A stretch of 64,000 nucleotides of DNA. Source: Amphritea atlantica. Lineage in GTDB: Bacteria; Pseudomonadota; Gammaproteobacteria; Pseudomonadales; Balneatricaceae. Numbering within the stretch: position 1 is the first letter of the stretch; each line of letters opens with the position of its first letter. The stretch spans positions 3,401,001 to 3,465,000 of the forward strand of contig CP073344.1 of assembly GCA_024397875.1 (NCBI GenBank), read 5' to 3'. A program made the position numbers and the translations under genes. Positions 1-64,000 of this stretch are shown one piece after another. The notes beneath the pieces were generated by a model that saw nothing but the letters and a program-made list of their open reading frames with translations, did not search any database and was not told where the DNA came from.

Positions 1-824
1 GGGCTATCAATCACCAGACTAACCCCTTCAAACGCTATCACATCCCCCTGTTGATAACTGATACTGGTTAGTTCCGTCGCAGGATTGCCACTGAAAACCG
101 GGGCACCATTAGTATCAGTAACGCTGTACGTACCTGCTGCCGTATCAAAGGTAATGGTCGCAGGGCCATGACTGTTAGTGAACGCTTCGAATGTACCAAA
201 ATCAGTGATGATACGTTCTGAAAAGTTGCTCCCGCTGACCGGAGCCAGCCCCAACTGCCTGTCTACATTTTCAAAGATATTAAACCCTGAATCGGTCGAC
301 GTTATATTGGCATTCGGACCCACCTGGATTGAACGACTGCCCTGATCACCATTAAACACATAACGATCGGTTGCACCATCATAGCGATACGCAGCATCAA
401 AGCCCTTAAAGCCCGAAAACAGATATTCGCCCTGAACATCCTGAGTGTTGAGAAGACCAAACAGTTGTGACTCGATCTCCTGCAATTCGCTGGCAATCAG
501 AGTACGATCATTGTCATTGACTGCACCACTATTGGCTTGAATAGCCAGTTCTTTAATTCTCAGGGTCGCCGTATTAACGGCATCCAGCGTCGTTTCTTCG
601 AGGCTGAGGCGACGACGGGAGACCAAAATATTATCCTGGTATTTCTCTGTCTTTGACACCTCCTGATCCAGCTTAATCAGCTGCGCCGTTGCCACCGGGT
701 CATCAGAGGGCTGAAGGATACGCTGGCCGGTCGATAATTGCTGCTGCGTTTTAACCAGACTACTATTAGCATTACTAATACTTTCTGCACTACGACTGAA
801 TATCTGAGCAGTTGAAATGCGCAT
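1..824 (-). CDS. flgL: FlgL, hook-filament junction protein (C-terminus beyond window edge)
   Basis: FlgL (HAP3) joins the hook to the filament at the cell exterior. The reading frame opens with ATG at 822-824, preceded on the minus strand by a GGAGGAG ribosome site, and stays open to base 1, giving about 274 visible residues. The N-terminus (MRISTAQIFSRS) and the LSTGQRI and SDDPVATA motifs that follow are typical of the flagellin-like alpha-helical D0/D1 region. It lies 21 bp downstream of flgK, as expected for a flgKL pair. The C-terminal helix lies outside the window, so completeness cannot be judged. Confidence 0.95.
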   Translation of the reverse strand, partial: MRISTAQIFSRSAESISNANSSLVKTQQQLSTGQRILQPSDDPVATAQLIKLDQEVSKTEKYQDNILVSRRRLSLEETTLDAVNTATLRIKELAIQANSGAVNDNDRTLIASELQEIESQLFGLLNTQDVQGEYLFSGFKGFDAAYRYDGATDRYVFNGDQGSRSIQVGPNANITSTDSGFNIFENVDRQLGLAPVSGSNFSERIITDFGTFEAFTNSHGPATITFDTAAGTYSVTDTNGAPVFSGNPATELTSISYQQGDVIAFEGVSLVIDS

Positions 825-845
825 AATTTACTCCTCCACTGCTAC

Positions 846-2873
846 TTAAATACTTTGCAGCAGACTATCAAAAATAGTCTGCGATACGCGGATTAACTGG
901 GCTGATGCCTGATAGGCCTGTTGAAACTGCACCAGTTTAGCTGCCTCTTCATCGAGGTTGACCCCCGATACACTCGCCTGAGCACTGGTGGTGGTGTCCA
1001 GAACAGCCTTACTGGCCTGCTCAGAAATCACAGAGGTTGCCGTATGGGTGCCGACCTTTTCTACCAGGCTGCCATAGAGATCCTGATACGAGCCATGATC
1101 AAACAGCTTTTCCTGCTGCAGATCTGATAAGGCAAAAGCATTACGGTTGTCGGACACACCATCCAGATTGAAATCAAAACTGAAACGATCGCCCGGACGC
1201 GGCTGATTATCTATGGTCACCGTAAAACCATCCAGTTGAATCCCGCCACCTGAAGTGAACGCCTGATCCGATAACGGCCCGACTAAAGGATCCAGCTCCA
1301 ATACAACAGGGTTATTCGGATCGGTCATATCGTACACGGTATAGGTCATTTCTCCGGAAGGGGATGAAGCCGGATCATTGAAGACAATCTCAATGGGGGG
1401 CGACAGTTCACCCGCAGTTGCAAACGCACCGGCTTTCGAATCTGTCACCGCAACCGAAGCGGCACCCGTACCCTGATTATCGATATCATTACTGACTTTT
1501 ACGGGCGATGCTAACGCCAGAAGCCTGCCATCATGCAGCGACAAAGACAGATCCTCTGCGCCACTGGTGACCGGTTGTATAAGAAAGCGATCTCCCTTAA
1601 TCAGATCAGTGCCAGTATTAATCGTTACTTTAATCCCATCAATCGCAAATGATAAAAACTTGCCATCAGGGTCACGATAGAACTGATCCTGATCCACCGC
1701 TGCAATATCCGCAGCCGCGGTCAGTTGATCAATGCGCACCTGTTTCCCGTCACTGCTTCTATACAGCGTAAGCTTGTTGCCATCACCAACGACCAACTCA
1801 TACTCACTCGCCTGCAGCAGGTCCGTTTGCTGAATCTCTACCCGTGCTATATTCAGCACCGACTGGTTATTACCATTGGCTGAGATTCGTTTTTGCTGTA
1901 AAAAATCATCGTTCATATCGGTGAACAGATCAGCACCAAATTCATTATTCAGGTTGATCCCGAGGTGGTGCTGCTCATTCATGCTCTCAGCAAAACCGAT
2001 AGCGATCATGCCCAGTTGATTACGCGCATCATTCAGAGCCTCGTCCCGGTACTTGATCAGACCACCAACCCTGCCACCAACGATCTCATCATTGATATTG
2101 ACAATTTCATCGCGATTGACAAGCGCCAGCTCCTTTTGAGCGCTATCCACTCCCAGAACAGAGACGACCGTTTCTCCTGTCGATCCGATCACCAGCGGCT
2201 GACCATTACCGATAAAAATACTGTATTGATCTGAACTCTGATCAACAACGGTCACCCCGACAATCTCAGAAAGACGGTTGGTCAGCAGATCCCGCTGATC
2301 ACGCATATCATTAGTGGAGCGATTGGTCGCCGCCGCAGCACTTATCTTGGCGTTCAGATCGGCAATATTAGCAGCCAGACTGGTGATCTGGCTGGCATAG
2401 CCATCCATTTGCGCATTGATGGTTTCGGCCTGGCTCTTAAGATTAGCGTCGAGATTATTAAAGCGCTTCACCAATGCGTCAGACTGAGCAATAACAAGCT
2501 CGCGGTTGGCAGTTGAAGTCGGATCATCCACAACGCTCTGCAACGCACCGAAATAGTCATCCAGTGCAGTCGATACGCTATGCGTATCTGCCGCCAGCAA
2601 ATTATCCAGCCGGCTCGACAAATCCGCATAGGCTGATGCCTGGTTATACGAAGAAGTATCAGTCCATACTTGCTGGGTCAGGAACCTGTCGGTAATCCGC
2701 TCAATATCCTGTACAAACACCCCTGACAGATCGGGACGAGTCACCAGATCAACACGCTGACGACTATAGCCTTCTGTGTTCACATTACTGATATTCTGGC
2801 CAATAGTGCTCAGTGCCGTCTGATTGGCCTGTGTCGCCTGAATACCTATATTTAATAAACTGGAACTGGACAT
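846..2873 (-). CDS. flgK: FlgK, hook-associated protein 1
   Basis: FlgK (HAP1) sits between hook and filament. The 675-residue product opens with the flagellar rod/hook signature around residues 8-40 (GIQATQANQTALSTIGQNIS, then NVNTEGYSRQ) and ends with the matching C-terminal helix (LVQFQQAYQASAQLIRVSQT). The middle, about residues 300-600, is the variable outer domain. The length is at the upper end of the gammaproteobacterial range. The gene follows flgJ with an 84-bp gap in which I see no clear promoter, so it is probably in the flgF-L transcript. Confidence 0.97.
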   Translation of the reverse strand: MSSSSLLNIGIQATQANQTALSTIGQNISNVNTEGYSRQRVDLVTRPDLSGVFVQDIERITDRFLTQQVWTDTSSYNQASAYADLSSRLDNLLAADTHSVSTALDDYFGALQSVVDDPTSTANRELVIAQSDALVKRFNNLDANLKSQAETINAQMDGYASQITSLAANIADLNAKISAAAATNRSTNDMRDQRDLLTNRLSEIVGVTVVDQSSDQYSIFIGNGQPLVIGSTGETVVSVLGVDSAQKELALVNRDEIVNINDEIVGGRVGGLIKYRDEALNDARNQLGMIAIGFAESMNEQHHLGINLNNEFGADLFTDMNDDFLQQKRISANGNNQSVLNIARVEIQQTDLLQASEYELVVGDGNKLTLYRSSDGKQVRIDQLTAAADIAAVDQDQFYRDPDGKFLSFAIDGIKVTINTGTDLIKGDRFLIQPVTSGAEDLSLSLHDGRLLALASPVKVSNDIDNQGTGAASVAVTDSKAGAFATAGELSPPIEIVFNDPASSPSGEMTYTVYDMTDPNNPVVLELDPLVGPLSDQAFTSGGGIQLDGFTVTIDNQPRPGDRFSFDFNLDGVSDNRNAFALSDLQQEKLFDHGSYQDLYGSLVEKVGTHTATSVISEQASKAVLDTTTSAQASVSGVNLDEEAAKLVQFQQAYQASAQLIRVSQTIFDSLLQSI

Positions 2874-2957
2874 ATAAAAACTCCCGGGAACACTCTATCG
2901 GCAAAGCAGGGAGCAGACAGGTTTCACCTAAATACTGCTCTCTATAGCGGCCAAAAA

Positions 2958-4070
2958 CTAACTTTCTTTAGTCCCTGAACCGGCACTCAAATCTGAGTTG
3001 AGACCGGCCAGAACATCCCCATCAAAAATCCTGCCGATCTTTTCTGCATACTCAGGATCGGTGGCATAACCGGCCTGCTGTAAGCCACTCAGATACCGGT
3101 ATGGATCACCCGCCTGCTCCAGCGCCTGCTGGTAACGGGAACTTCCTTTAAGAAACTCTGCATAATCACGGAAACTCTGTTCGTATGACTCATACACCCG
3201 GAAAGCCGAACGCTCCTGCTGTGCGACACCATCACGAAACTCAACGGTACCGACAAACGCTTTATCACCGGACCAGCGGCTATCGGCCTTGATATTGAAC
3301 AGGTTGTGACTACTGCCACCCTCTGGACGCTGAATCAGATGACGGCCCCAACCGGTCTCAAGCGCCGACTGCGCTAACAGCACTTTAGGATCCACTCCAA
3401 GCTCGGCAGCCACACTCTCTGCCAGCGGCAACAGTGTTGCAACAAACTGCTGCGGCGTTTCGAACCGCTGTGGCTGAGGACTTTCAGTGGCTGCTCTGGG
3501 AGTCTGGGCAGCAGATTCCGCAGCTTGACCATTCACTGAGGGTATCTCTTTTCCTGAAAATGCCCCAGTAGCCTGCTGAACCCGCTCCTGAGCTTTTTCC
3601 AGAGCACGGTTATTCGCCTGTGCCTGCCCCAGAATCGCCGATGCGGCCATACTGGCGGCGCTATCAACGGTGCGATTTAATATCCGCTCGGACTCAGACA
3701 GAGGCTTGAGACGCTTGTCCTCTTTCTCGTTGTCATCGCCCATCCGCGGATCGATATTGCCGCCCAGTTGCCGCACCAGTATCTCCGCCAGACCAAAGCC
3801 TTTGTTTTCGGCTATCTCCTTGGTCAGCTGGGTATCGCCCATCTGTTGATAAAACTCGACCTGAGAGCTGTTGAAGTAGCTGTCATCGGCAAAGCTGGCA
3901 TTGGCTTCGCGCATACTCTTGACCAGCATATTCAGAAACAGCTGCTCAAACTGTTCCGCCACCGCCTGCAAAGCAGCAGGGTCTTTATTCTGTGCCTGCT
4001 GGCGTAGCTTATTCATCTCACCCAGTTCGGTGTACAGCTGAGCATGTTGAGTCGGATCTGTTTTCATCAT
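2958..4070 (-). CDS. flgJ: FlgJ, rod scaffold and peptidoglycan hydrolase
   Basis: FlgJ caps the growing rod and opens the peptidoglycan layer in the periplasm. Residues about 25-110 are the rod-binding domain (FEQLFLNMLVKSMREA, VEFYQQMGDTQLTKEIA). A low-complexity linker rich in Ala, Gln and Pro follows (about 125-205). Residues about 210-355 form the glucosaminidase-type hydrolase domain, with ALETGWGRH carrying the presumed catalytic Glu and a later SYEQSFRDYAEFL segment. Both domains are intact, as in other gammaproteobacteria. The start lies 5 bp after the flgI stop, consistent with translational coupling. Confidence 0.96.
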   Translation of the reverse strand: MMKTDPTQHAQLYTELGEMNKLRQQAQNKDPAALQAVAEQFEQLFLNMLVKSMREANASFADDSYFNSSQVEFYQQMGDTQLTKEIAENKGFGLAEILVRQLGGNIDPRMGDDNEKEDKRLKPLSESERILNRTVDSAASMAASAILGQAQANNRALEKAQERVQQATGAFSGKEIPSVNGQAAESAAQTPRAATESPQPQRFETPQQFVATLLPLAESVAAELGVDPKVLLAQSALETGWGRHLIQRPEGGSSHNLFNIKADSRWSGDKAFVGTVEFRDGVAQQERSAFRVYESYEQSFRDYAEFLKGSSRYQQALEQAGDPYRYLSGLQQAGYATDPEYAEKIGRIFDGDVLAGLNSDLSAGSGTKES

Positions 4071-4075
4071 CGGCC

Positions 4076-5170
4076 TCAGATTACAATCAGTTCAGCTTTC
4101 AGGGCACCGGCCTGTCGCAGTGCTTCCAGAATAGCCATAAGGTCTCCGGGGGCGGCCCCCACCTGGTTAACCGCTTCGACAATATCCTGCAAGGAGGCAC
4201 CCGGTGAAAACTCAAACATGTGACCGCTGCCCGCATCGACCTCGATACCCGTCCGGGGAGTCACAACGGTGTCACCTTCCGCCAGAGCATTCGGCTGACT
4301 CACATTGAGATCCTCGGTAATCGCCACGGTCATGCCCCCGTGGGTTATCGCCACTGGCGAAACCCTGACATTCTGACCGATGATTATAGTGCCGGTACGT
4401 GAGTTAATAATCACTTTCGCCACCTCCTGCGCCGGCTGGACCTCAAGATTCTCTAATACAGAGAGAAATGAAACCCGCTGATCCGGATCGCGCGGAGCCG
4501 ATACCCGGATAGAGGTCGCATCCATCGCCTTCGCCATGCCCGGACCAAGCAAACTGTTAATTTGTTCAGCCACCCGCCGGGCGGTAGTAAAGTCCGCAAA
4601 GTTCAGGTTGAGCACCAGGCTGTCCCCCTGTGCAAATGCATTGGGTACGGTTCGTTCCACTGATGCTCCACCCGGAATACGTCCGACACTGGGGACATTC
4701 AGCGATAACCGGGAACCATCCGATCCCTGTACACCAAACCCTGACACCACCAGATTTCCCTGAGCGATGGCATAAATCTGTCCGTCGGCACCTTTCAGAG
4801 GAGCCATAATCAGACTGCCGCCCCGCAGGCTTTTCGCATCACCGATGGTCGAAACCGTCACATCGATCACCTGTCCCGGCTTGGCAAAGGGCGGCAGATC
4901 GGCATGCACTGCAACCGCAGCAATATTCTTCGACTTAGGATCGATATTGGGCGGAATCGCCACACCAAAGTTATTCAACATGTTGCGGAAGGTGGCTGAG
5001 GTGAAAGAGGTTTTATCACCGGTTCCGTCCAGTCCCACCACCAGACCATACCCCACCAGTTGGTTACTGCGCACACCGGCAACCGACGTCAGGTCTTTTA
5101 TTCTTTCGGCATTCACAGCGCTACTGAACAGCACTGCTGTAAAAGCGATCAGCCAGAAACGTTTCATCAT
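4076..5170 (-). CDS. flgI: FlgI, flagellar P-ring protein
   Basis: FlgI builds the periplasmic P-ring around the rod. The 364-residue protein has a Sec signal peptide ([21 protein letters not shown]) followed by the family signature [20 protein letters not shown] and [16 protein letters not shown]. The C-terminal segment ([20 protein letters not shown]) is also typical. Length matches the family. It lies between flgH (18 bp away) and flgJ (5 bp), as expected for an operon that builds the L and P rings together. Confidence 0.98.
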
Positions 5171-5188
5171 ATTCTCCGCTTCACCTGC

Positions 5189-5863
5189 TCAGAAGGGCCA
5201 CAATGGACCGATAAAGAACTTTGACAACCAGCCCATGGAGTTGGAGTCATTCAGTGCACCGGAGCCACTATAGGTGATCCGTGCATCCGCCAGTTGAGTT
5301 GAGTAAACGGTATTGCTGGTAGAGATATCCTGTGGCCGGATCATACCGCTGACACGGATATATTCATCCCCCTGATTCAGGGTCAGCCATTTCTCACCCT
5401 TGACTATCATCAGTCCATTCGGCATGACCTCATGCACGGTGACGGTAATATTGCCATCCAGGCTGTTACTCATGTCGGATTTACCCTCGCCATCAAACTC
5501 GGTCTCGGAGTCACCGGTACTGAAACTCAGCGGCTTACCAAACACCCTCGGCTGGATACCAAAAATCGTGGGTGAAGCCAGCGTCTGTGAATTCGATTTA
5601 TCCACAGACGTCTTATTGCTTTTTGAAGAGGAGGTACTTTCCTGCAGCACAACGGTAATAATATCGCCGACCCGGTGCGCCCGCCCATCGCCATAAAGAC
5701 TGTTACTGGTGGCGGCATTGAATATTGAACCGGTAACCTCCCGGGGCGCCTGCATCGCTTGCGGGCGCACCGGCGCAAAATGGGGACTGTCCGGTTTCGG
5801 TGACGTGCTGACACATCCTCCCAACATCAGGGTTGCAGCAAAGACCACTAGCAGCTGTTTCAT
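5189..5863 (-). CDS. flgH: FlgH, flagellar L-ring lipoprotein
   Basis: FlgH forms the outer-membrane L-ring. The 224-residue protein begins with a lipoprotein signal, MKQLLVVFAATLMLGGC, with the lipobox LGGC placing the acylated Cys at about residue 17. Family motifs GRAHRVGDIITVVLQESTSS and NGLMIVKGEKWLTLNQG are visible, and the end (GWLSKFFIGPLWPF) is the usual FlgH C-terminus. The gene sits between flgG and flgI with short gaps. Confidence 0.98.
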   Translation of the reverse strand: MKQLLVVFAATLMLGGCVSTSPKPDSPHFAPVRPQAMQAPREVTGSIFNAATSNSLYGDGRAHRVGDIITVVLQESTSSSKSNKTSVDKSNSQTLASPTIFGIQPRVFGKPLSFSTGDSETEFDGEGKSDMSNSLDGNITVTVHEVMPNGLMIVKGEKWLTLNQGDEYIRVSGMIRPQDISTSNTVYSTQLADARITYSGSGALNDSNSMGWLSKFFIGPLWPF

Positions 5864-5885
5864 CGCTTACCTCCTCAACTCAGAG

Positions 5886-6671
5886 TTACAGATTCTGTGT
5901 CACGTAGGACAACATCTGATCTGCGGTTGAGATCACTTTCGAATTCATTTCATAGGCGCGCTGGGTGGTAATCATATTCACCAGCTCTTCCACTGCATTC
6001 ACATTTGACCCTTCCAGCATCCCCTGCCTTAACTGACCGGTGCCGCCCTCCCCCGGATTAGACAGTACCGCATTACCGCTGGCAGCGGTTTCAAGATAGA
6101 GATTCTGGCCATAGGATTGCAGCCCCTGCGGATTAGCGAAATCTGCCAACTGCAACTGACCAATTTGTTGCGGGTTTACATCGCCCTGAACAACCACGCT
6201 GACAATGCCATCATTGCTCACCGTCATGGACTGTACCCCGGTGGGCAACGTCAGTCCCGGGTCCAACAGATAACCTTCTGAATTAACAATTTCACTATCT
6301 GCGTTCAGCTGAAACTGACCGTGACGGGTATAACCGGTATCACCGTTCGGCAAGGTAACCTGCCAAAAGCCCCGCCCCTGAATAGAGATATCAAAAGACT
6401 CACCGGTGGTCTGCAGCTCGCCTTCCTGAAACAGTTTCTGAGTGCCGGCAACCCGCACACCCGAGCCAAGCTGCAAGCCTGAAGGCAGTTGCGACTCTTC
6501 AGCGGTCTGCGCACCAGGCTGACGCTGAATCTGATACATCAGATCTTCAAAAACGGCACGATCCTTCTTAAATCCAACCGTACTGACGTTTGCCAGGTTG
6601 TTAGAAATAACCTTCAGGGAGGTGTCCTGCGCGCTCAGACCCGTTTTAGCGACAAATAGGGCGCCATGCAT
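5886..6671 (-). CDS. flgG: FlgG, distal rod protein
   Basis: FlgG forms the distal rod that crosses the peptidoglycan and outer membrane. The 261-residue product has the N-terminal rod signature (LFVAKTGLSAQDTSLKVISN, NLANVSTVGFKKDR) and the C-terminal helix EELVNMITTQRAYEMNSKVI, which ends at SYVTQNL. Length is standard. It lies 36 bp after flgF. Confidence 0.98.
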   Translation of the reverse strand: MHGALFVAKTGLSAQDTSLKVISNNLANVSTVGFKKDRAVFEDLMYQIQRQPGAQTAEESQLPSGLQLGSGVRVAGTQKLFQEGELQTTGESFDISIQGRGFWQVTLPNGDTGYTRHGQFQLNADSEIVNSEGYLLDPGLTLPTGVQSMTVSNDGIVSVVVQGDVNPQQIGQLQLADFANPQGLQSYGQNLYLETAASGNAVLSNPGEGGTGQLRQGMLEGSNVNAVEELVNMITTQRAYEMNSKVISTADQMLSYVTQNL

Positions 6672-6707
6672 ATTTATTCTCCACCTGTGTTATTGATCAT
6701 TATTCTG

Positions 6708-7451
6708 TTACTGAAGTGACAATATTCGTGTTGCCGCAGAGGAGTTCTCTTCGGCGGTCTTCATCATCTTCACATGCATTTCAAACTGACGCGCCAGATC
6801 GATCACCGATGTCAGCTCGGATATAGAGTTAACGTTGCTCGACTCAAGGAAACCGGCACGAATTTTCACCTCATTGGCCGGCAACAGCGGCTGATTATTG
6901 CCGCTGTGCATCATGCCATCGAGCCCTTTAAACAACTGACCCGGCTCAGGATTGACCAGCTTGATCCGATCCAGAATTGCCAGCTCTGTCGCGGCTTCAC
7001 CCGCAGGTTTTATGGTGATGGTGCCATCACCACCAATATCCATTTTCTCAAACGGCGGCAGGGTAATCGGGATCCCCCCATTACCCATGACACGGTCACC
7101 TGCACGGGTAACCAACTGATTAAACTGATTAACCTGCAACTCACCCTGACGGGTATAGGCCTCATTGCCATCGGCATCGATGACCGCCATCCAGCCATCG
7201 CCGTCAATCGCCACATCCATAGAGCGCCCGGTCTGCATCAGAGTACCGCTGGACATATTGGTCCCCGGACTTTCAGCCATGGCATACACCCGGGAGGCCA
7301 GGCCATCGCCTTCTACCTGCATCGCCCTGGCCTGAGCAAAATCAGCTTTAAAACCGGTGGTGGTCGCATTCGCAAGGTTGTTCGCATGGGCCTGCTGAGA
7401 ACGCATATTTTCCCGCGCTCCGCTCATAGCCAGATACAGCACTTTATCCAT
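6708..7451 (-). CDS. flgF: FlgF, proximal rod protein
   Basis: FlgF is a proximal rod subunit. I place the start at the ATG of MDKVLYLAMSGARENMRSQQ, giving 247 residues, the usual size. A longer frame up to 7601 exists but would add 50 residues unlike any rod protein and would run through the sigma54-type promoter at 7532-7547 and the flgE terminator. A GGGGAC ribosome site precedes the chosen ATG. The C-terminal helix (ISELTSVIDLARQFEMHVKM) is typical. The gene heads the second flagellar transcript, flgF-G-H-I-J-K-L. Confidence 0.96.
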   Translation of the reverse strand: MDKVLYLAMSGARENMRSQQAHANNLANATTTGFKADFAQARAMQVEGDGLASRVYAMAESPGTNMSSGTLMQTGRSMDVAIDGDGWMAVIDADGNEAYTRQGELQVNQFNQLVTRAGDRVMGNGGIPITLPPFEKMDIGGDGTITIKPAGEAATELAILDRIKLVNPEPGQLFKGLDGMMHSGNNQPLLPANEVKIRAGFLESSNVNSISELTSVIDLARQFEMHVKMMKTAEENSSAATRILSLQ

Positions 7452-7531
7452 TGAAGTCCCCGTTTGCCGTTTCTCCTCTGAAACGGTCAGACATTGCCGC
7501 TTTGGAGGTAAAAATTCACTAACCAGTAAAA

Positions 7532-7547
7532 TGCAATGGCTGTGCCA
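7532..7547 (-). promoter_or_regulatory. sigma54-type promoter for flgF-L
   Basis: Read on the minus strand the site is TGGCACAGCCATTGCA, which matches the -24/-12 consensus TGGCAC-N5-TTGCA at every conserved position, with GG and GC correctly spaced. It lies 81 bp upstream of the flgF start and downstream of the flgE terminator. Sigma54 control of the rod-ring genes by a FleQ/FlrA-type cascade is known in pseudomonads and vibrios. No activator gene is in the window. Confidence 0.85.
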
Positions 7548-7563
7548 ACCTTTCCAAAAGGCA

Positions 7564-7589
7564 CAAAAAAAGGCGACCGAAGTCGCCTT
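7564..7589 (-). terminator. Intrinsic terminator after flgE
   Basis: On the minus strand an 8-bp stem (AAGGCGAC / GTCGCCTT) with a TTCG loop is followed by a run of T. It begins 26 bp past the flgE stop and separates the flgB-E transcript from flgF-L. Confidence 0.88.
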
Positions 7590-7615
7590 ATCATTAAACA
7601 CTGTTGCATACAGAA

Positions 7616-9574
7616 TCAGATCTGCAGGATTGCCTGCGTCACTGTATTAAGCGTTTCCAGTGTTTTAGAGTTCGCCTGGAAGTTTCGCTGCGCTTCGATC
7701 AGCCTCACCAGCTCAGTTGACAGATCCACATTGGATTGCTCCAGCGCAGCAGAACGCAGACTTCCGTTCAGACCAGTCCCCGGCGGGTTTAACACCGCGT
7801 TACCCGAGGTCAGTGTTGCCGTCCATTCCGTATCACCGGATGGCTGCAGGCCCGACTGGTTTTCAAAGGTTGCAAAGGCAACCACACCCAAATTCTGTTT
7901 CTGACCATTAGAGAATGCAGCCACCATCTCACCGGTTTCAGCGAAACTCACCCCGATAAGATCTCCTTTGGTATAACCATCCTGAGATGACGCTTTAACA
8001 ATCGAAGCCGAGGCAAACTGAGTACTGCCGGTCAGATCAAGGGTTATTTCGGTCTCTGTATTCGCCGGATCTGCACCTGCGATCGTTAATGCTGGTGCAA
8101 TCGAGCCTTCAGAAAAGCTTGTTCCATTGACACTATTCAGAAAGCCGCTGGTGGGATCAAAACCGAGCATCACAGATCCCACTTCACTCAGGGTATCAGT
8201 GGCTTTTACGGAAAACCCGGTCTCACCAGGATCGACACTTTTACCAACATCAAGCAACTCTGTTCCATTCAGATAAGCGAACATCTGATACTGACCACGA
8301 AAACTGCTATCACCCTCATAGGTCCGCGCGTCATTGACAGTTAACACCTCAGTACTGGGAAGACCTGTTGCCACGTCAGTCTCAGTCACGATGAACTCTG
8401 ATCCAATATTGCCATAATCAGCTTTAAAACGAATATCAAGCCTGAACTCACCCGCTTCTTCAACTACGGATACTGACTCCACATTAGGATTACGATCTTT
8501 AATCTCCGTCTCTCTTGCGAGAATAAGATCAGCAACCTCTCTTAATGTAGGAATCGTTGGGCTGACCGAGATTTCAACCGGCACTCCGCCAATATTGAGC
8601 TCTGTATCAGCTGTAGGAACAGCCAGAGTATATGCGTAGTTCTCGTTGGCATCACGCTCTGTCGGTTCCGGCGTAATATCGATACCCGCTGCATCATTAA
8701 TCAGCATATCGCCATAGTCGCTGTACTTCGCATACGTTTCGAAACTGATGCTACCCACGCCTGCTGCAGCCGCAGGATCCTGAGTAAATAACAAAGTGGA
8801 TGTGTCGATACGCTTATCGGTATCTTTCAATAGCTCCAGATCGGCCGCATTGGGCGTACCTGCCGCATCAAAAGCAACATCGACACCACTGATGGTTATG
8901 GTATCCGGGAATGAGGCGTCGACGGTGTACACATCACGAACAGGGCGCTGCTCAACCATATTATATTTAATGGTGTGCTCATTACCCAGACTATCAAATG
9001 TTCGCACCGTGGTACTGTAGGTAAAGGACGCTGGTACATCCTTATCATAAGGCGTACTTAACAGCGTAGCGTCTGCAGCATCATTGATATTAAATGACAG
9101 ACCGATATTACCCGTCGCCTGTGGCGGGCTCTCTTTCTGATCGACCGCAAGATTACCGATGGGCAGGCGATTACCCTGAGAGTCTAAACCGTACCCCTGC
9201 AGATACTTACCCGACTTGGACACCACGAAACCATCTTTATTCAGTTCAAACGCGCCGGCACGGGTATACGTCACCCCGCCCTGACCATCGTCCAGCTGAA
9301 AGAAACCGGAACCGTTGATCGCCAGATCCAGGTTATTATTGGTAAACTCTGTGGTCCCTGCCTGAAAGTTCTGCGCAATATCCGTTACGGTAACACCGGA
9401 GCCTGCGACATTACTTGAGCCTGCGCCCACCACCGCAGTGGCGTAAATATCACCGAACTCGGTACGTGAGGCTTTGAAACCAATTGTACTCGAGTTAGCG
9501 ATGTTATTACCGGTCACATCCAGATTGGTAGATGCCGCTTTAAGACCTGTTATCGCAGTATTAAAACCCGCCAT
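7616..9574 (-). CDS. flgE: FlgE, flagellar hook protein
   Basis: FlgE polymerises into the hook. The 652-residue protein opens with MAGFNTAITGLKAASTNLDV and NIANSSTIGFKASRTEFGD and closes with the conserved helix LSTELVRLIEAQRNFQANSK. The conserved ends frame a large variable outer region (about residues 150-540), making it much longer than the roughly 400-residue enteric FlgE but within the range of marine gammaproteobacteria. It is the last gene of the flgB-C-D-E group, 15 bp after flgD, and is followed by an intrinsic terminator. Confidence 0.97.
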   Translation of the reverse strand: MAGFNTAITGLKAASTNLDVTGNNIANSSTIGFKASRTEFGDIYATAVVGAGSSNVAGSGVTVTDIAQNFQAGTTEFTNNNLDLAINGSGFFQLDDGQGGVTYTRAGAFELNKDGFVVSKSGKYLQGYGLDSQGNRLPIGNLAVDQKESPPQATGNIGLSFNINDAADATLLSTPYDKDVPASFTYSTTVRTFDSLGNEHTIKYNMVEQRPVRDVYTVDASFPDTITISGVDVAFDAAGTPNAADLELLKDTDKRIDTSTLLFTQDPAAAAGVGSISFETYAKYSDYGDMLINDAAGIDITPEPTERDANENYAYTLAVPTADTELNIGGVPVEISVSPTIPTLREVADLILARETEIKDRNPNVESVSVVEEAGEFRLDIRFKADYGNIGSEFIVTETDVATGLPSTEVLTVNDARTYEGDSSFRGQYQMFAYLNGTELLDVGKSVDPGETGFSVKATDTLSEVGSVMLGFDPTSGFLNSVNGTSFSEGSIAPALTIAGADPANTETEITLDLTGSTQFASASIVKASSQDGYTKGDLIGVSFAETGEMVAAFSNGQKQNLGVVAFATFENQSGLQPSGDTEWTATLTSGNAVLNPPGTGLNGSLRSAALEQSNVDLSTELVRLIEAQRNFQANSKTLETLNTVTQAILQI

Positions 9575-9588
9575 GATTCTTCTCCGAT

Positions 9589-10263
9589 TTACCCAATTCG
9601 TTTGACATCACTGAAGTCGACCGAGCCTGCATCGGTGTTCACCTTCATACCGATACCGTTTTGTCCCAGCGTGACACTATTGACGTTATAAGCAATAAAG
9701 CTGCTAGCCGTTTTATAATTCCCATCAACCTGCGCTTCAGCGACAACCCGATAGGCCCCAGGGGGACGATCCCCGGCACTCCACACAAAATAGTGATCTC
9801 CGGTTCCCTGGCTACCCATCTCAACTTCATCAATAAGGTTATTGGCGCTGTCATAGATCGAAACACGCAGATTTTCTGTACTCACCGGCAGTTCTACCAC
9901 GCCTCTGATCTCACCGGATTCGCCGACCTGAGCCATATCAGTCTTGGCATACACATCCTGGCCAATCATCGATGAAGCCTGCAGAGCCGCCTGACTGGAA
10001 AGCAAAGAAGCCGACATGCTTTCCATGGTCGTATTCAGCTTGGCGATATTTTCCACCGTACTCATACTGGCGATCTGCTGCATAAACTCGCTGGTTTCAG
10101 CGGGACTGGTCGGGTCCTGGTTTTGTAGCTGCGCAATCATCAGTTTCATAAACATCTCACTGTCAGCGTTGCCGCTACTTTGTGTAGAAGTAGAACTACT
10201 CTGATTCTGCGCATTGATCTTATCGTAGATCGATTGCGTTCCCGAAACGTCGTTAACACTCAT
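9589..10263 (-). CDS. flgD: FlgD, hook cap/scaffold protein
   Basis: FlgD caps the growing hook and is absent from the finished organelle. Residues about 33-75 carry the conserved N-terminal segment (SEMFMKLMIAQLQNQDPTSP, EFMQQIASMSTVENI). The C-terminal half (about 115-215) has the Ig/Tudor-like hook-assembly region with FVWSAGDRPPGAYRVVAEA. Length, 224 residues, is normal. It lies between flgC and flgE. Confidence 0.97.
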   Translation of the reverse strand: MSVNDVSGTQSIYDKINAQNQSSSTSTQSSGNADSEMFMKLMIAQLQNQDPTSPAETSEFMQQIASMSTVENIAKLNTTMESMSASLLSSQAALQASSMIGQDVYAKTDMAQVGESGEIRGVVELPVSTENLRVSIYDSANNLIDEVEMGSQGTGDHYFVWSAGDRPPGAYRVVAEAQVDGNYKTASSFIAYNVNSVTLGQNGIGMKVNTDAGSVDFSDVKRIG

Positions 10264-10318
10264 AACATATACCTCACATCAGGCCTCACATCAGACCTCA
10301 CAATCTAAACCTCGGGGC

Positions 10319-10753
10319 TTACTGGCCCAGAGTCAGCGCCTTCTGCATCATCTGTTTTGCCGTATTCATGATCTCAGCATTTATCTGAAAAGAGCGTGAC
10401 GCCGAGATCATATCCGCCATCTCTTCTACAACATTGACATTAGGGTAGTAGACATAACCATTCTCATCCGCCATCGGGTGATCCGGGTTATATTCCTGGC
10501 GCAGTGGGGCATCACTTTCGACGATCCCTGAAATCGCAACCCCCTGTCCCGCCTGCACCCCCAGCGGTAAACCACCGGGCTGCAGGGTATCTGCCTGCTT
10601 CAATTCGAACACCGGTTTACGGGCGCGATAGGTTTCACCGGCACTACTGCTGACGCTCTCGGAATTTGCCATATTGCTGGCAGTGGTATTCAGCCGCACC
10701 GTTTGTGCGCTCATCGCAGAACCCGCAATATCAAAAACATTACCCAGAGACAT
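10319..10753 (-). CDS. flgC: FlgC, proximal rod protein
   Basis: FlgC is a proximal rod subunit. The 144-residue protein shows the short N-terminal rod motif (LNTTASNMANSESVSSSAGE), the YYPNVNVVEEMADMISASRS signature and the NTAKQMMQKAL C-terminus. The start is 2 bp after the flgB stop, indicating coupled translation. Confidence 0.98.
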   Translation of the reverse strand: MSLGNVFDIAGSAMSAQTVRLNTTASNMANSESVSSSAGETYRARKPVFELKQADTLQPGGLPLGVQAGQGVAISGIVESDAPLRQEYNPDHPMADENGYVYYPNVNVVEEMADMISASRSFQINAEIMNTAKQMMQKALTLGQ

Positions 10754-10755
10754 GC

Positions 10756-11157
10756 TTATTCACCCCTAATCGCGTTGCTAAGACCTTTAAATTTTTTATT
10801 CAGAAACTGAAATGAAGCCTGATAATCGACCGCATTTTCGGTGTATCGCGCCATCTCTTCCTGAACATCGACAGTATTGCCATCAATACTCGGTTGATTT
10901 GGAATCCGGTACATCATCTCTGCCGCAAAATCAGCACTGACCAAACCGCTGCTATGCCCTTCGCTGGTCCGGGTCATCTGCAATGATTGCTGACCCACCT
11001 CGGCATCCTGCAATACCGCTTTGAAATCAATATCCCTGGCTTTGTAATTCGGCGTATCACTGTTAGCAATATTGTTTGCCAGAATTTCAGCACGCTGGAT
11101 TCTAAGGCCCACAGCCTTTTCATGAATTCCCAGTGCACTGTCAAAACTGATTGCCAT
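10756..11157 (-). CDS. flgB: FlgB, proximal rod protein
   Basis: FlgB is the most proximal rod subunit. The 133-residue protein carries the family motifs RIQRAEILANNIANSDTPNY and KARDIDFKAVL, and EMARYTENAVDYQASFQFLN near the C-terminus. It is the first gene of flgB-C-D-E and lies about 35 bp after a sigma54-type promoter. Confidence 0.98.
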   Translation of the reverse strand: MAISFDSALGIHEKAVGLRIQRAEILANNIANSDTPNYKARDIDFKAVLQDAEVGQQSLQMTRTSEGHSSGLVSADFAAEMMYRIPNQPSIDGNTVDVQEEMARYTENAVDYQASFQFLNKKFKGLSNAIRGE

Positions 11158-11191
11158 CGGTCTGCCTCAAAATTTCATCTTACCCGCTTAA

Positions 11192-11207
11192 TGCAAGAGC
11201 AATACCA
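11192..11207 (-). promoter_or_regulatory. sigma54-type promoter for flgB-E
   Basis: On the minus strand the site reads TGGTATTGCTCTTGCA. GG and GC are 10 bp apart and the TTGCA half is perfect, fitting the -24/-12 consensus. It lies 35 bp upstream of the flgB ATG. With the flgF site it suggests coordinated sigma54 control of both rod/hook transcripts. Confidence 0.8.
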
Positions 11208-11258
11208 ATACAATATAATCTTTAAAAAACAAACAGTTAATAATAAATAAATTTTAAA

Positions 11259-11336
11259 GCGGCAACCGTTATCCGGTTAACAGCGGCAAAGCGGCAATGA
11301 ATAATGAAGGGCGGCAACTGAATAGATCGGTGGCAA
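11259..11336. repeat. Five-fold GYGGCAA motif upstream of the flgB promoter
   Basis: GCGGCAA occurs at 11259, 11283, 11291 and 11311, and GTGGCAA at 11330, all on the plus strand within 78 bp. The cluster sits 52-130 bp upstream of the flgB sigma54 site, where enhancer-binding activators usually bind. Whether it is an activator array is inference. Confidence 0.55.
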
Positions 11337-11438
11337 TTGAAGGAAAAAAAGGGAAATTAATCTGAATTCATTGCTCGGGATGATCGGCTCGTGCCCGATC
11401 CACTGTGACATTGTAATACTGGGAGTGAGTTAATTGTT

Positions 11439-11589
11439 GGAGCTGCATCCTGCAGCGATTAAAGAGCCGTAGCTAGACATCGCTTCGCGACTTGTTAGAC
11501 GCTCCTGCGTCGCTTGCTAGTCGTTAGAATAAGCAAGAGCACTCACTGCGGTTTTAAACCGCTTGTGTGGAGCTGCATCCTGCAGCGAT
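11439..11589. repeat. Intergenic direct repeat pair with a palindrome between
   Basis: The 20-base sequence GGAGCTGCATCCTGCAGCGA occurs twice, at 11439-11458 and 11569-11588. Each copy is partly self-complementary (GCTGCA/TGCAGC). Between them lies a perfect palindrome, GCGGTTTTAAACCGC (11548-11562), and GC-rich inverted segments. No coding frame is evident. It resembles a dispersed intergenic repeat unit rather than a gene. The rest of the flgB-cheR gap (11158-11649) holds no gene I can support. Confidence 0.6.
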
Positions 11590-11623
11590 GAACGACGCAC
11601 CGGCACCCCGACCCGCTACCCAT

Positions 11624-11648
11624 AAAAAAGCGCGCCTGAAGCGCGCTT
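11624..11648 (-). terminator. Intrinsic terminator after cheR
   Basis: On the minus strand AAGCGCGC pairs with GCGCGCTT around a 5-base loop and is followed by TTTTTT. It starts right after the cheR stop, so cheV-cheR is a separate transcript from flgB-E. Confidence 0.88.
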
Positions 11649-11649
11649 G

Positions 11650-12492
11650 TTATTTTGCTCTATAAATAATTCCGGGACGACAATGAACCATCTCAAACAG
11701 GTTGTTCAGCTCACCAATCGACTCAGAAGCCCCTAGCAAAAGATAACCGCCGGGTTTCAGTGTCTTGTGGATCTTCATCAGAATCTCCCGTTTACGTTCA
11801 GAAGAAAAATAGATCAGCACATTACGGCAAAAAACGATATCGCACGAACCAATACCGGCATAGGCCCCCAGTAGATTCAGCTCTCTGAAAGCCACCCGCT
11901 TCTTAATTTTCGGCAGCAGACACCAGGCCTCATGCTTTCCAGGCTCGAAAAACTTTTTCAGTCTGTCCTGAGACAATCCCCGGCCAAGCGCCAGCATCTC
12001 ATACTCAGCCAGACGCGCCTGCTCCAGAACCCGGGTACTGATATCGGTCGCAATAATCTCTTCGCCCAGCCTGAATGCTGCTGGATTTTGTTCCTTGAAC
12101 TCATCAATAATCATACTGATAGAGTAAGGTTCCTGACCGGTTGAACACGCGGCTGACCACACTTTCAGTCGCTGCGACGCCTGTTTCTCAGCCAGCTCTG
12201 GCAGCAACCTGTCTTTTAATATTTCATAGGGATGAATATCACGAAACCAGAGGGTTTCATTGGTGGTCATTGCATTAATGACCTGTTCTTTAAGATGGCT
12301 GTTGCCAGGGCGTTCCAGTGTAACCACCAGCTGCCCTAATGAATCATACCGCCCTTCTATAAGAATTTTGCTTAAGCGACTCTCCACCAGGTACTGTTTG
12401 TGTTTTGCCAGCAAGATGCCACACGCCCGCTCAAGAAACTGACAAAATTGATCAAACTCCTGCTGAGTAATCGTGATTTTATGGCGGTTCAG
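11650..12492 (-). CDS. cheR: CheR, MCP methyltransferase, probably CTG-initiated
   Basis: CheR methylates chemoreceptor glutamates using S-adenosylmethionine. The C-terminal SAM-binding domain shows KVWSAACSTGQEPYSISMII and CDIVFCRNVLIYFSS. The conserved N-terminal helical domain (QEFDQFCQFLERACGILLAK, continuing HKQYLVESRLSK) is only fully included if translation begins upstream of the first TTG at 12414. That frame has no ATG, GTG or TTG before the in-frame stop at 12502-12504. A CTG at 12490-12492, six bases after GAGG, gives 280 residues, the normal size. I therefore place the start there. Starting at 12414 would delete about 26 conserved residues. The gene lies 28 bp after cheV. Confidence 0.85.
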   Translation of the reverse strand: MNRHKITITQQEFDQFCQFLERACGILLAKHKQYLVESRLSKILIEGRYDSLGQLVVTLERPGNSHLKEQVINAMTTNETLWFRDIHPYEILKDRLLPELAEKQASQRLKVWSAACSTGQEPYSISMIIDEFKEQNPAAFRLGEEIIATDISTRVLEQARLAEYEMLALGRGLSQDRLKKFFEPGKHEAWCLLPKIKKRVAFRELNLLGAYAGIGSCDIVFCRNVLIYFSSERKREILMKIHKTLKPGGYLLLGASESIGELNNLFEMVHCRPGIIYRAK

Positions 12493-12520
12493 AGCACTAT
12501 CCTCTTACGTATAGGATTAA

Positions 12521-13456
12521 TCACCCCTCTACTGACTCAATTCGCTGAATCACCGCCTCAGCTAACTCATCTGGATTAAACTTGCCGATAAAGGAGTCGG
12601 CACCGACGCGCTTAACCATAGCCAGATTGAAACGACCACTCAGCGAACTGTGCAACATGACATATAAAGGCTTCAGTCGAATGTCTTCACGAATTTTCTT
12701 AACCAGAGTATAGCCATCCATCTGTGGCATTTCGATATCAGAGATGACCATCAGAAACATATCAGTCATTTTTTGATCTTTTTCCGCCATCTGAGTCAGC
12801 ATATCCAGTGCAGCTTTACCATCATTGGCCGTTGTCACCTTGATATTCAGATTTTCCAGTGCTTTCTTAACCTGAGTCCGGGCAACGCTTGAATCATCCA
12901 CAACCAGTATATGATATTGAGCGGCATTCTTTTTAAAGTTATCGGTTACGACGGTGGATTTGACTTCAGTACTGACAGGAATGAGATCAGCCAACACCTG
13001 CTCAACATCAAGAATCTCAATCAGTCCTCCATCATGCTGAACAACCGCAGTGAGGTAATTTTTCTCATTGGTTTCTATCGGGGGTGGACTGACCTGATCC
13101 CATTTTGCCGGTAGTATTCGGTCCACATTCCGCACCAGAAACGCCAGAACCCGGCGGTTATACTCCGATACGATCAGAAAACAATTCAACCGATCTGCAG
13201 CGGCAACAGGCTCACCACCAATGGCCTGAGAAAGATCAATGACCGGAATCGTTTCGCCGCGAATATGGGCCAAACCCTTCAGGGCTGTTGTCTGCTTTGG
13301 AATACCAGTCAGCTCAGGACAGGTCAGGACTTCCCGGACTTTAAAGACATTGATACCATATTCCTGGTCGTCATTAAGTCCAAACAAAAGCAGTTCCAGA
13401 CGGTTCTGTCCCGCCATATTGGTGCGTTGGTTTACAGTACTGTTTATACCTGACAT
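12521..13456 (-). CDS. cheV: CheV, CheW-receiver coupling protein
   Basis: CheV links chemoreceptors to the kinase CheA and can be phosphorylated. Residues about 15-160 are a CheW-like domain (ELLLFGLNDDQEYGINVFKV, GETIPVIDLSQAIGG). Residues about 180-305 are a response-regulator receiver with the acidic pocket HILVVDDSS and the phospho-acceptor Asp in VISDIEMPQMDG, plus a conserved Lys in FIGKFNPDEL. Length, 311 residues, is typical. The cheV-cheR-flgB order is the one known from pseudomonads. Confidence 0.97.
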   Translation of the reverse strand: MSGINSTVNQRTNMAGQNRLELLLFGLNDDQEYGINVFKVREVLTCPELTGIPKQTTALKGLAHIRGETIPVIDLSQAIGGEPVAAADRLNCFLIVSEYNRRVLAFLVRNVDRILPAKWDQVSPPPIETNEKNYLTAVVQHDGGLIEILDVEQVLADLIPVSTEVKSTVVTDNFKKNAAQYHILVVDDSSVARTQVKKALENLNIKVTTANDGKAALDMLTQMAEKDQKMTDMFLMVISDIEMPQMDGYTLVKKIREDIRLKPLYVMLHSSLSGRFNLAMVKRVGADSFIGKFNPDELAEAVIQRIESVEG

Positions 13457-13504
13457 GATGCTCTCTGTACTAAGCGTTACCTGACCATTGCCAATTCAAT
13501 TGCA

Positions 13505-14227
13505 ATGCGAACTTCCGGATTAAGCGTGAAAACAAATATATTCTCTACAATAATCACACTTATAACTATGTTAGCAGTGCCAGTAAAGGGCACACAGGCT
13601 GCCGAGACACACTCACTCACCCAAAAAGCACACCACTATCTGGTGGAACAGTACCAGAAAATCAATCCTATGGCGCGCACTGTCGTCAGGGTGTCCCCCC
13701 TTGCAACTGAGCTTGATATCCGCCGATGCAATAGCCCCATAGCCTTTATTCATGCACCCGGCAGGGCAACCCGCACAACCACCAAGGCCGTCTGCAACCA
13801 GCCGGCCTGGACTATTTTCATATCCGCCACCATTGAGCAATGGCAGCCGATTGCGGTCACCAGCAGGGCGCTGAGCAAAGGTACCATTTTGGGGGACTCT
13901 GATATCTATCTGAAAGAGTTTGATATCAAAAGCCTGACGTCACCCTACTTTACCAACCCCGGAGAACTGATCGGCCGCGAGATAAAACGGGCCGTAACCT
14001 CAAATCAGATAATCTCTCCAACACTGGTTGAAAAAAAGCTACTGATCCGTAAAGGTGACCTTGTTTATATACAAGCCAATAAAGGCGCTATGACCGTGCG
14101 GATGACCGGAACGGCCCAGCAGGATGGTTCGCTGGGAGAACAGATCAGCGTGATCAACAGTCGCTCAGGCAAACAGGTTCACGGATATGTAAAAAGCCAG
14201 GGAGTCATCACGGTAAATGGCCATTAG
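13505..14227 (+). CDS. flgA: FlgA, P-ring assembly chaperone
   Basis: FlgA is a periplasmic chaperone for P-ring formation. It has an N-terminal signal peptide (IITLITMLAVPVKGTQAAE) and the C-terminal SAF-like domain with RALSKGTILGDSDIYLKEFD and VRKGDLVYI-like IRKGDLVYIQANKGAMTVRM. The 13505 ATG overlaps an inverted repeat (ATTGC / GCAAT, 13487-13506), so the in-frame GTG at 13526 is an alternative start. It gives a more ordinary signal peptide. The gene is divergent from cheV and precedes flgM, as in pseudomonads. Confidence 0.92.
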   Translation: MRTSGLSVKTNIFSTIITLITMLAVPVKGTQAAETHSLTQKAHHYLVEQYQKINPMARTVVRVSPLATELDIRRCNSPIAFIHAPGRATRTTTKAVCNQPAWTIFISATIEQWQPIAVTSRALSKGTILGDSDIYLKEFDIKSLTSPYFTNPGELIGREIKRAVTSNQIISPTLVEKKLLIRKGDLVYIQANKGAMTVRMTGTAQQDGSLGEQISVINSRSGKQVHGYVKSQGVITVNGH

Positions 14228-14288
14228 CACCCCCTCGCAGGCCGATATTTGAGCTGCTATACTGCAGCCATAAAATTGTAAATAGCGT

Positions 14289-14315
14289 TAAAGTTTTCCA
14301 ACGCCGCGCCGATAG
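14289..14315 (+). promoter_or_regulatory. sigma28 (FliA)-type promoter for flgM-flgN
   Basis: TAAAGTTT, an 11-base spacer, then GCCGATAG matches the FliA consensus TAAAGTTT-N11-GCCGATAA except for the last base. It lies 31 bp before the flgM ATG, implying late-class control of the anti-sigma factor gene. Confidence 0.85.
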
Positions 14316-14345
14316 CTGTATTCAGAACAGCATGAGGACCAGAAA

Positions 14346-14663
14346 ATGGTTATTGATATCACGGGTTTAACGTCTTCTTCACAGGCGGCTAACTCTCGTG
14401 CCAAGGTAAGTGAACAGCCTGCGACCGAGAGTAAAACGCAGCAAAAATCTGCAGACACAGGGTCTGCGGTTTCGACTGGCGTCAGCCTCAGCGATGCAGC
14501 TCAGGCAGTACAGAGAAGTGCCGGTCAGGCCGTTGAAGAAGGTATCTCAGTTAATGAGCAGAAGATCGCTGAGCTGAAAGCTGCGATCGACGATGGCAGC
14601 TATCAGATTAACTACGAAGGCACCGCTCGCGCTCTGTTTCAGCTCGAAAGTATGTTTGACTGA
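14346..14663 (+). CDS. flgM: FlgM, anti-sigma28 factor
   Basis: FlgM binds and inhibits FliA until it is exported through the finished hook. The 105-residue protein has the N-terminal segment MVIDITGLTSSSQ, a Ser/Ala/Thr-rich disordered stretch, and the conserved sigma-binding C-terminal half (VNEQKIAELKAAIDDGSYQI, then NYEGTARALFQLESMF). The sigma28-type promoter directly upstream fits the usual autoregulatory loop. The stop overlaps the flgN start (TGATG). Confidence 0.95.
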   Translation: MVIDITGLTSSSQAANSRAKVSEQPATESKTQQKSADTGSAVSTGVSLSDAAQAVQRSAGQAVEEGISVNEQKIAELKAAIDDGSYQINYEGTARALFQLESMFD

Positions 14664-15148
14664 TGACGCCCCCCCCTCTCGATCAAATTAATGCCCTGAC
14701 GACTCAGGGCATTACTTTTCTGACGACACTGAGTGAGTTGCTTGATGCCGAATATAAGGCGCTACAGCAGCGCAGCATCGAACACCTACAGGAACTGGTC
14801 GGGCAAAAGACAGATACTCTGCAGCAACTGGAAGAAAATAATCAGGCACGCAACCAACTCTTTATCTCCGCCGGTATAACGCCGGATAAGCCTGGTTTGC
14901 AAGACTATAAAGCCCGGTTGAATGAAACAGAAGCAGCGTCGTTCACCTCACTCTGGAGTGAACTGGAACAGGTTCTGCGGCAGGTAAATGAAAAAAACAA
15001 GCGCAATGAAATTATCATTACCCGCAACAGCCGTAATCTCGAACAGCTGATGAGCATCATCAGAGGACAGAACCAGAAAAACACCCTCTACAATCAGAGC
15101 GGCGGCAAAGGGAATTACTCAGCACAAAACAGTCTGGGTAAAGCCTGA
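14663..15148 (+). CDS. flgN: FlgN, chaperone for FlgK and FlgL
   Basis: FlgN is the type III export chaperone for the hook-junction proteins FlgK and FlgL, both encoded at the left of the window. The 161-residue, largely helical protein (ALTTQGITFLTTLSELLDAE, YKALQQRSIEHLQELVGQK) has the family's coiled-coil look and ends in a Gly/Ser/Asn-rich tail. It overlaps flgM by one base. A hairpin (GGGTAAA / TTTACCC) at 15136-15166 covers its stop but lacks a T-run, so termination is uncertain. Confidence 0.92.
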   Translation: MTPPPLDQINALTTQGITFLTTLSELLDAEYKALQQRSIEHLQELVGQKTDTLQQLEENNQARNQLFISAGITPDKPGLQDYKARLNETEAASFTSLWSELEQVLRQVNEKNKRNEIIITRNSRNLEQLMSIIRGQNQKNTLYNQSGGKGNYSAQNSLGKA

Positions 15149-15207
15149 TTTTTTTCAGATTTACCCGTGACCTCAGCCCTCATAACAAGTAGAATTCCTG
15201 CCACTGC

Positions 15208-15246
15208 CTCCCCGTAGTTCAACCGGATAGAATAGGGCCCTCCTAA
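15208..15246 (+). pseudogene. 5' half of a split tRNA-Arg(CCT), island left end (attL)
   Basis: Starting at CTCCCCG (acceptor strand) the sequence folds as a D-arm (GTTC / GAAT) and the 5' strand of the anticodon stem (GGGCC) and ends with the loop CTCCTAA carrying anticodon CCT. It then changes into unrelated AT-rich DNA. Joined to 52181-52217 it gives a complete 76-base cloverleaf. The shared core CCCTCCTAA is at 15238-15246. As it stands, no 3' half follows here, so the gene is disrupted. Confidence 0.88.
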
Positions 15247-15402
15247 CCCCTCATCTTTACATATAATTATATAAAAGCACTAATAAAGCACCTTTAGTTA
15301 TATGAAAAAACAAATATTTTACCTTTAGAATCAATAGCTTTTATTTTATTCGACATATATAAGCCCAATTCCCATACAACTCAGACACGTCATCAACATT
15401 CC

Positions 15403-15430
15403 TTTGCAATACTATTTTTCACGCTATAAT
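15403..15430 (+). promoter_or_regulatory. Putative sigma70 promoter for the integrase
   Basis: TTTGCA and TATAAT are separated by 16 bp, 42 bp before the integrase GTG. The -10 is perfect, the -35 moderate. The rest of 15247-15471 is AT-rich left-end DNA without a gene. Confidence 0.5.
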
Positions 15431-15471
15431 ACTACCAAATACACTACGAACGGCTTGAAAGAGGATTTTGG

Positions 15472-17040
15472 GTGGCAACAACGAAACGTGTAAAAAAAGC
15501 TGATTTCAAGCTCAGCAACTACATAGCGGATCACAAGATCACGCGCATGACGTCTTTTGCATTTAAAGAAGCGGAAATAGCCAAGCTACCATTAATGGCA
15601 GATGACAGGACTATCGATCTATATGACTCCAGCTTGGAACGCGGAGAGTGGAAGCTGGTACTTCGCTTACAGAAGACGCGAAAGACCTTTCATATCAGAA
15701 ATCGGTCTGGAATGAAGGGCAAGATCGGTGTATGGATACCCAAACCTAATAGCAACCATTATCCTCGTGGATTCGTAAGTCTCGCACAAGCGAGAAAAGA
15801 GTTTTATAAACGCATTGAAGAGCTGAAAGCATTAACCGCTGAAGCCGCAGAAAAGCAGAAATGGACCATTGAACAGTATCTAGACAATCAATACATCCAA
15901 GACCGCCTCGTCAAACCCACAAAAGACGGAAACATACACCATGTAACAGAAAGCACAATCAGAGAAATCAAACAGGGATTCCCATTATGGATCAACAAAA
16001 GATTGATTGATGCTCACAATGACTGGCCAGAGCAGTTTGCAAATTACTGGAACTCTAAAGAATGTGTTGTTCCACGAACCCAAGAACGAAAAACTGGTAT
16101 ATCTTCTGAGACACAGCGCAAATATTACTCGATGATAAATGCAATGTTTCACATTTGCGTAAAAATGGGGTATCTGCGACACAATCCGATCGACAACAAA
16201 ACATACCTTTTCAAGCGCAACGAAAAGCAAGAAATTAGAACTTATGAAGACGATTTCGGCTACGAAGAGATCATAGACTTTATTTTCGATGAATGCTCTG
16301 GAAGCCAAGCTGGTAAGTTAATGATCTCAACAATCATTCTCACAGGTGCCCGACCGGCTGAAGTCTACCGAAATAAAGCTTCAAACTTCAACGAAAAAAA
16401 GCGCAATGTTTTCATACCCGGAGCAATAAGCAAAAACAGCGGACAGCGACGAATAGCAATCAGAGTCGAACGCTACTGGATAGAGCTAAAGAAATACAAG
16501 CGTAATAACTGGCAAGAGAACCCAAATGATTTTATGTTTCCGAGCAATAAGTCGAACACCGGCCACTCAACAGAGAATATGTATAAACAAATTTGGCAGC
16601 AAATAAAGCATGCATATAAGATCACACACGGAGTTCTATACGACAGTAGACACACATTCGCAACAGAATCCGCCCGCGAATCCAATGTGGAGGTTACAGC
16701 TGGACTCATAGGCAATTCGATTGCAACTACGTATAAATATTATTACAAGAACAAAGAAGAAGATGCAGAAAGGGTCGTTGAAGCTATTCACACAAAAAAA
16801 CGTAAACAGACTAATAACGCGCCAACATCTACTGCGACTACACGATCAGTAATCAGCATCGGAAAGCTTCCTGAGGAAGTTGCTGAGTTTTTCGAAATGT
16901 TCCGCAGTGGAAAGGAGCTGCCTGGTGATAATCAGCTGTATAAAGACGACTGGATGTCATTCATCAGCAAAGTTAAAAAGCGGGTCGAGCGCGGCAGGAT
17001 GGGCGAAGACACGGAAGACTGGCTTGATGCCGTAACATGA
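15472..17040 (+). CDS. Tyrosine recombinase (island integrase)
   Basis: This 522-residue protein is the probable integrase for the tRNA-Arg site. The catalytic domain shows the box I Arg (about R294, in LTGARPAEVY), the box II Arg-His pair (R393-H394 in YDSRHTFATES) and a Tyr cluster TTYKYYYKN (about 420-426) containing the nucleophile. The usual first His of box II is replaced by Tyr, which is tolerated in the superfamily. The N-terminal 280 residues hold the DNA-binding and SAM-like regions. It starts with GTG after AGAGGA. Position next to attL, reading inward, is the usual island arrangement. Confidence 0.9.
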   Translation: MATTKRVKKADFKLSNYIADHKITRMTSFAFKEAEIAKLPLMADDRTIDLYDSSLERGEWKLVLRLQKTRKTFHIRNRSGMKGKIGVWIPKPNSNHYPRGFVSLAQARKEFYKRIEELKALTAEAAEKQKWTIEQYLDNQYIQDRLVKPTKDGNIHHVTESTIREIKQGFPLWINKRLIDAHNDWPEQFANYWNSKECVVPRTQERKTGISSETQRKYYSMINAMFHICVKMGYLRHNPIDNKTYLFKRNEKQEIRTYEDDFGYEEIIDFIFDECSGSQAGKLMISTIILTGARPAEVYRNKASNFNEKKRNVFIPGAISKNSGQRRIAIRVERYWIELKKYKRNNWQENPNDFMFPSNKSNTGHSTENMYKQIWQQIKHAYKITHGVLYDSRHTFATESARESNVEVTAGLIGNSIATTYKYYYKNKEEDAERVVEAIHTKKRKQTNNAPTSTATTRSVISIGKLPEEVAEFFEMFRSGKELPGDNQLYKDDWMSFISKVKKRVERGRMGEDTEDWLDAVT

Positions 17041-17051
17041 CAACAACCGGA

Positions 17052-17370
17052 TGAATCGACCAGCCTATCGTAGACGCTTTACTGCTTGTTGATCTGCTGT
17101 TTTTCAAATTCGATTGGAGACAGGTTATTCGTATAGCCATGTTTCCTAACTGAGTTATAAAACATTTCGATGTAATCGAAAACATCTTGTCGCGCTTCTG
17201 CTCGTGTTAAATAGATTCGGCTTTTTATCCGTTCTCGTTTAAGGAGCTGGAAAAAGCTTTCGGCTACGGCATTATCATGGCAGTTCCCGCGTCGACTCAT
17301 ACTGGGCTTTAAGCGGTGAACTTTCAGGAAGTCCTGCCACTCATAGCCCGTAAACTGGGTCCCCTGATCG
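17052..17370 (-). pseudogene. IS3-family transposase C-terminal fragment
   Basis: On the minus strand a frame from about 17370 to the stop at 17079 encodes the C-terminal part of an IS3-type OrfB: SDQGTQFTGYEWQDFLK, then GNCHDNAVAESFFQLLK with the DDE Glu, then YNSVRKHGYTNNLSPIEFE. Sequence before the second Asp region is missing, cut where the next IS end begins at 17371. A terminal-repeat-like sequence TGAATCGACCAGCC lies at 17052. It is dead: no OrfA and no N-terminal catalytic part. Confidence 0.85.
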
Positions 17371-17545
17371 GGTAATCCTCCCCTTTTTAGTAGGTGCTAA
17401 AAGTAGAAGTTAAGCGACCATCAACGGTGGTTTGCCACCATTGGCTTTATGTGGTCGCTCATGATTGTAAAACCATAACCAGCTTGTTGCATAGTCCTGT
17501 ACTTCATCCAATGTTTCAAAGAGGTGTTTGCTCACCCAGCTGTAC
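17371..17545. repeat. 175-bp IS end, first of two direct copies
   Basis: Bases 17371-17545 recur at 34825-34999 in the same orientation and look identical by eye. They contain the 3' end of an IS3-type OrfB (minus strand; SWLWFYNHERPHKANGGKPP) and the IS terminus beginning GGTAATCCTCCCC. The two copies bracket the IS66, IS5 and hut-gdh block. Confidence 0.85.
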
Positions 17546-18142
17546 CTTATTGTGCAGTTGTGACGTTCAATATAAGCATTCTGTTGAGGGTTGCCTGGTT
17601 GAATGTACTCAACTCATATTCCGTTCTTCAGTGCCCAATTGGTAAATTCATGACTGATAAACTCTGGGCCATTATCGCAGCGAATGACCAAGGGCTTACC
17701 CCTCCATTCGATTAACTGATTAAGCGATCGTATTACCCGTATCGAAGGTAGTGAAAAACCTGCGTCAATAGCTAAGCCTTCACGCCTGAAATCATCTATC
17801 ACATTAAATAAACGGTATTTCCTACCGTCAGACAACTGGTCGTGCATAAAGTCGATTGACCATACTTGATTGGCTCGCAGTGGTTGCTTTAACGACTCAG
17901 GTTTGTGTCTTTTAAGCCGTCTGCGAGGCCGTATCCTCAGATTCAACGCCAGCTCACAGTAGATGCGGTAAATCCGCTTGTGGTTCCAACGAAAGCCTTT
18001 AACGTTGCGAAGGTAGTCAAAGCACATCCCAAACCCCCAGTCAGTATCTTTCTCAGTCAACTGAACGAGCCAGTCTGCGATTTCACTATTCTCAGAGGCT
18101 AACTTGGGCTGATATCGATAACAGGTTTCGCTGATGCCCAAC
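17410..18142 (-). pseudogene. IS3-family OrfB transposase with internal stop, truncated by IS66
   Basis: The minus-strand frame encodes most of an Orf[21 protein letters not shown] with the first Asp, [15 protein letters not shown] with the second, then NPQQNAYIERHN with the Glu. A TGA at 17614-17616 interrupts the frame between WALKNGI and VEYIQPGNPQQ, probably a C-to-T change in an Arg codon. The 5' end is cut at 18142 by IS66 copy 1 just before [12 protein letters not shown], and no OrfA remains. The element is inactive. Confidence 0.87.
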
Positions 18143-18223
18143 GTAAGCGGTCGATAAACCCCATCTAAAAACTTTGCGATTTGCCCGCTAACCTGCACTC
18201 TCACAATAATAGAGGGCAATTCC

Positions 18224-18517
18224 ATGACGACTGAACAAAAACGCACCTTTTGGCAAAAGCACATCGATGGCTGGCAGCAGAGCGGACTTTCTCAGCCAGA
18301 GTACTGCAAACAACATGATCTGAAACTCGCCAATTTCGGCTACTGGCGCACCCGCCTGAGCAAACCCAAGCGGAGCAATAAATTCATCCCGGTCGATCTG
18401 GGGCCAAACGTCCAGGCCAGGGTGTCATTGCCCAACGGCGTCCGCCTGGAAGTACCTATTCATGCCCTGGCTGATGTGCTGCCGTTGCTGAATCGAGTAG
18501 CACGGGAGGACCTCTGA
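18224..18517 (+). CDS. tnpA: IS66 accessory protein TnpA
   Basis: This 97-residue protein is the first accessory ORF of IS66 elements. It shows the helix-turn-helix-like start ([20 protein letters not shown], then [19 protein letters not shown]) typical of the family. It overlaps tnpB by one base (TGATG), so translation is coupled. It is identical to the product at 49183-49476. Confidence 0.93.
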
Positions 18518-18867
18518 TGCTTCGCCCCTCTGACAGCATACAGGTCTACCTGTACGCTGAGCCCGTGGATATGCGTAAATCCATCGATGGCTTATCCGTA
18601 CTGGTTGAGCAGGAAATGACGCTGTCTCCCAGCATGGAAGCCCTGTTTGTGTTCTGCAATCGCGGTCGCGATAAAATCAAGCTGCTGTGCTGGGAGCGCA
18701 ACGGCTTTATTGTCTGGTACAAGCGACTGGAGAAACAGCGTTTCCGCTGGCCCAAGTCTGATGACACGCTCAGCCTTACCGGTCAGGAGCTGAACTGGTT
18801 ATTGGATGGCTTCGATATTTTTAACAATCGTCCCCATCAATCCCTGTATTTTGACTCGGTCAGCTGA
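18517..18867 (+). CDS. tnpB: IS66 accessory protein TnpB
   Basis: This 116-residue protein carries the IS66 Orf2 signature VDMRKSIDGLSVLVEQEM and FVFCNRGRDKIKLLCWERNG, with the C-terminal WYKRLEKQRFRWP. It is needed together with TnpA and TnpC for transposition in studied IS66 elements. It lies between tnpA and tnpC and is identical to copy 2. Confidence 0.94.
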   Translation: MLRPSDSIQVYLYAEPVDMRKSIDGLSVLVEQEMTLSPSMEALFVFCNRGRDKIKLLCWERNGFIVWYKRLEKQRFRWPKSDDTLSLTGQELNWLLDGFDIFNNRPHQSLYFDSVS

Positions 18868-18891
18868 CCGTTCAGTGTTAAAATCCGCGCT

Positions 18892-20418
18892 ATGAGCGCG
18901 GCAAACAAACAGCTTCCAAACGACCCGGAGGCCCTCAAACGGATCATTGAGCAGCAGGCGAATCGTATCGCCGCGCTTGAAGAATCCCTGCGCCTGCAAA
19001 AACTCAAGAAGTTTGGTGCCAGCAGCGAAAAGTCTCCCGACCAGCAGGAGATGTTCAATGAAGCTGAACTGTCTATGGTGGTTGAGGAATACCTTACCGA
19101 AAGTGAGGCGGAGCAAGCACAAACTGAACTCAAAACACCGAAGGCTAAACCTGGCCGCAAACCGCTGCCAGCAGGCCTACCACGCGTACGCATCGAACAT
19201 GATCTATCCGAGCTTGAAAAACAGTGCCCCTGCGGTCATGAGCGCACCGAGATCGGAGAAACCACAAGCGAGCAACTGGACATTATCCCGGCGCAGATCC
19301 GGGTGCTGGTCAACGTACGTAAAAAGTACGCCTGTCCTACCTGTGAAGACGGCGTCCAAACGGCGCTACTGCCGCCGCAACCCATTCCCAAAAGCAACGC
19401 CAGCCCTGGATTATTAGCTCACATTGTGACCGCCAAATACCAGGATGCACTGCCGCTGTATCGCCAAGAGGCGATACTGAACCGTTCCGGTATCGAGATA
19501 CCCCGCAACACTCTGGCCAGCTGGATGATCAAGGCGGGTGAACTGACCCAGCCGCTACTTAACTTGTTGGAAGACAGCATGCTGGCTTATCCGGTACTGC
19601 ATTGCGATGAAACCAGCGTGCAGGTCCTGAAGGAGCCCGATAAAGACGCCGCCAGCAAATCCTATATGTGGGTGCGGGTCGGCGGGCCACCCACGCAACC
19701 GGTACGGCTCTTTCATTATGCGGACAGCCGTAGGGGTGAGGTCGCCAGTCAATTACTGGCGGGGTATGAAGGCTACCTGCAAACCGACGACTACGCCGGC
19801 TACAATGCCGTGGGCGCGAACGGAGTCATCACGCAATTAGGGTGCTGGGCGCACGCCCGTCGTAAGTTTATCGAAGCGCAGAAAGCGACTGCCGGCAAAA
19901 ATAAAAAAGCGGGCAAGGCCGATATGGCCGTCAGCTTGATTGGCAAACTGTACGCCATCGAGAAAAAGATCAAAGCCGAAAGTACGGAGGTCCGGTATCA
20001 AGTCCGCCAACAGGAGGCTGTGCCGCAGCTTCAGAAGATCCGGACCTGGCTGGATAATACCTTGCACAGCACGTTACCCAAGGGGTTACTCGGCAAAGCG
20101 CTGTCATATCTGGATAAAAACTGGGATAAGCTCACCGTTTACACGGAAGACGGCCGTCTGGCCATTGATAATAATCCGGCGGAAAATGCGATCCGCCCCT
20201 TCGTGGTTGGCCGTAAAAACTGGCTCTTCAGCGCCACGGTGCCGGGGGCTAAATCCAGCGCCAACCTCTACAGTCTGATCGAAACGGCGAAAGCCAATCA
20301 GCTGGAGCCTTACCAATACCTCCGCTATATCTTTGAGCAGCTGCCTAAAGCGAAGCGCATCGATCAAATCGAGGTACTGCTACCCTGGAATGTGACTTTG
20401 CAAGACGCTGTTAACTGA
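18892..20418 (+). CDS. tnpC: IS66 transposase TnpC
   Basis: The DDE transposase has 508 residues. In order it has an N-terminal Leu-zipper-like helix (EALKRIIEQQANRIAALEES), a Cys-rich zinc-binding segment (CPCGHERTEIG, CPTCEDG), and the catalytic core with LHCDETSVQVL (first Asp), LQTDDYAGYNAV (second Asp) and DNNPAENAIRPFVVGRKNW (Glu). Full length and uninterrupted, so copy 1 may be active. Confidence 0.96.
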   Translation: MSAANKQLPNDPEALKRIIEQQANRIAALEESLRLQKLKKFGASSEKSPDQQEMFNEAELSMVVEEYLTESEAEQAQTELKTPKAKPGRKPLPAGLPRVRIEHDLSELEKQCPCGHERTEIGETTSEQLDIIPAQIRVLVNVRKKYACPTCEDGVQTALLPPQPIPKSNASPGLLAHIVTAKYQDALPLYRQEAILNRSGIEIPRNTLASWMIKAGELTQPLLNLLEDSMLAYPVLHCDETSVQVLKEPDKDAASKSYMWVRVGGPPTQPVRLFHYADSRRGEVASQLLAGYEGYLQTDDYAGYNAVGANGVITQLGCWAHARRKFIEAQKATAGKNKKAGKADMAVSLIGKLYAIEKKIKAESTEVRYQVRQQEAVPQLQKIRTWLDNTLHSTLPKGLLGKALSYLDKNWDKLTVYTEDGRLAIDNNPAENAIRPFVVGRKNWLFSATVPGAKSSANLYSLIETAKANQLEPYQYLRYIFEQLPKAKRIDQIEVLLPWNVTLQDAVN

Positions 20419-20626
20419 CCGCTTACTTAATTACTTTATTAAAACCACAAACCAATCAACCAGAGCAGCAAGGCTACGGTCTTGCATTAGAAAAAGGGTT
20501 TACAGTAGAAGCATTAGATAAGAAAACAGCACAAGAGCTACAACAGTTTTATCATCATAATAGCTTTGAAGAACCTACTCATAACACAGCCATTAAAGCT
20601 AAATCGAAAGTTCAGGCGAAAGCTAG

Positions 20627-21787
20627 GGAAGGTACGATCAAGTCGCTTCTTTCCAGTCAGGCAGTCCCATCTGGCTATATCAGCCAGAAAAACCATGGTT
20701 TCTGACCATTTACTTCTGCCTGAATACCCATTTCACGGTATTCAGGCAGATTTGTCCTACGCACGTAGCATCTGACCCACTCTGACGATATTGGCTAGAG
20801 CAAAAAGCGTCGCCAGCTTGCTGTCGTTTTTCATCAGCCCACGGTATCGCGCCTTGGTAAACCCGAACTGACATTTTATGATTCTGAATGGATGCTCGAC
20901 CTTGGCTCTAATACTGGCCTTCATATATTCGATGTTTATCGGAACTTTGTTGATTCTCGGGTGTTTCTTAAGAGCCCTGACTTTTCCTGGCCGCTCCGCA
21001 ATATGCCAGTCAACGGCTTTGTCTTTTAGGTTGTCCCGCTTATCGATGCCTCGGTAGCCCGCATCAGCGAATACGAACTGCTCATCACCATGCAGTAATC
21101 GGTCTGCTTGGTTCAAATCATGTTCATTGGCAGCAGTGGTTTCAAGGCTGTGCGTCAGACCTGTTCTGGCATCGACGCCAATGTGAGCTTTCATGCCGAA
21201 ATGCCAGAGATTACCCTTCTTCGTCTGGTGCATCTCCGGATCACGCTCACCCGCCTTGTTCTTCGTTGAGCTGGGAGCCTCAATAATGGTGGCGTCCATT
21301 AGAGTGCCTTCCTTGACCAGCACACCAGCCTCAGTCAGCCAGTTGTTTACTTCCTCGAAGATCTGCCGGCCAAGTCCATTGCGTTCCAGTAGGTGCCTGA
21401 AGTTCATAATCGTCGTGTGATCAGGGATTGGTTTATCGAGCGAGAGACTCGTAAATAGCCGCATCGATGCGATTTCATAAAGAGCATCTTCCATTGCCGG
21501 ATCACTCAGGCTGTACCACTGTTGTAGACAGTGAATGCGCAGCATCGTCATCAGTGGGTAAGGCCGTCGACCGTTACCCGGTTTGGGATAATAGGGTTCA
21601 ATGACGGCTTCGATCCGTTGCCAAGGAACCAGCGTTTCCATCCGTGCCAGGAACTTTTCCTTCCGGGTTTGGTAGCGCTTCTGTCGATACTCGCAATCGG
21701 CAAAGCTGAGCTGATTTTCCATGTGCTGATCCTGGCTGACACTATGGCGGGTATTGTCTCATACGGAGGGACTTATTCGCATGTTCC
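20627..21787 (-). mobile_element. IS5-family insertion sequence
   Basis: This 1161-bp element has imperfect terminal repeats (GGAAGGTACGATCAAGTC on the left, GGAACATGCGAATAAGTC read inward from the right) and a 4-bp CTAG target duplication at 20623-20626 and 21788-21791. This is the YTAR-type target preferred by IS5 elements. It contains one intact transposase gene and appears functional. Confidence 0.92.
20757..21722 (-). CDS. IS5-family DDE transposase
   Basis: This 321-residue transposase shows the IS5 order: N-terminal [32 protein letters not shown], first Asp in [12 protein letters not shown], second Asp in [13 protein letters not shown], and the Glu region [17 protein letters not shown]. 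Length and motifs match complete IS5 transposases. It mobilises the surrounding element. Confidence 0.95.
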
Positions 21788-21803
21788 CTAGTAGTTGATA
21801 ATG

Positions 21804-21823
21804 GCAACCCATCCATGGGTTGC
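21804..21823. terminator. Hairpin between the gene remnant and uspA
   Basis: GCAACCCAT and ATGGGTTGC form a perfect 9-bp stem around CC. It lies between a plus-strand remnant and the minus-strand usp gene, so it could terminate either transcript, but there is no clear T-run. Confidence 0.45.
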
Positions 21824-21852
21824 GCGAAGCGTTTGACTTAGTCAGAGGATCT

Positions 21853-22290
21853 TCAGCTGCTCTCACGTATGACCAGAACAGAACAAGGTGCACGCTCAAC
21901 TACTTTTGCGGTAGTCGATCCTAGTAGGACCCGATCTATTTTATTACGGCTATGGGCAGGCATGACAATCATGTCTGCACCCAACGTTTTAGCTTGGGAA
22001 ACGATGCATTCCGCTGGCTTTCCTTCATGAACAGAAGTCGAGACCGATATACCTTGCGGAATTTTTTCTTTGACGTACTCGTTCAGATGCTTCGTCATTT
22101 CATCGGCAGCTTCTTGAAGCGCAAGAGCCGGGAAATAGGATGAAACAATAGGGTTGTGAAACCCAGCCACGATCGTCATTACATGCAACTCAGCTTGTTT
22201 GTTTTCTGCCTCATTGATGGCAATGGCAAGGGCTTTTGCGGCAAAGTTCGTTTCTCGCATGTCCATGGGTATCAGAATACGCGTGATCAT
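21853..22290 (-). CDS. Universal stress protein (UspA family)
   Basis: This 145-residue protein has the UspA fold pattern: ILIPMDMRETNFAAKALAIA at the start, GADMIVMPAHSR in the nucleotide-binding loop, and GSTTAKVVERAPCSVLVIRE at the end. The ATP-type loop G-x2-G-x9-G-S/T is only partly kept. It lies 119 bp downstream of the YjiH-type transporter gene on the same strand. Usp genes often accompany transporters, and this one may sense nucleotide or substrate state, but its role here is inference. Confidence 0.9.
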   Translation of the reverse strand: MITRILIPMDMRETNFAAKALAIAINEAENKQAELHVMTIVAGFHNPIVSSYFPALALQEAADEMTKHLNEYVKEKIPQGISVSTSVHEGKPAECIVSQAKTLGADMIVMPAHSRNKIDRVLLGSTTAKVVERAPCSVLVIRESS

Positions 22291-22409
22291 AAGTTATCCT
22301 CTTGAGGCTGTGAGACTGCCTGTTCATTTATTCCGGGAGTTAACTGCTTCTTTACAGCAGCATTTGCGCACGCAATTCCAGTTTTTTGAGTGCGCTATCA
22401 ACGAGTCAG

Positions 22410-23738
22410 TCATACCTTGCTTAGCAGGCTCTCCGCATAAAAGGCGACAGGGGCAGACAGAAGGATCGTCAGAGCTACACGCTGATACCAGACCATCAAC
22501 ATCTGTCTGATCGTTAATGGAATCTCAGTTGAAAGGATGCAAGGAATAGAAGCCGAGAAAAACAAAATGGATGAAATAGCGACCGTTCCGGCAACGAACT
22601 TGGCGGCTACAGCACTATTTGCCATTAGCAGTGCAGGTAGGAACATCTCTGCCAGTCCGGTTGCTGAGGCTTTAGCAACGAGAAGAGGGTCAGGAAGTTG
22701 TGCTAGTGCAGTGAAGGGGTAGAACAGGTAACCCACCCAATCAAACAGCGGCGTGTATTTTGCTAGCAGCAAGCCGAGTAGGCCTACTGACATGATTGAG
22801 GGAAGAATGCTCATTGCCATAAGTAGGCCTTCGGTCAGGTTTTGACGAATATTCACAAGCATTGATGGTGCCTGGTTAGTAACTGAAAGGCCTTCAATCA
22901 CAGCATGCTTGAGCCGCGAATGCTCAAATGTTTCGTGCTGCGGCGCGGAAGACTTGTCGTCCATTTTGCACAGAGGGAATAAGCGCACGGTGATGGCGGT
23001 AACAACGAATGTGATAATCAGCGTAGACCAGAAAAACAAATTCCAGATATCCATTAGGCCCAAGGTCTTAGCAACAATAACCATGAATGTTGCCGATACC
23101 GTCGAAAAGCCTGTAGCTATGATCGCCGCTTCTTTGGCAGAGTATTGCCCTGACTTATAGACGCGGTTGGTGATCAGCAGGCCGATTGAATAACTGCCAA
23201 CAAATGAAGCGACAGCATCAATTGCTGATTTGCCGGGAGTCTTAAATAACGGTCGCATAACCGGCTGTAAGATAACACCAATAAACTCCAGCAGTCCGTA
23301 GCTTATAAGGAAGGCAAGAAAGATTGCACCTATCGGTACAATCAGGCCGACCGGGATCACTAATTTGTTGAATAGAAAAGGCAGCATGTCTTTTTCAAAC
23401 AGAATCTCTGGCCCGAATGAAAAGTAAGCCATCACGCCTGCGGCAATACCGCCGAGCTTTAGAAGCGAGAACACAATTTGTGTGTAATTTGTTCTCCATG
23501 TGCCTTTGTAAAAAGGGAAAAGGCCGCCGGCTATGATCATCAAAAGCGCGTAGATTGCGGCCCCATCAGCCTGATTTCCTCTAATCCAAGACACAATATG
23601 ATCAAGAGGGATTGTGGTTTTTCCTGCGAATTCTATGGGGATAAAAAAGAAGAATATGCCAACAAAGCTATATATTGCCAGTTTTGCGATTGATATGGGG
23701 TTGAAGGATATCATGCTCGCCGTCTCATTTTTATTCAT
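22410..23738 (-). CDS. YjiH-type membrane transporter (nucleoside-recognition/Gate domain)
   Basis: This 442-residue inner-membrane protein has about ten hydrophobic segments. It resembles the YjiH/Gate-domain family (IYSFVGIFFFFIPIEFAGKT at the start, VASFVGSYSIGLLITNRVYK and LLANSAVAAKFVAGTVAIS later). Substrates of this family are poorly defined. It is divergent from hutC across a region with HutC-like operator sequences, so import of urocanate, histidine or a related compound is a reasonable inference. It may be co-transcribed with the downstream usp gene. Confidence 0.78.
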   Translation of the reverse strand: MNKNETASMISFNPISIAKLAIYSFVGIFFFFIPIEFAGKTTIPLDHIVSWIRGNQADGAAIYALLMIIAGGLFPFYKGTWRTNYTQIVFSLLKLGGIAAGVMAYFSFGPEILFEKDMLPFLFNKLVIPVGLIVPIGAIFLAFLISYGLLEFIGVILQPVMRPLFKTPGKSAIDAVASFVGSYSIGLLITNRVYKSGQYSAKEAAIIATGFSTVSATFMVIVAKTLGLMDIWNLFFWSTLIITFVVTAITVRLFPLCKMDDKSSAPQHETFEHSRLKHAVIEGLSVTNQAPSMLVNIRQNLTEGLLMAMSILPSIMSVGLLGLLLAKYTPLFDWVGYLFYPFTALAQLPDPLLVAKASATGLAEMFLPALLMANSAVAAKFVAGTVAISSILFFSASIPCILSTEIPLTIRQMLMVWYQRVALTILLSAPVAFYAESLLSKV

Positions 23739-23855
23739 TTGAGTACCCTATATTTATAATTTTATAGCGAAAACTGAATTATGCTCAGCCGTCACAACAA
23801 GACCGCATGCAAGGCATGACACCCATGAAGCCATGCAATCTAAGATGTCTATATA

Positions 23856-23865
23856 TGTATATACT
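23856..23865. promoter_or_regulatory. HutC-like operator upstream of the transporter gene
   Basis: TGTATATACT differs by one base from the perfect palindrome TGTATATACA found before hutI. It lies in the divergent region between the transporter gene and hutC. HutC repressors of other bacteria bind TGTA-N2-TACA-type palindromes. Confidence 0.55.
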
Positions 23866-23980
23866 ACTCGTTGGTAAATGTAAACTCCCTTCTGGGCGGA
23901 GGTAAACTTGAAGTCCATGGCTTTCTGGCTTGCAGATGCCACATTCCTCATGCAGGATTTGTGTTGTGTGTATATTGGGG

Positions 23981-23990
23981 AGTATATACA
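23981..23990. promoter_or_regulatory. HutC-like operator upstream of hutC
   Basis: AGTATATACA is a one-base variant of TGTATATACA, 32 bp before the probable GTG of hutC. A further half-site, GTGTATATT, is at 23968. This suggests autoregulation and supports the GTG start at 24022 over the earlier ATG at 23908, which would put the operators inside the gene. Confidence 0.55.
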
Positions 23991-24021
23991 ATTAGAATTT
24001 GATGTTTTCCCGGAGTCTCGA

Positions 24022-24732
24022 GTGAGTACAGGTCCACGTTATCAGCAGATAAAGAGCTTCATCCTCAATGGTGTCATGCAGCAGGATTACCAGCCCGGTA
24101 GTAAGATACCAACCGAGATTCAGTTGGCAGATCAGTTTGGTGTCAGTCGCATGACGGTCAACAAGGCCATCAGAGACCTGGTTCAGGAAAATGTTTTGAT
24201 TCGTCACCCCGGAGTAGGGACCTTTGTTTCTGACGCAAAGGCAGAATCACCGCTTACTGATATTAAAAATATTGCTGAGGAGGTCCGTCAACGGGGGCAT
24301 GCTTATAGCTGTAGGGTGGTTAAGCTGGAGGATACCGTTGCTCACGAAGCGATAGCCATGCAGATGGGCGTTCCAATCGGTACGCCAGTTTTCCGTTCGG
24401 TTATCGTGCACCTGGAGGACGATCTGCCGATCCAGTTAGAAAATCGGTACGTTATCGTGAGCCTTGTTCCAGGTTATCTTGAGCAAGACTTCACAGCATT
24501 GACTCCCAACGAATATTTGTCGAAAACATGCCCTATTTCTAGTGTTGAGCATATTGTAGAAGCGATACTTCCGGATGAGAAAGTGCAGCGGCACCTGGAT
24601 ATAGAACCTAATACAGCGTGCCTTCTCGTAAATCGGCGCACCTGGTCAGATGGTCGCTTGGTTAGCTATGCGTGCCTGACTCATCCGGGAACTCGATACA
24701 AGCTAAGATCAATAGCATCGCGCGGAGATTGA
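24022..24732 (+). CDS. hutC: HutC-type repressor (GntR/UTRA)
   Basis: HutC represses histidine-utilisation genes and is released by urocanate. The N-terminal winged helix reads YQQIKSFILNGV, IPTEIQLADQFGVSRMTVNK. The C-terminal UTRA ligand domain follows from about residue 75 (HAYSCRVVKLEDTVAHEAIA) to DGRLVSYACLTHPGTRYKL. I choose GTG at 24022 (VSTGPRYQQIK), after GGAG. This gives 236 residues, normal for HutC. It is divergent from the transporter and precedes hutI-G-U. Confidence 0.88.
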   Translation: MSTGPRYQQIKSFILNGVMQQDYQPGSKIPTEIQLADQFGVSRMTVNKAIRDLVQENVLIRHPGVGTFVSDAKAESPLTDIKNIAEEVRQRGHAYSCRVVKLEDTVAHEAIAMQMGVPIGTPVFRSVIVHLEDDLPIQLENRYVIVSLVPGYLEQDFTALTPNEYLSKTCPISSVEHIVEAILPDEKVQRHLDIEPNTACLLVNRRTWSDGRLVSYACLTHPGTRYKLRSIASRGD

Positions 24733-25334
24733 ACCGTCGGTCAATTTCTTTCACAGCCTGCTGTGGCACAACTGGCCTACTGTTTTTGGTGATACTACGA
24801 GTGCACTACGAGAGGCAGACATGACTGCCTTCCTCGCAGGCTTTATTGATAAGTTGCCTATTGCCTATTGCGCAAAATTGAAAGCCCGCACCGCTTTTTC
24901 CTGACTGCATTCAACAATCAGCAAACTGATTGGTATCGCCAAAACCTCCTATACCTCCGGCAATGACTGTTTTCAGTAGCATTACGACTGGCGATGCTAG
25001 TTATCAGTCTTCATTTGTTTACCATTCCCTGTCTAGGTATATATCACTGACAGAAAATATACACCGGTAATACGTCATAGCGACCCGCCGGATCATAGAT
25101 CTGCATCGTGATCTTTCTAGATGAATAGGAAGCTTCGATGTTTATTTGTCGATGAACAGTGATTTTCAAAAAAACTCAATAATGCAATTAATTTATATAA
25201 ATCAACTTCATGGCATTTGTCAGCTATGGATGGGGAAACAATGGTTGCACGGAGAGTCACCTCGCCTGAACTGACAAGAATTTAATGAAACTTACAGAAA
25301 TAGTTTGATCTTTGTTTTTTAAGTGGTATATATA
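24733..25334. other. 600-bp gap between hutC and hutI
   Basis: No convincing gene. A plus-strand frame at about 24775-24890 gives FGDTTSALREADMTAFLAGF, which may be a decayed gene remnant, but stops follow. The last 200 bp are AT-rich and should hold the hutI promoter. I see no perfect -35/-10 pair. Confidence 0.4.
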
Positions 25335-25344
25335 TGTATATACA
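25335..25344. promoter_or_regulatory. HutC-like operator before hutI
   Basis: TGTATATACA is a perfect 10-bp palindrome 15 bp upstream of the chosen hutI ATG, the expected place for HutC repression of hutI-G-U. Confidence 0.65.
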
Positions 25345-25358
25345 ACTCAACAAGAAGT

Positions 25359-26606
25359 ATGGTGATTAACTTGTTTGAAGCCTGTGAACGAATTTGGACC
25401 AACGTCAACTTAGCGACGATCACACCACTCGCTACAAACCCTTACGGCAGATTGTCGAACCAAGCTTTGGGTGTTCGGCAAGGTCGTATTGCCGCAATCG
25501 CTCCCATGGCTGAGTTGGCTCATGTGCAGCTGCTTGGTGAAGTCATCGACTGCAAAAACGGCTGGATGACGCCGGGCCTGATAGATGCTCACAGTCATCT
25601 TGTGTTTGCCGGCAATAGGGCGCATGAGTTCGAGCAGCGCTTGCTAGGAGTCACATATGAAGATATTGCCTGCCAGGGAGGTGGAATTCTCTCCACCGTC
25701 AAGGCCACTCGCCAAGCCAGTATTGAGGAGCTTGTTAATTTGTCAGAGCCCCGCCTTAAGGCCTTGATGGCTGAGGGAGTTACGACCATTGAAATAAAAT
25801 CAGGGTACGGTCTAAGCGTCGAGTCAGAACTTAAGATGTTGCGTGCCGCAAAGTCCCTGGCTGAACGTAATCCGGTACGGGTTTCTACGTCACTGCTGGG
25901 GGCTCATGCGCTACCGCCGGAATATCAAGGAAATTCTAATAGCTACATCGACTTGGTTTGTAATGAGCTTATTCCGGCAGCTGTTCAGGAAGATCTGGTG
26001 GATGCTGTTGATGTTTTTTGTGAAGGCATTGCATTCACCCCTGAACAATGTGAGCGGGTTTTTCAGGCTGCAAAAGTACATGGCTTGGGAGTTAAAGCAC
26101 ATGTAGAGCAGCTATCCAACTTACATGGTGCAGAATTGGCCGCGAGGTATAACGCCTGGTCGGTTGATCATATTGAATGGCTTGATGAAGCTGGTGCTAA
26201 GGCCGTAGCTGAATCAGGCACAGTGGCGACGCTGCTGCCCGGTGCTTTCTATTTTCTGCGTGAGACTAAGGTCCCACCAATCGAATTAATTCGTAAGCAT
26301 GGAATTCCGATCGCAATTGCGACAGATCTTAATCCGGGCTCATCGCCTCTAGCGTCTCTGCGTTTAGCTATGAACATGGCCTGTACTCTATTCCATCTCA
26401 CACCTGAAGAAAGCTTAGCTGGTGTTACAAGTAACGCTGCTCGTGCGCTTGGTCTAGGTTCCAAGCTTGGTCGACTAGAAGTGGGGATGCGTGCTGATAT
26501 GATCCTTTGGGATATAGACACACCTGCGGAGCTTTCTTACCAGTTTGGCGTAAATCCAATAAAGCAAAGAATATTTAATGGAGAGGTGAGTAATGTCTGG
26601 GACTAA
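25359..26606 (+). CDS. hutI: HutI, imidazolonepropionase
   Basis: HutI hydrolyses 4-imidazolone-5-propanoate to N-formimidoyl-glutamate in the cytoplasm. The amidohydrolase metal site DAHSHLVFAGNR (H78, H80) is present. VKAHVEQLSNLHG, SVDHIEWLDEAG and IATDLNPGSSPL supply the other ligands and substrate residues. I start at MVINLFEACERIWTN after AAGAAG. The earlier GTG at 25323 would overlap the operator. Length 415 residues, typical. It overlaps hutG by 14 bases. Confidence 0.95.
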   Translation: MVINLFEACERIWTNVNLATITPLATNPYGRLSNQALGVRQGRIAAIAPMAELAHVQLLGEVIDCKNGWMTPGLIDAHSHLVFAGNRAHEFEQRLLGVTYEDIACQGGGILSTVKATRQASIEELVNLSEPRLKALMAEGVTTIEIKSGYGLSVESELKMLRAAKSLAERNPVRVSTSLLGAHALPPEYQGNSNSYIDLVCNELIPAAVQEDLVDAVDVFCEGIAFTPEQCERVFQAAKVHGLGVKAHVEQLSNLHGAELAARYNAWSVDHIEWLDEAGAKAVAESGTVATLLPGAFYFLRETKVPPIELIRKHGIPIAIATDLNPGSSPLASLRLAMNMACTLFHLTPEESLAGVTSNAARALGLGSKLGRLEVGMRADMILWDIDTPAELSYQFGVNPIKQRIFNGEVSNVWD

Positions 26607-27534
26607 ATTTAAAGCTATTTGGTCAGGTCGTACCGACTCCGAAGAAGCTGAGGAGCTGGCAACACGATTGCACCAAGTAATTGTGCCATTCAGTCGTGGT
26701 GAAGAAGGCTTGGCTATAGTTGGTTTTTGTTCTGATGAGGGAGTTAGTCGTAATAAAGGGCGTAAAGGTGCTCGAAATGCTCCAGACCAATTACGTCGAG
26801 CTTTAGCTAACCTTCCGTGGTCATCAAACCGCCAGGCATATGATGCTGGAAATATTATCTGTGAGGATGATCAACTAGAGCAGGCGCATGAGGATTTAGC
26901 CAATCGTGTGAGTGATTGTCTTGCTGGAGGGCATTTCACTTTTGTTCTCGGTGGTGGTCATGAAGTTGCTTATGGAAACTGGCTTGGTCTGGTGCAACAT
27001 TTTGAATCTCAAGAGAGTGTGCCACTCATCGGGATAATAAATTTTGATGCTCATTTTGACTTACGTCTTGATAGGAATGGTTGTAGTTCAGGCACTCCCT
27101 TCTACCAGATTGCTAAACAGTGTGAGCAAAAAAAGTATCCATTTAAATATAGTTGCTTCGGTGTAAGTGAGGTTGCAAATAGCTTGGCACTGTTTAATCG
27201 AGCTGATTTGCTAGGCGTTAGCTATCGAAAAGATTCTGATATGGGTGTAACTGCTCTAGATGAGATCACTAATCAGCTAGAGCAGTTTATTGATGATTGT
27301 GATGTCTTGTATTTAACAATCGACCTAGATGTATTACCCGCCAGTGAAGCTCCCGGCGTCAGCGCGCCAGCATCGAGAGGTGTTGGTCTTGAAGTGTTGG
27401 AGCCTTTGATAGAAACCATAAAAAGCTCCGGAAAACTAAAATTAGCTGATATTGCTGAATACAACCCCGTATTCGATATCGATAACAGGACCGCTCGAGT
27501 CGCAGCGCGTCTTTTTTACAACATTGTTAAGTGA
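26593..27534 (+). CDS. hutG: HutG, formimidoylglutamase (arginase family)
   Basis: HutG converts N-formimidoyl-glutamate and water to glutamate and formamide. The dinuclear Mn site of the ureohydrolase fold is complete: H123 in [11 protein letters not shown]152/H154/D156 in [10 protein letters not shown]244/D246 in [11 protein letters not shown]. At 313 residues it matches the family. It overlaps hutI and is followed 11 bp later by hutU. This is the one-step route to glutamate, not the HutF/deformylase route. Confidence 0.95.
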
Positions 27535-27545
27535 GGAAAACAAAA

Positions 27546-29219
27546 ATGACAAATACTCGTCATGATCCTAGTCGTGTAATTAAAGCGCCAACTGGCTCGA
27601 ATATCACCTGTAAAAGCTGGTTGACCGAAGCCCCAATGCGAATGCTGATGAATAACCTTCATCCTGATGTGGCAGAAAGGCCTGAAGATTTGGTTGTTTA
27701 CGGTGGTATTGGTCGAGCTGCCCGTAACTGGGAGTGCTATGACAAAATTATTGAGGTGCTGCATCGCCTTGAAGATGATGAGTCTCTGCTTATTCAGTCC
27801 GGTAAACCTGTTGGGGTATATAAAACGCATCCCGACGCCCCTCGAGTGCTGATTGCGAACTCCAATCTTGTGCCTGAATGGGGTAACTGGGAGCACTTTA
27901 ACGAGCTGGATAAAAAAGGTCTGATGATGTATGGCCAAATGACTGCTGGCTCATGGATCTATATTGGCTCACAGGGCATCGTTCAAGGCACGTATGAAAC
28001 ATTCGTCGCTATGGCCAAAAAGCACTTTGATGGTGATGCATCAGGTAAGTGGGTTCTTACAGGTGGGCTTGGTGGTATGGGTGGTGCTCAGCCACTAGCT
28101 GCAACAATGGCAGGATTCTCTTGTATCACTGTTGAATGTGATGAAACTCGCATCGACTTCCGTCTTCGTACCCGCTATGTCGATAAAAAAGCACGTAGCC
28201 TTGATGAGGCGCTGGGTATGATTGATGAAGCCCGTGCTAATGGAGAGGCTATTTCTGTTGGTCTTTTGGGGAACTGTGCAGATATCTTCCCTGAACTGGT
28301 CGAGAGAGGTATTACGCCGGATGTTGTAACCGACCAGACTAGTGCTCATGATCCGCTGAACGGTTATCTCCCGCAAGGTTGGACGATGGAACATGCAGCA
28401 GAAATGCGACAGAAGGATGAAGCTGCCGTAGTTGATGCAGCTAAAGAGTCGATGGCCGTGCAGGTAAGGGCTATGCTGGTGCTACAGTCTCGTGGTGCAG
28501 CAACTACAGATTACGGTAACAATATTCGCCAGATGGCTCTAGAAAAAGGGGTGAAAAACGCTTTCGATTTCCCTGGTTTTGTACCTGCTTATATCCGTCC
28601 GCTGTTCTGTGAAGGTATTGGTCCATTCCGTTGGGTTGCTCTTTCCGGTGATCCTGAAGATATCTATAAGACAGATCAAAAAGTGAAGGATCTGATCCCT
28701 AATGATCCTCATCTTCATAATTGGTTAGATATGGCCCGTGAACGTATTGAGTTTCAGGGGCTACCCGCTCGTATCTGCTGGGTAGGTCTTAAGGATCGTG
28801 CACGTCTGGCCCTGGCTTTTAACGAGATGGTGAAGAATGGCGAGCTGAAAGCTCCGATAGTTATTGGGCGTGATCACCTGGATTCAGGATCAGTTGCCAG
28901 TCCGAACCGTGAGACAGAAGCGATGCTGGATGGTTCAGATGCTGTATCTGATTGGCCGTTACTTAATGCGCTGCTTAATACTGCTGGTGGAGCAACCTGG
29001 GTTTCTCTTCACCATGGTGGTGGTGTGGGCATGGGCTTTAGCCAACATTCTGGTGTAGTCATTGTTGCAGATGGTACTGAGGCAGCAGCAAAACGCTTGG
29101 GACGTGTATTACGTAACGATCCAGGTACCGGTGTTATGCGCCATGCTGATGCGGGCTACGATATTGCGATTAACTGCGCTAAAGAACAGAGACTGGATTT
29201 ACCAATGCTGGAGGCATAA
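27546..29219 (+). CDS. hutU: HutU, urocanate hydratase
   Basis: Urocanase adds water to urocanate using tightly bound NAD+ as electrophile. The 557-residue protein carries the NAD-binding glycine-rich segment [15 protein letters not shown] (about residues 173-187) and the active-site region [11 protein letters not shown], plus [17 protein letters not shown] near the C-terminus. The start is the ATG of [10 protein letters not shown] after GAGGAAA. The GTG at 27531 overlaps the hutG stop. A strong hairpin terminator follows. No hutH (histidine ammonia-lyase) is found in the cluster. Confidence 0.97.
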
Positions 29220-29231
29220 GCGAAATTATTC

Positions 29232-29262
29232 ATGAGGCTGGCAGAGGTGCCGGCCTCATTTT
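29232..29262 (+). terminator. Hairpin terminator between hutU and gdhB
   Basis: ATGAGGC pairs with GCCTCAT, with an inner GGC/GCC pair and an AGAGGT loop, followed by TTT. It lies 13 bp after hutU and 16 bp before the next gene, so it may terminate or attenuate hut transcription into gdhB. Confidence 0.75.
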
Positions 29263-29277
29263 GATGAGTATAAAACA

Positions 29278-32200
29278 ATGCAGAATATCCAGAATAAAAA
29301 GCATAAACGGATTGAACAAGTCCTCCATAAGTGTGGAGATCAGTTAGTAGAAGCAGAGCAAGAGCAAATGGTGGCTTTGACTAAGCTGTTTTACAGAGAA
29401 GTCTGCTACAAAGTTTTTGAAAAAACAGATATCGATCAGTTGTATGCAGCAATGCATAGTACATGGGAATTTATCGCTTATCGACGACCGAATCAGACAC
29501 GTGTTCGGGTGTTCAATCCCACTTACGAAACTCATGGTTGGCATTCTGATCACACTATAATCGAGATCGTGACTGAAGATATGCCATTTCTAGTCTCATC
29601 TGTTTGTATGGTGCTTCAAGAAAAAGGTAAAAGGATTCTTCAGGCGATTCATCCGGTACTTTCAGTAGGAAGGGATGATGACGGTCAACTATTTGATATT
29701 TCCGCTGAAGAGCAGCAGCCTGCCGAATCACGCAATAAAGAAGCTGTAATTCGGTTAACTATTGGTAGCTTGGAAGATCCTGTTGAGTTACCGACTATGG
29801 AACAGCTTCTTCTGCAAGTAGTTGAAGATGTAAATGTTACCGTTGCAGACGAAATATCTATGAAGACCATGCTGGATGAGTCGATTATTGCAATGGAGTC
29901 TGTTCGGCAGCGGGTTGACTTGGATAATGCCACTTTGGATGAAACAGTAAAGTATTTACGTTGGCTTACTGCTGATCGATTTACCAATATTGGCTTTGCT
30001 TACTATGACTTGATCAGAAGTGGAGATGACCGTTGTAATTTAGTTCTGGATGAAAGCAGTCGTTTAGGTATTTTACGTTTTGATCGCCACTTTCCTGAAG
30101 AAAAAAAATATATCCCTCTTTCACCCTATTTATCACAATTGGAGATGAATGCGTCTCCTTTGATTATCACAAAATCAATTTACAGATCACCTATTCATCG
30201 CGCCGATCATCTAGATTACCTTGGGGTAAAACGGTTTGATCAAAATGGTAATGTAGTAGGAGAGTATCGTTTTTTGGGTTTATTTAATCACATAGTTTAT
30301 ACCAGTGACGTTACTGATATTCCCCTGTTAAGGTTAAAGGTAAAGAAATTAAAGGACAGTTTACGTGTTAAACCTCAAGGGCATAGAGGACGATCGCTGG
30401 AGCACATCCTTGCTCAGTACCCTCGAGATGAAATGTTGCAATCTTCACAAGATGATCTTGAAACTATTGTCCGAGGAGTACTTGAAGCTTATGACTGTCC
30501 TCAGTTGCAGCTATTTACCAGAACTGATGCATATGGCCGGTTTGTAACAGTTTTAATTTTAGTGCCTAAAGAACAATTCAACGATAAAGTCCGAAAGCGA
30601 ATTGAGCAGATTCTTGTTGATGGGTTAGGTGGTTCAGATGCTGAATTCCAAGCGCACTGGACTGAAGGCTTACTGGCAATGTTGCAATTCAATATTCACG
30701 CTCAGGATGCTCACCAGTTAGAGATTGATAGTGACATGCTTGAGGCGAAGGTTGCTGAATCTTTACTATCATGGGAAGACTTATTGTCAGAACTGCTTGT
30801 CGATATTAATGGTGAAGAGCGAGGAAGAGACCTTTACGAGCGTTATCATGATGTATTACCCGGTAGTTATAAAGCTGATGTAGAAGCAGTAATTGCTGCA
30901 CAGGATATTAGCAAACTGGAAACATTAAGCACTCAATCCCCTATAGCAACATCACTATATTTTGATTCAGGAAAAACTGATCACCCAGCTCGTTTTAAGT
31001 TGTACGGCAAAGGTACAGGGAAAGCGCTTTCCGACGTGTTACCAATTCTGGATAACATGGGGGTAAAGGTTATTAATGGTAGTTCTTACCTACTGAACTC
31101 TTCAGTCGAGGGTAAAGCTTGGATTCTTGAGTTTGATATCGCATTTGTTCAAGGAAATATTCCTAAACGGGCATTGGTTAAAGAGTTTTTTCAGGAGTCC
31201 TTCACCCGTGTTTACACCGGGGAGGCAGATAATGACGGATATAATCAACTAGTCGTTGCTGCGGAGCTTGAATGGCGAGAAGTCATAATTATTAGGGCGA
31301 TAGGGAAATATCTTGCACAGCTTCAAATACCTTTTTCCCAGTCCTACTTGGAAACTACGCTGGCTAACAATCCTGCAATCACAGCCTCCTTAGTTAAGTT
31401 GTTTCATCAGCGATTTGATCCGGATTTATCTGAAAATTCGCAGGCTGTGGCTGATATATCTGCCAGTATTCTTCAAGAACTTGATGATGTAAACAGTCTC
31501 GATGAAGACCGGATCTTGCGAGGTTTCCATGCCGTAATATTGGCTATCTTACGTACTAACCACTATACGCTTGAGGCTGATGGAGGAAATAAAGAGTACT
31601 TATCTTTCAAGCTGGACCCGGAGAAAATCCCAGGGATACCGTTACCTTGTCCAAAGTATGAGATTTTCGTATTTTCCTCAGAAGTGGAAGGGGTCCATCT
31701 ACGGGGCGGGAAGGTTGCTCGGGGTGGTTTACGCTGGTCGGATAGACGAGAGGATTACCGTACCGAAGTACTTGGATTGGTTAAAGCGCAGATGGTTAAA
31801 AATGCCGTCATTGTCCCCGCCGGCTCGAAGGGAGGCTTCGTATGTAAAAAGCTACCTGTAAATGGCTCACGCGATGCAATTCAGGCAGAAGGTGTGAGTT
31901 GTTATAAGACCTTTATTCGTGGCCTGCTCGATCTTACCGATAACTTAGAGAATGACAAAGTTGTGCCGCCAAATGGCGTTGTTCGCTATGACGATGATGA
32001 TCCATATCTGGTGGTAGCCGCGGATAAGGGAACAGCTACTTTTTCTGATATAGCTAATGGTATTGCAAATCAGTATGGCTTTTGGCTCGGAGATGCTTTC
32101 GCTTCAGGTGGAAAGAACGGTTATGACCACAAAAAGATGGGAATCACTGCTAAAGGTGCTTGGGAATCTGTTCGCCGACTATTTATGGAGAAATCAATAG

Positions 32201-34116
32201 ATACTCAAAGCGAAGAGTTCACGGTGGTCGGTATTGGAGATATGTCAGGAGATGTATTCGGTAACGGCATGTTGCTATCAAGACACAGTCGCCTAGTAGC
32301 CGCTTTTAACCATCAACATATCTTTTTTGATCCTAATCCTAATAATGAGGCAGCATATATTGAACGGCAAAGGATGTTTAACCTGCCTAGTTCAAGTTGG
32401 GCTGATTATGATGAGCAGTTAATCTCCCATGGTGGCGGTATTTTCAGTCGTTCGGCGAAGCGTATCCAGATTACTAAAGAGATGCATCAGGTATTGGGTA
32501 TTGATGAGAAGCTTGAGCAGTTAAGCCCAAATGATTTGATCCGCAGCCTCCTTAAAGCTCCTGTCGACCTGCTTTGGAATGGCGGTATCGGAACTTATGT
32601 AAAGTCCTCTGGAGAATCTAATGACGAAGTGGCTGACCGAGCAAATGATAATGTGCGTATCAATGCAAATGAACTTCGCTGTGGTGTTGTTGGTGAAGGA
32701 GGAAACTTAGGTTTTACACAGCAGGGACGCATTGAATATGCAAGAAATGGTGGGTTGATCAACACCGATGCAATCGATAACTCAGGCGGCGTAGATTGCT
32801 CTGACCATGAAGTAAACATAAAGATCCTATTAAACCAGGCTCAAAGCGCAGGAGAACTGAAAGATTCTGAGCGCAATAAGCTTTTGGCATCGATGTCTGA
32901 CGAAGTGGCAAGCCTTGTGATTCGACAGAACTATCAACAAAGTGCACAGCTAAGCTTTTCAGAAAGTACAGCCTTTGATCGTTTGAATGAAGATAAACAT
33001 CTGATCCAAAAACTGGTTCGTGAAGGAAGGCTGAATCCTGAGTTGGAGTTTATCCCTCAGGAAGAAGTACTGACAGAAAGGTTTCAGAAAAATGAAGGGC
33101 TCTGTCGTCCTGAGATGTCTGTATTGTTAGCCTATAGCAAGAACAAGCTGTATGAGGAGTTAGTACAGTCAGAGCTTGCGAGGGACTCTTATTTACAGAT
33201 GCAACTTCGTGAGTACTTCCCTAAAGCATTGCAGAAACGCTATCAGTCTATTATTGACGAACACCCGTTGCGTCATGAAATAGTAGCAACACAGTTAACA
33301 AATCATATTACAAACCGAATGGGCGCAACGTTTTGCCATGCGATGTTAGAGCAATCTCAAGCAACATATGCAGATGTAGTTCGTGCTTTTATAGTGGCTC
33401 AAGAATTGTTGGGGACTCATAGTTTAGTTTCGGCAATCGAAGACCTTGATAACTGGGTGCCATATAAGTCCCAGTTGTTGATGCATCAAATTGTCAATCA
33501 TAGCCTCGAGCAAGCCACGTTATGGTTGCTAACTCGATGTAAGTCTCATATCGATATCAATCTACTAATTAAGCGTTTTCGTCCTGGTATGAAGTCAATA
33601 ATTGATGACATTGATGCTTTACTGACAGGGGACGCACTGAATAGTCATAAAGAACGGATTCAGTTGTTGATTGATGATGGTGTCTTAGATGGTCTTGCAA
33701 ATAAGGTCTCCCATCTTGTTTGGTCGTGCAATGCATTGGATATGATCTGGCTGAGTGAATCTACTAGTGAGGATCTATCTACAGTTATGAAAGGATATTT
33801 GGGGCTGGACATGAATCTAGGCATCCACATGTTACGGCTTAATATTTTATCTCTGCCAGAAGATGATCTTTGGAATAAGAAAGTTCGGGCATCATTAGTT
33901 AAAGAGCTTGATAGCTCTTTCAGACGAGTTGTTGCTAACTTCATAGAGTTTACTAAAGATCGGGATGATATCAGTGAAGCGTTAACTGATTGGAAAAAAC
34001 AGAGCACAGATTCTATTGACAGTTACCAGAATACACTAGCAAATGTTCGTGCATTGGGGGCTCCAAGCTTAGCGATGCTGAGTGTTGCTGTAAGTGAACT
34101 CAAGATGGTTGCTTAA
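29278..34116 (+). CDS. gdhB: Giant NAD-specific glutamate dehydrogenase (GDH180 type)
   Basis: This 1612-residue enzyme oxidises glutamate to 2-oxoglutarate and ammonium with NAD+. The long N-terminal part (residues 1-about 760) carries ACT-like regulatory segments. The catalytic core begins about residue 800 (GGKVARGGLRWSDRREDYRT, VKNAVIVPAGSKGGFV near 846), continues with VVAADKGTATFSDIANGIA and GIGDMSGDVFGNGML, and the C-terminal helical part runs to the end. Length equals the large bacterial NAD-GDH family. Directly downstream of hutI-G-U, it completes conversion of urocanate carbon to a TCA intermediate. Such genes are usually chromosomal, so a copy on an island is unusual. Confidence 0.95.
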   Translation: MQNIQNKKHKRIEQVLHKCGDQLVEAEQEQMVALTKLFYREVCYKVFEKTDIDQLYAAMHSTWEFIAYRRPNQTRVRVFNPTYETHGWHSDHTIIEIVTEDMPFLVSSVCMVLQEKGKRILQAIHPVLSVGRDDDGQLFDISAEEQQPAESRNKEAVIRLTIGSLEDPVELPTMEQLLLQVVEDVNVTVADEISMKTMLDESIIAMESVRQRVDLDNATLDETVKYLRWLTADRFTNIGFAYYDLIRSGDDRCNLVLDESSRLGILRFDRHFPEEKKYIPLSPYLSQLEMNASPLIITKSIYRSPIHRADHLDYLGVKRFDQNGNVVGEYRFLGLFNHIVYTSDVTDIPLLRLKVKKLKDSLRVKPQGHRGRSLEHILAQYPRDEMLQSSQDDLETIVRGVLEAYDCPQLQLFTRTDAYGRFVTVLILVPKEQFNDKVRKRIEQILVDGLGGSDAEFQAHWTEGLLAMLQFNIHAQDAHQLEIDSDMLEAKVAESLLSWEDLLSELLVDINGEERGRDLYERYHDVLPGSYKADVEAVIAAQDISKLETLSTQSPIATSLYFDSGKTDHPARFKLYGKGTGKALSDVLPILDNMGVKVINGSSYLLNSSVEGKAWILEFDIAFVQGNIPKRALVKEFFQESFTRVYTGEADNDGYNQLVVAAELEWREVIIIRAIGKYLAQLQIPFSQSYLETTLANNPAITASLVKLFHQRFDPDLSENSQAVADISASILQELDDVNSLDEDRILRGFHAVILAILRTNHYTLEADGGNKEYLSFKLDPEKIPGIPLPCPKYEIFVFSSEVEGVHLRGGKVARGGLRWSDRREDYRTEVLGLVKAQMVKNAVIVPAGSKGGFVCKKLPVNGSRDAIQAEGVSCYKTFIRGLLDLTDNLENDKVVPPNGVVRYDDDDPYLVVAADKGTATFSDIANGIANQYGFWLGDAFASGGKNGYDHKKMGITAKGAWESVRRLFMEKSIDTQSEEFTVVGIGDMSGDVFGNGMLLSRHSRLVAAFNHQHIFFDPNPNNEAAYIERQRMFNLPSSSWADYDEQLISHGGGIFSRSAKRIQITKEMHQVLGIDEKLEQLSPNDLIRSLLKAPVDLLWNGGIGTYVKSSGESNDEVADRANDNVRINANELRCGVVGEGGNLGFTQQGRIEYARNGGLINTDAIDNSGGVDCSDHEVNIKILLNQAQSAGELKDSERNKLLASMSDEVASLVIRQNYQQSAQLSFSESTAFDRLNEDKHLIQKLVREGRLNPELEFIPQEEVLTERFQKNEGLCRPEMSVLLAYSKNKLYEELVQSELARDSYLQMQLREYFPKALQKRYQSIIDEHPLRHEIVATQLTNHITNRMGATFCHAMLEQSQATYADVVRAFIVAQELLGTHSLVSAIEDLDNWVPYKSQLLMHQIVNHSLEQATLWLLTRCKSHIDINLLIKRFRPGMKSIIDDIDALLTGDALNSHKERIQLLIDDGVLDGLANKVSHLVWSCNALDMIWLSESTSEDLSTVMKGYLGLDMNLGIHMLRLNILSLPEDDLWNKKVRASLVKELDSSFRRVVANFIEFTKDRDDISEALTDWKKQSTDSIDSYQNTLANVRALGAPSLAMLSVAVSELKMVA

Positions 34117-34138
34117 CTTTTCAATAGGCATGTCATTC

Positions 34139-34181
34139 GGGCTTGCTGAACCCTTTTTAGAGTGATGCAAGCCCTTGTTTT
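34139..34181 (+). terminator. Intrinsic terminator after gdhB
   Basis: GGGCTTGC at 34139 pairs with GCAAGCCC at 34167 around a 20-base loop and is followed by TTGTTTT. It lies 22 bp past the gdhB stop. Confidence 0.82.
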
Positions 34182-34210
34182 ATGGGTTGTTAAAAAGCAT
34201 GGTGATACAT

Positions 34211-34450
34211 ATGTCTGATGTCGTTTATATTGATTGCTTCCCAGTTAGAAGCATCGTCCACAATATTCAGAAAAAAAATGAAAATAGCTGGTGGGTGATT
34301 AGGCGCACCCTCGGAATTGATGGGACCCCCTTGCCTTACGGCCGTGTTGTATATTTTTCACGCACATTTACCGATGCTGAAACCTGGATTAGTCATCAGA
34401 AATTCTCATACTATTCGATTAATAATCTAAAATTTAGTGTCGATGCCTAA
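34211..34450 (+). CDS. Small protein of unknown function
   Basis: Not recognised. The frame could begin at TTG 34175, ATG 34199 or ATG 34211. The first lies in the gdhB terminator, so I take MSDVVYIDCFPVRSIVHNIQ at 34211, giving 79 residues. It is soluble-looking, Trp- and Tyr-rich (ENSWWVIRRT, WISHQKFSYYS), without motif or membrane segment. It sits with the next small ORF between gdhB and an IS end. Confidence 0.45.
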   Translation: MSDVVYIDCFPVRSIVHNIQKKNENSWWVIRRTLGIDGTPLPYGRVVYFSRTFTDAETWISHQKFSYYSINNLKFSVDA

Positions 34451-34492
34451 TAAAGTTTGTAACGATGTTTAGAATCAACAGGATAACTGTTT

Positions 34493-34678
34493 ATGCCTTT
34501 TTATAAGAAGAAAAATAAAAGAAAGTTCCTTTGTGATTTATCAGTTTTTGAGGAAGAAGAATCTCAAAATTTATTTGATTGTGAAATCAATAGTTCTGTA
34601 AGTTATGACGATCGAAGTCGAGAGGTTTATATTTCTTTTGAAGAAGATGAGCGCTGTTTTGTTAGATCGTCAAATTGA
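34493..34678 (+). CDS. Small acidic protein of unknown function
   Basis: Not recognised. 61 residues with a basic start (MPFYKKKNKRKFLCD) and a strongly acidic remainder (FEEEESQN, ISFEEDERCF). Start after AGGATAACTG, 42 bp downstream of the preceding small ORF, with which it may be co-transcribed. It could be genuine cargo or chance. Codon pattern is AT-rich like its neighbours. Confidence 0.4.
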   Translation: MPFYKKKNKRKFLCDLSVFEEEESQNLFDCEINSSVSYDDRSREVYISFEEDERCFVRSSN

Positions 34679-34824
34679 TTGTCTAAAATGGGATAAATAA
34701 TTTCAACCATTAAATTGCTATAATACAATGCTCAACTTAAGATTGAAGTAAAAGTCGGCTTGTTTTCCACTTCTTTACAAGAAATATCTTTATATAACTA
34801 ATGTCTAGAATTTATGCATGACTA

Positions 34825-34999
34825 GGTAATCCTCCCCTTTTTAGTAGGTGCTAAAAGTAGAAGTTAAGCGACCATCAACGGTGGTTTGCCACCATTGGCT
34901 TTATGTGGTCGCTCATGATTGTAAAACCATAACCAGCTTGTTGCATAGTCCTGTACTTCATCCAATGTTTCAAAGAGGTGTTTGCTCACCCAGCTGTAC
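34825..34999 (-). pseudogene. 175-bp IS3-type transposase end, second direct copy
   Basis: This repeats 17371-17545 and encodes on the minus strand only the last part of the OrfB (SWVSKHLFETLDEVQDYATS ... RPHKANGGKPPLMVA). It is cut at 34999 by the IS3-family element that follows. Together with the left copy it suggests that the hut-gdh block was once flanked by two copies of one IS. Confidence 0.85.
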
Positions 35000-35007
35000 T
35001 GTACTGG

Positions 35008-35817
35008 TCAACCCCAGCCGGACACATTTTTTTGTGAATTTTCCAAGTTGATTGGCGATAAATCCCCATTCGCAGAGTGCAGCCTTTCCAGATTGTAATA
35101 TCTCATGTACTTAGCCACATCTTGCCTCATATGCTCTCGCGTTGGCTGGTAAACCTTCAGTATCCAGTCATGCTTCAAGCTACCAAAGAAACGCTCAACG
35201 ACGGCATTGTCCCAGCAGGCTCCAACGTCACCCATCGATGAGCGGAGGTCGTAGCTTTTCAGTAAACGCCTATATTGCTTGCTGGTATATTGTGAACCTC
35301 GGTCACTGTGGAAGACCAAGCCCTTTTTCGGCTGACGGAGATTAACGGCTTTCATCAATGCTCTGCAAACCAAGTCAGCACTCATGCGTTTATCAATATG
35401 CCAGCCCACTATACGACGTGAGTACAAGTCCATCACGACCGCAAGATACATCCAGCCCTCTGCGGTTCTGAGGTACGTGATATCGCCAGCCCAAACCTCA
35501 TTCTGAGCAACCGGATTAAAATTCTGGTTCAGCAGGTTGTCAGCCACCTGATCACTATGTCGGCGCTTAGTCGTCACCTTGTAAGCGATACGTTGCCTAA
35601 CCTTTAATTTCAGTTGTCGCATGAGTGTACGGGTGCGATAACGTCCAATTCTAAAGCCTTCTTCACGTAGCTTTTTCGCCAGCTCTCGACTGCCCAGGCT
35701 GTCTCGGCTAGCCCTAAACAACTCTTTGGCTCTGCGATACAAGTGCAGAGTATCAGCGCTGATGACCTTGGCTGGCCGTTTACACCAGCTGTAATATGCT
35801 GAGCTGCTCACTCTCAT
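35008..35817 (-). CDS. IS3-family OrfB transposase
   Basis: The DDE core shows WAGDITYLRTAEGWMYLAVV (first Asp), FHSDRGSQYTSKQYRRLL (second Asp) and CWDNAVVERFFGSLKHD (Glu). The frame is also open upstream of the first ATG, back to the slippery heptamer at 35910-35916. The active OrfAB fusion would therefore read KKGFSLLRERNEVKYRF before MRVSSSAYYSW. The gene is intact. Confidence 0.93.
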   Translation of the reverse strand: MRVSSSAYYSWCKRPAKVISADTLHLYRRAKELFRASRDSLGSRELAKKLREEGFRIGRYRTRTLMRQLKLKVRQRIAYKVTTKRRHSDQVADNLLNQNFNPVAQNEVWAGDITYLRTAEGWMYLAVVMDLYSRRIVGWHIDKRMSADLVCRALMKAVNLRQPKKGLVFHSDRGSQYTSKQYRRLLKSYDLRSSMGDVGACWDNAVVERFFGSLKHDWILKVYQPTREHMRQDVAKYMRYYNLERLHSANGDLSPINLENSQKNVSGWG

Positions 35818-35876
35818 GACACGGCACAGAACACGTACTGGATAAATCGCGGCCTGCCGCTGAACGAAGCGATACT

Positions 35877-36167
35877 TTACTTCATTTCTTTCGCGAAGAA
35901 GGCTGAAGCCTTTTTTAAAATCTCCTTCTCCATACGAAGCTCTTTATTTTCCTTGCGCAGGCGTTTTAGCTCTTCTCGTTCATCCTCGGCCAGCGTCTGT
36001 CCTTGTTGCTGCTCTTCAAATTGCTGTTTCCAGCGATAGAGCATATTAGTCGCAATACCCAGTGATTTAGCGGCTTCAGGCACTGAGTAACCCTGGTCAA
36101 CGACCAGCGCAACAGCTTCTTCTTTGAATTCTTTCGGGTATTGCTTATAACTACGTTTCTGTCCCAT
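35877..36167 (-). CDS. IS3-family OrfA
   Basis: This 96-residue protein has an N-terminal helix-turn-helix (YPKEFKEEAVALVVDQGYSV, PEAAKSLGIATNMLYRWK) followed by a Leu-zipper-like coil (LKRLRKENKELRMEKEILKK). It binds the IS ends and fuses to OrfB by -1 frameshifting at AAAAAAG near its C-terminus. Confidence 0.93.
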   Translation of the reverse strand: MGQKRSYKQYPKEFKEEAVALVVDQGYSVPEAAKSLGIATNMLYRWKQQFEEQQQGQTLAEDEREELKRLRKENKELRMEKEILKKASAFFAKEMK

Positions 36168-36234
36168 TCCTACACCTCAATGTTTGACGTTTATAGTCTC
36201 TTATTAAAGTGTCCGGTGTCATTAGACCATTACA

Positions 36235-36678
36235 GGGGGGAATCCGTTAAGTTATAGTGACCCACTTGGTTTATTACGCTGGACGGGATCTGCTACCAGC
36301 GTTGGTGTTGTTGGTGTGGTTGGGGCCACGGCTACAAAATATGAGCTAACATCCGAATGGGTAGACGGAAAAAGAGCGACTGTTACCGTGATTGGTGTAG
36401 GGCCAGCACTGGGTGTTGGGGCTGACGTTACCACAGCTAGGAGTTGTGTTGCATTCAATGAACCTCTGGAATTTATAAAACCTGACCTGTTTAATGGAAG
36501 GTTTATCTCAGACCAAGTTGGCTGGGCTGTACTATGGGCAGGCTATGGTTCAGGTGTTACCCAATTGGGAGATGCGTGGAGTATAGCTCATGGTAAAATT
36601 GATTTTGGTTGGGATGCAAGTTGGTCATTAACGGTTGGAACTTCAACTGTTATGGATGTTAAATGGGAAGAAAGGTGA
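36235..36678 (+). pseudogene. Rhs C-terminal tip (putative toxin) cut from its core by an IS
   Basis: The frame is open from the IS boundary. At 36241 it reads NPLSYSDPLGLLRW, the hallmark junction that ends the conserved Rhs core and precedes the variable toxin tip. About 133 residues follow, Gly/Val-rich at first (TSVGVVGVVGATATKYEL), then soluble-looking to VMDVKWEER. The main Rhs core and delivery part is missing, replaced by the IS3 element. The tip resembles no toxin family I can name. A small membrane protein gene follows directly. Confidence 0.72.
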
Positions 36679-36686
36679 GGTTGTCA

Positions 36687-36884
36687 ATGAAAAGGATAGG
36701 TGCTGTTATTTTTGCATGCATTGCTGCCTCAATCGGAACGTCAATATTGTTAGGCCTGCTTATTATCTCAACGATTGGGGAAAAGTATGATTTTGTTTTA
36801 TTTGGTGAATACTCGATAGTAACAAAGATCATAATAATGATTTGCTATTATCCAGTTATGCATAAATACCTTAAAGTTAACTAA
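36687..36884 (+). CDS. Small membrane protein, putative immunity to the Rhs tip
   Basis: I take ATG 36687 (MKRIGAVIFACIAASIG, after GAGG), giving 65 residues with two or three hydrophobic segments (IGTSILLGLLIISTIG, IIMICYYPVMHKYL). It starts 8 bp after the Rhs tip stop. The immunity role is inferred only from the position immediately after an Rhs tip. A membrane immunity protein would fit a toxin acting at the inner membrane or periplasm. A terminator follows. Confidence 0.6.
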   Translation: MKRIGAVIFACIAASIGTSILLGLLIISTIGEKYDFVLFGEYSIVTKIIIMICYYPVMHKYLKVN

Positions 36885-36908
36885 GCTTGCTGTTAATAAC
36901 TTTACTTC

Positions 36909-36938
36909 GAAAAGGTCAGCCATGCGGGCCTTTTTTTT
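36909..36938 (+). terminator. Intrinsic terminator after the Rhs-tip/immunity pair
   Basis: AAAAGGTC pairs with GGCCTTTT-like sequence (one G-T pair) across an 8-base loop and runs into eight T. It is 25 bp past the preceding stop. Confidence 0.75.
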
Positions 36939-37217
36939 ATCTCACAAACTGTCATTTTAACCAGCAGCGCCTGCACACTTTTCCGGTTTCGGGTGTCACT
37001 ATTGACCAGCAGGGTTTGCAAGTTGGGCCAGCGCCTACATAGTCCGCTTTTGGCACTTTCCTGCCGGAAGCTGAAGCTCAGATATCCCCAACCCTGATGT
37101 CTGCTATGGGGAAATGTGGTTTCCGGGGGAGGGGTACGCTAACCAATCATCATAGTCTCCAGTGTGCCGGTAGAGGCCATACCGCAGTTTCAGAAGCATT
37201 CGGATTAAGTACAAAAA
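36939..37217. other. Non-coding stretch before the hipBA cassette
   Basis: About 280 bp without a supportable gene or IS end. It contains one copy of TCACAAACT (36942), a motif repeated three times to the right of hipA. Confidence 0.4.
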
Positions 37218-37260
37218 AGGTCACTTCATCAGCAAGCCGATGGCATCTGGGGTACATATT
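37218..37260. repeat. Left inverted repeat of the hipBA cassette
   Basis: The sequence AAGGTCACT...AGCAAGCC-GATGGCATCTGGGGTACATATT reappears inverted at 38926-38970 with a few mismatches. The inner part is a near-palindrome around GATGGCATC. The pair brackets hipB and hipA exactly. Confidence 0.78.
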
Positions 37261-37282
37261 TTAATATCAACAATCATTAAAG

Positions 37283-37338
37283 TTGACTATATAATCATAT
37301 TTAACTATGATTTAAAAAAGTATGAATATATGGTCATA
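37283..37338 (+). promoter_or_regulatory. hipBA promoter with two inverted-repeat operators
   Basis: TTGACT (37283-37288) and TATGAT (37306-37311) are 17 bp apart. AATCATA / TATGATT (37293-37312) overlaps the -10. A second site, TATGA-N8-TCATA (37321-37338), ends two bases before the hipB ATG. This has the same geometry as the TATCC-N8-GGATA HipB operators of E. coli, so autorepression by HipB is likely. Confidence 0.8.
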
Positions 37339-37340
37339 AA

Positions 37341-37595
37341 ATGTCTGGCAGAAAAGTAATAGGGAAACAGCTTTCAAAGGCTCGAAAAGAGAAAGGATTC
37401 ACGCAATCACAAATATCAGAATCGTCCGGTTTGGATCAGGCCATCATCTCGAAGATAGAAAATGGCCGGTTTAATGGTTCATTGCGCATCTTTGAAGATT
37501 ATCTGGATGCGCTCGACTTTGAGCTGGATATCTCACCTAAAAAGCGCGTATTGCCACGTTTCGATGAGATAGAGGGGCTTTATGGAGAAGACTGA
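37341..37595 (+). CDS. hipB: HipB-type antitoxin (XRE)
   Basis: This 84-residue DNA-binding antitoxin has a single helix-turn-helix, KQLSKARKEKGFTQSQISES, SGLDQAIISKIENGRF, and a short C-terminal tail ending with a loop that could contact HipA. It overlaps hipA by 14 bases and follows the operators described at 37283-37338, the standard HipBA arrangement. Confidence 0.93.
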   Translation: MSGRKVIGKQLSKARKEKGFTQSQISESSGLDQAIISKIENGRFNGSLRIFEDYLDALDFELDISPKKRVLPRFDEIEGLYGED

Positions 37596-38832
37596 TTATT
37601 ACTTTCCTGAAAAAGTGAGCCGAATTGATGTACAGGTTGGCGACACCCATTCAGGTATTCTGAAAAAATCGGCCAGACACGAGTTTAATTATGATGATGT
37701 TGAGAGTCCGGCCATCTCTCTGACAATGGCACGCTCAGAAGATAAGATGGGCGTGATCACGTACGGTGCTCTACACCCTATCTTTCGCCAGAATCTGCCT
37801 GAGGGCTATGTGCGGCATTACATTCATGAAAAACTCTTTCGTTTAAATAGAAATATTAAAGTCGATGATATGTTTCTGTTGGCCCTACAGATGGATAACG
37901 GCATTGGCCAATTAAATTACCAATCAGAGATCCAACTACCTACCATTCAAGAAACGACTTTAAGCGAGATTCTAAAGTGGGATAGTCAGGAAGACCTCTT
38001 TCCTCAATTATTAGAAAAACATTACTTAAAAGGTATGCTTTCCGGTGTGCAGCCTAAAGTATTGATTAACTCAGAGAGGGCTTCCGTTCATCAAAAGGAC
38101 TTCATCGTTAAATCCTTTGATGAAGAATTGGATCTGCTGACCGTTAATGAGTTTGTTTGTATGTCAGCCGCCAAACATTGTGGCCTGAATCCTCCAAATT
38201 TCTATCTGTCTGAGAATTTAGAGAACTTCGTCATAGATCGCTTTGATTATGATGAAGCGGGGAAAAAGATTGGCTTTGAGGATTTCACCACCCTGCTTAA
38301 GAAAGGCGATTCATTTGATGCTAAGTACACAGGCTCCTATGAAAACCTACTTAAAGTCGTTGCAGGCATTACACACAGTAAAGAGCAGTTTGAGTTGGCG
38401 TATCGCTATATCGTCTTCAATTGCCTGATCGGTAATGGTGATGCTCACCTGAAGAACTTTGCCCTTCAATATAATGCCGATCTGAGCGATATCCGCTTAA
38501 CACCGCCTTACGATATTACCCATACGCAGATCTATCCTACGCTTGATAAAAAGTTGGCTTTAAAGCTGGATAACGATAAAGCGTTCCCTGATAAGAAAGC
38601 ACTCATTAAGCTTGCTTCTGCTGTTCCGGGTTATGAGATCTATCATCCAGAAGTGATCATTAATTTACTGGCTGATGGCATCATGGAAAGCATTGAGAAC
38701 TCTGCTGAGATTGATGCCTTTACTGGGTTAAAGAAATCCATTCAGACGAATGTAATGGCCGTTAAAGGCGTAGCTTACAATCCGAAAGGTTATCGGCATA
38801 AGAAGAAAAAGAAGTTTGATTTTGAACCTTAA
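37582..38832 (+). CDS. hipA: HipA-family toxin kinase
   Basis: HipA kinases phosphorylate a cytoplasmic target (glutamyl-tRNA synthetase in E. coli) and induce growth arrest. The 416-residue protein has the N-terminal HipA domain, SGVQPKVLI (154-162) in the phosphate loop region, the catalytic loop GNGDAHLKNF with D287, and the metal-binding D311 in PPYDIT. All key residues are present, so it appears active. The C-terminus is Lys-rich (HKKKKKFDF). With hipB it forms a cassette between inverted repeats on the island. Confidence 0.94.
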   Translation: MEKTDYYFPEKVSRIDVQVGDTHSGILKKSARHEFNYDDVESPAISLTMARSEDKMGVITYGALHPIFRQNLPEGYVRHYIHEKLFRLNRNIKVDDMFLLALQMDNGIGQLNYQSEIQLPTIQETTLSEILKWDSQEDLFPQLLEKHYLKGMLSGVQPKVLINSERASVHQKDFIVKSFDEELDLLTVNEFVCMSAAKHCGLNPPNFYLSENLENFVIDRFDYDEAGKKIGFEDFTTLLKKGDSFDAKYTGSYENLLKVVAGITHSKEQFELAYRYIVFNCLIGNGDAHLKNFALQYNADLSDIRLTPPYDITHTQIYPTLDKKLALKLDNDKAFPDKKALIKLASAVPGYEIYHPEVIINLLADGIMESIENSAEIDAFTGLKKSIQTNVMAVKGVAYNPKGYRHKKKKKFDFEP

Positions 38833-38925
38833 GCTTCCTACTTCAAATATTTGCGTAGCGATAAAAAAGCCTCGATCTTGCGTATACATACATAGATTAA
38901 GGCTTTCAGGATGTTAGGTAAAACC

Positions 38926-38970
38926 AATATGCACCCCAGATGCCATCTGGCTTGCTTCATCAGTGACCTT
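38926..38970. repeat. Right inverted repeat of the hipBA cassette
   Basis: AATATGCACCCCAGATGCCATCTGGCTTGCTTCATCAGTGACCTT is the inverted counterpart of 37218-37260 (written here in separated parts: AATATGCACCCCAGATGCC, then ATCTGGCTTGCTTCATC, then AGTGACCTT). It contains the perfect palindrome CCAGATGCCATCTGG. It lies 93 bp after the hipA stop. Confidence 0.78.
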
Positions 38971-39012
38971 TCATTTCACAACTTAAATAGCCGTGATCAC
39001 CAGCCTAATAAA

Positions 39013-39034
39013 AAACGGGCTAGAAGCCCCGTTT
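39013..39034. terminator. Hairpin downstream of the hipBA cassette
   Basis: AAACGGGC and GCCCCGTTT form a stem with one bulge. On the minus strand it is followed by a T-run, on the plus strand by TGCTTTATTTA. Probably a weak bidirectional terminator. Confidence 0.5.
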
Positions 39035-39047
39035 GCTTTATTTACTA

Positions 39048-39096
39048 GTCACAAACTAAATTACGGTCACAAACTTTATTCAGCTAGTCACAAACT
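39048..39096 (+). repeat. Three GTCACAAACT direct repeats
   Basis: GTCACAAACT occurs at 39048, 39066 and 39087, spaced 18 and 21 bp, all on the plus strand. A related TCACAAACT lies at 36942, on the far side of hipBA. Spacing of about two helical turns is iteron-like, but no replication gene is near. Confidence 0.7.
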
Positions 39097-39196
39097 ATAT
39101 TGTGAGCTGACAATGACCACAGAAGGCAGCAGCGTCATAGATATGACCAAGAGGATTTTTTTTGTTATGAATTATTGTTGATCGCAATTTGTGAAG

Positions 39197-39747
39197 TTAC
39201 AACAGCTAAGAGCTGACGAGTTGACCAATAAAAATTCTTAGTTAGAGTTGTAAAATATGCATTAAGTTATGGTTATGTTGTAAAAAACTAAAAACACAAC
39301 ACTCACAGTAACTTTCAAGCCATTGATTTATTGACACCTTTTTATTATATTGCAGAGTTTACGATGCTTCAAAATTTTACAACAATATATTATTGTTTTC
39401 ATATATTCCGATCTATTTTTACAACATTATAAAGAGAGACAACCTCGGTCTTACCAAATTAAAAATCTTCAATCCCTCTAAGATACCCGCCAATACTGAA
39501 CATAATATTAATGTTGTAATTTTTAATATTTAAAAATATAAATGCGTTGTAACATAATCAATCTTTTATATATTGTCTACTTTAGATATTGAAATAAACC
39601 CAGCATTCATGGGCGATAATAGCTTTACATCTCTTATTTTATAAGTAGTTCCAGGTATTTTTAGTTTTTATCTATAGAGATGTAGGATTAGGTATAACCA
39701 AATGATAAAATTAGAACTACAATAATAACAAACTTTGACAGTTGTAA
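39197..39747. repeat. Eight-copy GTTGTAA/TTACAAC array
   Basis: GTTGTAA is found on the plus strand at 39247, 39277, 39513, 39546 and 39741, and its complement TTACAAC at 39197, 39377 and 39419. The wider consensus is close to (A)TGTTGTAAaatt. The first two plus copies are exactly 30 bp apart. The region (39180-39765) is very AT-rich, holds no gene, and leads into the 733-residue recombinase-like gene, whose ATG is 19 bp after the last copy. Confidence 0.85.
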
Positions 39748-39765
39748 TTTTATGGGGTATTTACC

Positions 39766-41967
39766 ATGAGCATCGAGCTGCTTAAAGCCCGAATTGAAGA
39801 GGGTCTTCAGAGCAAAGAAAAAACTGAGCGCGGTCGATTTACACACCACCGCACCGCTCTTAACATCCTGCTTAAAAAGCAGATTGTGAGTGAAGCCGAT
39901 CTCACTCTGGCGCTGACTTCAGACCTGAACAATACCCTTTTCAACTTGCGAGCCAAGCTAGAAAGTGAAGGCAAGAGTGATACGCGCAGCCCTCTGACCC
40001 GTGTTCGCCGTTTAGCTGAATTTTACTCCGCTATAAGCAACATCAATGTGGATGCACTGTCGTTCACGGAGACCCTCCAAGCAGCAGCAAAAAGAAAGTA
40101 TGGCGATCGCCTGTGGACTGGGCCAATCACCCCTGAAACCCAGAAAAAGATCAAAACGGCTTACATCACTTATCGTGAAGTCGCTAGGGAAATTATCAGC
40201 GCAGCTATTGCTTCATGCCCCGAAGCCTGGGTAAATGTTAAATCTACAACCAATCCGCCCGGCCCGTTCGGAAGCGCATCTAAAGTGCTGCGAGACTATC
40301 TCACAGGCGAATCGATCCCTGCGGAGAGGGTTCCTGACATCCGGATCCACTTTATAGAGGGTTTCTTTCACCTCCCTCATAACACCCTATTAAACAAGAT
40401 CTTACGGAAGGTAGACCACAATAATCGCGGACTGAGCAAGTCAGAAAAAGATCTTTCGGCAGTCAATCGCAAGAAATATAAATACACTAAGCTGAGTGCA
40501 GATCTTCATAAAGTCTTTGATGAATACTGCGCCTATAAGATCCATGGGGCACAACCAGTGCTTGCTAACATCCCAGACTCCTTGCGCAAAAGCGAGTTCT
40601 TTGAGCAGAGAGCCAAGGTGCGTGAAAACAATAAGCGCAGCGAGGTTTGGACGAAAAACTCAAAAGAGCTATCTGGCTCTGCAAGAGCATTTCATACTGA
40701 GCTGCTTGGCTTCCAGGATTATTGCATTCACAACGAGAATACTCCGTTTGAGGCGGTCGGCAGCAAACACCTCACCGACCCTCATCTTTTGTCGAGAATG
40801 TCTGAATATGCATCTACATTGGAAACCGGTGGCAGCAAATACGGCAGAATCCTGAATTTTATTAAGCGCGGCTGCGAAAAACAGGGATATCTGAGATTTT
40901 GCGCCGATCGAGGTGAGCGCTCCATGGATCAGTTTGCTGATTGCCTTGATTACATTCTGGAGGAGTACCCAGCATGGCTAGATTCCACCAAAAAATCGGT
41001 CGGTCAACGCGGTAAAGCAGGCATGAAAGGTAAAAAGAACGTTCAGTTCTTGCTTAAAATGCCTTTCATGGATCGCAGAAAAGCTATGTACGATGCCAGC
41101 TGCTGGTTAATGCAAAGGGCTGAGTCATTTGCATTGGAAGCAAAGCATAAAGCCGAACTGACAAAGGATGCCAAAGGCTCTGTTCATGCAGAAAAGCTGA
41201 AAAAAAGCGCAGCAGCCAAGATCCGGAAGGCTCTAACATACTCCCGTGCAGCCTTGATCCAAGAGATGGCGTTTTGCAATATCCCTCGTGAGGGGAATCT
41301 CACCGAGCTTAAGTACTACCCTTATGCTCGTTCGCAAAACGAGCGATTTTCAAGCCTCACCTGGCTGCGACAGCGCAACCGTTTCCGGCTTTACATTCCC
41401 TGCCATGGTGCATCGATTATCAATCCCGATAACGGCAAGACGTATCGTGTCCTAAAAAATGCTGAAGCAAAAAATGCAGTGGACATTGATATTGAGCTGC
41501 CAGAAAACCTAACTCCCCTGATAAAAAAATATTTAAAAATCCGGGAACAGTACATCACCCTGGATCTGATTCCATTCGGCGGATTGAGTAACCCCGTGGA
41601 TATGGAATTTTTCTTCCCATGGCGCAGTATCCGTGATGAGTCGATCAACAACCCAGAAATCGCTTCACTGAGACGGTTGTTTATCGAGGTACCAGCCAAA
41701 CTCGGTGACTCTTTTAGAAGTATCACATACCAAGCCTACGTTCATACAGCCCCTGAAGAGAAGCAGCAGGGTATCAACATTCACGGACTGCGACACCTCG
41801 TTGCTGAAACTCATCTCGATGAATTTCCGGGGGATTTTGTTGGTGCGGCGGCTAAATTGAACGATGACCCCGAACAAATAATAAAAACCTACGGGGATCG
41901 TAATCGATCTAAAGCAATGCGTAGAGTTGCGGAATCCGAGCAGGTTGGATCAGACTTTACCTACTGA
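39766..41967 (+). CDS. Large tyrosine-recombinase-like protein
   Basis: This 733-residue protein has a C-terminal third consistent with a tyrosine recombinase: a box I-like IPREGNLTELKY (R508), box II HGLRHLVAETHLDEF (H673, R676, H677) and a possible nucleophile Y709 in IIKTYGDRNRSK. The N-terminal 400 residues are unfamiliar. It is far larger than the island integrase at 15472. Chromosome and phage integrases of this size are uncommon. It has 500 bp of repeat-rich DNA upstream, perhaps its own binding sites. It could be a second integrase, an excision or regulatory recombinase, or a degenerate DNA-binding relative. Confidence 0.68.
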   Translation: MSIELLKARIEEGLQSKEKTERGRFTHHRTALNILLKKQIVSEADLTLALTSDLNNTLFNLRAKLESEGKSDTRSPLTRVRRLAEFYSAISNINVDALSFTETLQAAAKRKYGDRLWTGPITPETQKKIKTAYITYREVAREIISAAIASCPEAWVNVKSTTNPPGPFGSASKVLRDYLTGESIPAERVPDIRIHFIEGFFHLPHNTLLNKILRKVDHNNRGLSKSEKDLSAVNRKKYKYTKLSADLHKVFDEYCAYKIHGAQPVLANIPDSLRKSEFFEQRAKVRENNKRSEVWTKNSKELSGSARAFHTELLGFQDYCIHNENTPFEAVGSKHLTDPHLLSRMSEYASTLETGGSKYGRILNFIKRGCEKQGYLRFCADRGERSMDQFADCLDYILEEYPAWLDSTKKSVGQRGKAGMKGKKNVQFLLKMPFMDRRKAMYDASCWLMQRAESFALEAKHKAELTKDAKGSVHAEKLKKSAAAKIRKALTYSRAALIQEMAFCNIPREGNLTELKYYPYARSQNERFSSLTWLRQRNRFRLYIPCHGASIINPDNGKTYRVLKNAEAKNAVDIDIELPENLTPLIKKYLKIREQYITLDLIPFGGLSNPVDMEFFFPWRSIRDESINNPEIASLRRLFIEVPAKLGDSFRSITYQAYVHTAPEEKQQGINIHGLRHLVAETHLDEFPGDFVGAAAKLNDDPEQIIKTYGDRNRSKAMRRVAESEQVGSDFTY

Positions 41968-42062
41968 TTTTGAACGACCGTCCGGCGCTGCCGGGCAAAA
42001 CTTACCAAGTGTTCTTCCGTCCATTCGTATGTATAAGTGTCTATCACATTAAGCTTGATTTA

Positions 42063-42146
42063 CTAATTTTCACTTCGAGCACGAATTCCCTTAGCCAAGA
42101 TTCCTGCCAGCACCGCTGGTATCACTAGGAGCGGCGAAATCATCAT
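42063..42146 (-). CDS. Possible 27-residue hydrophobic peptide
   Basis: The frame MMISPLLVIPAVLAGILAKG plus a basic tail (IRARSEN) looks like a single membrane helix of the kind found in small toxins and phage peptides. GAAGGA precedes the two ATG codons. Very short, so chance occurrence is possible. The next frame upstream ends 7 bp before it. Confidence 0.3.
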   Translation of the reverse strand: MMISPLLVIPAVLAGILAKGIRARSEN

Positions 42147-42152
42147 TCCTTC

Positions 42153-42278
42153 TTAGAACATGTCATCGGATCTTATGTGTTTTCCAATCATCGAGAACAC
42201 ACCAAAAAACAATAATGGCCCCAAAGGCCTCTTGTAAGTCGCAGCCTCAGTTTGAGTAATATTGATCTCAGGTATCAT
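42153..42278 (-). CDS. Possible 41-residue small protein
   Basis: MIPEINITQTEAATYKRPLG followed by PLLFFGVFSMIGKHIRSDDM, with one hydrophobic segment. AGGGGATTT is a good ribosome site. It is directly upstream of the 27-residue frame, which suggests a tiny two-gene operon. Unsupported by any recognised family. Confidence 0.3.
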   Translation of the reverse strand: MIPEINITQTEAATYKRPLGPLLFFGVFSMIGKHIRSDDMF

Positions 42279-42578
42279 AAATCCCCTACTCCCCTTGGCC
42301 GAGTAATCCATCCATCGATACTGCACAAGCTGTAACAGTCATAATACTTAATATCAAAAGCCAACTAAGTCATTGAAATAAAATAACTTTACAGACTTAA
42401 ATCTTAATCTACACTAGTAACAACTTGGAGTTAGTTTCTTTGCCATGAAGAGGCAATGGGGGAGTTGAAAAGTGAATACCGATCACATAGAGAGAGAGAA
42501 AAGGGGATGGAAAACCATCTCATTGATTCTGTTTACCCTCGGTCTACAGTCTAACTTTCATAAAAGAAGGCTCAGAAT

Positions 42579-42809
42579 ATGCTTCAGCCCCGATGTCCGA
42601 CCTGCGGTAATTCTCTGGAACGCACCACCCTTAGTGATGAACACGAAGATGAGCACTATTCGGATACGGTTGGAGAAAGTCTATTTGAAAACCCTAAGCA
42701 CATATCCGCCCAGGCCCCTAAAACTGGCCTGCTCGTGTTGGTCAAGGGAACAAGACGCAATGCTTATGTGCAAAGAACACAGCATGGAGTTCCAACAATG
42801 GATAATTAG
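42579..42809 (+). CDS. Small CxxC protein of unknown function
   Basis: This 76-residue protein begins MLQPRCPTCGNSLERT, with a single CPTC knuckle that could bind metal or a thiol. The remainder is acidic then basic (DEHEDEHYSD, KGTRRNAYVQRT). Ribosome site AAGG, 8 bases before ATG. Not recognised. Its stop is close to the next small gene. Confidence 0.45.
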   Translation: MLQPRCPTCGNSLERTTLSDEHEDEHYSDTVGESLFENPKHISAQAPKTGLLVLVKGTRRNAYVQRTQHGVPTMDN

Positions 42810-42883
42810 TGGAAATCTATTCACCTCAACTGAGCATTACATGTCCACACTACAAAATCTGCTTACACTGTATAGGAATCCCA

Positions 42884-43222
42884 ATGAGCATGAATGAAAC
42901 TACCCTGCGAGGGTGGTACCTTATTTCTTTTACCGATGCGCCGCCTCCCAAAAACCGGGTACTCTGGGGTATTATCGAAACTGATTCACGAGGACTTAAG
43001 CCGGGGTCCTGGGTGTGCAGCTCGTTAGTAATAGACCAGACCGACGATAAGATATTCATTACGAAAAACACCTGCTATACCACCCAAGGCTTGGGCGATG
43101 AAATAAGTCTACCAGTCAAAGCCCTGATTGAGCTAAGGCAGGGTGTCAGCCCGGAGGAGTGGCAGGTTTATGAGGACTTTAGACGCCAAGGCTACAAGAT
43201 CGAAATCGAATCAGGGCAGTAA
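42884..43222 (+). CDS. Hypothetical protein, DUF6957-like
   Basis: I start at MSMNETTLRGWYLISFTDAP after AGGAAT rather than at the ATG at 42809, giving 112 residues. The segment RGLKPGSWVCSSLVIDQ is reminiscent of the small DUF6957 group (a guess from memory). The C-terminal half is a mixed alpha/beta region ending FRRQGYKIEIESGQ. Convergent with the JAB gene, with a hairpin between at 43266-43283. Function unknown. Confidence 0.5.
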   Translation: MSMNETTLRGWYLISFTDAPPPKNRVLWGIIETDSRGLKPGSWVCSSLVIDQTDDKIFITKNTCYTTQGLGDEISLPVKALIELRQGVSPEEWQVYEDFRRQGYKIEIESGQ

Positions 43223-43265
43223 TAGTAGATTCAGATAAACTGAGTAGAAAGTGCCAATTGGATTT

Positions 43266-43283
43266 GGGAAGCTTTCTGCTTCC
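43266..43283. terminator. Hairpin between convergent genes
   Basis: GGAAGC and GCTTCC form a stem around TTTCT, flanked by TTG and CAA that extend pairing with one bulge. It lies 55 bp from the JAB stop. No strong T-run. Confidence 0.45.
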
Positions 43284-43337
43284 AAGCTCCGCCAAACCTT
43301 CAGGTCATATCATTGACTGTTAATCGGGCATAAATAT

Positions 43338-43835
43338 TCAATCGATGACACAGTCAATTTTTTCATAATTACAATATGAGAAAGGCCAAATTGAACGTCG
43401 ACCTTTTACAAACCTAACTACATTGACCGTCCATCTTGATGGTATTTCAGCAAATATCATCATAACAGGATAAGGGCATTTTGATGCTTTAGTTAGAGCT
43501 ACTTTCGTTAAGGTTCGTTTGTCAGCAGAGCTTAGTTCGGATGTTGACTTTGGATGTGAATGCCAATCACCAAGATATGTGATGTTACCAGATGATTCTG
43601 TATAAATTTTTGATATTTTTTGTAATTGAAACTCTTGATCCGGCTCAAAACTCATTCTTTTGTGAACTGAATTTTCTCCACAAGGTATAAGGTAGGTAAC
43701 AACAACATCACCATTAGATCCAGTATATCCCATAAGAACACCGCCTGTTTCATAAGGATGCCAGTGTTCAATTTCACTTATAATTTCGTCATGGAGTTCT
43801 TTAGGTAGCCACAACTTATTCGGGGAATATTCCAT
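43338..43835 (-). CDS. JAB/MPN (JAMM) metallopeptidase of a ubiquitin-like operon
   Basis: This 165-residue protein carries the complete JAMM zinc motif: E29 in ETGGVLMGY, then H92 and H94 in GDWHSHP, S102 and D105 (HxH-x7-S-x2-D). Such enzymes cleave isopeptide or C-terminal peptide bonds of ubiquitin-like modifiers. In CBASS type II the counterpart is Cap3, and in Bil systems BilD. The ATG lies 3 bp after the stop of the E2-E1 gene, so the two are surely co-translated. It could process the Gly-terminated peptide, remove it from targets, or both. Confidence 0.92.
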   Translation of the reverse strand: MEYSPNKLWLPKELHDEIISEIEHWHPYETGGVLMGYTGSNGDVVVTYLIPCGENSVHKRMSFEPDQEFQLQKISKIYTESSGNITYLGDWHSHPKSTSELSSADKRTLTKVALTKASKCPYPVMMIFAEIPSRWTVNVVRFVKGRRSIWPFSYCNYEKIDCVID

Positions 43836-43838
43836 TAT

Positions 43839-45530
43839 TTAAATGTTGTATGTTATCCAATTTGGCGCTAAAGGAAGATTTGTCTTCTCGTCCCAAAGAT
43901 TAAGAACTGCAACATCCCATTCGAACTCTGGATAAGCATTCGACTCATCAGCTAAGAGCATAGATATGCAAACTCTAGATGCCATCAACGAAATATTATC
44001 TAAATCAAACCCTGTACCTGTAAAGGTAGGGCTGAAGCACCCCTTAGGTTGTACTTCGGCATTCTTTTCTCCAGGGGGCGATTTTATTTCATTAGCATGT
44101 ATTTTATACGAAAACTTTTTCCAAACGTCTCGTTTATTTTCTGAAGACTGTTTTCCCACAATGCCACCCCAGGCTCCATCAGTCGCTGTTGCCCACATAT
44201 ATGACTTATTTAGTCTTGCACATACTTCTGACAAATAAAGGCTGACATTTGTTTCTGCCGCGCAATCGACCACAATATCAGCATCCTTTATCATATCTAC
44301 TAAGAAGTCATGACTATCAATTTTTTCATGCTCTGATGTATTAACGTAGGGTGTGACGCCAATTTTCATATTTACCGGATGACATTCGACATAAGGAAAA
44401 GCTCTAAATATCAATTTCCTTATTGCTTCCGCTTTGTGGAAACCAATAAATTCGAATGCTGGCACCCATCTTGATAAATTACCAGCTTGTAGTATGTCGC
44501 AATCTATGACTGTCAGCTTCTTTATTCCGGCTCTAGCCAGTTGAAGTGCGACTTGAGACCCGATCGCTCCAACACCAATTAGTAAAACTGATTTGCCATC
44601 AATCCCATTAAGTCTTGGCACACGAGAGTTAAGGTTGTTTTTCGTGTAAAAGTCAGCACGTACCAAACTAGTCAATAACTCATATTTTTTCTTGGTTTTT
44701 TTGATTCTTCTTCTGACAATGAATGCCCAGTTTGTTTCTACTTTATCGCGAGAAGTTTCTTCCGGAAAAGCAAGAGCAATGATGTCAACGCCATGGCTGC
44801 CATAATTCGGTGTTTTCAGTGCTGGAAGCTTACTGACTGCAAATTCTAATAATTCATCTGCTGTTGCAACACTTGGTGTTTTTTCAAGATTCAGCCATCG
44901 GATACTCAACTTTTTGGGGAAAAATTTCTCTATTGAATGACCTGATTGAGCTTCGTTTGCTTTTTTAGGTGATTTGTCTAATGACAATAACCCTCTAATT
45001 GCTGGAATGGTTTGACTGGGCTTAATGCTTTGATTTACTCCTAAAGTGGCTAATCCTGAGATTTCATCGCAAGGTAATTCAACATCCTCTACAAATATCA
45101 CAGAATTTGGTTCATATATCATTTGCCCACTAATCTGATAGCCCTCGTCTATTTCTTCATCAGACATCGTTGTGGGATTATTGTGTATTTCAAGAATCTT
45201 GGGGATTTGTTGAGCGATAGTAGTTGCTAGTTTATCTGATGGGTGCCATTTAGACTGTTCATCAGCAAAGAGGCATAATCCTTTATCAACAGGATGCAAA
45301 TGCCTACCTGGAGGAAAATTCTCACAAGAGACTTTTACTGAGAAATACGGGTAGTTAGGTGGATACTCGCATCTTAAATTAAGTACCTCACCTTCAGCCA
45401 CGTACTTCACCAGTATAATCAGCCGTCCTTGGCTTTTCATAGGTTCATCAATTTCGTAGTCAAAAGCATGTTGATTAAGCGATTCAATCTCATCTTCAAA
45501 TACAGAAGGGTTATCGATGTACCAAGTCAT
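43839..45530 (-). CDS. E2-E1 fusion: ubiquitin-like conjugating and activating enzyme
   Basis: 563 residues. The N-terminal 120 residues read as an E2/UBC-like domain: YPPNYPYFSVKV, then HLHPVDKGLCLFADE with putative catalytic C86, and a Trp-Pro motif (KWHP). After a linker (about 120-300) follows a ThiF/E1 adenylation domain with LIGVGAIGSQ (318-327), VIDCDILQAGNLSRW (Asp/Arg ATP site), VVDCAAETNVS, and PKGCFSPTFTG with C498, the likely E1 catalytic Cys. The same order is seen in Cap2 of CBASS type II, but no CD-NTase is near. ATG lies 3 bp after the small peptide gene, whose end contains its ribosome site (AGGA). Confidence 0.9.
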   Translation of the reverse strand: MTWYIDNPSVFEDEIESLNQHAFDYEIDEPMKSQGRLIILVKYVAEGEVLNLRCEYPPNYPYFSVKVSCENFPPGRHLHPVDKGLCLFADEQSKWHPSDKLATTIAQQIPKILEIHNNPTTMSDEEIDEGYQISGQMIYEPNSVIFVEDVELPCDEISGLATLGVNQSIKPSQTIPAIRGLLSLDKSPKKANEAQSGHSIEKFFPKKLSIRWLNLEKTPSVATADELLEFAVSKLPALKTPNYGSHGVDIIALAFPEETSRDKVETNWAFIVRRRIKKTKKKYELLTSLVRADFYTKNNLNSRVPRLNGIDGKSVLLIGVGAIGSQVALQLARAGIKKLTVIDCDILQAGNLSRWVPAFEFIGFHKAEAIRKLIFRAFPYVECHPVNMKIGVTPYVNTSEHEKIDSHDFLVDMIKDADIVVDCAAETNVSLYLSEVCARLNKSYMWATATDGAWGGIVGKQSSENKRDVWKKFSYKIHANEIKSPPGEKNAEVQPKGCFSPTFTGTGFDLDNISLMASRVCISMLLADESNAYPEFEWDVAVLNLWDEKTNLPLAPNWITYNI

Positions 45531-45533
45531 TTT

Positions 45534-45674
45534 CTATCCTACTGGCCGCTGAGGTGGCTGAGGTGGGACGTCAGGTCGGCCATGTCCATGGCCATGACCT
45601 GGATTTTCAGGCTTCCCATGCCCTTGGCCTGGATTGTCAGGCTTACCCTGACCGCTATGGTTATTACCGCTCAT
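45534..45674 (-). CDS. 46-residue His/Gly/Pro-rich peptide ending in Gly
   Basis: The frame could start at 45716, but ATG 45674 has AAGGA six to seven bases upstream and removes an unrelated hydrophobic start, giving MSGNNHSGQGKPDNPG, QGHGKPENPGHGHGHG, RPDVPPQPPQRPVG. It is a low-complexity, probably disordered peptide with a repeated KP(D/E)NPG(Q/H)GHG unit and a C-terminal Gly. Conjugated modifiers must end in Gly, and the gene is directly coupled to an E2-E1 gene, so it is a candidate modifier or leader. No beta-grasp fold can be accommodated in 46 residues of this composition. Alternatives are a metal-binding accessory or a truncated modifier gene. Confidence 0.68.
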   Translation of the reverse strand: MSGNNHSGQGKPDNPGQGHGKPENPGHGHGHGRPDVPPQPPQRPVG

Positions 45675-45720
45675 TTTAAATTCCTTATATTCAGTTAGAA
45701 CAAAGACCTGAAACAAGAGT

Positions 45721-45749
45721 TTGAGGATTCCTGATCCAGTTGTTATAAT
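45721..45749 (+). promoter_or_regulatory. sigma70 promoter of the XRE-ImmA pair
   Basis: TTGAGG, a 17-bp spacer and a perfect TATAAT. Start of transcription would be near 45756, leaving a 65-base leader that contains the 45780 palindrome. Confidence 0.7.
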
Positions 45750-45779
45750 TTAACGTAAAATAACAAGCTTGTAAACCCA

Positions 45780-45800
45780 AGTTTAAGATCATCTTAAACT
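45780..45800. promoter_or_regulatory. Perfect palindromic operator in the divergent region
   Basis: Arms AGTTTAAGAT and ATCTTAAACT flank one C, a perfect 21-bp palindrome 20 bp before the XRE gene and about 105 bp before the ubiquitin-like operon. A 10-bp palindrome ACAAGCTTGT lies nearby at 45763-45772. The XRE protein encoded next is the obvious ligand. Confidence 0.78.
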
Positions 45801-45820
45801 CTAGTTGTAGGGATAATACA

Positions 45821-46165
45821 ATGAACAAAGCAAACTACATTGCACAGAAAATAAAGGATTTAAGAACCTCTATTTCATGGTCGCAGTCGGAGTTGGCAAG
45901 ACAGTCAGGGGTAACCAGCGCAGCAATAAGCAAAATTGAGCAAGGCGGTAGAATCCCATCTATGACTGTTACTCGAAAAATTGCAGATGCCCTAAAGGTA
46001 TCAGTTGGCGAGCTAACAGGCGATGAATCCCCACCATCAGAAGAAGTAAATGAAGAGGCTCAGGCTTTTTTTAGGAAATTTGGAGATCTAAAAAGTCTAG
46101 AGGAGCGAGATCAAAAGCTGATATTGGAAATCATCAATAGTATGAAGGATAAAAAAAATGCCTAA
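45821..46165 (+). CDS. XRE-family regulator paired with an ImmA-type peptidase
   Basis: This 114-residue protein has an N-terminal helix-turn-helix (LRTSISWSQSELARQSGVTS, AAISKIEQGGRIPSMTVTRK) and an acidic linker leading to a helical C-terminus. It resembles ImmR-type phage and ICE repressors. Its stop overlaps the next gene by 8 bases, so repressor and peptidase are translationally linked. It probably represses through the 45780 palindrome and may control both its own operon and the divergent E2-E1 operon. The latter is inference from the position. Confidence 0.88.
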   Translation: MNKANYIAQKIKDLRTSISWSQSELARQSGVTSAAISKIEQGGRIPSMTVTRKIADALKVSVGELTGDESPPSEEVNEEAQAFFRKFGDLKSLEERDQKLILEIINSMKDKKNA

Positions 46166-46976
46166 CAAAGCTGAGGTTGAAGCTGAATCGTTATTTGAAG
46201 ACTTTGCACTTGACTTGCCTGTATGCCCAATTAGTGTTTGTGACAGTATTTCTACTGCTAAACATCCTGTTACATATAGTGAAGTTGATTTTACAAGTCA
46301 GAATATATGTGGCATTTCTATTGGTGGTACAAAAGAAACAAAAATAATTGTAAACAAGAATATAAGTAATAATGGTAGAAAACTTTTTACTTCAGCTCAT
46401 GAGATTGGTCATGTAATTTTACACATTCAAACCGGCAAAAACTCAAGCTTCGAATGCACAGAATCCGATATTAATTGTAAAAATCAAAACACATTAAAGT
46501 ATGAAAGAGAGGCTAACAATTTTGCCTCATCACTACTCTTGCCGTCGTCTTACATCATTCCTATTGTGAGACGTAATGATATTACCTGGAGCCTTGTTGA
46601 GGAAGTTGCTAACAAATGTTCTACCTCACTTGAAGCGACAGCTAGAAGGCTTGTTAATTCGTCCTATGATAGGACCGCATTAGTCATCCATAAAGATGGA
46701 AAGATGTGGACCCCAGTCAAAAGTAGGAGTTTTCCTCTTTATATCAACTCGCTAGAGGTACTGCCCCCATTGATAACCTATGATGATACGAATAAATTCC
46801 CCGAACATTTGGATACCTGTCTACTCAATGAGTTGATTGATTCCTCCGGGAATCAAGGTGGTATGCTGTCCTATAGCTCTATATTTAACAGGGAGTACAA
46901 CCGAAGAATGACCTTAATCACTTTGCTTGAATTTGAAGAAGATGATGAGTCTGAATGGGATGCTCCTAAATTTTAG
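46158..46976 (+). CDS. ImmA/IrrE-family metallopeptidase
   Basis: This 272-residue protein has the zincin motif HEIGH (in TSAHEIGHVILH, about residues 90-101) and the third-ligand Glu in YEREANNFASSLLLPSS. ImmA peptidases cut their partner repressor in response to a signal such as DNA damage. Here the partner is the overlapping XRE gene. The C-terminal 100 residues are a variable sensing region. This supplies a plausible derepression switch for the neighbouring ubiquitin-like operon. Confidence 0.9.
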   Translation: MPNKAEVEAESLFEDFALDLPVCPISVCDSISTAKHPVTYSEVDFTSQNICGISIGGTKETKIIVNKNISNNGRKLFTSAHEIGHVILHIQTGKNSSFECTESDINCKNQNTLKYEREANNFASSLLLPSSYIIPIVRRNDITWSLVEEVANKCSTSLEATARRLVNSSYDRTALVIHKDGKMWTPVKSRSFPLYINSLEVLPPLITYDDTNKFPEHLDTCLLNELIDSSGNQGGMLSYSSIFNREYNRRMTLITLLEFEEDDESEWDAPKF

Positions 46977-47273
46977 CATTCAGATTATCTATTAGGCATT
47001 GATCTACTAAAAAAACTCACAATTATTTATGAGGTTTAATTCCATCAATGAGCAATGCGCATACTGGATCCACGAATGCGTCCCGGCTTAACCTCACCTC
47101 GCTATTTTCCAGCTAGCATACCGGGCCTGACAATAGATATTTTCTCCATAAGCATGACTAGCATTCTACGCAGAATGCATAGACACACCTTCGGTGTAGA
47201 TTAAGCCATAGGGTAATAAAGGATCACAGCCTTCGAATAGTCCACTCTTTTGAAATCTGAACCTGGATCGTTT
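46977..47273. other. Non-coding stretch with two adjacent hairpins
   Basis: No gene visible. GCATTCT-ACGC-AGAATGC (47161-47178) and ACACC-TTC-GGTGT (47186-47198) are two perfect hairpins in tandem about 75-110 bp before IS66 copy 2. Their role is unknown. They may end the ImmA transcript. Confidence 0.4.
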
Positions 47274-47281
47274 GTAAGCGG

Positions 47282-48808
47282 TCAGTTAACAGCGTCTTGC
47301 AAAGTCACATTCCAGGGTAGCAGTACCTCGATTTGATCGATGCGCTTCGCTTTAGGCAGCTGCTCAAAGATATAGCGGAGGTATTGGTAAGGCTCCAGCT
47401 GATTGGCTTTCGCCGTTTCGATCAGACTGTAGAGGTTGGCGCTGGATTTAGCCCCCGGCACCGTGGCGCTGAAGAGCCAGTTTTTACGGCCAACCACGAA
47501 GGGGCGGATCGCATTTTCCGCCGGATTATTATCAATGGCCAGACGGCCGTCTTCCGTGTAAACGGTGAGCTTATCCCAGTTTTTATCCAGATATGACAGC
47601 GCTTTGCCGAGTAACCCCTTGGGTAACGTGCTGTGCAAGGTATTATCCAGCCAGGTCCGGATCTTCTGAAGCTGCGGCACAGCCTCCTGTTGGCGGACTT
47701 GATACCGGACCTCCGTACTTTCGGCTTTGATCTTTTTCTCGATGGCGTACAGTTTGCCAATCAAGCTGACGGCCATATCGGCCTTGCCCGCTTTTTTATT
47801 TTTGCCGGCAGTCGCTTTCTGCGCTTCGATAAACTTACGACGGGCGTGCGCCCAGCACCCTAATTGCGTGATGACTCCGTTCGCGCCCACGGCATTGTAG
47901 CCGGCGTAGTCGTCGGTTTGCAGGTAGCCTTCATACCCCGCCAGTAATTGACTGGCGACCTCACCCCTACGGCTGTCCGCATAATGAAAGAGCCGTACCG
48001 GTTGCGTGGGTGGCCCGCCGACCCGCACCCACATATAGGATTTGCTGGCGGCGTCTTTATCGGGCTCCTTCAGGACCTGCACGCTGGTTTCATCGCAATG
48101 CAGTACCGGATAAGCCAGCATGCTGTCTTCCAACAAGTTAAGTAGCGGCTGGGTCAGTTCACCCGCCTTGATCATCCAGCTGGCCAGAGTGTTGCGGGGT
48201 ATCTCGATACCGGAACGGTTCAGTATCGCCTCTTGGCGATACAGCGGCAGTGCATCCTGGTATTTGGCGGTCACAATGTGAGCTAATAATCCAGGGCTGG
48301 CGTTGCTTTTGGGAATGGGTTGCGGCGGCAGTAGCGCCGTTTGGACGCCGTCTTCACAGGTAGGACAGGCGTACTTTTTACGTACGTTGACCAGCACCCG
48401 GATCTGCGCCGGGATAATGTCCAGTTGCTCGCTTGTGGTTTCTCCGATCTCGGTGCGCTCATGACCGCAGGGGCACTGTTTTTCAAGCTCGGATAGATCA
48501 TGTTCGATGCGTACGCGTGGTAGGCCTGCTGGCAGCGGTTTGCGGCCAGGTTTAGCCTTCGGTGTTTTGAGTTCAGTTTGTGCTTGCTCCGCCTCACTTT
48601 CGGTAAGGTATTCCTCAACCACCATAGACAGTTCAGCTTCATTGAACATCTCCTGCTGGTCGGGAGACTTTTCGCTGCTGGCACCAAACTTCTTGAGTTT
48701 TTGCAGGCGCAGGGATTCTTCAAGCGCGGCGATACGATTCGCCTGCTGCTCAATGATCCGTTTGAGGGCCTCCGGGTCGTTTGGAAGCTGTTTGTTTGCC
48801 GCGCTCAT
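47282..48808 (-). CDS. tnpC: IS66 transposase TnpC (copy 2)
   Basis: 508 residues, identical to the product of copy 1, with the Cys-rich zinc segment and the DDE residues in LHCDETSVQ, LQTDDYAGY and DNNPAENAIRPF. Intact. Confidence 0.96.
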   Translation of the reverse strand: MSAANKQLPNDPEALKRIIEQQANRIAALEESLRLQKLKKFGASSEKSPDQQEMFNEAELSMVVEEYLTESEAEQAQTELKTPKAKPGRKPLPAGLPRVRIEHDLSELEKQCPCGHERTEIGETTSEQLDIIPAQIRVLVNVRKKYACPTCEDGVQTALLPPQPIPKSNASPGLLAHIVTAKYQDALPLYRQEAILNRSGIEIPRNTLASWMIKAGELTQPLLNLLEDSMLAYPVLHCDETSVQVLKEPDKDAASKSYMWVRVGGPPTQPVRLFHYADSRRGEVASQLLAGYEGYLQTDDYAGYNAVGANGVITQLGCWAHARRKFIEAQKATAGKNKKAGKADMAVSLIGKLYAIEKKIKAESTEVRYQVRQQEAVPQLQKIRTWLDNTLHSTLPKGLLGKALSYLDKNWDKLTVYTEDGRLAIDNNPAENAIRPFVVGRKNWLFSATVPGAKSSANLYSLIETAKANQLEPYQYLRYIFEQLPKAKRIDQIEVLLPWNVTLQDAVN

Positions 48809-48832
48809 AGCGCGGATTTTAACACTGAACGG

Positions 48833-49183
48833 TCAGCTGACCGAGTCAAAATACAGGGATTGATGGGGACGATTGTTAAAAATATCGAAGCCATCCAATA
48901 ACCAGTTCAGCTCCTGACCGGTAAGGCTGAGCGTGTCATCAGACTTGGGCCAGCGGAAACGCTGTTTCTCCAGTCGCTTGTACCAGACAATAAAGCCGTT
49001 GCGCTCCCAGCACAGCAGCTTGATTTTATCGCGACCGCGATTGCAGAACACAAACAGGGCTTCCATGCTGGGAGACAGCGTCATTTCCTGCTCAACCAGT
49101 ACGGATAAGCCATCGATGGATTTACGCATATCCACGGGCTCAGCGTACAGGTAGACCTGTATGCTGTCAGAGGGGCGAAGCAT
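48833..49183 (-). CDS. tnpB: IS66 accessory protein TnpB (copy 2)
   Basis: 116 residues, identical to copy 1, with VDMRKSIDGLSVLVEQ and FCNRGRDKIKLLCWERNG. Overlaps tnpA by one base. Confidence 0.94.
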   Translation of the reverse strand: MLRPSDSIQVYLYAEPVDMRKSIDGLSVLVEQEMTLSPSMEALFVFCNRGRDKIKLLCWERNGFIVWYKRLEKQRFRWPKSDDTLSLTGQELNWLLDGFDIFNNRPHQSLYFDSVS

Positions 49184-49476
49184 CAGAGGTCCTCCCGTGC
49201 TACTCGATTCAGCAACGGCAGCACATCAGCCAGGGCATGAATAGGTACTTCCAGGCGGACGCCGTTGGGCAATGACACCCTGGCCTGGACGTTTGGCCCC
49301 AGATCGACCGGGATGAATTTATTGCTCCGCTTGGGTTTGCTCAGGCGGGTGCGCCAGTAGCCGAAATTGGCGAGTTTCAGATCATGTTGTTTGCAGTACT
49401 CTGGCTGAGAAAGTCCGCTCTGCTGCCAGCCATCGATGTGCTTTTGCCAAAAGGTGCGTTTTTGTTCAGTCGTCAT
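49183..49476 (-). CDS. tnpA: IS66 accessory protein TnpA (copy 2)
   Basis: 97 residues, identical to copy 1 ([20 protein letters not shown]). First gene of the inverted tnpA-B-C set. Confidence 0.93.
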   Translation of the reverse strand: MTTEQKRTFWQKHIDGWQQSGLSQPEYCKQHDLKLANFGYWRTRLSKPKRSNKFIPVDLGPNVQARVSLPNGVRLEVPIHALADVLPLLNRVAREDL

Positions 49477-49574
49477 GGAATTGCCCTCTATTATTGTGAG
49501 AGTGCAGGTTAGCGGGCAAATCGCAAAGTTTTTAGATGGGGTTTATCGACCGCTTACGATCGTTTGCTGCAATA

Positions 49575-50240
49575 TCAATTAATGAAAATATCATCCATTA
49601 ACTTAAATAAAGCCCTATCATCAGGATCACCATAGTAAGGTGGGACTGCCACCGTCCGATTGGTAATGTCTACCAACTCTGGTTTTGCAGTAATCATCCA
49701 AACGTTATTTATACCCAAATCATTGTGCTCACAAAAATGCCCAAGTGATTTTTTATAACCTTTCTGTGTTTGAATGCACTGCTTTCTAGACCAAGAATAC
49801 AAATCCATGCAGACCCCTGCCCCTTCTGCACGTTTATCACTATAGTCTTCAGCATCAGGATCTCCCTGTGCAATAGACAACGTAAGCAATAACGATTCAA
49901 TAAACTCTTCAGTTACACTTGAATAAATTACTGGGTTTGCATACCTATGTAATTGAACCAATAGCTCTATTGAACCAGGTCTAGCCAGAATGGAAAACTG
50001 CATTGTCGGATCACGATCATCAATGGCAACATCAATACATCTTCCGAGCCACTCAGGTTTTATATTCGCAGGTCCACCTTTCCGCATGTGTGATCTTTTA
50101 TTTACAACATATAAGAGCGTGTTATCTAAATCCAAGCATACTGTAGGAAGTTGATCACTATGCGAAGGATTTCGATCGATAATAAGCTCTTGGATATCGA
50201 CTAATTCTTTCGGTTTTTGCCTTATAGAGCTAAAAAACAT
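49575..50240 (-). CDS. FCP1/NIF-like HAD phosphatase
   Basis: This 221-residue protein has the HAD nucleophile motif VCLDLDNTLLY (DxDxT) and the NIF/FCP1-like continuation ARPGSIELLVQLHRYANPVI with motif II YSSVTEEF. FCP1-like phosphatases dephosphorylate protein Ser in eukaryotes. Bacterial members are rare and their substrates unknown. I start at ATG 50240 (MFFSSIRQKPKEL) after AGGTGG. The upstream frame runs into the operator. IS66 copy 2 was inserted 10 bp past its stop, so the gene is complete. Divergent from an XRE gene. Confidence 0.78.
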   Translation of the reverse strand: MFFSSIRQKPKELVDIQELIIDRNPSHSDQLPTVCLDLDNTLLYVVNKRSHMRKGGPANIKPEWLGRCIDVAIDDRDPTMQFSILARPGSIELLVQLHRYANPVIYSSVTEEFIESLLLTLSIAQGDPDAEDYSDKRAEGAGVCMDLYSWSRKQCIQTQKGYKKSLGHFCEHNDLGINNVWMITAKPELVDITNRTVAVPPYYGDPDDRALFKLMDDIFIN

Positions 50241-50272
50241 TTTATTCCACCTCGGAAGCATCCAACCCAAAC

Positions 50273-50293
50273 TTGTCCCCAATTCGGGGACAA
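50273..50293. promoter_or_regulatory. Palindromic operator between phosphatase and XRE genes
   Basis: TTGTCCCC and GGGGACAA flank AATTC. A further half-site, CGTCCCC, is at 50301. It lies 20 bp before the XRE ATG and 33 bp before the phosphatase ATG, so one repressor could control both. Confidence 0.75.
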
Positions 50294-50313
50294 AGTATCA
50301 CGTCCCCATATCA

Positions 50314-50562
50314 ATGACAATGATAAAACATGTCCATCATCCGAAGTACAAAGCGCTTGTTGAATGGCTAATTACTGCACGTAAAGAGCAGAAGCTGACT
50401 GCGCGCCAGCTGGCAGCCTTAATAGATGAACCCTTTCAATTTGTAAGCAAGATAGAAACGAGGCAGCGAAAGCTGAATGTTTTTGAATATTGGCAGTACT
50501 GCCGGGCATTAAACCTTGATCCGTCAGAAGGTTTAAAAATAATGGGAACTGCTGAAGATTAG
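50314..50562 (+). CDS. Small XRE-family regulator
   Basis: This 82-residue protein is almost entirely a helix-turn-helix domain: KYKALVEWLITARKEQKLTA, RQLAALIDEPFQFVSKIETR, then a short tail. It could act as a repressor at the adjacent palindrome, or as antitoxin to the divergent phosphatase. Divergent rather than same-strand arrangement argues against an ordinary toxin-antitoxin pair. Confidence 0.82.
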   Translation: MTMIKHVHHPKYKALVEWLITARKEQKLTARQLAALIDEPFQFVSKIETRQRKLNVFEYWQYCRALNLDPSEGLKIMGTAED

Positions 50563-50689
50563 CGGAAACGGCCTTAAATATTTCGAGAGTCCAGATTGAA
50601 TCTATGATAAGGCCAGACGCCTTATAGGATAATTTCGGGCGAGAATCTATAGCATTTGTACGTACGCCTCCGCTGATCCCATCGGACCA

Positions 50690-51590
50690 TTGCAGCCAGC
50701 CAGTAACCCGGATCTTCGTGCGCGCATTGTCCTTGCGAACACCCTCAACACTATCCTAGTCTACAAATGGATCCGCAACACTTGGCGTCAGGAACATCAG
50801 ACCAGCCTACTTTGATCCGCTGCCAACATTACCAGTGCCATCTACCTATCATAGCGCAGAACGAATTCGAATCAAGATTCCGTGCCGGTGTCGGTATGGA
50901 GGGTCGCCGCTCAAACCTAGTCGAATAGATCAAAACCCGCGACGTTCAGCTACAACCACTGATCGATGCCCTGCGCGAGGATTTTGTGAAAGATCACATC
51001 TAGATACCGATGAGCCCCCTGTCCCGACGTTGGCACTGGGCACCACAAGGCTTATAACTGGGCCTATGCGACCACGTTGAAAGCTATCATCGATAATTAC
51101 AGCGGCTGCAAGCAGGGTTTCGCCAAAGACATTACGGATATCAACTGCATAGCCCACGCCCGACGCAAGCTCGTCGACCATCATGTCGCTAACAAGAGTC
51201 AGATCGCCGATCGAGCCGTGGAGAATATAGAGCAGCTCTATGAGGTCGAACGAGAAGCCCGATCTCTAACGCCTGAAACCCAATGGCATCTGCGTCAAGC
51301 TCGATCGCGTCCCATCGCCGATGTCCTGCATCAGTGGATGTAGGACATGGACAGAAGACTCCGAACGGCACGGCGACGGCAAAAGCACTGACTACTGCCA
51401 GAAGTACTAAACCGCACAACGCGTTATCTGGACGATGGGGCCATACCAACCGACAACCAATCGGGTAGAGAATTTGATCCGCCGCAGGGTACTGGGTTGG
51501 TAAAACTGTCTTTTCGCGGGATCCTACTCAGCGGTAAGCGTGCAGCTAATATTATGAGTTTAATCCAGTTAGCAAAACTGAACGGCCATG
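50690..51590 (+). pseudogene. Decayed IS66-family tnpC
   Basis: Fragments in different plus-strand frames align in order with IS66 transposases: VQLQPLIDALREDFV (about 50950), IDNYSGCKQGFAKD then CIAHARRKLVDHHVANKSQI (51085-51210), IEQLYEVEREARSLTPETQ, and GKRAANIMSLIQLAKLNGHE (about 51530-51590). Stops and frameshifts separate them and the catalytic motifs are lost. It is more divergent than, and unrelated in sequence to, the two intact IS66 copies. The last piece runs into an unrecognised frame ending at 51772. Confidence 0.72.
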
Positions 51591-51902
51591 AACCTGAGTA
51601 TTACACCGCAACCCTGAGAGGCTTAAAAACTTTTGGAGGTTACTTCAGTGAAGTGAATCTGCTCGTGATCCCGATTATTCTTGCGATGTTTAAGCTGCTG
51701 AAGCGTGACCCGCAGTATATGAAAATGCTTTCTGAGCAAGCGGAGGGAAGGCTTAAAACGGAAAGAAAGTGATTACAATCACATTCCTCGGACACCCGCA
51801 GAAGTGCCCCCAAGCCAGACTCTTACGAATCCTTTTACAAGCGTAATGAGCTAGTACAAGGCTTTGACAACGGCCCCAAGGTTTGACACACTCTCGCCAC
51901 GT

Positions 51903-51979
51903 GTCCCTGTAGCTCAGTTGGATAGAGCGTTTGCCTCCTAAGCGAAAGGTCGCAGGTTCAACTCCTGCCAGGGACGCCA
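51903..51979 (+). tRNA. tRNA-Arg(CCT), complete, island-borne
   Basis: A full 77-base cloverleaf: acceptor GTCCCTG / CAGGGAC, D-arm GCTC/GAGC, anticodon stem TTTGC / GCGAA with loop CTCCTAA (anticodon CCT), T-arm GCAGG / CCTGC, encoded CCA. It is inside the island, 193 bp before the attR core, and clearly different in sequence from the split tRNA with the same anticodon. It presumably replaces the tRNA destroyed by integration. Confidence 0.95.
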
Positions 51980-52171
51980 TCCAACACCCTTCACTGCCCG
52001 CTGTTCAAATATCCGTTTCATTAAGAATCCACGGTACTTACCACCCATTATCTGTTTTTTACAATGATCCTGACTCTAAAAAAATACTATTTTTAATACT
52101 ACTAAAACAAACACGCCACTTAAGGCGTTGTATTTATTGAATTTTATTATTTTTACTTTTATATAACAATC
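51980..52171. other. Island right-end DNA between tRNA-Arg and attR
   Basis: About 190 bp, AT-rich, without a gene. ACGCC / GGCGT around ACTTAA (about 52112-52128) could terminate tRNA transcription. Confidence 0.4.
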
Positions 52172-52217
52172 CCCTCCTAAGGCTTAGATAGGGGTTCGAG
52201 TCCCTTCGGGGAGGCCA
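52172..52217 (+). pseudogene. 3' half of the split tRNA-Arg(CCT), island right end (attR)
   Basis: The core CCCTCCTAA (52172-52180) is followed by the 3' anticodon-stem strand GGCTT, variable loop, T-arm AGGGG-TTCGAGT-CCCTT, acceptor strand CGGGGAG, discriminator G and CCA. CGGGGAG pairs perfectly with CTCCCCG at 15208-15214. Bases upstream of the core do not supply a 5' half. Confidence 0.88.
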
Positions 52218-52279
52218 GTTCCTGATCCTGGCCTTTGAGCTATCAACGAATACGAATGATTCCTGAAGAACGCTCCCCG

Positions 52280-53293
52280 CTAATAGCAGGTACGGTTTCT
52301 GCCACTGCGCTTAGCCTTATAGAGCGCCTTGTCCGCTTTTGAAACCAGAGATCCTGTACTATCACTGCCCTCGGCGTACGCCACCCCGGCACTCAGGCTC
52401 ACATTAACAACCTGACCCGTGGCGGTTCTGAAAACCACTTCTGATAATTCTAACCGAAGCCGTTCCACTGCCGTGAATGCATCCTGCAGCTCTACTTGCG
52501 GCATTATGATAGCGAACTCCTCACCACCATAGCGATATGCACTATCTACGGAACGCAGATGTAATTTGATTAAAAATCCTAATTTTCGCAGAACCTGATC
52601 GCCAAACGGATGCCCGAAGTTATCGTTCAGACGCTTAAAAAAGTCCAGATCGAGCATACAAAGAGACAGAGGCTGCTTATAACGACGCGACCGTTCCAGC
52701 TCTGTTCCTAGCTCGTTATAGAAATGTCGTGAGTTATACAGCTGTGTTAAGTCATCAACCTGACTCAGTTCACGATAGCGTTTCTCACGCTCGGTTAACT
52801 CAAATTCAGCTTTCTTACGATCTGTTATCACCACCAGGGTTTCGATAGCACCAATAAGATCATCATTTGCGTCTTTGATTGGAGAAGCTGTAAAGGATAA
52901 CCACTCGCCCCCTTTACCAATATCAGGAAAGAAGTCCTCCGCCATAATAGCGCCCTGAAGCACATCGGAAGGGTGATATTTAGCTGCGTAGAACTGATCA
53001 AGGTCTGGTGTTTGCACACCGTCGACAATCAGGTCTGCCATAGTAGGTCGTTTACTCTTATAAAAAGGCCGCCACTGGTCCTGAGTACCGACGACATCAC
53101 GACTACTCAATCCAGAAGCGATCTCGAGCGAAACGTTCCAATGGGTGATAACGTGATCATTATCGATAATGAAGGCCGGAATCGGAATGTTATCAAGCAG
53201 ATCTTTGACACCGATTCCATCTAATTTTTTTTTTGACACAGACAGATTGCTCTCATTCAAATTACAACGTTGAATACAGAATCGAGCATTCAA
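52280..53293 (-). CDS. PAS-GGDEF diguanylate cyclase
   Basis: 337 residues. The N-terminal part (about 30-155) is a PAS domain (LLDNIPIPAFIIDNDHVITH, then a PAC-like ETLVVITDRKKAEFELTERE). The C-terminal part is a GGDEF domain with the active loop RYGGEEFAIIMP and an RSVD I-site five residues before it, so it should make cyclic di-GMP with product inhibition. No membrane segment is visible. It faces the island attR and would have lain next to flgN before integration, consistent with motility-related signalling. Confidence 0.92.
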   Translation of the reverse strand: MNARFCIQRCNLNESNLSVSKKKLDGIGVKDLLDNIPIPAFIIDNDHVITHWNVSLEIASGLSSRDVVGTQDQWRPFYKSKRPTMADLIVDGVQTPDLDQFYAAKYHPSDVLQGAIMAEDFFPDIGKGGEWLSFTASPIKDANDDLIGAIETLVVITDRKKAEFELTEREKRYRELSQVDDLTQLYNSRHFYNELGTELERSRRYKQPLSLCMLDLDFFKRLNDNFGHPFGDQVLRKLGFLIKLHLRSVDSAYRYGGEEFAIIMPQVELQDAFTAVERLRLELSEVVFRTATGQVVNVSLSAGVAYAEGSDSTGSLVSKADKALYKAKRSGRNRTCY

Positions 53294-53545
53294 AAACTTT
53301 GATTGTTAGTCCAATTTTGATTCATCGAAGAAGTATAAAGAAAGAATATAAAGACGCCAATTGTACCTTAGGTCAACACTGGCTGCCCCTGTAGGGACGA
53401 CTGAGCCGTATCCCGATGACTCACTATAAAGCTAAAATGTGATTGCAAGAATGCCCATTAAAGGGGACCTAAAGATCAGTCAGTTAAAATATTAATAATC
53501 TACAGCAGTTAATGACCCTAGGCGTTGATCGCGTGAGGAAAGGCG

Positions 53546-53725
53546 CTACTCATTACTCATCAGTAACTCATGTCCCACCACTTCATCGATAACAGCATAA
53601 GGGATGCGATACTCTTTCTCCTCATATTTAACCAATGCGTAGTCATAACACATTTTCAGAATAATACAGTTGGCCACCTGGCCATCCTTAATGACACGTA
53701 TAATATTGCGATTATGAAGCAGCAT
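53546..53725 (-). CDS. Small conserved-looking protein of unknown function
   Basis: A 59-residue frame from ATG 53725 (MLLHNRNIIRVIKDGQVANC, after AAAGG) to ELLMSNE. The pattern of short beta strands (QVANCIILKMCYDYALVKYE, YRIPYAVIDEVVG) suggests a small barrel. Not recognised. Intergenic DNA on both sides (53294-53545 and 53726-54106) shows nothing else I can support. Confidence 0.5.
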   Translation of the reverse strand: MLLHNRNIIRVIKDGQVANCIILKMCYDYALVKYEEKEYRIPYAVIDEVVGHELLMSNE

Positions 53726-54106
53726 ACCCAAACCTTTCAGTCACTCAAGCCAGCCCGTTACCTTATAAACAAAAAACATACCGCGCAAGCGTTCTGCTCA
53801 TTACGCTACATACGGCAATAACGAATAAATCGTTTATTGACAATACGACACGCTCATAATGATTGAAATGATGCATCCACTAATGCAGCCCAATCAATAA
53901 TGAACGATTACAATCAAAAACATCTGACCAACTTCCTACCTAAGTAAGATTATTATTTGCAATCAAACACTTACACAAAAAGGAACAGTTCATGCATTCT
54001 ATACCAGGCTATCAATGCTGAACGTAAATAACGCATAGCGGTTTTTGCATTCAAAAATATATTGCACCTTTTCACAATAAAAATAATTTTTTAAAGGAGA
54101 GACTCT

Positions 54107-55177
54107 ATGTCTGATCAGAACACTCCATATCTGAAAAACACCTGGTACGTCGCTGCACTTTCAACTGAACTTGATAAAGATTTGCTATCCCGTGTATTAC
54201 TGGATACAAAAATTGTTTTCTATCGCAAAGAGGATGGGACTCCGGTAGCACTACTTGATCGATGCCCGCACCGTTTTGCCCCACTGAGTATGGGTAAACA
54301 ATGTGGCAATGATGTTGTATGTCCATACCATGGCCTGGCGTTCAACTCAGAAGGAAACTGCACCAGCAACCCCCATGGCAATAAGCGCATCCCCACCAAA
54401 GCTAAAGTCCCATCATTCCCCCTGATGGAAAAACATGGGTTTATCTGGATATGGATGGGTGATGAAGTTGCGGACGAAAATCAGCTCCCTGATTACACGA
54501 CACTGGACACAGGTCACGACAATGCAATCGCTTACACCTACATGAAATGGCCCTGTCATTACGAACTCATTATCGATAATGTCATGGATCTGAGCCATGT
54601 AGATCACCTACACGGAGAGATCATCACTACCCGTGGCCAACTTTCTCCACAGATACCTAAACTGGAAGAGAATGCCGGCCAGCTTGCAGCCTCATGGGAG
54701 TGGAAACAGACGCCACCCATGCTGATTTTTAACGATTTTTTACCGGAGCCAGGCAAAGAAGCTTCCCATCGGGTAACGGTGACCTGGGCAAAACCGGCCA
54801 ATATTCAATTATCGATCGGTTGTAGTCAGGGAAACCAGCCGATCACTTTTGAAAGCGAAGAGTCGGTCTCACAGTACGATCTCCACGTCTGTACCCCCGA
54901 GAGCGAAAACTCGACCCACTACTTTTTTGTCACCCGACGCAATCATCATGTCGAGGATGCCGAATATAATCAGATCAAAATCCAGAATATGCATGCCGCA
55001 TTTGAGTTAGAGGATGGTCCGATACTGAATGCGGTTGAAGAAGCAATGGAGACTCCGGATTTTCTCAGCCTCGATCCGGTTCTGATCAGTAGCGATGCAG
55101 CCCCTGTCCGGGTTCGCAGAACCCTGAAAGCACTGATTGAAGAGGAGCATAAAACTAAACTGACTCTGGCCTCATAG
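54107..55177 (+). CDS. Rieske aromatic O-demethylase/hydroxylase oxygenase (VanA-like)
   Basis: 356 residues. The Rieske [2Fe-2S] motif is CPHRFAPL (C53, H55) with VVCPYHGLAF (C72, H75). The mononuclear iron region reads DNVMDLSHVDHLHG (N158, D161, H164, H169). This is the VanA-type single-component oxygenase, which demethylates vanillate or hydroxylates related aromatics using electrons from a VanB-type reductase. That reductase is encoded at 57224-58186, on the opposite strand beyond the activator gene. Strong ribosome site AAAGGAGAG. A terminator follows. Confidence 0.92.
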   Translation: MSDQNTPYLKNTWYVAALSTELDKDLLSRVLLDTKIVFYRKEDGTPVALLDRCPHRFAPLSMGKQCGNDVVCPYHGLAFNSEGNCTSNPHGNKRIPTKAKVPSFPLMEKHGFIWIWMGDEVADENQLPDYTTLDTGHDNAIAYTYMKWPCHYELIIDNVMDLSHVDHLHGEIITTRGQLSPQIPKLEENAGQLAASWEWKQTPPMLIFNDFLPEPGKEASHRVTVTWAKPANIQLSIGCSQGNQPITFESEESVSQYDLHVCTPESENSTHYFFVTRRNHHVEDAEYNQIKIQNMHAAFELEDGPILNAVEEAMETPDFLSLDPVLISSDAAPVRVRRTLKALIEEEHKTKLTLAS

Positions 55178-55201
55178 CCATTATTGCACTGTTCACTAAC
55201 T

Positions 55202-55229
55202 GGCTTTAATGTGAGTTAAAGCCCGTTTT
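55202..55229 (+). terminator. Terminator after the VanA-like gene
   Basis: GGCTTTAA pairs with TTAAAGCC around TGTGAG and is followed by CGTTTT. Confidence 0.75.
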
Positions 55230-55450
55230 AATATCACATCTCCTGTCTGAGATCTGAATATCTGCGCCCGCTATATTATCGCTGTAAACAGCTCCAAGAC
55301 TCTGTGAGCACTTATCACTCAACCAGTTTCCACTCTGCTGCATCTCATTCAACCCCTCTTTACCGGAGAATTAGCTATTTGATTGATATCATGCAATAAC
55401 AATAATGTTGAATCGCTTTGATTGAAGATCATCAGCTCATCGGAAGCACT

Positions 55451-57160
55451 ATGTCCAGAAAACAGAAAAGATCCGCGGCACGCCATACAGCGGCAAAGAA
55501 GCTTACTGAACACTTACGGCTCTCTCCCGATAGTGGGCATATCACCCTGTTTAACCAGCGCATGCTACTCATGCATGGCTTTTCCCTCTCCGAATTGAGA
55601 AAAGAGATCATAGAAAGACTGGGGATGACCACAGCCAGATCAGTCTTCACGCGACTGGGCTATCAACAGGGGATCGAAGATTACAACCGTGTCAGAGCAC
55701 TGTATGGCGATGACCCCTATCTGAATGTAACGCTTGGTCCCGCTTTGAGGGGGCTTGAGGGTTATGTTGTCAGTGATGCGATGGAGATCCATATTGATCA
55801 GGAGAAAGGGGAATTCTACGGCGACTTCACCTGGTTAAATTCCTGGGAAGCCCGATCTCATATTGATCAGTTCGAATCAAGCGCTGTATCGGCCTGCTGG
55901 ATGAACGTGGGTTATGCCTCAGCTTATGCCACCGGTATCTTCGGTAAACCTGTACTGGCCAGAGAAACCGAATGTATCGCCATGGGTCACTCGCATTGCC
56001 GGGCTATTATGAAGCCTTTAGATGAGTGGGAGGATACATTCGAGGATCTGGCGTTCTTTCAGGTAGAAGATTTTGTAGATCCACCAATCACCAACCGCAG
56101 CGGTACCCAAAAAAGCAAAACCCATATTCCCTTTACACCTCCGGTGGAAGATAAAGAACTGGTGGGTGCCTCTGCCGCATTTAACTCAGTAATCTACCTG
56201 TTGAAACGGGTTGCTCAGACAGAAACAACCGTGCTATTTCTGGGTGAAAGTGGTGTCGGTAAAGAGCGTTTTTCCCGTGCTCTGCACGCAATTGGCCCCA
56301 GATCCCAGCAGCCGTTCATATCAATTAACTGTGCCGCTATTCCCGATAATCTGATCGAATCAGAACTGTTCGGCGTTGAAAAAGGAGCCTTTACCGGCGC
56401 AACTGCATCTCGCCCCGGACGCTTTGAACGAGCCAATGGTGGCACTCTGTTCCTGGATGAAATTGGTAGTTTGCCGTTTCATGCCCAAGGCAAATTATTA
56501 CGGGTTTTACAGGAAAGAGAAATTGAAAGAATCGGAGGCACTGAAACAAAACATATTGATGTACGCGTCGTCACTGCAACTAATGAAGACCTCCGTCAGG
56601 CTGTCAAAGAGGGGAGTTTCAGGGCCGATTTGTACTACCGCCTGAATGTTTTTCCTGTGCGTATTCCACCGCTAAGAGACAGGAGAGATGATATTCCGTT
56701 ATTGCTCAATGTGTTCGTTGCCCGCTTTACTCAGCGAAGTAACAAATCGATCAGGGGAATCACTCAACAGGCACTGGATGCTCTGTGGCACTATGACTGG
56801 CCCGGCAATGTCAGAGAGCTGGAGAACTTTATAGAACGAGCAGTTATTCTGGCCAATGATAATGAGCCAATCGATATCCACCATCTGTTTACCTCAGAGG
56901 AGCTGCCTGACCTTAGAATCCAGCCACTTCAGCAGGATAAGCCCAATAGTGAGCAACCCATTGAGGGTGCTGATAATACCAATGAATTAGTCAATAAGCT
57001 CCTCGATCAGGGGGAGACATTTGCCGATATAGAACAGGCTATTATCGACGCCGCTCTGATTCGACATAATGGCAAAGTCACTGCTGCAGCAAAACAACTG
57101 GGAATTGGCAGGGGTAAAATGCAATACCGGATGGCAAGAAACAAACAGAGCGATAGCTAG
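55451..57160 (+). CDS. XylR/DmpR-type sigma54 activator
   Basis: I start at MSRKQKRSAARHTAAKKLTE (ATG 55451), giving 569 residues. The N-terminal 200 residues are the XylR_N/V4R aromatic-sensing part (YGDFTWLNSWEARSHIDQFE, AYATGIFGKPVLARETECIA, then MGHSHCRAI). The AAA+ core has Walker A GESGVGKE (about 264-271), the sigma54 loop GAFTGA (about 312-317) and Walker B GGTLFLDEIGSLP. A Fis-type helix-turn-helix ends the protein (KVTAAAKQLGIGRGKMQYRM). It lies between the oxygenase and reductase genes and probably activates them on binding an aromatic inducer. Confidence 0.94.
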   Translation: MSRKQKRSAARHTAAKKLTEHLRLSPDSGHITLFNQRMLLMHGFSLSELRKEIIERLGMTTARSVFTRLGYQQGIEDYNRVRALYGDDPYLNVTLGPALRGLEGYVVSDAMEIHIDQEKGEFYGDFTWLNSWEARSHIDQFESSAVSACWMNVGYASAYATGIFGKPVLARETECIAMGHSHCRAIMKPLDEWEDTFEDLAFFQVEDFVDPPITNRSGTQKSKTHIPFTPPVEDKELVGASAAFNSVIYLLKRVAQTETTVLFLGESGVGKERFSRALHAIGPRSQQPFISINCAAIPDNLIESELFGVEKGAFTGATASRPGRFERANGGTLFLDEIGSLPFHAQGKLLRVLQEREIERIGGTETKHIDVRVVTATNEDLRQAVKEGSFRADLYYRLNVFPVRIPPLRDRRDDIPLLLNVFVARFTQRSNKSIRGITQQALDALWHYDWPGNVRELENFIERAVILANDNEPIDIHHLFTSEELPDLRIQPLQQDKPNSEQPIEGADNTNELVNKLLDQGETFADIEQAIIDAALIRHNGKVTAAAKQLGIGRGKMQYRMARNKQSDS

Positions 57161-57223
57161 TACCGCCCGGTTTTCTGGTATTTAAGGAAAGCTATCTTTC
57201 CGTTCAGGTATCCAATCGAGAGC

Positions 57224-58186
57224 CTACAGATCTAACACCAGTCGGGGCGACCTGGATCGTGAGCAACAGGGCAAAAACTGATCATTCTTGCTGCGTTCCT
57301 CATCATTGAAATACAGATCCCGATGATCCGGAACCCCCTCCAATATACGGGTAATACAGGTACCACAAACTCCCTGCTCACAGGAATAATCAAGCTCTAT
57401 ACCGGCATCGGCCAATGCTTCTAAAGCCGTTTGCTCTTCGGCAACATGGATAACTTTTCCGGAGCTTGATAGTAAAATATCGAACGCTTCACCCGAAGCT
57501 GAAGCCGGATCCGCGCCAAAATGTTCAAAGTGAATCTGCTCTGAAGGCAGACCATACTGTTCAGCGGTAGAAGCAACGAAGTCAATAAACCCTTTTGGCC
57601 CACAGACGTAGATATGAGCATGCCGTTCTAATGTTTCAAATATGGCATGGATATCGAGTTTCTGATCTTTGTTACTATCATCAAAGTGAAACACCACCCG
57701 ATCAGCAAACTGACTATCACGCATTCGCCCGGTAAACGCCGCGGCTGATTCAGCCCGGGCACAATAGTGTAATTTGAACTCAGACCCGGCAATCGAGAGC
57801 CGCTCAGCCATACATAATATAGGGGTTATGCCGATACCGCCGGCAAACAGAACACTGTTATGAGCTTCATGAGCCAGCTCAAAATGATTTTTAGGGGCAC
57901 TGATCCTGAGGATCGAGCCAACCTCTACTTCATCATGGATAGCAATAGATCCCCCACGCGATTGCGGATCACGCAATACCGCGATCTGATAGAAATGACT
58001 CTCAGAAGGCTCATTACACAGGGAGTACTGACGAATCAGTCCCGGTTTTATTTCAACATCGATATGTGAACCGGCACTGAAAGACGGCAGAGCTTCATCA
58101 TCCAGACTGATCAGCTTGAATGAGTAGATATTATCCGCTTCCAATATTTTGGCAGCGACCTTTACAGAGATCATTGTCTCAGCCAT
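57224..58186 (-). CDS. VanB/PDR-type flavin, 2Fe-2S reductase
   Basis: 320 residues. The order is FMN-binding domain (SAGSHIDVEIKPGLIRQYSL), NAD-binding domain (FAGGIGITPILCMAE, YVCGPKGFIDFV) and a C-terminal plant-type ferredoxin (YSCEQGVCGTCITRILEG with C-x4-C-x2-C, then LPCCSRSR). This is the class IA reductase that delivers electrons from NADH to VanA-type oxygenases. It is on the strand opposite to the oxygenase, convergent with the activator gene, separated by 63 bp. Confidence 0.94.
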   Translation of the reverse strand: MAETMISVKVAAKILEADNIYSFKLISLDDEALPSFSAGSHIDVEIKPGLIRQYSLCNEPSESHFYQIAVLRDPQSRGGSIAIHDEVEVGSILRISAPKNHFELAHEAHNSVLFAGGIGITPILCMAERLSIAGSEFKLHYCARAESAAAFTGRMRDSQFADRVVFHFDDSNKDQKLDIHAIFETLERHAHIYVCGPKGFIDFVASTAEQYGLPSEQIHFEHFGADPASASGEAFDILLSSSGKVIHVAEEQTALEALADAGIELDYSCEQGVCGTCITRILEGVPDHRDLYFNDEERSKNDQFLPCCSRSRSPRLVLDL

Positions 58187-58290
58187 TTTTCACCCCATAG
58201 ATTAATGACGTCCTGCGTCCGGTGACACAAACCCGTCTGAACTGATATCGCTTTGATTCACCCCTCTAAAAAATACCATCCCTGGCAAAA

Positions 58291-58320
58291 GAGTGCTCAA
58301 GCTGAGTGCTGATAAGCACT
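58291..58320. promoter_or_regulatory. Possible activator-binding palindrome
   Basis: AGTGCT-GATA-AGCACT (58305-58320) is a perfect inverted repeat, preceded by another GAGTGCT at 58291. It lies about 120 bp upstream of the reductase ATG, a normal distance for an enhancer-type site. The link to the neighbouring activator is inference. Confidence 0.5.
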
Positions 58321-58459
58321 AAGGGAATCATAAATTGTGATGGCAGACCTTGCCGGATTGCACCCGAACGGATACAGCAAAGTACATGTGTCTGAGAGCG
58401 TTGTAGCGGCTAATGAGCCAAACCCTCTTTCCAACTACCACTCTATTTTGACTGTAAAG

Positions 58460-58485
58460 AAGCGGAGCTATCCAGAGCCCCGCTT
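58460..58485 (-). terminator. Terminator after the DUF1329 gene
   Basis: On the minus strand AAGCGGGGCT and AGCTCCGCTT form a 10-bp stem (one G-T pair) with a 6-base loop, followed by CTTTACAG. It is 15 bp past the DUF1329 stop. Confidence 0.68.
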
Positions 58486-58499
58486 AGTGGACCAGGTTC

Positions 58500-59810
58500 T
58501 TACCGACCGGAAGCTCGCAGGTTCTGCACGGTCATCTTGCTCTCGGGTGTTAGCTCAGGATCAATGATTCCTTTAAACTGCCCCGTAGTGCAGTGTTGCG
58601 CCTGCATATCAATCATCGTAAAGGAGTCATCAATCGAGACACCACTACCCTTGTTCTGCGGCAGGTGATGATCCGGATGCGCCTGACCAATACTAAAGCT
58701 CTTCCAGATTGACCCATTTCTGTCGTAGGTTACCGTACGTGGAATGGTAAATGTCTGCGCATCAATGAAGTGCTGACGTTTACTGATCGGATGGTTGGGA
58801 TCAAGTGGTTCGCCTTCAAGCTGATACACTTTACGCAGCTGCCAGGTCACATTCTGGAAGCAGCCCCCCTTACCGCCAAACGAAATCATCTGATAGCCAT
58901 CATCGTCCTGATGAATGTCAGCATCCAGTGGCATATCGTTGTGGTTATACATCGGCAGCAACATGTTGCGGGTACCTTTATAAGTCCACTTGTTATCCGA
59001 GATACGGCCGTTATACCCCTCGAAGTCTTCAATCATGATATCCGAGCCCAGGAAGGCATCGGTTACCTGGCCGGTTGACAGACGACGAACGCGACGCTGA
59101 AAGCCGAGATAGAGGTAGGCGTTATCACGCTTAAGGTCATCCTCAAAGCGCTGAATCAGTAGCTGAGTGTTTTTCACATCAAACGGTTCGAGCACCTGAA
59201 GATAGGTTGCCCGGAACAGATTTGATGGGTTTGGCGTGATCGCCGGAGCCGGCTCCTGCTGGGTACGGTGGGTGAAGTTCAGGAAGTTAAAGTTAAACTT
59301 CAGCGTCCGCTCAGCCTTGCCGCTGTTCATATCCCTGAAGGTCCAGTAAAACGGCCAGATCGCCGCTGAATCGCCCCAGTTGTAGCCATACTTGAAGTTC
59401 CACGCAAGCTTTTCACCCGCACGAGGATCATCCATGGATGGCTCCTGAGGGAACGGGCGGCCAGCCACCGAACCGCTGATTTCACCGACCTTATCGCCCA
59501 GCCTGACATCGTTCATATACTTGCGGGTCGCTTCGACATAACTGTTATTCAGATCGAATGAGCTGGTCGCTCCCACTTTTATTTCGGTATCTCCGGATTT
59601 GATAAAATCATACATCGCCGGATCAACAATCTCTTTAAACTGATCGACATTACCCTGATTGATGATCATCCCTGCGCTCAAGCCCTGGTGGGTTGGCACA
59701 CCATTCTTGTAGGGGTTAAATGTATTTTGCACATCCTGCTCAGTCGCAGCCATTGCTGAAGCAGACACAGCCGTCGTCAGCGCCAGAGAGATAAAGGTTT
59801 TATTAAACAT
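58500..59810 (-). CDS. DUF1329 periplasmic protein
   Basis: 436 residues with a Sec signal peptide (FISLALTTAVSASAMA). The mature part matches the DUF1329 family, LolA/LppX-like lipid- or sterol-binding folds: FKYGYNWGDSAAIWPFYWTF, VRRLSTGQVTDAFLGSDIMI, EDFEGYNGRISDNKWTYKGT. It is co-oriented with a DUF1302 protein and an RND transporter, a trio that recurs beside aromatic, steroid and hydrophobic-compound degradation genes. It probably handles a hydrophobic ligand in the periplasm. Confidence 0.92.
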   Translation of the reverse strand: MFNKTFISLALTTAVSASAMAATEQDVQNTFNPYKNGVPTHQGLSAGMIINQGNVDQFKEIVDPAMYDFIKSGDTEIKVGATSSFDLNNSYVEATRKYMNDVRLGDKVGEISGSVAGRPFPQEPSMDDPRAGEKLAWNFKYGYNWGDSAAIWPFYWTFRDMNSGKAERTLKFNFNFLNFTHRTQQEPAPAITPNPSNLFRATYLQVLEPFDVKNTQLLIQRFEDDLKRDNAYLYLGFQRRVRRLSTGQVTDAFLGSDIMIEDFEGYNGRISDNKWTYKGTRNMLLPMYNHNDMPLDADIHQDDDGYQMISFGGKGGCFQNVTWQLRKVYQLEGEPLDPNHPISKRQHFIDAQTFTIPRTVTYDRNGSIWKSFSIGQAHPDHHLPQNKGSGVSIDDSFTMIDMQAQHCTTGQFKGIIDPELTPESKMTVQNLRASGR

Positions 59811-59840
59811 AATGACTTACCTTCTTATCGTTATTTTTGT

Positions 59841-61457
59841 TTAGAAGCTGTAACGGAGTGTCAGCTGAAATTCATCTTCCTGATTGGCAACACCAATCGG
59901 ACCATTGAGGAAACGCGCCAGAGGCTCTGTCTGGCCACCCGCTGCGGCTCCGCCTGCTACAGACCATGGGAAGGTTTTCTTGCCACCCTCTTTAATATTG
60001 AAGGCCGCATTAATCTTCCAGTTATCATTGATCAGATAGTCAATACTGGGGGCAATTGCTGTGGCTTCAGCCGCGAAGTCATGGGCAATAATGATCTGCG
60101 GGCTGAGACGGTTATTCATATAAAAACCCTTGAATAACAGCGTTGCTATCCAGTTATCCTTCTTGTTGGGCATATCTCTTTCGTGATCCAATATATGTTC
60201 ACCGAACAACTGAGTGGATAACAGGAACGCACTACTGGTTCCAAGTGCAGGGATGATGATGTTTTTATCAAAACCGACCACATAGCGCAGCATATCGGTT
60301 TCCTTGTAACCATCGGTATCGCGGGCTAACTCTTCGCCCTCGGTGTAGGCCACCTCAAGTCGCCAAACCGCATCCTGATCCATCGAATAATAATCGATCG
60401 AACCACCCAGCAGGTTGACCTCAGGGAAGTGGATATCAAACAAGCCGAAGTTGCTGCCCGGTCCACCTAAGGCATGGATTGAAGGCAACTGTTGACGATA
60501 GTGCAGTGCGTTCAGGGAGAAGGTGGTATCACCATAAACACCCTCCCACTTGGCACCAAACTGACTGTTTCTCAGCGACCAGTCATAGTCAACCACATCA
60601 TTGATAACGTAAGGTCCACCACCATTAATGCGCGAAGCAAAGAAACAACCACCATCAAGAATGGCGTAGGGCTGACCACAGGTGCCTAAATTACTCGGAC
60701 GGAATTTATCGATATTCCACACCAGCGAGAAGTTGGAATCATCAAACACCTGATCCGGTCCCATCCGCCACTCAGCGGTGAGCATCCACTGGGGAATACG
60801 AATATCTTCCAGCTCGTCATAGATATTATGGCGGGAATAATCCACCGGATTAATGACATCCAGGACACGGAACAGATCGGTCTTACCCCAGACAACCTGT
60901 TGCTTACCAAAACTCAGATTCAGAATGGTACCGCTGTCCAGCTGCTTATCGGCACTGATATAAAACTCGCGAATAAAGTCCAGCTGATCATTAAAATCAG
61001 GATAACGGGCATCATCTTCCGACTGATCCATATAGCCATCAAGGTTGTTACACAGCTGTGGATCATTGTCACACGGGAATGGCGTTCCGGGCGCCAGAAT
61101 CGCGGTTGAGGTGTCCTGACCATGCCAGTTTTCACCCAGATAGTTTGCCTGAGCATCTTTACTGAACTCGTCACTGTTGAGATCGTAAACACCATCATAG
61201 GTGGCGCGCAGCGTACCGTTGATTGAAACATTGTCCCAGCTATCGGTTTCCAGCTGTTTGGAAAACTCTGCCTGAGCGGTATTGCGGAACTTAGACAGGC
61301 CTACGCCATCGCGGACATAGGTCGCATTTTCCACGAAGCCTGCCCATTCAGTATCAGCCGCAACCGCTGTTGTACTGAACCCCAGCGACATGGCGGTGAC
61401 TCCCATAGCCACGCCGGCAGCCACCTTATTCATCGTCATTATTATTGTTTTCGACAT
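59841..61457 (-). CDS. DUF1302 outer-membrane beta-barrel-like protein
   Basis: 538 residues with a signal peptide (AAGVAMGVTAMSLGFSTTAV). It is rich in alternating strands and aromatic residues, with LDSGTILNLSFGKQQVVWGK and DLFRVLDVINPVDYSRHNIY, the DUF1302 signature, and a terminal Phe (EFQLTLRYSF) as in outer-membrane barrels. It lies 30 bp before the DUF1329 gene and 26 bp after the RND gene, so all three form one operon. Probably a channel for a hydrophobic compound. Confidence 0.92.
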   Translation of the reverse strand: MSKTIIMTMNKVAAGVAMGVTAMSLGFSTTAVAADTEWAGFVENATYVRDGVGLSKFRNTAQAEFSKQLETDSWDNVSINGTLRATYDGVYDLNSDEFSKDAQANYLGENWHGQDTSTAILAPGTPFPCDNDPQLCNNLDGYMDQSEDDARYPDFNDQLDFIREFYISADKQLDSGTILNLSFGKQQVVWGKTDLFRVLDVINPVDYSRHNIYDELEDIRIPQWMLTAEWRMGPDQVFDDSNFSLVWNIDKFRPSNLGTCGQPYAILDGGCFFASRINGGGPYVINDVVDYDWSLRNSQFGAKWEGVYGDTTFSLNALHYRQQLPSIHALGGPGSNFGLFDIHFPEVNLLGGSIDYYSMDQDAVWRLEVAYTEGEELARDTDGYKETDMLRYVVGFDKNIIIPALGTSSAFLLSTQLFGEHILDHERDMPNKKDNWIATLLFKGFYMNNRLSPQIIIAHDFAAEATAIAPSIDYLINDNWKINAAFNIKEGGKKTFPWSVAGGAAAGGQTEPLARFLNGPIGVANQEDEFQLTLRYSF

Positions 61458-61483
61458 TTTTAACCCCTTTCAGGTATTGGTTT

Positions 61484-63931
61484 TTAACAAACTGGTGTCT
61501 TAACGCTTTCATGTGAACGATCATCACCACCCAGAACATCCGCGTGGATCACACCATCCTCATCTTCATAGGCTGCACAGATAAATTTTGGTTTGAACAC
61601 CAGCACCCAGGCAGGTACCAGTAACATGGCTGCGGCACCATTGAGTATCACCATCACACTCAATAGCAGCGCAGCATCAGACTGGAAACGCAGATCCGAA
61701 AGCACCACCCACATCACGATTCCGGCAATCAGCGTAATCGCGGTGAAACTCACCGCCAGACCGGTGGTCCGGATGGCGGTACGCACCGCAGAGCTGAGGT
61801 TGTGTTGCAGCACCATCTCCGAGCGGATTCGATCCATCATGTAGATTGAGTAGTCAATTCCCACCCCGACCCCGACAGCGATGATCGGCACGGTGTTGAT
61901 ATTGATCCCCATCCCGGTGACGCCCATATAGGCATAAGTCAGTGTGGTGGCGAACATCATCGCCATAAACATCATCATGCCGGCCTGCAGTGAGGTGTAG
62001 AAGAACATCACCATGGCGAAGATCAGCAGGAATACCAGCGGCAGCACCCAGAGGTTGGTTTCATAGGCGGCTTCATTCATGGCGGCGGTGACACCGATAG
62101 TGCCGCCCGCCAGGCGGATCGTCAGTCCATCCACCCTGCCCTCGTTAGCGTCAATCCACTGTTTAGCGGTATGGATCGCCCGGCGGATGGTCTCGCCCTG
62201 ATGGTCTTTGTAATAGAACACCAGATTGGCGATCCGCTCATCGGTATCGACAAACTCATTCAGGGCACCGGGGATCGGGCTGGACATCATGTAGGTAAAC
62301 ATCAGACCACCGACATACTGGGCATCACCGGGGATCTGCATCCAGCGGGGATCATCGTTGTGCAGCAGACGGTTCACCTGTTTAACCAGATCGGGTATCC
62401 CTTTAGCCCCGCCGACATCAGGATCCATGAGCATGTGACGTTCCAGGTCCGCCAGCGCTTTCAGCACTTCCGGGCGTTTTATGCCACCTTTTTCGCGGGT
62501 TTCCGCGACGATATACAGCTCTTCCGAACCCGGAAAACTGTCATTAATCGCACCGGAGGAAACGTTATAGTCGTGATCCTGGTAGAGAATCGGGGAACCG
62601 GGCTCAGATTCACCGATCACCACCTTAGAAGAAGCGTACCAGCCACCAACCAACAGCAGTGCGCCGATCAGCAGTGCATTTTTGGCCGCCTTACGGGTAC
62701 TGATCAGATCCGCACAGATATAACCAACGTTACGAAATAGGTTATGTTTCACTGCATAATTTTTCGGCTTTGGTAACACCGACAACAGCATCGGCACCGC
62801 CAGCAGTACGGTAATGATGATCGACAGAGCCCACAGAGAGGCATAGTGTGCCAGCTTGGTATTCAACGGTATGGATCCGATTGCTATCAGCAGTAAACCG
62901 ATCGCATCGGACACCACCCCCAGGCTGCCCGGACGGAACAGATTTTCAAAAGTCTGCTGCGCCGCTTTGTGATGATCTGCGTGCTCATTCAGTTCCAGAT
63001 AGTAACGTTCGACAATCTGAATACCGTGAGACATCGCCCGGGCTGAGATCAGGAAGGGAATCACCAGTCCCAGTGGGTCAAGGTTGTAGCCAAACAGGGA
63101 GATAATTCCCAGTCCCCAGATCGTAGACACCACCACGGCAGCCAAAGGGATCAACACGCCATAGGCTTTACGGAAATAGAACACCAGCAGCGCAATCATG
63201 ATCAGCGCGGTAAACATAAAGATCTGAATAATCTGACCCAGATACTGATAAGCCCAGCCCACCAGCATCGGCTGTCCGGTCACATGAATCTTAAAACCTT
63301 CAGCGCCCTCATCGGTGCGCATCTGCTGAATCGCATCAAAGGTTTTAACGTAATCCAGCTGCCCCTCGTTAAGCTGCGCTTTCACCAGCGCCATCTTCAT
63401 ATCAGGGCTGACCAGCGGGCCATAAACACGGGGGTTAGCGACGACATCCTGACGCAGCACCTCCAGCTCAGCCGCGCTCATCTCACTGCCCTGAGGATCA
63501 TAGTAAGACTCGGAATTTACGTTACCCTCCGGTGTCATCCATACCTTGCGGGAGTTGCGATGGGTAATACTGGCAACCAGGTTGTGGTTGATTCCCGGCA
63601 GGTTATCCACAGCCTGAGTGATGCGGTGAATCCTCGACAGCGCTTCGTTGCTGAAGATATCACCGTTTTCAACCTCAACACCGACAATCACCACGTTCGC
63701 GCCGCCAAACGACTCCTTAATCTCGTTATGCAAAACGATATAGGGGTGTTCCTGAGGCAGCAGATCGGCAAAATCAGAATACATTTTGACGCCGGGAATC
63801 TGGCTGGCAAAAAACAGTGTGACCATCAGGATCAGCCCCAGCACAATTTTAGGGCTGTTAAAAATCCGCTCATCCAGGTTATGCAGAAGATGAGTGATCT
63901 TATGGGATTGTGCAGATGCTTTATCAGACAT
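61484..63931 (-). CDS. RND/MMPL-family transporter
   Basis: 815 residues, about 12 hydrophobic segments in two repeats, each with a large periplasmic loop. Signature segments are GLVIPFLISARAMSHGIQIV in the first half and IAVGVGVGIDYSIYMMDRIR in the second, as in HpnN/MMPL-type lipid exporters rather than AcrB. It heads the operon with DUF1302 and DUF1329 and is preceded by a ribosome site at the window edge. Together they probably move a hydrophobic or aromatic compound across the envelope. Confidence 0.93.
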   Translation of the reverse strand: MSDKASAQSHKITHLLHNLDERIFNSPKIVLGLILMVTLFFASQIPGVKMYSDFADLLPQEHPYIVLHNEIKESFGGANVVIVGVEVENGDIFSNEALSRIHRITQAVDNLPGINHNLVASITHRNSRKVWMTPEGNVNSESYYDPQGSEMSAAELEVLRQDVVANPRVYGPLVSPDMKMALVKAQLNEGQLDYVKTFDAIQQMRTDEGAEGFKIHVTGQPMLVGWAYQYLGQIIQIFMFTALIMIALLVFYFRKAYGVLIPLAAVVVSTIWGLGIISLFGYNLDPLGLVIPFLISARAMSHGIQIVERYYLELNEHADHHKAAQQTFENLFRPGSLGVVSDAIGLLLIAIGSIPLNTKLAHYASLWALSIIITVLLAVPMLLSVLPKPKNYAVKHNLFRNVGYICADLISTRKAAKNALLIGALLLVGGWYASSKVVIGESEPGSPILYQDHDYNVSSGAINDSFPGSEELYIVAETREKGGIKRPEVLKALADLERHMLMDPDVGGAKGIPDLVKQVNRLLHNDDPRWMQIPGDAQYVGGLMFTYMMSSPIPGALNEFVDTDERIANLVFYYKDHQGETIRRAIHTAKQWIDANEGRVDGLTIRLAGGTIGVTAAMNEAAYETNLWVLPLVFLLIFAMVMFFYTSLQAGMMMFMAMMFATTLTYAYMGVTGMGININTVPIIAVGVGVGIDYSIYMMDRIRSEMVLQHNLSSAVRTAIRTTGLAVSFTAITLIAGIVMWVVLSDLRFQSDAALLLSVMVILNGAAAMLLVPAWVLVFKPKFICAAYEDEDGVIHADVLGGDDRSHESVKTPVC

Positions 63932-64000
63932 ATCCGTACTTCCAGAAATTATTATTATTTAAATCAGCCTGTTAAAGGCTCAGATATCAACCGTAAAGAG

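Follow-up and report, generated by a model that had tools for sequence, protein, structure and literature searches.

A ubiquitin-type conjugation operon is expected to carry the protein that it attaches, so what would be attached by an operon in which the place of the modifier is taken by a 46-aa peptide? The question is raised by three genes in a window of 64,000 nt, the whole stretch of Amphritea atlantica DNA that we analysed (GCA_024397875.1, CP073344.1, 3,401,001-3,465,000 of the forward strand). Feature coordinates are window positions. The genes for the peptide, an E2-E1 fusion and a JAB peptidase lie in a row, and ORF analysis confirmed what the initial annotation had claimed, namely a three-gene operon with 3-bp gaps, all on the minus strand. 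The operon had been placed at 43338..45716. Its lower end holds, while 45716 belongs to an upstream TTG start that is probably unused; the peptide ATG is at 45674, with an AAGGA box 7 nt ahead of it. The features are as follows.

45534..45674, minus strand: peptide gene, the proposed modifier; 46 aa, ATG at 45674, stop at 45534
43839..45530, minus strand: E2-E1 fusion; 563 aa, N-terminal E2-like domain (H77/C86), C-terminal ThiF/E1 domain
43338..43835, minus strand: JAB/JAMM peptidase; 165 aa, Prok-JAB 1.4e-14
45675..45820, no strand: divergent intergenic region between the peptide gene and the capH-like gene; presumed promoter/operator, by position
45821..46165, plus strand: CapH-like HTH repressor, divergent from the operon; PADLOC capH 1.1e-17, HTH_3 6.8e-14
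46158..46976, plus strand: CapP-like M78 protease, the regulator partner of CapH; PADLOC capP 1e-35, Peptidase_M78 8.7e-13

We propose a ubiquitin-type conjugation system, related to Cap2/Cap3, whose modifier would be an intrinsically disordered Pro/Gly-rich peptide or C-terminal tail and not a beta-grasp protein or a CD-NTase (probability about 0.79). Since a peptide with a fixed RPVG tail precedes E1/E2/JAB-type genes across phyla, it is probably the tag that is attached. A modifier lacking the ubiquitin fold had already been put forward for this locus, and it is the best reading of the co-occurrence and of the kept terminal Gly or Ala described below.

The peptide and its RxV[GA] tail

The window peptide starts with MSGNN, is rich in Pro, Gly and His (5 His) and has the C-terminal tail PPQPPQRPVG, as annotated initially. 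It had no significant match in Pfam (best 0.19) and matched no ubiquitin-like family in the Pfam, NCBIfam and PADLOC profiles. In line with the initial annotation, Pfam also found no beta-grasp modifier among the window proteins scanned. In a charge-hydropathy test all 77 peptides of at most 60 aa that were examined, the window peptide included, fell in the unfolded range.

Across relatives the body of the peptide is variable and the end is near-constant, R-x-V-G and rarely R-x-V-A, with the variants REVG, RQVG, RRVG and RKVA. The motif closes with Gly in 95% and with Ala in 5% of 94 distinct peptides; position -2 is Pro in 78% and Glu in 15%, and position -6 is Pro in 97%. This set was picked by the pattern R.V[GA], therefore 100% R at -3 and V at -1 are built in; it includes the last 56 residues only of the L015 protein as well as P0060 and some others with over-long starts, and eight of its members carry 1-2 residues beyond the motif. 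A profile of 21 peptides, which was scored over the entire peptide and contains the tail itself, gave 53 matches up to E = 10 (32 at E <= 0.01) and all of them end with an RxV[GA] tail; P0031, P0032 and P0047 duplicate the peptides of L010, L008 and L011. The pattern PPxxRPVG-stop, which misses the window peptide itself and other spacings, matched 26 times in 23 of 41 genomes or records, and its reversed control 7 times. Judged by sequence, most of the 26 matches are apparently the peptide locus. Most modifiers end with Gly-Gly, and we counted the different RxV[GA] end against our reading. In six of the 42 locus peptides, or 5 of the 39 distinct ones, the Gly is followed by 1-2 more residues. 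Ubiquitin-like proteins have such an overhang in their precursors, and a gene for a JAMM peptidase adjoins.

Synonymous codons of the tail are free in the 42 locus peptides (39 distinct): six are used for Arg and four each for Val, Gly and Pro. Because the amino acids are conserved while the synonymous codons vary freely, the tail is, on this sequence evidence, selected as protein. As a background, 39 of 1053 ORFs of at least 150 aa in the DNA scanned have a P/G/H-rich frame ending with RxV[GA] just upstream, and all 39 such frames sit at an E2-E1 gene. This result together with the free codons rules out chance or a frame artefact.

Next, the relatives of the E2-E1 fusion. A protein search yielded 30 proteins; one of them is that of the window, and the best match among the rest has 49% identity. 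Forty loci came out of a scan of genome contigs, from Pseudomonadota, Bacteroidota, two genomes of Patescibacteria type and one KSB1 genome among others; the scan used one pattern from near the E1 Cys, therefore distant relatives were missed. Plasmid loci add Arthrobacter and others. The distribution of the family is sporadic: among 293 genomes of the window's own order only its own has an E2-E1 at E <= 1e-20. Draws from its phylum and class, own genome included, gave 2 of 398 and 3 of 369. These draws added G834 (RKVA), G1310 (RPVG) and G1062, whose peptide is identical to that of L023. On viral contigs none of 11 candidate stretches was confirmed, and phage records gave two partial matches annotated as moeB.

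The peptide frame, with 0-2 residues following the tail, lies directly upstream of the E2-E1 gene in 37 of 39 genome-contig loci, L014 being excluded before the count because its contig ends within the E1 match. Both misses count against our reading: in L036 only the E1 part was found, and L042 has a frame ending with PPGHRPVG after an internal stop. All four plasmid loci examined carry the peptide, and that of pNGR234a (L044) is absent from the PLSDB gene table, which is incomplete. In Bradyrhizobium, the genus of L023, 19 of 195 genomes have the E2-E1 at E <= 1e-30 and 16 of these have the tail by motif; one of the other three has RRVG followed by six residues, and G379 and G355, which also count against our reading, have no intact tail. 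In Hymenobacteraceae, the family of L016, the tail is present in all seven E2-E1 genomes among 200. The homologous operons examined thus did not regularly lack the peptide, which would have spoken against the initial annotation; peptide and C-terminal Gly or Ala co-occur with the E2-E1 gene with few exceptions. Some Bradyrhizobium E2-E1 copies (L061, L062, L067 and L072) are split or interrupted, as if decaying.

The initial annotation had also considered that the peptide might be a metal-binding partner of the modifier. The 5 His of the window peptide would suit a metal-binding partner of the enzymes, as would the extremely His-rich peptides ending with PPPRRVG in a second Bradyrhizobium lineage (L064 and L066, 32-34% identity) and the genes annotated for metal handling that adjoin the plasmid loci L045 and L046. 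Metal binding is nevertheless a poor fit, since the 42 locus peptides have anywhere from 0 to 10 His and five of them have no His at all. Within that set Cys is confined to the two DUF1508 fusions (outside it, Cys is also present in the complete TIR protein of L015), and the RxV[GA] end is kept regardless. We therefore regard a metal-binding partner as highly improbable.

At three loci, folded proteins of 160-200 aa terminate with this tail too. The L015 product is a ThsB_TIR protein (9.4e-26) with the tail PPVPPRRREVG, and L018 and L025 encode DUF1508/YegP repeats bearing the tail. Among the best 120 of 890 TIR homologues, four have the REVG end (L015's own, P0085 with 66% identity, and P0086 and P0090 with 57%) and 111 have a P then a W within three residues in the last 20 residues. 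The TIR gene lies at L015:9334-9975 in a Patescibacteria genome, with Fic and prolyl oligopeptidase genes downstream. A TIR as general partner was rejected: ThsB_TIR was found in 5 of 17 genomes, one of them being the operon fusion itself. In a tree whose one outside row was L085, an E1-E2 fusion by the PADLOC E1-E2 model and on a very long branch, the two YegP fusions nest as sisters within the Hymenobacteraceae clade, therefore the YegP payload was probably gained there.

Could the peptide be a leader that couples or tunes E2-E1 synthesis, or a non-covalent cofactor, with the true modifier or target elsewhere? The distance from peptide to E2-E1 is -4 to +8 nt in 36 of 40 loci, with start codons chosen by us, which suggests translational coupling. 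Moreover, V-G codons can resemble a ribosome-binding site, and those of the window peptide overlap a possible one for the E2-E1 gene, which counts against our reading. Such an origin of the V-G codons fails to account for the Arg and for the free codon choice. L013 keeps RPVG at 32 nt whichever start codon is taken; it is the only such locus, and the long-gap argument comes down to it because L041 (25 or 16 nt) and L040 (34 or 4 nt) permit earlier starts. With conserved amino acids, free synonymous codons, the REVG, RQVG, RRVG and RKVA variants and the tail on folded proteins all speaking against it, a leader or cofactor is unlikely.

Regulators and genomic setting

The initial annotation had noted an ImmA switch beside the operon. 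The regulator pair is there, and it is better named CapH/CapP-like by its PADLOC matches. An HTH + M78 gene pair adjoins the window operon as in CapH/CapP-regulated immune operons. In the available part of PMC13373217, CapW or CapH+CapP accompany 219 of the 544 Bub operons, and yegP follows capK/capS in 57 cases in immune operons.

Among the neighbours of the relatives we scanned 86 of 121 picked proteins from 29 of 31 loci, and found Peptidase_M78 in seven, capP in six, capH in four, phage integrase in four, and GajA and GajB in one each. The 25 commonest of the 73 neighbour Pfam families included no recurrent exporter (MFS_1 in 2 of 86 proteins) and no recurrent metabolic family. PADLOC gave nothing on 10 further window proteins, which counts against our reading, and no cyclic-nucleotide-activated effector was seen by it among the window proteins scanned. 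The context favours a defence role, and the proposed peptide tag would very likely be part of a stress or anti-virus response.

Elsewhere the window holds a HipA-type kinase gene (37582-38832) and a tRNA-Arg (51903-51979). A 733-aa ORF at 39766-41967 has no significant Pfam match and looks integrase-like by eye, with a GLRH motif near its end. Two stretches, 47282-49476 and 18892-20418, carry what appear by eye, from ORF size and sequence, to be IS66-type transposase genes.

The enzymes and the proposed reaction

The E1 part of the fusion matches ThiF in Pfam (2.1e-22) and has glycines 319, 321 and 324 and C498. In the predicted model the C-terminal part is an E1 adenylation fold, the fold-search rows covering mainly residues 293-563. 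Its closest folds include MoeB and ThiF, MccB structures are also among the matches, and of the relatives with a solved structure Cap2 (7to3) is the one nearest to the E1. Cap2 is not among the 50 VIA-align matches listed for the model, which excludes nothing. The Pfam scan matched no E2 model, and the E2-like domain in the N-terminal part is suggested by sequence alignment and predicted secondary structure; that the fold search gave no match for it counts against our reading. The candidate cysteines of the initial annotation, Cys86 in the E2 and the putative catalytic Cys498 in the E1, both proved invariant in a 47-row alignment with the window row included, and so did H77 of the E2-like domain. 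Cys86 aligns with the Cys of another E1-E2 fusion.

The full JAMM site described before was found as E29, H92, H94, S102 and D105, present in 37 of 37 aligned JAB rows; the residues except E29 belonged to the pattern by which the rows were picked, and L005 and L032, with interrupted JAB frames, were left out. On the NCBIfam Cap3 model the JAB scored 49 of 200 bits, which is below the equivalog cut-off.

MccB acts on the C-terminus of the microcin C heptapeptide, and E1-type enzymes can take short ribosomal peptides. Together with the MccB structures among the fold matches, this would allow a reading in which the peptide is matured into a small product for secretion or signalling, the E1 adenylating or cyclising its C-terminus. 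The invariant E2-like Cys and the JAMM peptidase that accompany the peptide, the tail fused to TIR and YegP proteins, and the 25 commonest neighbour Pfam families with no recurrent exporter among them make such a precursor quite improbable. The matches to MoeB and ThiF could instead point to a sulfur carrier that, as ThiS, MoaD and CysO do, becomes a thiocarboxylate at its terminal Gly and feeds a metabolite pathway; some sulfur carriers are processed by JAB enzymes. The fused E2-like domain with its invariant Cys is at odds with this role, and among the neighbours M78/CapP-type regulators recurred while none of the 25 commonest Pfam families was a recurrent metabolic one. We consider a sulfur carrier very improbable.

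For the disordered conjugation tag we infer the following steps and targets. The E1 domain would adenylate the last residue of the R-x-V-G tail, Gly or Ala, and hold it as a thioester on Cys498; Cys86 in the E2 part of the fusion would accept it next, and lysines of target proteins would receive it from there. The JAB peptidase would trim precursors with residues beyond the Gly and also remove conjugates. CapH/CapP probably controls expression, with DNA damage as the signal and immunity or stress as the setting. The enzyme would recognise the tail and not a fold, and therefore folded payloads such as TIR and YegP/DUF1508 could carry it.

This leads to a broader idea of a tail code, to which we give even odds: the E2-E1 family would read only a disordered Pro-rich C-terminus ending with RxV[GA], the payload could be nothing, YegP repeats or a ThsB-type TIR, and once DNA is damaged, phage or host proteins would be covalently decorated with immune signalling proteins or with a bare polyproline brush. 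If our reading is true, there is a modifier without any fold and E1-E2 chemistry needs only a tail. It would join Pup-like disordered tags to ubiquitin-type enzymes and offer a small, easily tested conjugation tag, with the TIR and YegP fusions making the mechanism directly testable.

Comparison with known systems

Pup and UBact are small disordered tags with a conserved C-terminus, like the window peptide, but Pup is attached by a glutamine-synthetase-like ligase and not by an E1-E2-JAB cascade. MccB shares with the window E1 the fold and the activation of a short ribosomal peptide; its system has no E2 domain or JAB and its product is a peptide-nucleotide antibiotic. In the open-licence literature, by titles and abstract openings among the matches listed, we found no description of a disordered or proline-rich peptide as the modifier of an E1-E2-JAB operon.

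Bil and Bub operons, like the window operon, hold a modifier, E1, E2 and JAB together, and their modifier has a C-terminal Gly, as do the window peptide and its relatives (Gly 95%, Ala 5%). The Bub modifier is a ubiquitin-like protein. Bil and Bub have a beta-grasp modifier, whereas the small gene of the window operon encodes 46 aa with no ubiquitin-like match and on the unfolded charge-hydropathy side. According to the available part of PMC11354881, Bil likewise has a ubiquitin-like protein as its modifier, with E1 and E2 as two separate proteins, in contrast to the peptide and E2-E1 fusion of the window.

The 6b/6c operons of Iyer et al. 2006 (PMC1779556) combine an E2+E1 protein with a JAB as the window operon does, and pNGR234a, a plasmid of the strain named there, carries the family member L044. 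In the part of that paper available, the 6b/6c rows give a nucleotidyl transferase or a metal-binding protein and not the RxVG peptide, which is not described with E2-E1-JAB operons, and the 6c E2 domains are said to have a Cys replacing the classical His, whereas H77 is invariant in the window family.

Type II CBASS has in common with the window operon an E2-E1 fusion (Cap2), a separate JAB (Cap3) and CapH/CapP-type regulators. The CD-NTases on which Cap2 acts are non-beta-grasp and end with Gly or Ala (PMC10097602, available part), as does the RxV[GA] end. However, type II CBASS has a CD-NTase partner where the window operon has a disordered peptide, or its relatives also a tail, ending with RxV[GA]. 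The initial annotation saw no CD-NTase near the operon, and we found none among the three genes and no match to the SMODS profile (PF18144) in the whole A. atlantica genome. Of 32 genomes or records of relatives, 9 had SMODS matches; four of these lay about 6-14 kb from an E2-E1 gene of the family and did not take the peptide's place. In Polaromonas (L011:18287-21594) three genes of a type II CBASS, for a DncV-like CD-NTase ending with TSAG, an E1-E2 with Prok-E2_B and a JAB, lie about 6 kb downstream of the RxVG operon. The two E1-E2 proteins are 25% identical over the E1 part, and the two systems therefore coexist in this genome as separate ones.
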